This document shows positions 1-21,731 of a DNA stretch of 21,731 nt, in pieces. The notes under the pieces were generated by a model. It did not search any database. It was given only the letters and a program-made list of their open reading frames with translations, and was not told where the DNA came from. The translations under genes were made by a program, and so were the position numbers. Source of the DNA: a virus; the IMG/VR virus record IMGVR_UViG_3300020439_000099, positions 1 through 21,731 of that record, one strand, 5' to 3'. Position 1 is the first letter of the stretch, and the number at the start of each line of letters is the position of its first letter.

Positions 1-2
1 TT

Positions 3-473
3 GATTACCTTAATATATGTGCTTCCTCTAGGTATCGCGGAAACAGCACTGTCAATTCATATTCATATATCAAGGCAATTGCTGAAGAACTTAGAGGACT
101 CGCTGTCGAAGCGAACGTACCTATCGTATCTGCCACCCAGACTACCCGTTCTGGTTACGGTAGCTCTGACGTTGAGCTTACTGATACTAGTGAGTCCTTT
201 GGCCTCCCTGCTACTGCTGATCTTATGTTTGCCCTTATTTCAACTGATGAGCTTGAAGAACTCGGGCAGATTATGGTGAAGCAGTTGAAGAATCGATACA
301 ATGATCCCACTGTTAATAAGAGGTTTGTTGTAGGTATCGACCGTGCTAAAATGCGACTCTATGATTGCGAACAATCCGCACAGGACGACATCCTTGACAG
401 TGGACAGGATGAAGAGTATACTTATGAAGATACCAAAAAATCTAAAGACAAATTTTCGGCACTTAATTTCTAA
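3..473 (+). CDS. 41: Replicative DNA helicase gp41 (DnaB-like), C-terminal part
   Basis: The gene is cut by the window edge, so only about 156 C-terminal residues are visible. They form the end of a DnaB/RecA-fold helicase core. The first residues, DYLNI, fit the Walker B strand. They are followed by the conserved SATQTTRSGYG stretch with the sensor glutamine, a TSESFGLPATADLMFAL segment, and QLKNRY...RFVVGIDR, which fits motif H4 with its arginine finger. The tail is acidic and polar and ends in FSALNF. The family member is the hexameric 5'-3' replication helicase that works with the gp61 primase, encoded at 16122-17117 here. The stop codon overlaps the start of the MazG gene (TAATG), which suggests translational coupling. 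Family assignment is confident; the missing N-terminus was not seen. Confidence 0.93.
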   Translation, partial: DYLNICASSRYRGNSTVNSYSYIKAIAEELRGLAVEANVPIVSATQTTRSGYGSSDVELTDTSESFGLPATADLMFALISTDELEELGQIMVKQLKNRYNDPTVNKRFVVGIDRAKMRLYDCEQSAQDDILDSGQDEEYTYEDTKKSKDKFSALNF

Positions 474-877
474 TGACTATTAAATTTTCCCGCTACGAAG
501 AGTTTGTTGATGCAGTCACTTCTGATGCATCAAAAGACTTTGTGTCACTTGCTGATCGAATGGTTGAACTTGATGGCGAGGGTGCAAACATTGAGCGTCT
601 GTTGACTGCTGGTGTTGGTATCAACGCTGAAGGTGGTGAGTTCCTTGAGATTATTAAGAAGATGATTTTCCAAGGCAAACCCTGGAATGACGCTAACAAA
701 GAACACCTCATCATTGAACTTGGTGATCTCTTGTGGTATGTTGCACAAGCAACGCAAGCACTTGGTGTTTCCTTTGAAGACGTTATTGCTGGAAATATCC
801 GTAAACTTGAGAAGCGTTATCCTGGTGGATCCTTCGATGTCTATTACTCTGAAAACCGTTCTGAGGATGATTTGTGA
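473..877 (+). CDS. mazG: MazG-like nucleotide pyrophosphohydrolase
   Basis: This 134-residue protein has the all-alpha NTP pyrophosphohydrolase pattern: an ExxE pair at E56 and E59, and E82xxD85 (ELGDLLWY) about 25 residues later. These are the usual Mg2+ ligands. Single-domain length is normal for phage MazG. The enzyme hydrolyses (d)NTPs to monophosphate and pyrophosphate. Cyanophage MazG was first proposed to act on the alarmone ppGpp, but biochemical work on a cyanophage homologue instead pointed to dGTP and dCTP, which fits recycling of GC-rich host DNA into an AT-richer phage genome. The start codon overlaps the helicase stop codon, so it is probably co-expressed with replication genes. 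It ends at a GTGA overlap with the next gene. Confidence 0.92.
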   Translation: MTIKFSRYEEFVDAVTSDASKDFVSLADRMVELDGEGANIERLLTAGVGINAEGGEFLEIIKKMIFQGKPWNDANKEHLIIELGDLLWYVAQATQALGVSFEDVIAGNIRKLEKRYPGGSFDVYYSENRSEDDL

Positions 878-1116
878 AAGACCTCAAAATCCCCTTTGCT
901 ATCGTATCTTTCCTGCTGGTTCAAGCTTCGGGTGCTGTCTGGTGGTCCTCACAAATAGACGGACGGGTTAAAACTCTTGAGACTCAGAGTTTGAGAATTG
1001 CTCAAGAAAATCGTAGGTACATTGAACAAGTAATTCAACCGTCCTATGGTATTAGTAAAAATTGGAACAATCAATACCACAATGAGTGGGTCCTAAAAGG
1101 AGGTTGGAAAAAATGA
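874..1116 (+). CDS. Small membrane-anchored protein with coiled-coil tail
   Basis: The start is GTG at 874, overlapping the mazG stop as GTGA. The product has 80 residues. Residues 5-26 are hydrophobic (IPFAIVSFLLVQASGAVWW) and could be one membrane segment or an uncleaved signal anchor. A charged helical region (RVKTLETQSLRIAQENRRYIEQ) follows and could form a coiled coil. Proteins of this shape, with a VQ(A/T)(S/A)GxVWW-type membrane segment, recur in marine phages without an assigned function. One-membrane-span plus coiled-coil topology is compatible with a holin accessory or spanin-like role, but nothing here proves it. It ends at an ATGA overlap with the next small gene, at 1113. Confidence 0.75.
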   Translation: MKDLKIPFAIVSFLLVQASGAVWWSSQIDGRVKTLETQSLRIAQENRRYIEQVIQPSYGISKNWNNQYHNEWVLKGGWKK

Positions 1117-1262
1117 TTAATTTGGAATTTACAGAAGACGAAATTATTGCAGTCATGGAGATGCTTCTTCGAGAAACTAAACTGTATTCTCTCGAACATG
1201 CTCCTGCAAGAGTTGTAGATCTTCGCAACGTTATTCAAAAAATTGACTCTGCTGTTGACTAA
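1113..1262 (+). CDS. Small helical hypothetical protein (49 aa)
   Basis: I do not recognise this gene. It starts at ATG 1113 in an ATGA overlap with the upstream stop codon, and the AAAAGGAGG at 1095-1103 is a strong ribosome binding site about 9 bases upstream. The protein begins MINLEFTEDE and reads like two amphipathic helices (EDEIIAVMEMLLRE and HAPARVVDLRNVIQKI). It has no cysteines and no membrane segment. The strong Shine-Dalgarno sequence and the tight coupling are the main reasons to believe it is expressed. It ends one base before the next start codon. Confidence 0.65.
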   Translation: MINLEFTEDEIIAVMEMLLRETKLYSLEHAPARVVDLRNVIQKIDSAVD

Positions 1263-1263
1263 A

Positions 1264-1518
1264 ATGCTTGGAAATCTTGAACCCGAAGAACATGTCATGG
1301 ATGATTCTGTAATCTATCCTGGTGGAATGCTTGGACAACTCGCTATTGCACTTGAACAAATGGGATGGGACTATGGTGATGATGTTGTGGTTGAGATTGG
1401 TGGTACTCAAATCTATGAGATTGAAGGTGCTGGCACCAAGTGGGCACCTGTCAAAGGCACCCGTAAATATAATAAAGATGCTTTTATTGTAATCAAAAAC
1501 AGATCAAGAAATGTATAG
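1264..1518 (+). CDS. Hypothetical protein (84 aa)
   Basis: The function is not recognised. I chose ATG 1264, which starts MLGNLEPEEH, because it lies directly after the preceding stop at 1262. An upstream in-frame start at 1243 would overlap the previous gene by 20 bases. The sequence looks like a compact alpha/beta fold: MLGQLAIALEQMGWDYGDDVVVEIGG forms a predicted helix followed by a strand, then a polar loop and a final strand (KDAFIVIKN). There is no signal peptide, membrane segment or cysteine motif. It sits in the run of small co-directional genes after mazG, so early or middle expression with replication genes is likely. Confidence 0.7.
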   Translation: MLGNLEPEEHVMDDSVIYPGGMLGQLAIALEQMGWDYGDDVVVEIGGTQIYEIEGAGTKWAPVKGTRKYNKDAFIVIKNRSRNV

Positions 1519-1711
1519 TCTTTGGATTCACTTGGTAGCATTTTTCCAAGTTGTCGTGATGAATTGTATTCAACCTGTCAACTGGAAGTATTGCTATCGA
1601 GTGGACCAGTGGTTAATACCAGATCTTATTGAAGGGTATGAAATATGGTCTGGTAAAAAACATCCTTATCAAAATGAAAAAGACTATCTAAATAAGGTTG
1701 TAGAACCATGA
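1511..1711 (+). CDS. Hypothetical small protein, hydrophobic N-terminus (66 aa)
   Basis: The ATG at 1511 overlaps the end of the previous gene by eight bases. The first 20 residues (MYSLWIHLVAFFQVVVMNC) are hydrophobic and could form a membrane anchor. The remainder is aromatic-rich and polar (tryptophans and tyrosines around NWKYCYRVDQWLIPDLIEGYEIW). I cannot assign a function and saw no strong ribosome binding site. The late-promoter-like CTAAATA at 1688-1694 lies inside its last codons and drives the next gene rather than this one. Confidence 0.6.
   Translation: MYSLWIHLVAFFQVVVMNCIQPVNWKYCYRVDQWLIPDLIEGYEIWSGKKHPYQNEKDYLNKVVEP
1688..1694 (+). promoter_or_regulatory. T4-type late promoter motif CTAAATA
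   Basis: CTAAATA lies 23 bases upstream of the start codon at 1718. The same core and similar spacing occur at 14307-14313 before the gene at 14336. T4 late promoters use TATAAATA as their only strong element, and cyanophages carry close variants. Being located in front of the first gene of the 1718-7101 block supports a role in late transcription. Confidence 0.55.
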
Positions 1712-1717
1712 CCCTAT

Positions 1718-2434
1718 ATGGCAGGAACTCTCGCAGAAAGACAGGAAACTGGTCTTGTAGATGCAATCAATTCCTTTTCTGAGAAGAAAGGAGGTAAACC
1801 CTTCACTCTACAGGCAGGTTCAACTAGACTAACTAACGTCCTTTCTGCCAATAAAGTGATGGGTAGATCTGCATCTGGTGATGAACCTTACACCGATGTA
1901 GAAATTAAAACCACAAATAGAATTTATAAACTGTCAATGAAAGGTCCTAGTGCTCCTAGTATGGCTGGTGGAGGACTAAACGGACTTGAAAAAATTGTAC
2001 CTGGATTTAGTGGTAGATTTATTCGGGCAGCATATGAAAAGTATCTGCAACTTGGATACACACAGGGACAACAGATTCCCGACATGTATGGTCAGATTGG
2101 CGCAGAGTTGAAAGAGACTATTGTTCTTGGAACACAAGCAATGGGAGGTCCAATCACCCATATGTATATTGGACCTATGGATGTTCACTCTACATCTAGT
2201 GGTAATACTTTGACAGTGAATGGTAGACTCCATGATGCCAAAAAGTATGCAAGAGAACATGATCTCTACTTGAGACTTAGGAAAAGAAGAGCAGACCAAC
2301 CTTTCGAGACAAAGGAAAAAGATAAGAAAGGTTTACCTTTAATTCTTGGTAAGTCTCCTAGTGCTGGTGATAAGGGTAGAAGAATTGTGATTGTGGCTAA
2401 ACCACCATCAAACGCCATAGTAGTAACCTTTTAA
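1718..2434 (+). CDS. Conserved phage protein of unknown function, possible nuclease-like fold
   Basis: This 238-residue protein resembles a protein family I associate with T4-like and other marine phages, but no function is established to my knowledge. Visible features are a central YTDVEIKTTN...YKLSMKGPSAPSMAGGG block (about residues 57-85), a conserved-looking MGGPITHMYIGPMDV segment, and a basic LYLRLRKRRADQPF stretch followed by a glycine- and lysine-rich end. The D-x-E-x-K spacing in DVEIK, with a later SMKG, is reminiscent of a degenerate PD-(D/E)XK nuclease core. That is only a pattern match. There is no membrane segment or signal peptide. It is preceded by a CTAAATA late motif, so it is probably made late, and the next late promoter overlaps its stop codon. 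Confidence 0.82.
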   Translation: MAGTLAERQETGLVDAINSFSEKKGGKPFTLQAGSTRLTNVLSANKVMGRSASGDEPYTDVEIKTTNRIYKLSMKGPSAPSMAGGGLNGLEKIVPGFSGRFIRAAYEKYLQLGYTQGQQIPDMYGQIGAELKETIVLGTQAMGGPITHMYIGPMDVHSTSSGNTLTVNGRLHDAKKYAREHDLYLRLRKRRADQPFETKEKDKKGLPLILGKSPSAGDKGRRIVIVAKPPSNAIVVTF

Positions 2435-2440
2435 TAAATA
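2433..2440 (+). promoter_or_regulatory. Late promoter AATAAATA
   Basis: AATAAATA starts on the second base of the TAA stop codon (2432-2434) of the preceding gene and ends 23 bases before the GTG start at 2464. Motif and spacing match the other late promoters in the window. Confidence 0.65.
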
Positions 2441-2463
2441 TTAGAAAAGGCAGTAATCTTGTC

Positions 2464-3753
2464 GTGAAAAGTTTCTTAGAATTTATTACCGAAGCCGTCA
2501 AGACCAACGCTTCCACTCAAGCCAAACAAAAGGGTTTGACTGGAGATGGTCATGGCGGTTGGTATGATAAGAGTGGAAAGTTTGTAGCAAAGACAGTTGA
2601 TGGTAAGTTAAAATTCACAGGTTCTAAGGAGACTGGGAAGGATGATGCACCAAAACAAGGCGGTCCATCTAAGCCTAATGTATCAGGGAAGACTGCGACT
2701 CCAACTGTTGCATCCCCAGCACCTGCTGCCCAGTCAAGTCAGGCAACCAACCAGGAAACTGGTTCGCAAAAGGCGTCATCACCCGAAGAACAATCTCTAG
2801 AAACGATGGGTGAACCATCGAGTGGTAGTGCTGTAATCGTTTTTGGTAGATTCAACCCACCAACTATTGGTCACGAAAAACTTTTAAAATCTGCAGCTAG
2901 TGAAGCAAAGAGAAGTAGAGCTGATCTAAGAATTTATCCAAGTCGTACACAGGATGCTAAGAAAAATCCTCTGGAACCTGGAACTAAGATTGAATATATG
3001 AGGATGATGTTCCCTGATTTTGAAGAAGAGATTAGGGATGATCCAGAAGCAAAAACAATCTTCAATGTATTGCAGTCTTGTTACGGTCTTGGTTATAGAG
3101 GAGTAACTATTGTCGTAGGTCAGGACAGACTTGCTGAGTTCCAAGGTCTCGCTCAAAAATATAATGGAGATCTCTATGAGTTTGATGAGATCAAAGTTAT
3201 TTCTGCTGGGACAAGAGACGCAGACTCTGATGGTGTGGAAGGTATGTCCGCATCTAAGATGAGGAAGGCTGCCAAGGATGGGGACTTCAAAGTCTTTGCT
3301 AAGGGTATTCCTAATAGTCTTGGAAACGTAGATAAGAAACAGCTGTTCAATACTTTGCAGAAGAGTATGGGTGCATCTGTTAGCGAAGATTGGGAAGTTG
3401 CACCTAAGTTAGATCCAGAGGGTCTGAGAATTGCTTATATGGATAATGAAGTATTTACTGTGGGTTCATTGGTAGAAAATTTAAACACAGGTGAGGTTGG
3501 TAGGATTACAAGACGTGGTACAAATCATGTGATCTGCATGACTCCAGAAGGTACGATCTTCAAGTCCTGGTTGAGAGATATCATGGAAGCATATGAGGTT
3601 GGTACTGATGAGTACAGAGAGTATGCTCAGTCTATGACACCAGGACAAGGCAAAAAGAAGTTCGGTTTTCCTAAAGGTAGAATCAACCCAACAATTCTTC
3701 CATTAAAACCAAACGATCCTCCATCAGGTCCAGGCACAAAATACAATAAATAA
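2464..3753 (+). CDS. Nucleotidyltransferase (cytidylyltransferase-like) with capsid-targeting-like N-terminus
   Basis: The start is GTG at 2464, giving MKSFLEFITEA. This matches the shape of the T4 capsid-targeting sequence (MKTYQEFIAEA in internal proteins IPII and IPIII), including an ITE|A site for the gp21 prohead protease. Residues 20-55 carry a GDGHGGWYDKSGKFVAKT block seen in other cyanophage proteins, followed by a low-complexity Ser/Ala/Pro/Gln linker to about residue 118. The catalytic core begins with GRFNPPTIGH at 128-137, a TxGH-type form of the HxGH nucleotide-binding motif, and includes the signature-like SASKMRKA at 262-269. A C-terminal SH3-like block (VGSLVENLNTGEVGRITRRG) follows, with another protease-like IME|A site. 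Such enzymes transfer nucleotides to small phosphate substrates; which substrate is unknown. It is late-promoted. The enzyme family is sure, packaging into the head is inference. Confidence 0.88.
   Translation: MKSFLEFITEAVKTNASTQAKQKGLTGDGHGGWYDKSGKFVAKTVDGKLKFTGSKETGKDDAPKQGGPSKPNVSGKTATPTVASPAPAAQSSQATNQETGSQKASSPEEQSLETMGEPSSGSAVIVFGRFNPPTIGHEKLLKSAASEAKRSRADLRIYPSRTQDAKKNPLEPGTKIEYMRMMFPDFEEEIRDDPEAKTIFNVLQSCYGLGYRGVTIVVGQDRLAEFQGLAQKYNGDLYEFDEIKVISAGTRDADSDGVEGMSASKMRKAAKDGDFKVFAKGIPNSLGNVDKKQLFNTLQKSMGASVSEDWEVAPKLDPEGLRIAYMDNEVFTVGSLVENLNTGEVGRITRRGTNHVICMTPEGTIFKSWLRDIMEAYEVGTDEYREYAQSMTPGQGKKKFGFPKGRINPTILPLKPNDPPSGPGTKYNK
3745..3752 (+). promoter_or_regulatory. Late promoter AATAAATA
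   Basis: AATAAATA overlaps the TAA stop codon of the nucleotidyltransferase gene (3751-3753) and ends 28 bases before the ATG at 3781. It matches the T4 late consensus at seven of eight positions. Confidence 0.65.
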
Positions 3754-3778
3754 CTCTGATAAGGTCTTTCTTTCAGAG
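3754..3778 (+). other. Small hairpin just upstream of the 3781 start codon
   Basis: CTCTGA at 3754-3759 can pair with TCAGAG at 3773-3778 around a 13-base loop that contains AAGG, the only Shine-Dalgarno-like bases before the ATG at 3781. Such a stem could hide or position the ribosome binding site. A six-pair stem is weak and may be chance. Confidence 0.25.
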
Positions 3779-3780
3779 CT

Positions 3781-4761
3781 ATGTTTGATAAAAAGTATGA
3801 TGCTGAAGACTTGGCATCTGTTTATAAGTCTGTATATGAGAAGAAATTAGATCCTGTTGGTCAGGAAGATAAGGATATCGATAACGATGGTGACCACGAT
3901 AAGTCTGATAAGTATCTTCTGAACCGTCGTAAGGTTCGTGGTGCCGCGATTAAGACTAGAAAGGAAGAGGTAGAACTAGACGAGAACCGTCGTGCTGCTC
4001 GTTCTGCTGGTGGTTACAAGGATGACTCCAAGAAACAGACAGATCCTTCCAAGGATGGTTTCACTGGCATCTCTGGTTCCATCAAGGACATCATGCGCCA
4101 GAACAAAGAGATTGAAGCTGCCAACAAAAAGAAGACCAAGAAAGAAGAAGTTGAGACAGTTGATGAAGGTATGAAGAAAGCCCGCGAGAACGTCGGAGCT
4201 TCTACCTGCTGGGATGGTTATAAGGCCAAGGGAACCAAGAAAAAGAATGGTCGTGAAGTTCCTAACTGTGTAAAGGAAGAAGAGGAACTAGAAGAGGGTA
4301 AGAAAGAACTTTCTAGAGAAAAGAGAAACAAGATGTTCCGTCGTGCTGGTAACCTCTCCAGAGAAGCTCTGCAGGGTGGTGACAAGGGATCTGAAGCACA
4401 TAAGAAATCTGGAAAGATTGTCAAGGCACTTAATAAAGATGCTGAAGAGAACAACAGAAATGATGTTAGAGAGGAAACTCTGAGAGACATCTACGAAGGT
4501 AAGAAGAAAGGTCTTTGGGACAACATCCATGCCAAGCGTAAGCGTGGTGAGAAACCTGCCAAGCCTGGTGACAAGGACTATCCTAAGACTTTGAACATCG
4601 AGTCCAATGAAAAATTGGAAGAAGCAGCTCCTGCTCTCGTCGGTGTACTTGCTAAGATGGCTGCAAAAAAAGCAGCAGCTCATGTTGCAAAGAAGGGTGC
4701 TGAAAAAGTAAAAGACAAGATGGGTAAACTCCTTAAGGGAGATGAAGAGGAGGAAGGTTGA
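3781..4761 (+). CDS. Charged late protein with EF-hand-like loop and prohead-protease-like sites
   Basis: The protein has 326 residues and is extremely rich in Lys, Glu, Asp and Arg. Residues 32-43 (DIDNDGDHDKSD) fit a 12-residue EF-hand or dockerin-type calcium loop with acidic residues at positions 1, 3, 5, 7, 9 and 12. Later comes a CWDGYKAKGTKKK...VPNCV block, a motif I associate with marine T4-like phage proteins. Several LxE-type sites resemble gp21 prohead protease cleavage sites: LDE|N near residue 67, LEE|G near 172 and LEE|A near 287. The last 40 residues form an Ala/Lys-rich helix (VGVLAKMAAKKAAAHVAKK). High charge, helix content and protease-like sites recall T4 prohead core or internal proteins, but no direct homologue is known to me. 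It is driven by the late promoter at 3745. The stop codon overlaps the next start as TGATG. Confidence 0.8.
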   Translation: MFDKKYDAEDLASVYKSVYEKKLDPVGQEDKDIDNDGDHDKSDKYLLNRRKVRGAAIKTRKEEVELDENRRAARSAGGYKDDSKKQTDPSKDGFTGISGSIKDIMRQNKEIEAANKKKTKKEEVETVDEGMKKARENVGASTCWDGYKAKGTKKKNGREVPNCVKEEEELEEGKKELSREKRNKMFRRAGNLSREALQGGDKGSEAHKKSGKIVKALNKDAEENNRNDVREETLRDIYEGKKKGLWDNIHAKRKRGEKPAKPGDKDYPKTLNIESNEKLEEAAPALVGVLAKMAAKKAAAHVAKKGAEKVKDKMGKLLKGDEEEEG

Positions 4762-6824
4762 TGGCTAAACCAACTCTTGACGATCTAATCGATTCGGTGA
4801 AAAAGGATCCTGCTCCAGATCCTAAAAAAGTTGCTGCTGAAAAAAAGAAGAGAGCAAGAAAAGAAGCTCTGAAGAACGTACCCGTTGCTAAGAAAAAGTC
4901 AAGGGCACAAAGAGATAAGGAGTCTTCGGACTCCTTCATTGATAAAGCAAGGAAGGCAGTCTCTGACGGAAGAAAGAAGGAAGTTGCCAGAAAGAAGAGT
5001 GAAGACACTCTTGCCAAAAAGACTAGAAGTAGAGAACTTGGAGACAAGAAAAAGTCTCTGGAAGCTAAGAAAGCTGCGGGAGAAGAAAAAGGTAAGAAGG
5101 TTGCTGCGGAATTAGGTTCTGCAAAGACGACTGCCGTTTCTTCAAAAGATTCTAGTGCTGATGCTGGTACAAAGATGATGGGAAATGCACTTAGTGCTGC
5201 TGGTGCTGGTATCCGAGCAGGACTTACAGCTGCTGGTGCTGGTGAGAAAGCGAATAGATTGAAGAAAAAGGTGATGCAGAGGATGAAGAAGAACCGAGGT
5301 CTTAAGACTGGAGTTTCTTCTACGCAATCCATCAAAGATAGAAACGCTAAAAAGAAAAAAGAGAAAGAGAAGGATCCATGGAATGAGTCTATGGATTGGA
5401 GAGACAACTACATTCCAACTGAGATTGAAACCACAGATATTATTAAACCAGAACCTCTCAAAGCTTCTAATTGGAGAGAGGATTTCCTTTGGGAAGTAGA
5501 AGACTATCCAAAGGAAAAGAAAGAGAAACAAATCAAACCAATGACAGGAAAGAATACTGTCATTATCAATCCAAAGATCGATGAAGGTATTCGTCTTAAA
5601 ACCAAAGACGAGTTCATGCAGGGTTTGAATAATGCAAAAAAGAGATGGACTGATTTTACGAATTGGCTCATTCCCCCAGCAAAAGATTCAAACGAACCTA
5701 CCGTAAGAGCTGGTGAAAGAACTCCAAATACTGGAGGAATTAATCAACCACATATCCCATCTAGAGGAAAAGACGGTAGACGATATGGTTCTGAAGATGA
5801 TGGAAGTGTAGCACCTCCAAAGAGTACTGAAAAAGATACCAGAACTCCAGATCAGAAAACAACTCCTGCAGACAGAGCTAAACCTACTAAACCTACTAAA
5901 CCGGCTGCTACACCAAAAGCAACAACTCCAGCACCTGCTGCGTCCTCAACTCCCAGGGACAGAGGACCCCGTGATTATGGATCCAAGGAAGCGAACATGG
6001 CTGCTTGGGCAAAAGCAAATCCAAAACTTGCTGCAGCAGCTAAAGAAAGAGCAAGAACTAGGGGGACGAATCAGACTACCAATCCTTTAATGAAGGATAT
6101 GAAGTCGAGAATGCCTGCTCCTAAAACAGGAACAGGAAGTGCTCCTGCATCAACGGCATCATCAACACCGAAGGTAAAACCACAACCACAACGTATTCCA
6201 GTACAACCATTTAGATCTCCTTCAAGGGGTACAACTACCAACCCAGGATCTAGATTCAAGTCTGTTACACCAATGAGATTGACAAACTCTTTCTCTAACT
6301 GGAGATCTGAGTTGCAATTAGATGAAGAGGCAGAGAAAAGATACTGCCCAAAATGTGACAAAGTAGAAACTAAATCTGAGTGTTCTTACGGTCCAAAATA
6401 TTGGGAAGAGAACGCAAAGAAAGTAGATACTCAAGAAGAGTCTTACACTATTGATCCAAAAGCACATCGCAAGAACCAACGTGCTGCTAAGATTAGAACT
6501 CTCTCCAAGAAAGGTGCTACCGAAGGAGAGAGATCTGCAGCAGAAAGAAAAACCAAAGGTCCTAAGATGTTTGGTGAAGGTGCTGCCTGGACTAAGAAAG
6601 AGGGTAAGAACTCTTCAGGTGGACTGAATGAGAAGGGACGTAAGTCCTATGAAAGAGACAACCCAGGTTCTGATCTAAAGGCACCTTCTAAGAAGGTTGG
6701 AAATCCTCGTCGTGCATCTTTCTGTGCTCGTATGAAAGGTATGAAGAAGAAATTAACTTCTAAGAAGACCGCATCCGATCCAGATTCTAGAATCAATAAG
6801 TCCCTTAGAGCTTGGAATTGCTGA
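4761..6824 (+). CDS. Large lysine-rich late protein with WR motifs and C-terminal conserved domain
   Basis: I chose ATG 4761 over an in-frame TTG three bases earlier because it overlaps the previous stop (TGATG) and sits 3 bases after the purine-rich GAGGAGGAAGG. The 687-residue product has a Lys/Ala-rich helical N-terminal 200 residues, then a disordered Pro/Thr/Lys/Ser-rich middle (about 300-500). Three similar short motifs occur: MDWRDNY at W213, SNWREDFLWE at W238 and SNWRSELQLDE at W514. A CPKC...C cluster lies at residues 529-541, possibly a zinc knuckle. The C-terminal 80 residues (from AWTKKEGKNSSGGLNEKGRKS at 609) form a conserved domain ending SRINKSLRAWNC, which I recall as a DUF (DUF6321) found in viral proteins. 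The strong positive charge suggests DNA or capsid binding. Function is unknown; a packaged internal or structural role is inference. Confidence 0.83.
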   Translation: MAKPTLDDLIDSVKKDPAPDPKKVAAEKKKRARKEALKNVPVAKKKSRAQRDKESSDSFIDKARKAVSDGRKKEVARKKSEDTLAKKTRSRELGDKKKSLEAKKAAGEEKGKKVAAELGSAKTTAVSSKDSSADAGTKMMGNALSAAGAGIRAGLTAAGAGEKANRLKKKVMQRMKKNRGLKTGVSSTQSIKDRNAKKKKEKEKDPWNESMDWRDNYIPTEIETTDIIKPEPLKASNWREDFLWEVEDYPKEKKEKQIKPMTGKNTVIINPKIDEGIRLKTKDEFMQGLNNAKKRWTDFTNWLIPPAKDSNEPTVRAGERTPNTGGINQPHIPSRGKDGRRYGSEDDGSVAPPKSTEKDTRTPDQKTTPADRAKPTKPTKPAATPKATTPAPAASSTPRDRGPRDYGSKEANMAAWAKANPKLAAAAKERARTRGTNQTTNPLMKDMKSRMPAPKTGTGSAPASTASSTPKVKPQPQRIPVQPFRSPSRGTTTNPGSRFKSVTPMRLTNSFSNWRSELQLDEEAEKRYCPKCDKVETKSECSYGPKYWEENAKKVDTQEESYTIDPKAHRKNQRAAKIRTLSKKGATEGERSAAERKTKGPKMFGEGAAWTKKEGKNSSGGLNEKGRKSYERDNPGSDLKAPSKKVGNPRRASFCARMKGMKKKLTSKKTASDPDSRINKSLRAWNC

Positions 6825-6825
6825 T

Positions 6826-7101
6826 ATGTTAGTAGTAAAACTTTTAGGCAAATCAACCACAGTTAACGCTGGCTCTGGATCATCAGTACCAAACATTGAT
6901 GGTCTTGGTGCTCAATATGTTATGGTTCAACACAGTCATTCATCTGACCGTTTAGTTGAGGTTAGAACTGGTGCTGGTGTTACAACTGGGAGTATGCATA
7001 TTGCAGGAAAGGATCCAATCATTGTTCAAAAGGATAGAACAGATTTGATTTATTCTTCTGCATCAGATGTATATGCTACTTCAGTAGTGTATCAAGGTTA
7101 A
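6826..7101 (+). CDS. Small beta-rich protein, likely virion-associated (copy 1)
   Basis: This 91-residue protein starts one base after the preceding stop codon, so it is probably translated from the same late mRNA. It alternates hydrophobic and polar residues in a way typical of an all-beta domain (YVMVQHSHSSDRLVEVRT, then a QKDRTDLIYSSASDVYATSVVY segment). It aligns by eye with the 7724-7984 protein: both have HS...VxVRT/VRST, a glycine before VxK, KDxxDxxxSS and a DVxxTxV end. The shared pattern suggests two diverged copies of one fold. The function is unrecognised; small decoration or adaptor proteins in tailed phages have similar size and composition. A strong hairpin lies 56 bases downstream. 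Confidence 0.72.
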   Translation: MLVVKLLGKSTTVNAGSGSSVPNIDGLGAQYVMVQHSHSSDRLVEVRTGAGVTTGSMHIAGKDPIIVQKDRTDLIYSSASDVYATSVVYQG

Positions 7102-7156
7102 GAACTTTTGCGGAACACTTAAGCAATAATTAAAATAAGAATAATTTATAACATAA

Positions 7157-7185
7157 TTCAGGGATTCTTACTCGGAATCCCTGAA
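7157..7185 (+). terminator. Strong intergenic hairpin, probable transcription terminator
   Basis: TTCAGGGATTC (7157-7167) and GAATCCCTGAA (7175-7185) pair perfectly over 11 base pairs around the 7-base loop TTACTCG. It sits in the 151-base gap between the genes ending at 7101 and starting at 7253. No uninterrupted T-tract follows (ATTGTAACATAGTTTT), so it may be a weak or bidirectional terminator, or an mRNA stabiliser protecting a processed 3' end. Confidence 0.6.
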
Positions 7186-7213
7186 ATTGTAACATAGTTT
7201 TACACTATTAGTA

Positions 7214-7230
7214 CTAAATATCATTATAAT
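7214..7230 (+). promoter_or_regulatory. Composite promoter region: CTAAATA late motif and TATAAT box
   Basis: CTAAATA at 7214-7220 is followed by a perfect TATAAT at 7225-7230, ending 22 bases before the ATG at 7253. The bases 17 upstream of TATAAT do not match TTGACA; TTTACA at 7199-7204 would need a 20-base spacer. It could work as a late promoter, a sigma-70-like promoter, or both. The gene at 7253 has no visible ribosome binding site of note. Confidence 0.5.
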
Positions 7231-7252
7231 AGTATCTAGTAGATACTCTTTT

Positions 7253-7462
7253 ATGTATTTTACCTACGTACTTATCGCTCTCCTGTTGCTCTTAGTAGCT
7301 TACGCAGGTGTAGAAGAGACTATGCGTCTCATTTATTATGTTGACCTTCATATAAAGTACGCTTACGTAAAAGTTAGGATGTACTTTATGGAGAAAAAAC
7401 TCCGTAAGCAATTAGTTGAAGCAACCTCTGAAATCAATTGGGAGAAAAAGAATGACCGATAA
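7253..7462 (+). CDS. Small single-span membrane protein (69 aa)
   Basis: The first 20 residues (MYFTYVLIALLLLLVAYAGV) form one clear membrane span. A cationic amphipathic tail with many Tyr, Lys and Arg follows (HIKYAYVKVRMYFMEKKLRKQL), giving an N-out/C-in topology by the positive-inside rule. I recall similar proteins in other T4-like cyanophages, none with a function. It is preceded by the promoter region at 7214-7230 and its end overlaps the next gene by 11 bases, which implies coupled translation. Confidence 0.75.
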   Translation: MYFTYVLIALLLLLVAYAGVEETMRLIYYVDLHIKYAYVKVRMYFMEKKLRKQLVEATSEINWEKKNDR

Positions 7463-7703
7463 AGAGCTGTCCAATCTGTCTATTGACAGGAGGGAATGCC
7501 CTAAGTGTGGTGCTACTTGGATCGACGGAACGCATCGATGGGCTACAGGTAAGATGGGAAATGAATTGGATCTTGCCGGCTTGGTGTGTAATAAGCTTGG
7601 TGATGACACTTGTATCAATCCCCAGAAAGGACTTGATGGTGGAGATACCTGGCAAAAAAGATTTGAGGAACTTGAAAAGAAAACTGATGACTTGGATAAA
7701 TAA
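7452..7703 (+). CDS. Small cysteine-rich protein, possible zinc-binding
   Basis: I chose ATG 7452 (MTDKELSNLSIDRRECPKCG) because an upstream in-frame start at 7416 would overlap the membrane protein gene by 47 bases. The 83-residue product has CPKCG near residue 15, then WATGKMGNELDLAGLVCN and a last cysteine in DDTCINP. Four cysteines in a C-x2-C ... C-x7-C layout suggest a small zinc-ribbon-like fold, though the spacing is not classic. The C-terminus is a charged helix. Homologues occur in cyanomyoviruses as conserved hypotheticals. The stop codon is overlapped by the late promoter for the next gene. Confidence 0.75.
   Translation: MTDKELSNLSIDRRECPKCGATWIDGTHRWATGKMGNELDLAGLVCNKLGDDTCINPQKGLDGGDTWQKRFEELEKKTDDLDK
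7695..7702 (+). promoter_or_regulatory. Late promoter GATAAATA
   Basis: GATAAATA runs over the TAA stop codon (7701-7703) of the cysteine-rich protein gene and ends 21 bases before the ATG at 7724. It matches seven of eight positions of the T4 late consensus. Confidence 0.65.
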
Positions 7704-7723
7704 TTTGAAAAGTCTTTATCCTG

Positions 7724-7984
7724 ATGACGTACACAATTAAACCACTGGGTCCTCAGACGGATCTAGATCCTGCTACTAATGTAGATAGTGCTACAACAGT
7801 ACATCTTGTAAATACACATTCGGCAGCAGTAGTAATTGTAAGATCTACTTCTGCGGACGTTGGAATTAGTAGTTTTACTCTGCCTTCTGGAGAAATGGTT
7901 AAGGTGGAGAAGGATGCATCGGACAAATTGTCAGCATCCTCTAACGGAGGCGACGTAAAAGTCACAAAAGTTGCCGCTGGATGA
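7724..7984 (+). CDS. Small beta-rich protein, likely virion-associated (copy 2)
   Basis: This 86-residue protein has its own late promoter at 7695. It is beta-rich, with Val/Thr/Ser alternation: VHLVNTHSAAVVIVRSTS, then FTLPSGEMVKVEKDASDKL and GGDVKVTKVAAG. By eye it shares the layout of the 6826-7101 protein (HS, VRST/VRTG, a glycine before VxK, KDASD/KDRTD, a DV strand near the end). Identity is low, so the relationship is an inference. No signal or membrane segment is present. The function is unknown; a late-expressed small decoration or attachment protein is plausible. Confidence 0.72.
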   Translation: MTYTIKPLGPQTDLDPATNVDSATTVHLVNTHSAAVVIVRSTSADVGISSFTLPSGEMVKVEKDASDKLSASSNGGDVKVTKVAAG

Positions 7985-7999
7985 TAGAGTAATTATAAC
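7971..7999 (+). promoter_or_regulatory. Sigma-70-like promoter before the PTOX gene
   Basis: TTGCCG (7971-7976) and TATAAC (7994-7999) are separated by exactly 17 bases. The -10 matches five of six consensus bases and the -35 matches TTG. The predicted start near 8006 leaves a short leader before the ATG at 8024. It overlaps the end of the preceding late gene and stands at the switch from late genes to the auxiliary metabolic block, where an early or middle host-type promoter makes sense. Confidence 0.45.
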
Positions 8000-8023
8000 T
8001 AGTAATAGAGTTCTCCGAGGTTT

Positions 8024-8617
8024 ATGGAGAAGATCAACACTTTTGTTCTAGGCTTTACTATTTCAATCATAGACTACCTTTATAGGGGTAGACATTTTCA
8101 ACGTTTTTGGGTGCTTGAGGAAATCGCTCGGGCACCCTATTTTGCGTTTTTGAGTGTGTTACATTTGCGTGAATCTTTAGGTTTACGTGGTCAGTGGCAC
8201 ATATACTTAATGAAAGAACACTTCGAGCAGAGCGTCAATGAAACAGAGCATTTGGAGTACATGGAATCTAGGGGCGGTAATTCTTATTGGATTGATCGCT
8301 TTTTTGCCAGACACCTCGTACTTGTCTATTATTGGATCAATGTGGTTTATTATTGGTTATCTCCTCGCGCTGCTTACCATCTCTCCTACGAAATAGAGAT
8401 GCACGCCGCGATGACTTATGCAAAGTATCTTGCATATGAGGACTATGACGATAAAAAAATCTGGGAGATTATGAATGATGAGATTCAACACTTCCAAGAA
8501 CTTGCAGAAGCGATGAGGATTCTTGATCCTGATCACCTAACTGTAAGGGAAAAGGATCGTGAACCATTCCCACCAGACGTTAGTGATTTAGTAGTAAAAG
8601 AGGAGGTAAGTACGTGA
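8024..8617 (+). CDS. ptox: Plastoquinol terminal oxidase (PTOX, alternative oxidase family)
   Basis: The 197-residue protein is a di-iron carboxylate quinol oxidase of the AOX/PTOX family. Candidate ligands are all visible: E32 in VLEEIARAPYF, E73 and H76 in NETEHLEY, E125 in YEIEMHAAMTY, and E153 plus H156 in NDEIQHF. Aromatic, hydrophobic helices (HLVLVYYWINVVYYWL) fit monotopic membrane association. PTOX moves electrons from plastoquinol to oxygen in thylakoids. In infected cyanobacteria this is thought to relieve photosystem II excitation pressure and keep proton pumping going when CO2 fixation is shut down. It probably has its own promoter at 7971-7999, and its stop overlaps the GTG of a 27-residue membrane peptide behind an AGGAGGT site. 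A stable hairpin lies early in the coding sequence. Confidence 0.93.
   Translation: MEKINTFVLGFTISIIDYLYRGRHFQRFWVLEEIARAPYFAFLSVLHLRESLGLRGQWHIYLMKEHFEQSVNETEHLEYMESRGGNSYWIDRFFARHLVLVYYWINVVYYWLSPRAAYHLSYEIEMHAAMTYAKYLAYEDYDDKKIWEIMNDEIQHFQELAEAMRILDPDHLTVREKDREPFPPDVSDLVVKEEVST
8109..8137 (+). other. Stable hairpin inside the PTOX coding sequence
   Basis: GGGTGCTTGAG (8109-8119) can pair with CTCGGGCACCC (8127-8137) over 11 positions, two of them G-U, around the 7-base loop GAAATCG. TATTTTGCGTTTTTG follows. It lies about 100 bases after the predicted transcription start, so attenuation is possible. The segment also encodes the conserved RFWVLEEIARAPYF stretch, so codon constraint or chance may explain it. 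Confidence 0.35.
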
Positions 8618-8697
8618 GTTTATTGTTTGTATTTGCATTCATTTCGTTGTTAATTGCTGGAATGCAACTAACATGGCCAGGTAGATACCGAGGTTAG
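8614..8697 (+). CDS. 27-residue single-span membrane peptide coupled to PTOX
   Basis: The start is GTG at 8614, overlapping the PTOX stop as GTGA, with AGGAGGT at 8601-8607 six bases upstream, one of the best ribosome binding sites in the window. The peptide has about 20 hydrophobic residues (MSLLFVFAFISLLIAGMQL) and a short TWPGRYRG tail, giving a positive C-terminus. Its size and shape recall the tiny subunits of photosystems and the cytochrome b6f complex, but it matches none that I remember (PetN, PsbM, PsbT, Psb30). Tight coupling to PTOX suggests a partner or thylakoid anchor, which is inference. Confidence 0.62.
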   Translation: MSLLFVFAFISLLIAGMQLTWPGRYRG

Positions 8698-8698
8698 T

Positions 8699-8935
8699 AT
8701 GAAAAAAGAAACCGAGGAGGAAAGAAAAAAGCGAATAGAACAGATTTCAAAACATCTTCACCCACATGATGATGAACCTGATCCCACTGCTTACATGGGA
8801 AACTACAACTTTCCCCAAATGCTTTTTGCTTTCTGCGTCGGGTTCTGTACTATGTTTGTCTTAGCGGTAGATGAGATAAACGATTTTAAAGGCTGTCCAC
8901 TACCAGAGTATTTCCAAAACGAGGTTAAAGGATGA
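8699..8935 (+). CDS. Small membrane protein (78 aa)
   Basis: The ATG at 8699 follows the previous stop by one base. The product begins with a highly charged helix (KKETEEERKKRIEQISKHLHP), has an acidic linker, then one hydrophobic segment near residues 38-57 (NFPQMLFAFCVGFCTMFVLAV) and a short tail with one cysteine. I do not recognise it. The arrangement suggests a cytoplasmic N-terminus and a single span. It is one of five or more tiny proteins between PTOX and gnd. Confidence 0.66.
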   Translation: MKKETEEERKKRIEQISKHLHPHDDEPDPTAYMGNYNFPQMLFAFCVGFCTMFVLAVDEINDFKGCPLPEYFQNEVKG

Positions 8936-9144
8936 AGTATCAACTTACACTAATACTTTGTTTAACACCCCTTGCAATCATCTACATAGTAATGAAGGTA
9001 GCCGTTCTACTTACAGCCGTAAATGCTGAATCGGATTATGTCAGAAAAGAACCTCTACGAAAACGAGGACCCTATGTGGCGAATGCGTATGCAGACGTTG
9101 ATGAAGAGGAAGAGGAGTATGGAGATCGCACAGACTATCGATAA
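8932..9144 (+). CDS. Small membrane protein with acidic tail (70 aa)
   Basis: The ATG at 8932 overlaps the previous stop as ATGA, after GAGGTTAAAGG. The first 30 residues (YQLTLILCLTPLAIIYIVMKV and onward) form one membrane span or signal anchor. The tail contains RKRGPYVANAYADVDEEEEEYGD, with an acidic cluster. The last 107 bases of its coding sequence are shared with the gene starting at 9038 in another frame. I do not know the function. The tail reads like a real protein rather than a shadow, so both frames may be used. Confidence 0.6.
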   Translation: MKYQLTLILCLTPLAIIYIVMKVAVLLTAVNAESDYVRKEPLRKRGPYVANAYADVDEEEEEYGDRTDYR

Positions 9145-9265
9145 TGCTTTAGAAGAGTATTACTCTGAGAAAGGTCTACCAGTACCTGAATGGAAATTGA
9201 AAAAGGATCCACAGTGGTGGATTGATTACCTAAAAGAATTAAACATCGATCAAGACAATCCATGA
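9038..9265 (+). CDS. Small soluble protein overlapping the upstream gene (75 aa)
   Basis: I chose ATG 9038 (MSEKNLYENEDPMWRMRMQT); an in-frame ATG lies 15 bases earlier at 9023. The protein is charged and helical, with a tryptophan-rich C-terminal half (PVPEWKLKKDPQWWIDYLKEL). The part after 9144 is unique to this frame and looks strongly protein-like, so the gene is real. The exact start decides how much it overlaps the membrane protein gene; a start at ATG 9089 (MWRMRM) would shorten it. It ends in an ATGA overlap with gnd, so it is probably translated together with it. Function unknown. Confidence 0.7.
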   Translation: MSEKNLYENEDPMWRMRMQTLMKRKRSMEIAQTIDNALEEYYSEKGLPVPEWKLKKDPQWWIDYLKELNIDQDNP

Positions 9266-10284
9266 AAGTAGGAATCATCGGTTTAGGAAGAATGGGCGAG
9301 GGAATGTCTCGTCGAATGATCAAAGCAGGTATCGAAACCTGGGGTTATAGGAGGAACTATGCAAAAGCTGAAGAAGCGTATGAAAAGGGTTATGTCAGTG
9401 GAGTTACCACTTCTCTGGAAGGCCTTGTTCAAGTAGTCAAGAAAGAGGGAAGTGTTGGCATCTTCCAACTTGTTATTCCCGCAGAACTAGTAGAGGACAC
9501 GATCAATGAGCTACTACCATTACTTGGTCCTGGAGATATTATTATTGATCATGGCAATTCCAATTTTAAGGACTCGCGCCGCAGAGCAGCGTATCTGGAA
9601 AAACTGGGCATCCAATATCTTGATTGCGGCACTAGTGGTGGTGTTTATGGTCTGGACCGTGGATACTGTCTTATGGTTGGTGGTTCAAATACTGCAGTAT
9701 CCATCTGCGCTCCAATCTTTAGAGCACTCGCACCAGGCATCGGCGGTGCTCCCAGAACTGATGCTCTAAGTCGTGAGACATCTGCAGAACATGGTTGGTT
9801 GCATTGTGGTCCAGCTGGTGCAGGTCACTTCGTGAAGATGGTGCATAATGGTATTGAGTATGGTATAATGCAAGCCTATGCAGAAGGATTTAACATTCTC
9901 CATGAGGCAAATGCAGGCGCTAAGTACGTTGCAGAGGGTGATGCTGAAGTTGCTCCAATGGAGAATCCAGCAGATTACCAGTATGATATTGACGTTTCTG
10001 AAGTGGCTGAGTTATGGCGCCGCGGTTCTGTGGTTGGTAGTTGGTTACTTGATCTTACCGCTGATGTTCTACGGAGCGATCGAGAACTTAGCCGATTCGA
10101 TGGTGGAGTATCAGACTCTGGTGAGGGTCGTTGGACGGTTCACGCTGCTGTGGATCTTGGCGTACCCGCTCCTGTCATCAGCAGTGCGTTGTGGGCACGC
10201 TTTGAGTCGCGCCGTCTTGGTGCTTTCACAGCCAAGGTTTTGAATGGAATGCGTGCTATGTTTGGTGGTCATGACGTTCGCTGA
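9262..10284 (+). CDS. gnd: 6-phosphogluconate dehydrogenase, decarboxylating (short form)
   Basis: The protein has 340 residues, the short form of the family rather than the 470-residue form. The N-terminal Rossmann motif GLGRMG is at 7-12. The substrate and catalytic signature GTSGGVYG is at 123-130, and the catalytic lysine and asparagine are K192 and N196 in HFVKMVHNG. The C-terminal all-helical domain contains SGEGRWTVHAAVDLGVPAPV and an arginine-rich RFESRR. It oxidises 6-phosphogluconate to ribulose-5-phosphate and CO2 with NADP reduction. With Zwf immediately downstream it completes the oxidative pentose phosphate pathway, supplying NADPH and pentose for the phage NrdAB. Its start overlaps the upstream stop (ATGA), and its end is overlapped by a possible 43-residue gene. 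Confidence 0.93.
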   Translation: MKVGIIGLGRMGEGMSRRMIKAGIETWGYRRNYAKAEEAYEKGYVSGVTTSLEGLVQVVKKEGSVGIFQLVIPAELVEDTINELLPLLGPGDIIIDHGNSNFKDSRRRAAYLEKLGIQYLDCGTSGGVYGLDRGYCLMVGGSNTAVSICAPIFRALAPGIGGAPRTDALSRETSAEHGWLHCGPAGAGHFVKMVHNGIEYGIMQAYAEGFNILHEANAGAKYVAEGDAEVAPMENPADYQYDIDVSEVAELWRRGSVVGSWLLDLTADVLRSDRELSRFDGGVSDSGEGRWTVHAAVDLGVPAPVISSALWARFESRRLGAFTAKVLNGMRAMFGGHDVR

Positions 10285-10402
10285 TGTCTTGGTTTGGGGA
10301 GCAATACCCTTTGTATTATCCACAATATATTTCGGGATACGAAAAGGTGAAAATAACTACTACGACTCCGAGGACTATGATGGAAACGGAACAGCCCACT
10401 AA
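10271..10402 (+). CDS. Candidate 43-residue membrane protein between gnd and zwf
   Basis: This ORF starts at ATG 10271 inside the end of gnd, overlapping it by 14 bases, and stops at TAA 10400-10402, 26 bases inside zwf if zwf starts at 10377. The product has a hydrophobic segment (VLVWGAIPFVLSTIYFGI) followed by RKGENNYYDSEDYDGNGTAH, a charged and acidic tail. Hydrophobic N-terminus plus acidic tail is the pattern of the other tiny proteins in this region. It explains the otherwise odd gap before the G6PDH Rossmann domain. An ordinary short ORF by chance is the main alternative. Confidence 0.6.
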   Translation: MTFADVLVWGAIPFVLSTIYFGIRKGENNYYDSEDYDGNGTAH

Positions 10403-11732
10403 TCCAGAGACTTCAGGCATCGTTATTTTCGGTGCAACTGGAGACCTATGTAAGAGAAAATTAATTCCTGCACTATTTGAATTGTGGAAGAAAGATCTTC
10501 TTCCAGATAATTTTCTGATTACTGGTAGTGCTAGGAGAGAACCAACAGTACAACAATGGAAAGAATCTCTTGGAGATTATCCCCAAGAGTTTTTACACCA
10601 TTTAGATTATCAATGTGCCGATTTGGATAATGTAGATTCCCTACATAACCTTCCAAAGTATCTTGATGATGTAACTTACTTCTTGTCCGTACCGCCAGAA
10701 CGTTATGAGAATGCTATCGTCAATCTCAAAGAAGCAGGACTCCTCGAAGACCCCGACCACTCCAGAGTGGTTATCGAAAAACCCTTTGGGTACGATTATA
10801 AATCTGCTCATCATCTATCAACTGTGGTTGCTAGACATCTACGCGAAAAACAAGTCTATCGCATTGACCATTATCTTGGTAAAGATACTGTTAGTAATAT
10901 TCTCGCTACTAGGTTTAGCAACATTCTTCTGGAACCACTTTGGAATCGTCAGTACATAGAAGAAGTACAAATCTTTGCTACCGAAACTATTGGATGCGAA
11001 GGTAGGTCTCAATATTATGAGACTGCAGGTGCAGTCCGTGACATGTTACAGAATCATATTCTTCAGGTGCTTGCCTTAGTTGCAATGGAAGCACCATGTC
11101 GCATGGAAGCTAAGGAGGTTCGTCGTGAAAAAACAAAAGTTCTTGCCGCCACAAGAATGGGAACAGACACAATGCTCGGTCAGTACATTGGGTATCGTGA
11201 TGAGGAGGGTGTTAATCCTAACAGTGGTACTCCTACCTTCGTCGCTGGTACTCTTTATGTCGATAACTGGCGTTGGACGGGAGTTCCTTTTCGCGTTCTA
11301 ACAGGTAAGAAAATGCCTTATGCATGTGTGGAAGTTGTTATTAAGTTTAAGTCTCCTCCTCAACAATTGTTTGAGGGTGAAGTGAATGATCGTATTGTTA
11401 TGCGTCTTCAACCACATGCACATCTCGATATTATGATGGATATTAAGACTCCTGGTATGAGTGAGGGAGTCGAACCAGCAACATTAACTCATAGGTATCC
11501 TGATTGGTTGGGTGTTGATGGATATGAGAAGCTTCTCAATGATGCTATTCGTGGTGATCAAGCTCATTTCGTTCATGCTGATGAAGTATTAGAGTCCTGG
11601 AGGATCGTCGATGATTTACTTTGTACTGGTGATCGTTGTCCCATACGCACTGCTCCTTACCTGTATCATCAAACTACGTGGGGCCCTGTTCACAAAACGG
11701 AAAGAATAACTAATTGGGATTATCCAGCATGA
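10377..11732 (+). CDS. zwf: Glucose-6-phosphate 1-dehydrogenase
   Basis: I chose ATG 10377 (or the adjacent ATG 10380), preceded by CCGAGG. The frame is open up to 10284, but that longer start would add 31 residues (beginning MSWFGEQYP) that do not look like G6PDH and overlap another likely gene. From 10377 the product has 451 residues: nucleotide-binding IVIFGATGDLCKRKL at 15-29, EKPFG near 137 and the substrate/catalytic RIDHYLGK at 162-169. The length is somewhat short of the roughly 500 of bacterial enzymes. It oxidises glucose-6-phosphate to 6-phosphogluconolactone with NADP reduction, feeding the gnd product just upstream. Phage carriage of both is established for cyanophages and is thought to direct host carbon from the Calvin cycle to NADPH and ribose. 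The stop overlaps the next gene as ATGA. Confidence 0.94.
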   Translation: MMETEQPTNPETSGIVIFGATGDLCKRKLIPALFELWKKDLLPDNFLITGSARREPTVQQWKESLGDYPQEFLHHLDYQCADLDNVDSLHNLPKYLDDVTYFLSVPPERYENAIVNLKEAGLLEDPDHSRVVIEKPFGYDYKSAHHLSTVVARHLREKQVYRIDHYLGKDTVSNILATRFSNILLEPLWNRQYIEEVQIFATETIGCEGRSQYYETAGAVRDMLQNHILQVLALVAMEAPCRMEAKEVRREKTKVLAATRMGTDTMLGQYIGYRDEEGVNPNSGTPTFVAGTLYVDNWRWTGVPFRVLTGKKMPYACVEVVIKFKSPPQQLFEGEVNDRIVMRLQPHAHLDIMMDIKTPGMSEGVEPATLTHRYPDWLGVDGYEKLLNDAIRGDQAHFVHADEVLESWRIVDDLLCTGDRCPIRTAPYLYHQTTWGPVHKTERITNWDYPA

Positions 11733-11926
11733 ACTTTGATTTGACTATGGAGGATTACACAATCATCCTTAATGCCCTCCATTACTATAAAAAAGTAGAG
11801 AAGTATCCAAACTTCTCTCATTTTGATGAGGAAAGAATTAATAAACTTAGGGACAAGTTAGCTTATCAATTAATTCCATCTCCTAATTCAAATCCCGATG
11901 ATGAATCACGTACAACTGTTCGTTAG
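11729..11926 (+). CDS. Small helical protein (65 aa), copy 1 of a tandem pair
   Basis: ATG 11729 overlaps the zwf stop as ATGA. The protein has LTMEDYTIILNALHYYKK, then a DEERINKLRDKLAYQLI helix, ending in a polar tail. The same layout recurs in the gene at 12052 (FTKEDVYLLYHCVCETIRLW, then a helix ending LRYLRDQFYIGVLE), which suggests a diverged tandem duplication. No catalytic motif, cysteine cluster or membrane segment is visible. The function is unknown. Similar two-helix proteins of 60-80 residues are common in T4-like phages. Confidence 0.68.
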   Translation: MNFDLTMEDYTIILNALHYYKKVEKYPNFSHFDEERINKLRDKLAYQLIPSPNSNPDDESRTTVR

Positions 11927-12059
11927 AACTGTAATGCAAACTCCATGGTGCCTCGGCGTTATGGGGTTCTTTCTTGTGTTTGTTCCTATCATAGGAATGC
12001 ACCTTGTCCATAAATATGGATGGGAGCATTGGGAACCTTTTACACGGAAACATGATTGA
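11898..12059 (+). CDS. Small membrane protein (53 aa)
   Basis: The ORF starts at tandem ATGs (11898 and 11901) inside the end of the previous gene and overlaps the following gene by 8 bases. The product starts MMNHVQLFVRTVMQTPW and carries one clear hydrophobic span (CLGVMGFFLVFVPIIGMHLV), then a short basic, tryptophan-containing tail. The hydrophobic segment and neat nesting between its neighbours argue for a real gene. I do not recognise it. Confidence 0.6.
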   Translation: MMNHVQLFVRTVMQTPWCLGVMGFFLVFVPIIGMHLVHKYGWEHWEPFTRKHD

Positions 12060-12288
12060 AGACAACGACGAGTGGGAATTTGAAGATAGGTTCGCCTATG
12101 AATTTACTAAAGAAGATGTCTACTTATTGTATCATTGTGTGTGCGAGACAATTAGATTATGGCCAGGAGCTCCTGCTAGACCCTACCATGAACAAGAACA
12201 TCTTAGATATTTGAGAGATCAATTCTATATTGGTGTGCTTGAACATAAGTTCAATCATATGGAATCCGATAGAGAACAGGATAGATGA
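12052..12288 (+). CDS. Small helical protein (78 aa), copy 2 of a tandem pair
   Basis: I chose ATG 12052 (MIEDNDEWEFED) over the TTG at 12004, which would overlap the membrane protein gene by 56 bases. The N-terminus is acidic. The central part parallels the 11729 protein: TKEDVYLLYHCVCETIRLW, a HEQEHLRYLRDQFYIG helix, then a charged tail. Two cysteines near residue 28 are not paired in a known motif. A CATAAATA at 12009-12016 lies upstream, but I do not count it as a promoter. Function unknown. Confidence 0.68.
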   Translation: MIEDNDEWEFEDRFAYEFTKEDVYLLYHCVCETIRLWPGAPARPYHEQEHLRYLRDQFYIGVLEHKFNHMESDREQDR

Positions 12289-12378
12289 ATGTACCGAGAA
12301 GAACACCTACAAAAAAAATCGGATGAATGTGCCCAAATTTGGAGGGAGTGGTTCGACTTATTTCAAAAAAAGATCTGA
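12289..12378 (+). CDS. Possible 29-residue peptide
   Basis: ATG 12289 directly follows the stop at 12286-12288. The peptide, beginning MYREEHLQKKSDECAQIWREW, is a single amphipathic, charged helix. It overlaps the next gene. The protein-like composition and immediate start-after-stop placement are the only support, so it may be chance. Confidence 0.3.
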   Translation: MYREEHLQKKSDECAQIWREWFDLFQKKI

Positions 12379-12518
12379 AGGCACCAGAACTACGGAAGAA
12401 ATGGTGCAAGTGTTGTGATGAATTAGGAACAATGGTAACGAACGAGGTGAAGACTAACCCTAGATATATGGGTATGAGAAATTATTGGAATGAACCTCCT
12501 CCTCCGACCCCTGAATGA
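12327..12518 (+). CDS. Small cysteine-containing hypothetical protein
   Basis: The product from ATG 12327 has 63 residues; a GTG at 12348 next to GGAGGG would give 56 (VVRLISKKDLKAPELRKKW). The core KKDLKAPELRKKWCKCCDELGTMVT contains three cysteines (CKCC) and is followed by NPRYMGMRNYW and a proline-rich PPPPTPE end. I do not recognise the family. It may bind metal, but four clear ligands are not present. The start is uncertain because the Shine-Dalgarno sequence touches the GTG. Confidence 0.58.
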   Translation: MCPNLEGVVRLISKKDLKAPELRKKWCKCCDELGTMVTNEVKTNPRYMGMRNYWNEPPPPTPE

Positions 12519-12696
12519 TGTTAATGATGTAACCTGGAGTATCATCATATCTCTCATAATTCTTTTGGCGGGGGTTGGTTATTACATATATACCATTATG
12601 AGTTTAGCATTTAGGGAACTGGAAGATGTCAATGACACCCCCAAGTCGGAAGAGTTGTTACAACTTCCGAGTGATCAAGATCAACAGGGTAGTTGA
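12490..12696 (+). CDS. Small single-span membrane protein (68 aa)
   Basis: From ATG 12490 the product starts MNLLLRPLNDVNDVTW and has one long hydrophobic span (SIIISLIILLAGVGYYIYTIM) followed by an acidic soluble tail (FRELEDVNDTPKSEELLQLP). It overlaps the previous gene by 29 bases and the nuclease gene downstream by 71. The membrane segment strongly suggests a genuine gene. The ribosome binding site is weak. Function unknown. Confidence 0.62.
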   Translation: MNLLLRPLNDVNDVTWSIIISLIILLAGVGYYIYTIMSLAFRELEDVNDTPKSEELLQLPSDQDQQGS

Positions 12697-13090
12697 TGGA
12701 GATACTATTGATGTCACTATTGATCTCGGATTCGATCTTTATAAGAAAGAACGAGTTAGAGTTGCTGGTGTGGACACACCAGAGAAGAGAACGAGGAATC
12801 TCGAAGAGAAGGCGTTAGGACTTGATGCTACCAATTGGTTGAAGGAGAAACTAGAGGGAGCTGTTAAGGGAGATGATGATCTCATCATTAGAACTGAACT
12901 GGTTGGTGGTGTGGGTAAGTACGGTCGCCTTCTTGGTTGGTTATATATTGGAGATGCAGAAGTTTCATTGAATGAAACAATGATCGACGAAGGATACGCC
13001 TGGGCGTATGATGGCGGCACTAAGAAAAAGGATTTTGAAGAGCTTCGAGAAATCCGTAGAAGCCGTGGTACTTTAATAGAACAAGTATGA
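12626..13090 (+). CDS. Staphylococcal-nuclease-like (SNase) nuclease
   Basis: The 154-residue protein carries the full SNc pattern: VDGDTIDV with D24 and D26, VRVAGVDTPEKR with R45, D50 and E53, and GKYGRLLGWLY with R101. These match the calcium ligands and catalytic arginines of Staphylococcus aureus nuclease. The fold ends MIDEGYAWAY. There is no signal peptide, so it should act inside the infected cell, on host DNA or RNA, as a Ca2+-dependent nuclease yielding 3'-phosphate ends. The start could instead be GTG 12671 (VIKIN), which would remove the overlap with the upstream gene and the odd MSMTPPSRKS leader. It ends in an ATGA overlap with the halogenase-like gene. Confidence 0.88.
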   Translation: MSMTPPSRKSCYNFRVIKINRVVDGDTIDVTIDLGFDLYKKERVRVAGVDTPEKRTRNLEEKALGLDATNWLKEKLEGAVKGDDDLIIRTELVGGVGKYGRLLGWLYIGDAEVSLNETMIDEGYAWAYDGGTKKKDFEELREIRRSRGTLIEQV

Positions 13091-14235
13091 AAATCGCAGT
13101 AGTAGGTGCGGGAACTGCAGGCTTATTGTCTGCAGTTACTTTGTGCCAATCTTTGCCTCCTTTCATTGAGGTTTATTTAATCCACAGCAATGATATTGCC
13201 CCTATTGGTGTCGGAGAATCTACTCTGTTAGATTTTCCAGAGATTTTATGTGAGGGTATTGATTACTATCATTTACTTGATAAGAAAGAAATGAATGCTA
13301 CCACCAAATTTGGTGTTAGATTTGTGGGTTGGCAAGATGACGATTTCTATATTACTTTTGGTAGTGGATGTCATGGACTTCACTTCGATAGTGCTGCACT
13401 ATCTCAGTTTGTAATTCCAAGATTGCAGAAGAAGTATGGTCGTTTCATGGAAGTCCGTGCTACTGTTAAAGAACTTAATGAGGTAGGGGATAAGGTATTC
13501 GTTGAATGCGACAACGATGTTTTTGAGTTTGATTATGTTGTTGATTGTAGAGGATTCCCTGAAGACTATAAAAATTATATTGAACCAAAGAATGTATATT
13601 TAAACTCGGCTATTACTGTAGCATCAGAGGGCATTGTTGATTGGCAATACACCGCACATATTGCTCATGAACATGGATGGATGTTTGCGGTTCCGTTAAA
13701 TGATAGAACTGGATTGGGATACTTATATAATGATAACTTCTGCGAGAGACATGATGCTCTCTATGAAATGGATAAGATTGCAAAGAGATTGAATCTTCAA
13801 GTTGACTTTGATGAAGCAAAAGAATTTAAGTTTAAGAACTACTATGCAAAGAAAGTAGTTTCATCAACATCAAGAATATTCTTGAATGGCAATAGAGCAT
13901 TGTTCTTTGAACCAATTCAAGCAACATCAATTGGTTGTTACAGTATGATTAACAAATTGATTGTGGATTATATAAATCATGATATTGAGATTGATAAGTT
14001 GCAGGAAGATTATGAGAAAATGATCAAAGAAGCCTTGATGTTTATTAACATACACTACTCTAAAGGGTCAGTGTATGATTCTCCTTTCTGGAAAATGTCA
14101 CAAGATGCAAGTAAAAAGTGCATTAATGAATATGATGTCTATAATTATAAGTGGGAGTATCTAATTGATTCACTTCCGCTTACGAATCAAATGCGGGATA
14201 GGTTTTTAAATGGACGAGAGAAGGCTTTGGTATAG
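13087..14235 (+). CDS. Flavin-dependent tryptophan halogenase-like protein
   Basis: The 382-residue protein matches the flavin-dependent tryptophan halogenase family. It has FAD-binding GAGTAGL at the N-terminus, GVGEST at 41-46, and a lysine (K74 in TTKFGVRFVGW) aligned by eye with the hypohalous-acid lysine of PrnA. The GWxWxIP motif is replaced by GWMFAVP at 197-203. The usual (D/E)PLE(A/S)T(S/G)I is EPIQATSI at 275-282, so the catalytic glutamate position holds Gln278. It is shorter than PrnA or RebH (over 500 residues), so the C-terminal substrate-binding part is reduced. Canonical enzymes chlorinate or brominate free tryptophan using FADH2 and O2; the altered residues make the substrate and even halogenation uncertain. 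The start overlaps the nuclease stop as ATGA. Confidence 0.82.
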   Translation: MKIAVVGAGTAGLLSAVTLCQSLPPFIEVYLIHSNDIAPIGVGESTLLDFPEILCEGIDYYHLLDKKEMNATTKFGVRFVGWQDDDFYITFGSGCHGLHFDSAALSQFVIPRLQKKYGRFMEVRATVKELNEVGDKVFVECDNDVFEFDYVVDCRGFPEDYKNYIEPKNVYLNSAITVASEGIVDWQYTAHIAHEHGWMFAVPLNDRTGLGYLYNDNFCERHDALYEMDKIAKRLNLQVDFDEAKEFKFKNYYAKKVVSSTSRIFLNGNRALFFEPIQATSIGCYSMINKLIVDYINHDIEIDKLQEDYEKMIKEALMFINIHYSKGSVYDSPFWKMSQDASKKCINEYDVYNYKWEYLIDSLPLTNQMRDRFLNGREKALV

Positions 14236-14239
14236 GAGA

Positions 14240-14314
14240 ATGAAAGTATTGATGAAGAAAATCAGTAAACTTCAATTAAAAGATTCTATAGATAAGAATT
14301 TGGATACTAAATAG
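14240..14314 (+). CDS. Possible 24-residue basic peptide
   Basis: A short ORF (MKVLMKKISKLQLKDSIDKN...) lies between the halogenase-like gene and the CTAAATA promoter. AGGAGA touches the ATG, which is too close to be an ideal ribosome binding site; ATG 14252 is better spaced. Its stop codon is overlapped by the late promoter. Support is thin. Confidence 0.25.
   Translation: MKVLMKKISKLQLKDSIDKNLDTK
14307..14313 (+). promoter_or_regulatory. T4-type late promoter motif CTAAATA
   Basis: CTAAATA preceded by ATA ends 22 bases before the ATG at 14336. Motif and spacing match 1688-1694. It marks the return from the auxiliary metabolic block to late genes. Confidence 0.6.
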
Positions 14315-14335
14315 GGTGCCCCCTGAACTGCTGTT

Positions 14336-14548
14336 ATGTTAGCCTTTCTATTACCATTAGCATCTAAAATTATTTCCGATGCTGTATCCAAGATCCCAGA
14401 GAATGAAGAACTGGGAGAGAAGTTAGTTGAAATTTGCCTACTTATCCTATCTAAAGCTGTTAAACTGACCAAGACCGATATGGATGATCAACTTCTAGAA
14501 GTTGTCACCAAAGCAATCGCTGCAAGGGAAGAAGCTCCTGCGGAGTGA
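14336..14548 (+). CDS. Small helical protein, possibly membrane-active (70 aa)
   Basis: The protein begins MLAFLLPLASKIISDAVSKIP, an amphipathic or weakly hydrophobic helix, then ELGEKLVEICLLILSKAVKL, a second hydrophobic helix, and ends in a charged tail. Proteins of this shape are conserved in cyanomyoviruses. The size and two hydrophobic helices would allow a holin role, but the second segment is also typical of a soluble helical hairpin, so I do not assign it. It has a CTAAATA late promoter 22 bases upstream and a canonical terminator just after its end. Confidence 0.7.
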   Translation: MLAFLLPLASKIISDAVSKIPENEELGEKLVEICLLILSKAVKLTKTDMDDQLLEVVTKAIAAREEAPAE

Positions 14549-14557
14549 TTACCTACC

Positions 14558-14565
14558 TATAAATA
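14558..14565 (+). promoter_or_regulatory. TATAAATA just before the terminator
   Basis: A perfect late-promoter octamer lies between the stop at 14548 and the hairpin at 14567-14586. A transcript starting from it would begin inside or just after the hairpin, so its use as a promoter for the 14636 gene is doubtful but possible. Confidence 0.35.
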
Positions 14566-14566
14566 G

Positions 14567-14593
14567 GAGACCCTTAACAGGGTCTCTTTTTTT
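14567..14593 (+). terminator. Rho-independent terminator
   Basis: GAGACCC (14567-14573) and GGGTCTC (14580-14586) form a seven-pair stem with loop TTAACA, followed by seven Ts (14587-14593). It is placed 18 bases after the stop codon of the 14336 gene. This is the clearest terminator in the window. Confidence 0.88.
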
Positions 14594-14600
14594 ATAAATA
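14593..14600 (+). promoter_or_regulatory. Late promoter TATAAATA
   Basis: A perfect TATAAATA (followed by AAT) starts on the last T of the terminator and ends 35 bases before the ATG at 14636. It matches the T4 late consensus exactly. Confidence 0.75.
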
Positions 14601-14635
14601 AATCTAGATCATAGTTAACATTGGAGTAAAAGCCC

Positions 14636-15127
14636 ATGTCTCTTTGGGGAAATAAAGATACAGTATACGCGACTGGTAACATCACAACGATCACCGCTCA
14701 GGGTGTAGTTACTGGCTCTGGCACAACTTTCTCCGCATCGGGGCTTGTTGCTGCGGGTCAGGTCATCACTATGGGTGCATACGGATCTGGAGTCATTAAG
14801 TCGGTTGACTCGGATACCCAACTCACTCTTGATAGTCCTGCTGGTCTAACTGCTGGTAGTGGTTTGACACAATCTTTCAACATTGGTGAGTCTCCTAAGT
14901 ATTTGGTTAAGGATGCAGCTTATGCTGGTAACCAAGTCTTTGGTGCTGATCCTACTGAGGTTGGTGTAGCACGTGGCGGTATCTACGAAGTTGCACACGC
15001 TGGATGGGTTGGTATCAAGACCTACACCGATGCACACGGAAACACAAGAACCAAGACTGAAGTCTTTGTTGCAGGTTCTTCTATCACTAGTGACGCTGCT
15101 GACGATTCTACCCTCGCAGATAGCTGA
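14636..15127 (+). CDS. Probable virion structural protein
   Basis: The protein has 163 residues and starts MSLWGNKDTVYATG, a start I associate with a conserved late protein of T4-like marine phages. It has a Gly/Thr/Ser/Val-rich beta composition (TITAQGVVTGSGTTFSASG, then GVIKSVDSDTQLTLDSPAG), a middle PKYLVKDAAYAGNQVFGAD block and a GWVGIKTYTDAHGNTRTKTEV segment near the end. The perfect late promoter and upstream terminator suggest strong, independent late expression, as expected for a virion component. No specific T4 counterpart is recognised. It has no membrane segment or cysteines. Confidence 0.75.
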   Translation: MSLWGNKDTVYATGNITTITAQGVVTGSGTTFSASGLVAAGQVITMGAYGSGVIKSVDSDTQLTLDSPAGLTAGSGLTQSFNIGESPKYLVKDAAYAGNQVFGADPTEVGVARGGIYEVAHAGWVGIKTYTDAHGNTRTKTEVFVAGSSITSDAADDSTLADS

Positions 15128-15154
15128 TATATATTAAGGTTGAATTAATGGTTC

Positions 15155-15526
15155 ATGAAGTTCACTGAGTTGAATGAAAATAATTATGTAATCTTTGCGA
15201 TTAGAAATTATGAAAATCCACACGCTGTAACTAAAGAAGATTTTGAAGAAGATCTTAAACGGTTTAAGTGGATTAAAAGATTGCTTAAACGATACAGAAC
15301 AACAGGTGTGTTGAAAGCGCACCTGTTGATTAATCATTTTATTATTTTGTATAATGTCTTTGGAGAAGCAGCTACTCCACTGTTGTTCTATAAAATTGAT
15401 AACGATCTGTGGCCTGTGGTAAAAACGTTTATCGTTTATCTGGGCAAATTCCCAGAATATCCAAAGTCACATCTACATGATATTCCTTTAGATGATACAT
15501 GTTTAGATTGTCTGAAACAATTATGA
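15155..15526 (+). CDS. Conserved phage protein of unknown function (123 aa)
   Basis: The protein begins MKFTELNENNYVIFAIRNYENPHAVTKEDF and continues through a charged FEEDLKRFKWIKRLLKRY helix and a hydrophobic LLINHFIILYNVFGEAATPLL region. It ends with the PLDDTCLDCLKQL cysteine pair (CxxC). I recall this family in T4-like and other marine phages without a known function. The helical, hydrophobic centre is too short and interrupted to call a membrane span with confidence. A 12-pair hairpin with two G-U pairs occurs at 15300-15328. The stop overlaps the next start as ATGA. Confidence 0.78.
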   Translation: MKFTELNENNYVIFAIRNYENPHAVTKEDFEEDLKRFKWIKRLLKRYRTTGVLKAHLLINHFIILYNVFGEAATPLLFYKIDNDLWPVVKTFIVYLGKFPEYPKSHLHDIPLDDTCLDCLKQL

Positions 15527-15699
15527 ATGAACATAGAGCACTCACAAACATGCGAAGAGTTGTGAGAGAAATGATGGCTGCTGGTACTGGTGGCTTCACA
15601 AATGCTGCAGATGAAAAAGGACCTGTAGCAGGATTTGACCCCGTAATGTCTAAACCTTTGAAGAGGAAACTCAAAAAAGTAAAAGATATCAAAAAGTAA
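15523..15699 (+). CDS. Small basic protein (58 aa)
   Basis: I chose ATG 15523 (MNEHRALTNMRRVVREMMAAG), which overlaps the upstream stop as ATGA. The product has a basic N-terminal helix, a glycine-rich GTGGFTNAADEKGPVAGFDPVMS segment and a lysine/arginine tail (KRKLKKVKDIKK). Similar GPVAGxDP-plus-basic-tail endings occur on other cyanophage proteins, so the motif may be a shared docking or binding element. It is separated from the next gene by a single base. Function unknown. Confidence 0.68.
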   Translation: MNEHRALTNMRRVVREMMAAGTGGFTNAADEKGPVAGFDPVMSKPLKRKLKKVKDIKK

Positions 15700-15700
15700 A

Positions 15701-16138
15701 ATGGCGTTCGGTTTAGGTAAACTTGCCGTCTTAGAATCAAAACTATCCATTTACGAAGACCTCTCTAAGGAGATGTTGGATAAACTGGAACGTGCCGTTG
15801 GCACTATCTCCGAGAACAGTAACAAGATTGCTGTTATCTTGGAACGTCATGAAAATAGATTAGACGAAAGCGAGAGAACTGATAACCTTATCATCAAGAT
15901 GATTGACGAGTTAAAAGAACAGGAAGAAAAGAACCATCAAATTCTTCATGAAAGAATTGATCGTATCCAAAAGAAAGTTGACTCTAATCAAAGATTTGTC
16001 ATTGGAGTGTCTGCTGTCATTGCAACGGTTGTGACAGTACTGCAAGTGATCCCTCCAATGGTTAAAGTATTGACACCTTCAACATCTACAAGTATGATAG
16101 GGAGCCAGGTATCCCTAGTTCATGATCTTCGTAGATGA
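15701..16138 (+). CDS. Coiled-coil protein with C-terminal membrane segment (145 aa)
   Basis: From residue 10 to about 100 the protein is highly charged and heptad-like (KLSIYEDLSKEMLDKLERAV, then ERHENRLDESERTDNLIIKM), predicting a long coiled coil. One hydrophobic span follows near residues 103-123 (FVIGVSAVIATVVTVLQVIPP), with a short polar tail. Coiled coil plus C-terminal anchor resembles XhlA-type lysis accessory proteins, and holin-related function is possible but unproven. It overlaps the primase gene by 17 bases. Confidence 0.72.
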   Translation: MAFGLGKLAVLESKLSIYEDLSKEMLDKLERAVGTISENSNKIAVILERHENRLDESERTDNLIIKMIDELKEQEEKNHQILHERIDRIQKKVDSNQRFVIGVSAVIATVVTVLQVIPPMVKVLTPSTSTSMIGSQVSLVHDLRR

Positions 16139-17117
16139 CAAATATATTGGGATGATTTCATCCCGACTTAATAAGTTTGCCAAAAAGAAGAACGGATTAT
16201 ATAACTTTAGATGCCCTTACTGTGGAGACTCACAGAAGCATAAGAACAAAGCTAGGGGATATCTTTATATTGTAAAGAATGATTATAACTTTAAGTGTCA
16301 CAACTGTGGTACTACGAGAACCCTTGCCAACTTCTTGAAGGATCAAGATTCGGTCATCCATGATCAGTACGTCATGGAGAGGTATAAACGTGGTGCCACG
16401 GGGAAAAGATCAAATACGGCTGCACCCAAATTTAAGTTTGAGAAGCCTGTTTTCAAGAAGAAACAAGAGCTAAATCTCAACAAAGTCGTAAACCTAAATA
16501 AAGAACATCCCGCTCGAACCTACTTAGAACAGAATAGACAACTTCCCAGTCAGGCACTGGAAGATATGTACTATGTCGAGAATTTCAAAGAGTGGACTAA
16601 TACCCAAAAACAGACGTTTGATAGTGTAACAAATGACGAACCACGCATTATCATACCTCTTAGGTATAATGGAAAGATAATTGGATATCAAGGGAGAGCT
16701 CTTCTTCCCAAATCGAAGATCAAGTACATAACGATCATGCTGGAGGAGGATGCTCCGAAGGTTTTTGGTCTTGACAAAATTAAAATTGAGGATCCCGTAT
16801 ATGTCGTCGAAGGACCCATCGACAGTTATTTCCTTGGAAATGCTATTGCTATGTGTGGGAGTGATGTTGACTTGCGCTCTCTTGATTATCAGTTCGTATT
16901 CGTCTACGACAACGAACCAAGAAACAAGGAGATTGTTGAGAAGATTACAAGAGCCACCGAGCACGGTTATAAGGTAGTTATTTTTCCAAAGGAGGTTGTT
17001 GAGAAAGATCTAAATGACATGTACTTATCTGGACTAGATGTCCAGAATCTGGTAGAATCTAATATCTACCAAGGTTTAGAAGCCAAACTAAAATTACAGA
17101 CCTGGAAACGAGTATGA
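16122..17117 (+). CDS. 61: DNA primase gp61
   Basis: The 331-residue protein has a zinc-binding N-terminus with CPYC at 31-34 and CHNC at 59-62, followed by a linker and a TOPRIM domain. TOPRIM motifs are visible: the catalytic glutamate E230 in VVEGPIDS, D263 in VYDNEP, and D296/D299 in KDLNDM. This is the T4 gp61 architecture. It synthesises short RNA primers for lagging-strand replication and binds the gp41 helicase, encoded at the start of this window. Domain order and length fit the family. The start overlaps the upstream coiled-coil gene, and the stop overlaps nrdA as ATGA. Confidence 0.92.
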   Translation: MIFVDDKYIGMISSRLNKFAKKKNGLYNFRCPYCGDSQKHKNKARGYLYIVKNDYNFKCHNCGTTRTLANFLKDQDSVIHDQYVMERYKRGATGKRSNTAAPKFKFEKPVFKKKQELNLNKVVNLNKEHPARTYLEQNRQLPSQALEDMYYVENFKEWTNTQKQTFDSVTNDEPRIIIPLRYNGKIIGYQGRALLPKSKIKYITIMLEEDAPKVFGLDKIKIEDPVYVVEGPIDSYFLGNAIAMCGSDVDLRSLDYQFVFVYDNEPRNKEIVEKITRATEHGYKVVIFPKEVVEKDLNDMYLSGLDVQNLVESNIYQGLEAKLKLQTWKRV

Positions 17118-19411
17118 GCAATGGTATTAAGGTGGTTAAGAGGAGTGGAGATATCGAGTCTCTTAACCTAGAGAAACTTCATAAGATGGTGGATGCTGCT
17201 TGTGAAGGACTTGCAGGAGTGTCTGCAAGTCAAGTAGAAATTAATTCTGGCATCCAGTTTTATGATGGTATCACTACAGCTGAGATCCAAGAGATTCTCA
17301 TTCGTAGTGCTAGTGACCTTATCGATCTTGACCATCCTAATTATCAGTTTGTAGCTGCTAGACTTCTTTTATTTGCACTGAGGAAGAGTTTGTATGGAGG
17401 AATGAGGGATCATCCTCCCCTTCACGAACAAATCCACACTGGTGTTGAAAAGAGAATTTATGATAAAGAAATTCTTGATAACTATACCGATGAAGAAATT
17501 GAAAAGGTAAATAGTTTTATCGACCATGAACGTGATTATCTTTTCACCTATGCTGGTCTTCGTCAGGTAATTGACAAGTATCTCGTACAGGATCGTAGCA
17601 CGGGTCAGGTGTATGAGACTCCTCAGTTCATGTATGCATTGATTGCCATGACGATCTTTGCTAAGTATCCGCAGGAAAACAGACTCGATTATGTCAAACG
17701 ATACTACAACGCAATCAGCAAACACAAAATCAACATTCCCACACCTATCATGGCAGGAGTGCGAACTCCACTTCGACAATTTGCTAGCTGTGTTCTTGTT
17801 GATGTTGATGACACCCTCGATAGCATCTTTAGCTCTGATATGGCTATTGGCAGATACGTTGCACAAAGGGCGGGAATCGGTATCAACGCAGGTAGAATCC
17901 GCGGCATCAACGCTAAGATCAGAGACGGAGAGGTTCAACACACAGGTGTGGTCCCCTTCCTCAAAAAGTTTGAATCAACTGTCCGATGCTGCACACAAAA
18001 CGGCATCAGAGGTGGGTCAGCGACTGTCCACTTTCCTATCTGGCACCAAGAGATCGAAGACATCATCGTCCTGAAAAACAATAAGGGAACCGAAGATAAT
18101 CGTGTTCGTAAACTAGATTATTCTATTCAAATTTCCAAGTTGTTCTATGAACGTTTTATCCAAGATGGAGAAATTTCTCTCTTCAGTCCTCACAACGTTC
18201 CTGGTCTTTACGATGCTTTTGGTACTGATAGATTTGATGACCTATATGTGGGTTACGAACAAGATCTCCGAGTTCCAAGAAAGACTGTCAAAGCACAAGA
18301 GTTGATTCTCGATATCCTTAAAGAACGTGCTGAGACTGGTCGTCTCTATATCATGAATATCGACCATTGCAATAGTCATTCGTCCTTTATTGATAAGGTG
18401 AACATGAGTAATCTCTGTCAGGAGATCACTCTTCCAACTGATCCCATTCAACACATTGATGATATCTCTGGAGAAATTGCTCTTTGCATTCTCTCCGCAA
18501 TCAACGTGGGTAAACTTCGTAATACTGATGAACTGGAAGAACTATGTGATCTTTCTGTTCGTGCTCTGGATGAGTTGATTGATTATCAACAATATCCAGT
18601 CAAGGCTGCAGAACTCGCCACAATGGGTCGTAGATCCCTCGGGATCGGTTATATCGGTCTTGCACATTATCTTGCCAAGAATGGGTGGAGATACGACTCA
18701 CAGGACGCCTGGGATGCGGTCCACAGACTCACAGAGAGTTTCCAATATTATCTACTGAAGGCATCTAATCAACTCTCTAAAGAGAAGGGTGCTTGTGTTG
18801 AATTCCCAAGAACAAAATATTATGAGGGACTACTCCCGATTGACACCTACAAACAAGATGTAGACGAAATCACTTCACAGGAGCTCCAACATGATTGGGA
18901 ATCTCTTAGAACATCTATCACTGAACACGGTCTCAGGCACTCAACACTGTCCGCACAGATGCCATCGGAGAGCAGTTCCGTTGTGTCAAACGAAACAAAT
19001 GGAATTGAACCACCTAGAGACTACTTGTCCATTAAGAAGTCAAAGAAAGGGCCTCTTAAACAAATTGTTCCACAATATGCTACTTTGAAAAATAATTATA
19101 CTTTGCTGTGGGACATGCAGAGTAACGAAGGTTATATCAAAGTTGTTGCAGTTATGCAAAAGTTCTTTGATCAGGCTATCTCTGGAAACTGGGCATACAA
19201 TCCAGAAAATTATCCAGACAATGAGGTCCCTGTTTCTGTTATGGCTAACGATTTCTTACAAACATACAAATATGGTTGGAAGACATCCTATTATCAGAAC
19301 ACTCATGACATGAAGAGTGATGAGATTGATACTAAAAAAGAATCCCTAGAACAATTACTAAACACAATTGCTGAAACGGAGGAAGAAGACTGTGACAGTT
19401 GCAAGATCTAA
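17114..19411 (+). CDS. nrdA: Ribonucleotide reductase class Ia, large subunit
   Basis: The 765-residue protein has an N-terminal ATP-cone (IKVVKRSGDIESLNLEKLH). Active-site residues match E. coli NrdA: redox cysteine C226 in ASCVLVD, N433, C435 and E437 in NLCQEI (thiyl radical site), the second redox cysteine C458 in ALCILSAIN, and radical-transfer tyrosines Y726 and Y727 in SYYQNTHD. A C-terminal CDSCKI supplies cysteines C760 and C763 that reduce the active site. It converts ribonucleoside diphosphates to deoxy forms and pairs with NrdB just downstream. No intron or inserted domain is visible. It is a standard T4-type enzyme and uses reducing power that Gnd and Zwf could increase. Confidence 0.97.
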   Translation: MSNGIKVVKRSGDIESLNLEKLHKMVDAACEGLAGVSASQVEINSGIQFYDGITTAEIQEILIRSASDLIDLDHPNYQFVAARLLLFALRKSLYGGMRDHPPLHEQIHTGVEKRIYDKEILDNYTDEEIEKVNSFIDHERDYLFTYAGLRQVIDKYLVQDRSTGQVYETPQFMYALIAMTIFAKYPQENRLDYVKRYYNAISKHKINIPTPIMAGVRTPLRQFASCVLVDVDDTLDSIFSSDMAIGRYVAQRAGIGINAGRIRGINAKIRDGEVQHTGVVPFLKKFESTVRCCTQNGIRGGSATVHFPIWHQEIEDIIVLKNNKGTEDNRVRKLDYSIQISKLFYERFIQDGEISLFSPHNVPGLYDAFGTDRFDDLYVGYEQDLRVPRKTVKAQELILDILKERAETGRLYIMNIDHCNSHSSFIDKVNMSNLCQEITLPTDPIQHIDDISGEIALCILSAINVGKLRNTDELEELCDLSVRALDELIDYQQYPVKAAELATMGRRSLGIGYIGLAHYLAKNGWRYDSQDAWDAVHRLTESFQYYLLKASNQLSKEKGACVEFPRTKYYEGLLPIDTYKQDVDEITSQELQHDWESLRTSITEHGLRHSTLSAQMPSESSSVVSNETNGIEPPRDYLSIKKSKKGPLKQIVPQYATLKNNYTLLWDMQSNEGYIKVVAVMQKFFDQAISGNWAYNPENYPDNEVPVSVMANDFLQTYKYGWKTSYYQNTHDMKSDEIDTKKESLEQLLNTIAETEEEDCDSCKI

Positions 19412-19424
19412 GAGACCAAGTGGA

Positions 19425-20555
19425 ATGACCGTATTCAATAAAAACAAAGTTAACTCTAAAAAACAACCAATGTTCTTTGGGGCTCCACTTGGAGTTCAGA
19501 GATATGATTCTTATAAGTATCCAGTATTTGAAAAGTTAAACCAACAAATGTTAGGATACTTCTGGAGACCTGAAGAGGTCTCTCTACAGAAGGATCGTGC
19601 AGACTATCAGTCTCTCAGACCAGAACAAAAGCATATCTTCAGTTCCAACCTGAGGTATCAGATTCTCCTTGACTCTGTTCAAGGTCGTGGACCTGGAATG
19701 GCTTTTGTTCCTTATTGTTCTCTTCCAGAATTGGAAGGAGCAATGACTTCGTGGGAATTTATGGAGATGATCCATTCCAGATCATATACATATATTATCA
19801 AAAATGTCTACTCCGATCCTTCGGAAGTTTTTGATACTATTCTAGATGATGAGAGGATTCTATCTCGCGCCCAAAGTGTTACCGAAGCCTATGATGATTT
19901 CATTCAGGCAGCCCAAGAGTATGGTTCTGGTAACATGTGGGAACATAATCTGGAAGAAGTACCTGCAGCTCAAGACACACTGTATGAACTCAAACGTAAA
20001 CTCTATCGGGCGGTTGCGAACGTCAACATCCTGGAAGGAATTAGATTCTATGTCTCCTTCGCGTGCTCGTTTGCATTTGGAGAGCTTAAGCTCATGGAGG
20101 GATCAGCTAAAATCATCTCTCTTATTGCCAGAGACGAAAACCAACACCTTGCGTTGACTCAGAATATCCTCAACAAATGGCACGCTGGTGATGATCCCGA
20201 CATGGTTGAAATTGCCAAAGAGGAAAAGGAGAACGTCGTTGGCATGTTTAAAAAATCTGTTGAGGAAGAAAAGGAGTGGGCTCAATACCTATTCAAAGAT
20301 GGATCTATGATCGGTCTCAATGATAAACTCCTCATGCAGTATGTTGAATGGATTGCAAACCGCAGAATGAAAGCACTTGGACTTAAACCAATCTTTGATA
20401 TTCCTGCCAAGAACAATCCACTTCCTTGGACTGAACACTGGATTTCCTCTAAGGGTCTTCAGGTTGCACCACAGGAAACAGAAGTAGAATCTTACATCGT
20501 TGGAGGTATCAAACAAGACATGAAGAAAAATGCTTTTGCTGGATTCCAATTATGA
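19425..20555 (+). CDS. nrdB: Ribonucleotide reductase class Ia, small subunit
   Basis: I chose ATG 19425 (MTVFNKNKVNS), which aligns with T4 NrdB (MSTVFNTN). From this start the iron ligands and radical tyrosine fall almost on E. coli numbering: D83, E114, H117, Y121, E204, E238 and H241 (MEMIHSRSY and ARDENQH). In-frame starts at 19392 (GTG with a good GGAGGAAG site) and 19368 would extend it into the nrdA end, and the GTG start is the only serious rival. The 376-residue length is normal. The di-iron centre generates the tyrosyl radical that is passed to NrdA. Confidence 0.95.
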   Translation: MTVFNKNKVNSKKQPMFFGAPLGVQRYDSYKYPVFEKLNQQMLGYFWRPEEVSLQKDRADYQSLRPEQKHIFSSNLRYQILLDSVQGRGPGMAFVPYCSLPELEGAMTSWEFMEMIHSRSYTYIIKNVYSDPSEVFDTILDDERILSRAQSVTEAYDDFIQAAQEYGSGNMWEHNLEEVPAAQDTLYELKRKLYRAVANVNILEGIRFYVSFACSFAFGELKLMEGSAKIISLIARDENQHLALTQNILNKWHAGDDPDMVEIAKEEKENVVGMFKKSVEEEKEWAQYLFKDGSMIGLNDKLLMQYVEWIANRRMKALGLKPIFDIPAKNNPLPWTEHWISSKGLQVAPQETEVESYIVGGIKQDMKKNAFAGFQL

Positions 20556-20701
20556 CAGAACTACCTGAGTGGAAGAAGAGGGCCCTGCAGGATCCAAATC
20601 TTCCACAAAGACAATTAGAAGTCTTAATGAAAGGACCCAAGTCTCTCACTGATGCTTGGTTCCTTCAGGCAATGAGATTCAAGTACGGCAGAGACAGCTG
20701 A
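20552..20701 (+). CDS. Small hypothetical protein (49 aa)
   Basis: ATG 20552 overlaps the nrdB stop as ATGA. The protein starts MTELPEWKKRALQDPN and has the pattern DAWFLQAMRFKYGR near the end. It is basic, helical and lacks cysteines and a membrane span. I do not recognise it. Tight coupling to nrdB suggests it is real, and its stop codon is overlapped by the next late promoter. A helper role for nucleotide metabolism is speculation. Confidence 0.66.
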   Translation: MTELPEWKKRALQDPNLPQRQLEVLMKGPKSLTDAWFLQAMRFKYGRDS

Positions 20702-20707
20702 TAAATA
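20700..20707 (+). promoter_or_regulatory. Late promoter GATAAATA
   Basis: GATAAATA begins inside the TGA stop codon (20699-20701) of the small gene and ends 27 bases before the ATG at 20735. It divides the nucleotide-metabolism block from a virion gene. Confidence 0.65.
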
Positions 20708-20734
20708 CTTAATATGTGTTAATCCCTGTCGATA

Positions 20735-21731
20735 ATGCCTATTCAGTTAATTAACACTGGTCAAACCAGCAACGACGGTACGGGTGATACTCTGAGACAA
20801 GGAGCGATCAAGGTAAACCAAAACTTTACCGACATCTATACTGCGCTGGGTGATGGAACAAACTTAACTTCAATTACTGGAGTAGATACTGCTAGGTTTG
20901 CGGACGTATCTGGAATTGCAACTAATGCGACTCTTTTTGATAATCAGTCGCCTTCTTACTATAGAAATTATTTAAATCTAACCAATACACCCACAACTCT
21001 ATCCAGCTTTACTAACGATGTAGGATTCCTAACCAAGACGGTTGATGCCAATGGTATCAATGTTGTTGGTGGTATCGTTACTGCTACATCTTTTAGGGGA
21101 GATGGATCTCAATTAACAGGTATCTCAACTGCTGTTGACGTTGGTGTCCTGCAAGCACAGATTAATTCTCTGGGAACCAACCTGAATATCGTTGGTTTCT
21201 ATGATGCTGTCGCGGGTGTTGTAACTGGTCTGACCATTGTAGGTCAAGGAAGACCTGGACTTGGAATCGGTCTGACACTTCCTAATGCTGGTATTAATAC
21301 TGGTGATTATTTCATTGTATCCAAGGGTGGTGCTGACGTTGGTATTGCAACATATACTAACCCTGGAATTTCTAGTGTCTACTCTGGTGATTGGATCGTA
21401 GGTATTGATGGTGATAGTTGGTCTATCCTCTCCTACTCTCAACAGGTTGTTGCACCGAGAGCAAATAGAGCAGATATTGCAAACGATCTAGATGGCAATG
21501 CAAGTCTGAATATTACTGGTGTTATCACCGCCAACCAGTTCTTTGGAAATGGTGGAGCACTTACCAATCTAACCTCTGCGAGTGAGGGATCGTATGGTAA
21601 TGATTATACCGTTCCACAGATTTCGGTAAACAGTCAAGGAAAGATTACTAGTATCAGTAATGTTGCCATTGCTCTTACACAGATTGCTGCTGGATATGGT
21701 ACTGCATACTGGAGTAAGAGTAATCTAGGAC
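20735..21731 (+). CDS. Tail-fibre-like virion protein, N-terminal part
   Basis: The gene is cut by the window edge after about 332 residues with no stop codon. It starts MPIQLINTGQTSNDGTGDTLR followed by KVNQNFTDIY, an N-terminal module common to virion or fibre proteins of marine T4-like phages. The rest is Gly/Thr/Asn-rich and beta-like. A repeat unit occurs twice: GIVTATSFRGDGSQLTGI near residue 113 and GVITANQFFGNGGALTNL near residue 262. The same GxxTAxxFxGxGxxLTxx unit is typical of cyanophage fibre shafts. A late promoter lies 27 bases upstream. Exact role, such as tail fibre or baseplate-associated fibre, cannot be decided from this fragment. Confidence 0.84.
   Translation, partial: MPIQLINTGQTSNDGTGDTLRQGAIKVNQNFTDIYTALGDGTNLTSITGVDTARFADVSGIATNATLFDNQSPSYYRNYLNLTNTPTTLSSFTNDVGFLTKTVDANGINVVGGIVTATSFRGDGSQLTGISTAVDVGVLQAQINSLGTNLNIVGFYDAVAGVVTGLTIVGQGRPGLGIGLTLPNAGINTGDYFIVSKGGADVGIATYTNPGISSVYSGDWIVGIDGDSWSILSYSQQVVAPRANRADIANDLDGNASLNITGVITANQFFGNGGALTNLTSASEGSYGNDYTVPQISVNSQGKITSISNVAIALTQIAAGYGTAYWSKSNLG

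Follow-up and report, generated by a model that had tools for sequence, protein, structure and literature searches.

A Cyanophage Nucleotidyltransferase with a T4-Type Capsid-Targeting Peptide Is Probably a Head-Packaged Enzyme Delivered with the Genome

We describe a cyanomyovirus nucleotidyltransferase that begins with a peptide of the T4 capsid-targeting type and which we hold, with a probability of roughly 0.8, to be a head-packaged enzyme delivered with the genome, for which we infer cleavage and injection. The window (i.e., the whole stretch of DNA analysed, 21,731 nt) is a 21.7-kb cyanomyovirus fragment; the closest complete genome record is that of Synechococcus phage Sf-FS3, in which the orthologous protein is 89% identical. 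The ORF at positions 2464–3753 (+ strand) specifies a product of 429 amino acids, reading MKSFLEFITEAVKTNAS...GRFNPPTIGH, and its GTG at 2464 is the sole candidate start after the in-frame stop when ATG, GTG and TTG are considered. The capsid-targeting interpretation, advanced in a preliminary description of this DNA, is supported by the conserved N-terminus, by gp21 in related genomes and by the occurrence of orthologues in virions.

The peptide, MKSFLEFITE|A, is encoded at positions 2464–2496 (+), and conservation and comparison with T4 place the predicted gp21 cut between bases 2493 and 2494. The resemblance of MKSFLEFITEA to the targeting sequence of T4 internal proteins was confirmed: in the T4 record, IPII and IPIII both start with MKTYQEFIAEA. 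According to those passages of a T4 review that treat the mutational work (PMC9026906), targeting depends on residues 4 and 7 and processing on residues 8 and 10. Our 10-residue peptide has aromatic residues at 4 and 7, followed by a predicted gp21-type cleavage sequence (hydrophobic residue 8, Glu10 and small residue 11). The peptide is kept at residue 1 in 77 of 80 IMG/VR homologues (11 of these with a GTG start), which bears out the conservation anticipated for the N-terminus, while the remaining three begin one residue shorter (MNFVDFIKEA). In an alignment of 37 sequences, columns 2, 4, 7, 10 and 11 show little or no variation and column 8 is L or I in 34, with columns 3, 5, 6, 9 and 12 variable; as a point against the reading, residue 6, E in the window protein and in T4, is mostly Q in the homologues. 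Glu10 is invariant and followed by Ala or Ser, and amongst the 80 homologues, indels set in directly past the predicted cut. This pattern, with F4, F7, L/I8, E10 and A11 nearly fixed, fits the T4 genetics and thus counts in favour of packaging in the head.

A peptide of just 11 residues might resemble another by chance, an explanation to which we give practically no credence, since it is refuted by the conservation across homologues, by pattern controls that yielded nothing and by the confinement of the motif to gene starts. A degenerate DNA pattern of the peptide was present in at least 120 IMG/VR contigs and its codon-scrambled control in none; in nine large records, 13 matches were obtained versus 0 with the reversed pattern. 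The strict motif occurs at one of the 1643 methionines of S-SM1, namely the start of the orthologue, and at two of the 423 methionines in a 49-kb stretch of T4, which are the starts of ipII and ipIII. In Sf-FS3, it occurs at two methionines, both annotated gene starts, in addition to the GTG-started orthologue. Judged from these sequence comparisons, the peptide is real, selected and specific to gene starts. Two small Sf-FS3 genes, 117 and 169 (L016:18880-19128 and L003:19451-19771), start with MKSFQKFLGEG and MRSFKQFMSES; one of them is located between terminase genes.

The processing protease, the presence of which was to be checked according to the preliminary description, is encoded in all nine related records (gp21; PF03420), that is, in Sf-FS3, in the IMG/VR contig whose copy of the nucleotidyltransferase is 89% identical and in seven further records. 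Because the window is a 21.7-kb fragment, we infer the gp21 of its own virus from these relatives. The gp23 of Sf-FS3 has a site matching gp21 (LGE|A) at residues 54–55. A T4-type late-promoter-like element, AATAAATA, is found at positions 2433–2440 (+), 23 bases before the start codon. ATAAATA occurs within 60 nt upstream in 60 of the 80 homologues, versus 3.4% of the 62-nt bins at the same loci, and most homologues without it show CTAAATA, so that by its sequence, the nucleotidyltransferase gene has its own late-promoter-like motif, a putative promoter. A further late-promoter-like ATAAATA at 3746–3752 (+) precedes the next gene.

Published mass spectrometry answers whether such proteins are present in virions: peptide-bearing orthologues occur in purified particles of at least four cyanophages (S-SM1, S-SCSM1, S-SZBM1 and S-CREM2), with the peptide in four out of four. 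Virions of S-SM1 contain T4-GC190 (Sullivan et al. 2010; PMC3037559), in that phage SSM1_190, which starts MKKFSAFLNEA. ORF91 of S-SCSM1 (MKSFLQFLKEA) is annotated as NMNAT and virion protein; the flanking ORFs 89, 90, 92 and 93 are likewise annotated as virion proteins. S-SZBM1_140 (MRFRQFIIEA) is included in the published virion proteome, and ORF154 of S-CREM2 (MKNFSSFLTEA) was detected in virions by mass spectrometry. The presence of the orthologues in virions is already published. Neither a published link between these virion proteins and the targeting sequence nor a report of a processed N-terminus was found in open-access full texts, and the terms “capsid targeting” and “cyanophage” came together in one open-access paper, the T4 review (PMC9026906), the passages of which seen here do not make that link.

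The authors of the S-CREM2 study pointed out that enzymes present in abundance may be carried along when virions are purified. Accordingly, the N-terminal helix could owe its conservation to some other role (oligomerisation or membrane binding, for instance), and the presence in virions be carry-over; residues 4–11 are indeed predicted to be helical, at low confidence. We consider this very improbable: the same peptide occurs on unrelated proteins and on T4 IPII and IPIII, Glu10 is invariant with Ala or Ser next to it, and there are four independent detections in virions. In S-SZBM1, the virion abundance index of the orthologue (0.26) is near those of the head protease (0.30) and the prohead core protein (0.19).

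Behind the peptide lies a second N-terminal module, ASxQAKxxGLxGDGHGGWxDxxGxxVAKTxxGKLKF (residues 12–53; positions 2497–2622, +), recognised by HMM matches, including PHROG_3561, which matches residues 2–56 of the protein. Residues 54–119 (2623–2820, +) form, according to the predicted model and the gaps in the alignment, a disordered low-complexity linker of variable length; pLDDT is below 50 over residues 54–109. The nucleotidyltransferase domain follows (residues 120–306; 2821–3381, +), identified by PHROG matches, predicted model and motif. It harbours the nucleotidyl-transfer motif GRFNPPTIGH (2845–2874, +), to which attention had already been drawn, and a second motif, GMSASKMR (3241–3264, +). 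PHROG “cytidyltransferase” matches over the domain are strong (E 8e-100). The Pfam CTP_transf_like family (PF01467) scores 18.8 bits, below the curated cut-off of 21, for which reason we describe the protein only as having the fold and motif of such an enzyme and as presumably working like one. The predicted model gave Z scores of 13–14 over some 150–165 residues with chains of CoaD, NadD and NadM (archaeal NMNAT), the CoaD and NadD/NMNAT chains differing by no more than about 1 Z unit; a PDB sequence search with the protein returned no trustworthy match. According to the model, the domain has the NadD/NMNAT/CoaD-type fold, together with the [HT]xGH motif. The assignment of a single reaction was dropped, as CoaD and NMNAT fit about equally well in the fold comparison. 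An NMNAT activity could, as a guess, restore NAD after an NAD-depleting defence.

The C-terminus includes a small beta domain (residues 331–376; 3454–3591, +), supported by PHROG_22379 and PHROG_4808 matches, by strands in the predicted model and by separate ORFs elsewhere. In PHROG_4808 and at L224:3540-3794, this domain is labelled “ribonucleotide reductase alpha subunit”, apparently in error. The second protease-like site noted in the preliminary description, IME|A (residues 373–376; 3580–3591, +), has little support: the string is present and Glu375 is near invariant, but the gp21-type site is not conserved. In LIE|K of S-SM1 and LVE|V of Syn9, no small residue follows the Glu, and the string sits at the margin of the folded beta domain; we therefore do not count it as a site.

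Natural variants indicate that the parts are separable. The enzyme domain occurs without the peptide in a clade represented by S-WAM2 and Syn1 and in jumbo phage RaK2, which implies that the peptide is a separable addition; in S-WAM2 and Syn1, the C-terminal domain is encoded as a separate ORF. The nucleotidyltransferases of P-RSM6 (MITFHVFITEA) and S-CREM2 have the peptide and lack the module. Conversely, one IMG/VR ORF (L131, from 8041, +) lacks the enzyme domain but retains the peptide, the module and the C-terminal domain, and two other copies have altered active-site motifs, SIKH and TSAH (L045, ORF from 2714, −; L079, ORF from 6713, −). These last three copies, together with adjoining genes for modular proteins seen in virions, would suit a protein that is targeted to the prohead and cut but acts there, or is a core or scaffold component, without being injected or having a function in the new host. 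This we regard as unlikely: GRxNPPTxGH is intact in 80 out of 80 full homologues, a pattern that argues for catalysis, and by analogy, T4 proteins bearing this peptide are injected, as stated in the review passages referred to above.

The leader is by no means restricted to nucleotidyltransferases. In S-CREM2, non-structural proteins that were detected in virions and carry the peptide are a SAM hydrolase (MKDFDSFLEE), an APH-like kinase (VKRFDAFLTE) and gp13 (MKDLHSFLTE), and a virion-detected Cas9-type HNH nuclease has RFASFMAEA behind 17 extra residues in its annotated form; MISFDQFLSE opens the kinase of S-CRM01. When peptide-bearing starts are set against the S-CREM2 virion proteome, the outcome (Fisher p about 0.012) is only supportive, as it involves only 3–4 starts and the motif was written after some of the proteins had been seen. 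A set of 81 peptide-tagged ORFs includes T4-type internal proteins, members of the present nucleotidyltransferase family, SAM lyase, PARP/ART-like, metallopeptidase-like, DUF5661 and DUF6321 proteins. The GDGHGxW module, a conserved stretch of about 40 residues directly after the peptide, is common to three unrelated enzymes, since a profile of nucleotidyltransferase residues 12–56 matches kinases (E 1e-16 to 1e-22) and nucleases (E 1e-12). As the module recurs on unrelated virion enzymes, it probably belongs to the delivery leader or serves as an anchor within the head, and from sequence, the peptide looks like a portable delivery leader. Peptide-tagged SAM lyases, ADP-ribosyltransferase-like proteins and a metallopeptidase-like protein occur in IMG/VR (L049:442-984, L081:11564-12109; L025, L032, L051, L061, L078, L087, L092; L031). 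The Cas9-type HNH nuclease of S-CREM2 (gp12; L233:4705-7314) and related ORFs (L229 from 4676; L235 from 4967) combine a targeting-like peptide with the GDGHGxW module.

Two further modular proteins are encoded downstream. The modules of the first (3781–4761, +) directly follow the targeting peptide in other phages, and the gene following the nucleotidyltransferase in S-SCSM1 (ORF92) is annotated as a virion protein. The second (4758–6824, +) carries DUF6321, also found on peptide-tagged ORFs, and its Sf-FS3 homologue is annotated “structural protein”. The occurrence of DUF6321 and the other modules of both ORFs amongst peptide-tagged ORFs suggests that 2464–6824 may be a head-protein cassette. 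A relation of the upstream ORF 1718–2434 with a peptide-tagged Melnitz-3 protein was not supported (BLASTP E 0.14). In the Melnitz-3 phage (L226:266-4929), genes before the nucleotidyltransferase start with MQGFKTFLSEA and, from a TTG, with MINFSKYITED; the latter protein is a DUF6267 protein with a KWDG motif that also adjoins the gene in cyanophages.

For the head-packaged enzyme that we favour, late in infection residues 1–10 would bind the prohead core by way of the aromatic residues 4 and 7, and gp21 would cut after Glu10. The freed enzyme would remain in the head alongside the DNA and pass with it into the cyanobacterial cell, where its NadD/NMNAT/CoaD-like domain could be active ahead of any phage translation. 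These viruses thus probably carry the enzyme ready-made into the cell. This offers a mechanism for the repeated, unexplained detection, from 2010 on, of a “cytidylyltransferase” or NMNAT in purified cyanophage particles, and the targeting peptide answers part of the co-purification doubt. The peptide is a genome-searchable signal by which one could list the proteins brought into cells by T4-like phages, among them enzymes for which NAD, SAM or host DNA could be targets ahead of phage transcription. With more modest assurance, we favour the broader idea that in marine T4-like phages, a general leader (the T4-type peptide, often with GDGHGxW) loads and injects a large, changing set of enzymes (nucleotidyltransferase, Ser/Thr kinase, HNH Cas9-type nuclease, SAM lyase, ADP-ribosyltransferase-like proteins and others), comparable to a secreted-effector system read from its signal peptide.

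Amongst known systems, NadD/NMNAT and CoaD adenylyltransferases (PF01467 superfamily) share the fold and TxGH motif with the phage protein, but the latter adds the leader, module and C-terminal beta domain, at 11–18% identity. The cyanophage T4-GC190 “cytidylyltransferase”/NMNAT proteins (SSM1_190, Syn9 gp184, S-SCSM1 ORF91) are orthologues, alike in domain order and gene neighbourhood, and their presence in virions is listed in published reports; a statement on a targeting peptide was not found in the open-access reports of T4-GC190 in virions. With T4 IPII and IPIII (Mullaney and Black 1996, as cited in the T4 review PMC9026906), the protein shares M-K-x-aromatic-x-x-F-I/L-x-E|A, the gp21-type site after residue 10 and an encoded gp21, here read from related genomes. 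The T4 internal proteins, which have been shown to inhibit type IV restriction (PMC12373910), are small, whereas the cyanophage cargo is an enzyme domain, and the GDGHGxW module following the cyanophage peptide was not seen in the T4 proteins examined. The T4 ADP-ribosyltransferase Alt is likewise a head-packaged enzyme, which gp21 processes at N- and C-terminal propeptides, and peptide-tagged ADP-ribosyltransferase-like proteins occur in IMG/VR; the fold of Alt differs from that of the nucleotidyltransferase.

Follow-up and report, generated by a model that had tools for sequence, protein, structure and literature searches.

The halogenase-like gene of a cyanomyovirus fragment

The window, that is, the whole stretch of 21,731 nucleotides analyzed here (IMG/VR record IMGVR_UViG_3300020439_000099), is a viral fragment from a T4-like marine cyanomyovirus. 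Genes for PTOX, gnd, zwf, an SNase-type nuclease, a primase, and nrdA/nrdB surround a gene encoding a flavin-dependent halogenase (FDH)-like protein (Table 1); FDHs are flavin enzymes that add chlorine, bromine, or iodine to other molecules. Among annotated phages, Synechococcus phage Sf-FS3 comes closest (85% identity over 73%). The ATG start of the halogenase-like open reading frame (ORF) overlaps the stop codon of the upstream nuclease gene (ATGA). In profile searches, its product matches PF04820 (E value 3.8e-37, 128.7 bits for a cut-off of 21) and PHROG 2928, 'tryptophan halogenase' (E value 4.3e-89). The original prediction for this locus had placed there this ORF, a catalytic lysine (K74), a glutamine (Q278) instead of the catalytic glutamate within EPIQATSI, and a GWMFAVP motif; all are exact in the translation, and a profile alignment to RebH confirms the two catalytic positions, pairing K74 with the catalytic lysine of RebH and Q278 with the glutamate of its EPLESTG motif.

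Table 1. Features of the halogenase locus and of its product (positions in the window; residues of the 382-aa protein).
Feature	Position	Strand	Evidence or remark
SNase-family nuclease (PF00565), overlaps halogenase start	12626..13090	+	Upstream partner in the clade of the window protein
Segment with nearly all of the nuclease plus the halogenase, absent from Sf-FS3	12651..14194	+	Comparison with Sf-FS3
Short-type flavin-dependent-halogenase-like protein, 382 aa	13087..14235	+	ORF; PF04820; AlphaFold2 pLDDT 94.2; Z 42.4 to SttH
FAD dinucleotide-binding motif GAGTAG (GxGxxG), residues 7-12	13105..13122	+	Motif in translation
E44 of GVGEST	13216..13218	+	Acid present in every sampled protein without Glu at 278
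K74, equivalent of PrnA/RebH K79	13306..13308	+	RebH profile alignment; 74/75 short members
GWMFAVP (197-203), replaces GWxWxIP	13675..13695	+	F200 in 75/75 short members
NGNR (267-270), where long enzymes carry GLS	13885..13896	+	Family alignment
EPIQATSI (275-282)	13909..13932	+	Translation and profile alignment to RebH
Q278, codon CAA, at position of PrnA E346	13918-13920	+	RebH profile alignment
HYSKGSVYDSPFW (323-335), matches short-family signature HYxxGSxYDTPFW	14053..14091	+	Family alignment

The nuclease precedes the halogenase in seven loci of the clade to which the window protein belongs (hereafter, the window clade). In Sf-FS3, the sequences that match window positions 12513-12650 and 14195-20709 are immediate neighbors; therefore, the nuclease and halogenase genes are gained or lost together. 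The ends of the gap fall inside the 5' end of the nuclease gene and inside the 3' end of the halogenase gene, as expected if the Sf-FS3 side underwent a deletion; the direction is unsure because the start of the nuclease gene overlaps another ORF too. We identified no flavin reductase or substrate gene near the window halogenase.

Two kinds of phage halogenases

The alignment comprised 95 phage relatives (later 101 sequences, including six cell-derived ones); relatives were sampled as the best 80 of at least 575 loci, and one of the two search patterns required [QE] at site 278. Two types of phage proteins are distinguished in it. The long type (P-SSM2, Syn1, HTVC008M, S-H38, and others) measures 464-485 aa, with 54-66 residues from the lysine strand to the HxxHFD segment, a GLS ahead of the EP motif, and GWxWxIP, the tryptophan at the GWxW site being present in all long members. 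The short type, of about 360-425 aa, has only 14-16 residues in this interval and carries the motifs GWxF, NGN[RA], and, at its end, HYxxGSxYDTPFW. The window protein shows the spacing, GWxF, NGN[RA], GSxYDTPFW, and length of the short type: it belongs, as a complete protein, to a short phage-borne subfamily of variant-A FDHs (PF04820) and is not a truncated tryptophan halogenase. Its shortness relative to known enzymes, stressed in the original prediction, is real (382 aa, with loops missing) but not peculiar to it, being the norm of the whole subfamily. Truncation or frameshift of the gene is ruled out by this family-typical length and by a confident full-length structural model (see below).

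The cyanophage label 'tryptophan halogenase' covers two kinds of enzymes, the long canonical ones (VirX1 type) and the short ones. The latter are abundant, since a single profile scan gave at least 575 confirmed relatives in viral contigs, and they are common among marine viral contigs. We found in the literature no assay of any member of the short subfamily. A scan of cellular genomes gave six matches. One of them (NZ_RMVE01000006.1, 188,235 bases, labelled Nonlabens xiamenensis; L117) is 98.6% identical to the cyanophage P-TIM40 (188,632 bases) over 12.9 kb and most likely represents a cyanophage contaminating a bacterial assembly. Others lie on MAG contigs that may be viral, and the matches offer no useful host pathway; one MAG, from Polyangiaceae, contains a short-type protein with isoleucine at the glutamate site on a possibly viral 15-kb contig (L112/L131) and also encodes a canonical long halogenase.

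Predicted structure and missing loops

The AlphaFold2 model of the window protein (68-sequence alignment, without FAD) has a mean pLDDT of 94.2 and a pTM of 0.92. Its top 50 Foldseek matches are all halogenases, and VIA-align gives Z scores of 42.4 with SttH, 38.8 with PrnA, 38.8 with BrvH, and 30.8 with VirX1, superposing 359-367 residues (about 366 with PrnA and SttH) at 2.6-2.9 Å. The protein is whole and is predicted to adopt the FDH fold over about 360-369 residues, the absent parts being loops. The chain extends just 42 residues beyond position 340; like BrvH, it would therefore probably have a short C-terminal lid, the element (440-467) that in RebH holds the amino acid part of the substrate. 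In the profile alignment, coverage of RebH stops near residue 89 and starts again near residue 164, so that RebH residues from about 90 to 163 have no counterpart. The short subfamily lacks the corresponding 60-70 residues, approximately, which in PrnA and RebH carry the indole-stacking residues; those of PrnA, H101 and F103 (PMC5659210), fall in the stretch missing from the window protein. Strictly defined tryptophan halogenases have these two residues and the glutamate of EPLE[ST]TG, and the window protein has neither; it also has GWMFAVP at the place of the GWxWxIP that characterizes PF04820 halogenases. In a check for QhpG/LodB-type flavin monooxygenases, no NCBIfam model, including those for monooxygenases, matched it.

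A fixed lysine and a free glutamate site

Among the 75 non-redundant short proteins, 74 conserve the catalytic lysine, and the FAD motif is comparably stable (G7 and G9 in all 75, G12 in 73). Site 278, by contrast with this lysine, is occupied by E, Q, S, F, T, H, or I; the proportions of E, Q, S, and F are not population frequencies given the bias of the search pattern, which leaves the variety of residues unaffected. A maximum-likelihood tree of 83 rows, built after removal of the site-278 column, places the window protein in a supported (starred) nine-row clade with glutamine throughout. One sister clade has Ser, Phe, Thr, or Ile throughout, and five changes involving glutamine are required over the whole tree. 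The residue also occurs in the long-type proteins of Syn1 and Sf-CH3 and in Campylobacter phage CP21. The alignment thus answers a check that had been proposed, whether glutamine is a fixed phage feature: it is in the window clade but not across phage halogenases, and the idea that it sets the window enzyme apart is not supported, the site varying widely while the lysine stays. We consider this pattern of fixed lysine and free glutamate more interesting than the single glutamine of the window protein.

The window clade is under purifying selection (dN/dS of 0.13-0.26 for close pairs), which also holds the glutamine. A sequencing error at Q278 is ruled out by the agreement of all nine members of this supported clade, among which both CAA and CAG codons occur, and the low dN/dS shows that the gene is not dying either. 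The only sampled member with arginine for the catalytic lysine (GTLRYCT; L079 and L081, from IMG/VR) has glutamine in EPHQAIPL and shares its contig with a second short copy that has the lysine. As for a possible acid replacing the lost glutamate, E195 accompanies glutamine in two clades, a candidate that we rejected because the pairs that count as independent on the tree are too few (sign test p 0.5-1). Another acid, E44, is what we take to be the counterpart of the one mutated in PyrH E46Q, on a numbering derived from a +2 offset. Acids occupy both 44 and 278 in 38 proteins, only 44 in 30, only 278 in 15, and neither in 0. This complementarity is suggestive only, because on the tree position 44 lost its acid just once.

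Genomic neighbors and phages with two halogenases

A 2OG-Fe(II) oxygenase gene lies at ≤1 kb from the short halogenase gene in 9 of 20 contigs versus 2.3 expected (none of 5000 placements reached this number), and a second halogenase is found nearby in 15 of 83 loci. In a number of loci (L044, L051, L062-L066, L068, L069, L072, and others), the short halogenase is often less than 2.5 kb from a long one and directly beside 2OG-Fe(II) oxygenases, and in some cases a carbamoyltransferase is present as well; such clusters are possibly oxidative tailoring islands in marine phages. Two short halogenases occur in tandem or close together in L126, L127, L125, and contigs G015/G022. Since the window clade proper has neither oxygenase nor second halogenase in its flanks (an oxygenase lies about 2 kb away in the basal L035 and L037 only), we set these neighbors aside for the window protein. 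In one S-PM2 record (AJ630128; L030, 1501 onward), the halogenase frame is broken after about 75 codons and no CDS is given, unlike in the S-PM2 record LN828717, which annotates a tryptophan halogenase.

A phage of the window clade, represented by a 231-kb IMG/VR contig (L002), has the short glutamine enzyme and a separate 495-aa enzyme with canonical lysine, glutamate, and GWxWxIP (ATFKSGI, EPLESTG, and GWIWKIP). S-SSM7, also of this clade, carries the same short and long pair (its prnA lengths are listed as 1104 and 1488 bp; PMC3037559), its long copy being 86% identical to that of the L002 contig. Since the long paralog keeps EPLESTG and GWIWKIP, the canonical job would be covered elsewhere in these two phages, where, at least, the short copy is by its sequence not the canonical halogenase. 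The short S-SSM7 protein, SSSM7_209 (GU071098; annotated 'tryptophan halogenase', T4-like GC 212), and the related S-SSM6a copy are among the closest known counterparts of the window protein. SSSM7_209 shares 48% identity with it over 98% of the protein and has glutamine at the 278 site, and its gene likewise lies upstream of primase/nrdA with an SNase gene upstream; it differs by its length (367 aa), and two small genes separate its nuclease gene from the halogenase. We found no activity data for SSSM7_209.

The one viral halogenase assayed, VirX1, belongs to the long kind and has the glutamate. It is the 530-aa product of CPUG_00131 of cyanophage Syn10 (full-length match to PDB 6qgm) and a biochemically characterized halogenase preferring iodide (PMC8407142). 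The statement that cyanophage halogenases have no demonstrated role consequently needs amendment as far as biochemistry is concerned, and it holds for the in vivo role, none being found for VirX1 in the literature. CPUG_00131 (L135, 5017-6609) was deposited as 'hypothetical protein' and forms a tandem pair with another gene for a long halogenase, CPUG_00132, whose end it overlaps.

Proposed function and alternatives

The window protein may be a halogenase that relies on its lysine but not on the usual glutamate and whose open site takes an electron-rich, probably larger substrate other than tryptophan, an interpretation in which our confidence and our doubt are about balanced. We place it first because the lysine is nearly invariant, the tryptophan pocket is lost, and the glutamate site is free, taken together with published facts. 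The analysis shows the fold, the motifs, the conserved lysine, the missing indole-stacking loop, the recurrent change at the glutamate site, and purifying selection; we infer that the protein halogenates, on which kind of substrate, and by which chemical steps. FADH2 from a reductase encoded outside the locus would react with O2 to form a flavin hydroperoxide, and halide bound at the T280-S281 backbone would attack it to yield HOX; in the alignment, T280-S281 correspond to T351/S352 of BrvH, whose backbone amides bind halide (PMC5945002). K74 would capture or direct HOX, as a chloramine or through a hydrogen bond, and the electrophile would attack an electron-rich ring (phenol, pyrrole, or indole), perhaps one belonging to a peptide or another larger molecule, in an open site that solvent can reach. 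Q278 would serve only for positioning via a hydrogen bond, and the residue can be Ser, Phe, Thr, His, or Ile in sister lineages. Electron-rich substrates need little help from a base, so that Q278 could do without the role of the glutamate; phenol FDHs lack the catalytic glutamate (PMC8407142).

This reading is supported by the PF04820 match and FDH fold, the lysine in 74 of 75 members, the recurrent change at the glutamate site, purifying selection, the absence of the indole-stacking loop, the canonical long paralog of two phages, and the precedent of BrvH (PMC5945002), and VirX1 shows that a cyanophage FDH can be a true halogenase (PMC8407142). Against it, the E-to-Q change is harmful in PrnA and abolishes activity in MalA (PMC8407142), a flavin reductase or substrate gene was not identified nearby, the second tryptophan of GWxWxIP is phenylalanine in the window protein, and the conserved lysine might serve another purpose. 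This phenylalanine, uniform in the short type (75/75 GWxF instead of GWxW), is why we rank second a flavin monooxygenase or oxidase that has the FDH fold but does not halogenate, acting, for example, on a peptide- or protein-bound aromatic like QhpG in tryptophylquinone formation. The WxWxIP motif is considered a barrier to monooxygenation (PMC5945002), the glutamate would be dispensable, QhpG resembles FDHs yet hydroxylates a tryptophan in a protein (PMC7876137), and the oxygenases adjoining other short members above chance suggest oxidative tailoring. Nevertheless, the near-invariant halogenase lysine, the best fold matches, all of them halogenases, and the lack of any NCBIfam monooxygenase match make it somewhat unlikely. 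We give no weight to QhpG being absent among the fold-search matches listed.

We find it improbable that the protein is an ordinary or weak tryptophan or indole halogenase in which glutamine lowers the rate to a still sufficient level. PrnA K79A is dead and, as the original prediction stated, glutamine in place of glutamate cuts PrnA activity strongly, E346Q being about 100-fold slower and retaining about 1% (PMC5727139, PMC8407142); this residual activity and the conserved lysine and FAD motifs would suit such an enzyme. However, the indole-stacking region is missing, the glutamate site drifts to Ser or Phe in sister lineages, and S-SSM7 and the L002 contig already have a long FDH with all canonical residues. 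Since the lysine is kept and the glutamate repeatedly lost in the subfamily, the window protein probably does not act on tryptophan, and the earlier doubt about a normal tryptophan halogenase, based on Q278, is supported; the different substrate or other flavin reaction that had been envisaged are both conceivable, hydroxylation being one such reaction. Even less probable is a dead or decaying flavoprotein, retained for binding or being lost, as the change of one of two catalytic residues and the absence of the segment from Sf-FS3 might suggest: purifying selection, the confident intact fold, the near-invariant lysine and FAD motifs, and the many viral-contig relatives speak against it.

A broader proposal, which we hold tentatively and consider unlikely, is that the short proteins are lysine-only flavin enzymes with which phages halogenate or oxidize not free tryptophan but a large substrate, which could be a peptide, a protein, or a glycan and belong to the virion or to the host. 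The former glutamate site would adapt to each substrate, and in the window clade the enzyme would work beside a canonical halogenase of the same phage. The short kind represents a natural experiment in which the lysine is retained and the glutamate, the residue that matters in tryptophan-halogenase mutants, is repeatedly changed. If short enzymes halogenate, the glutamate would have a role in substrate activation, not in the core chemistry, and the family would provide compact (about 370 aa), open-site biocatalysts. If they do not, many halogenation annotations of phage AMGs would be wrong.

Comparison with known enzymes

The window protein shares with VirX1 the PF04820 fold (Z 30.8), the lysine, and a phage origin, whereas VirX1 is longer (530 aa) and has an 80-residue insert, GWVWNIP, and EPLESTG with its glutamate. 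PrnA, RebH, and SttH resemble it in fold (Z 31-42), lysine, and GxGxxG but differ by the glutamate, GWxWxIP, the indole-stacking loop, and a longer C-terminal part. BrvH (6frl; Z 38.8) has a Thr-Ser halide site, to which T280-S281 would correspond, and the kind of open site that we propose for the window protein; it is lysine-dependent, refuses tryptophan, and brominates indole (PMC5945002), although it keeps the glutamate (E349) and WxWxIP in a 511-residue chain. QhpG (7ctq) also has an FAD-halogenase-like fold; unlike what we favor for the window protein, which no NCBIfam model matches, it is a monooxygenase of peptidyl tryptophan, dihydroxylating this residue inside a protein by use of a channel equivalent to the HOX tunnel (PMC7876137).
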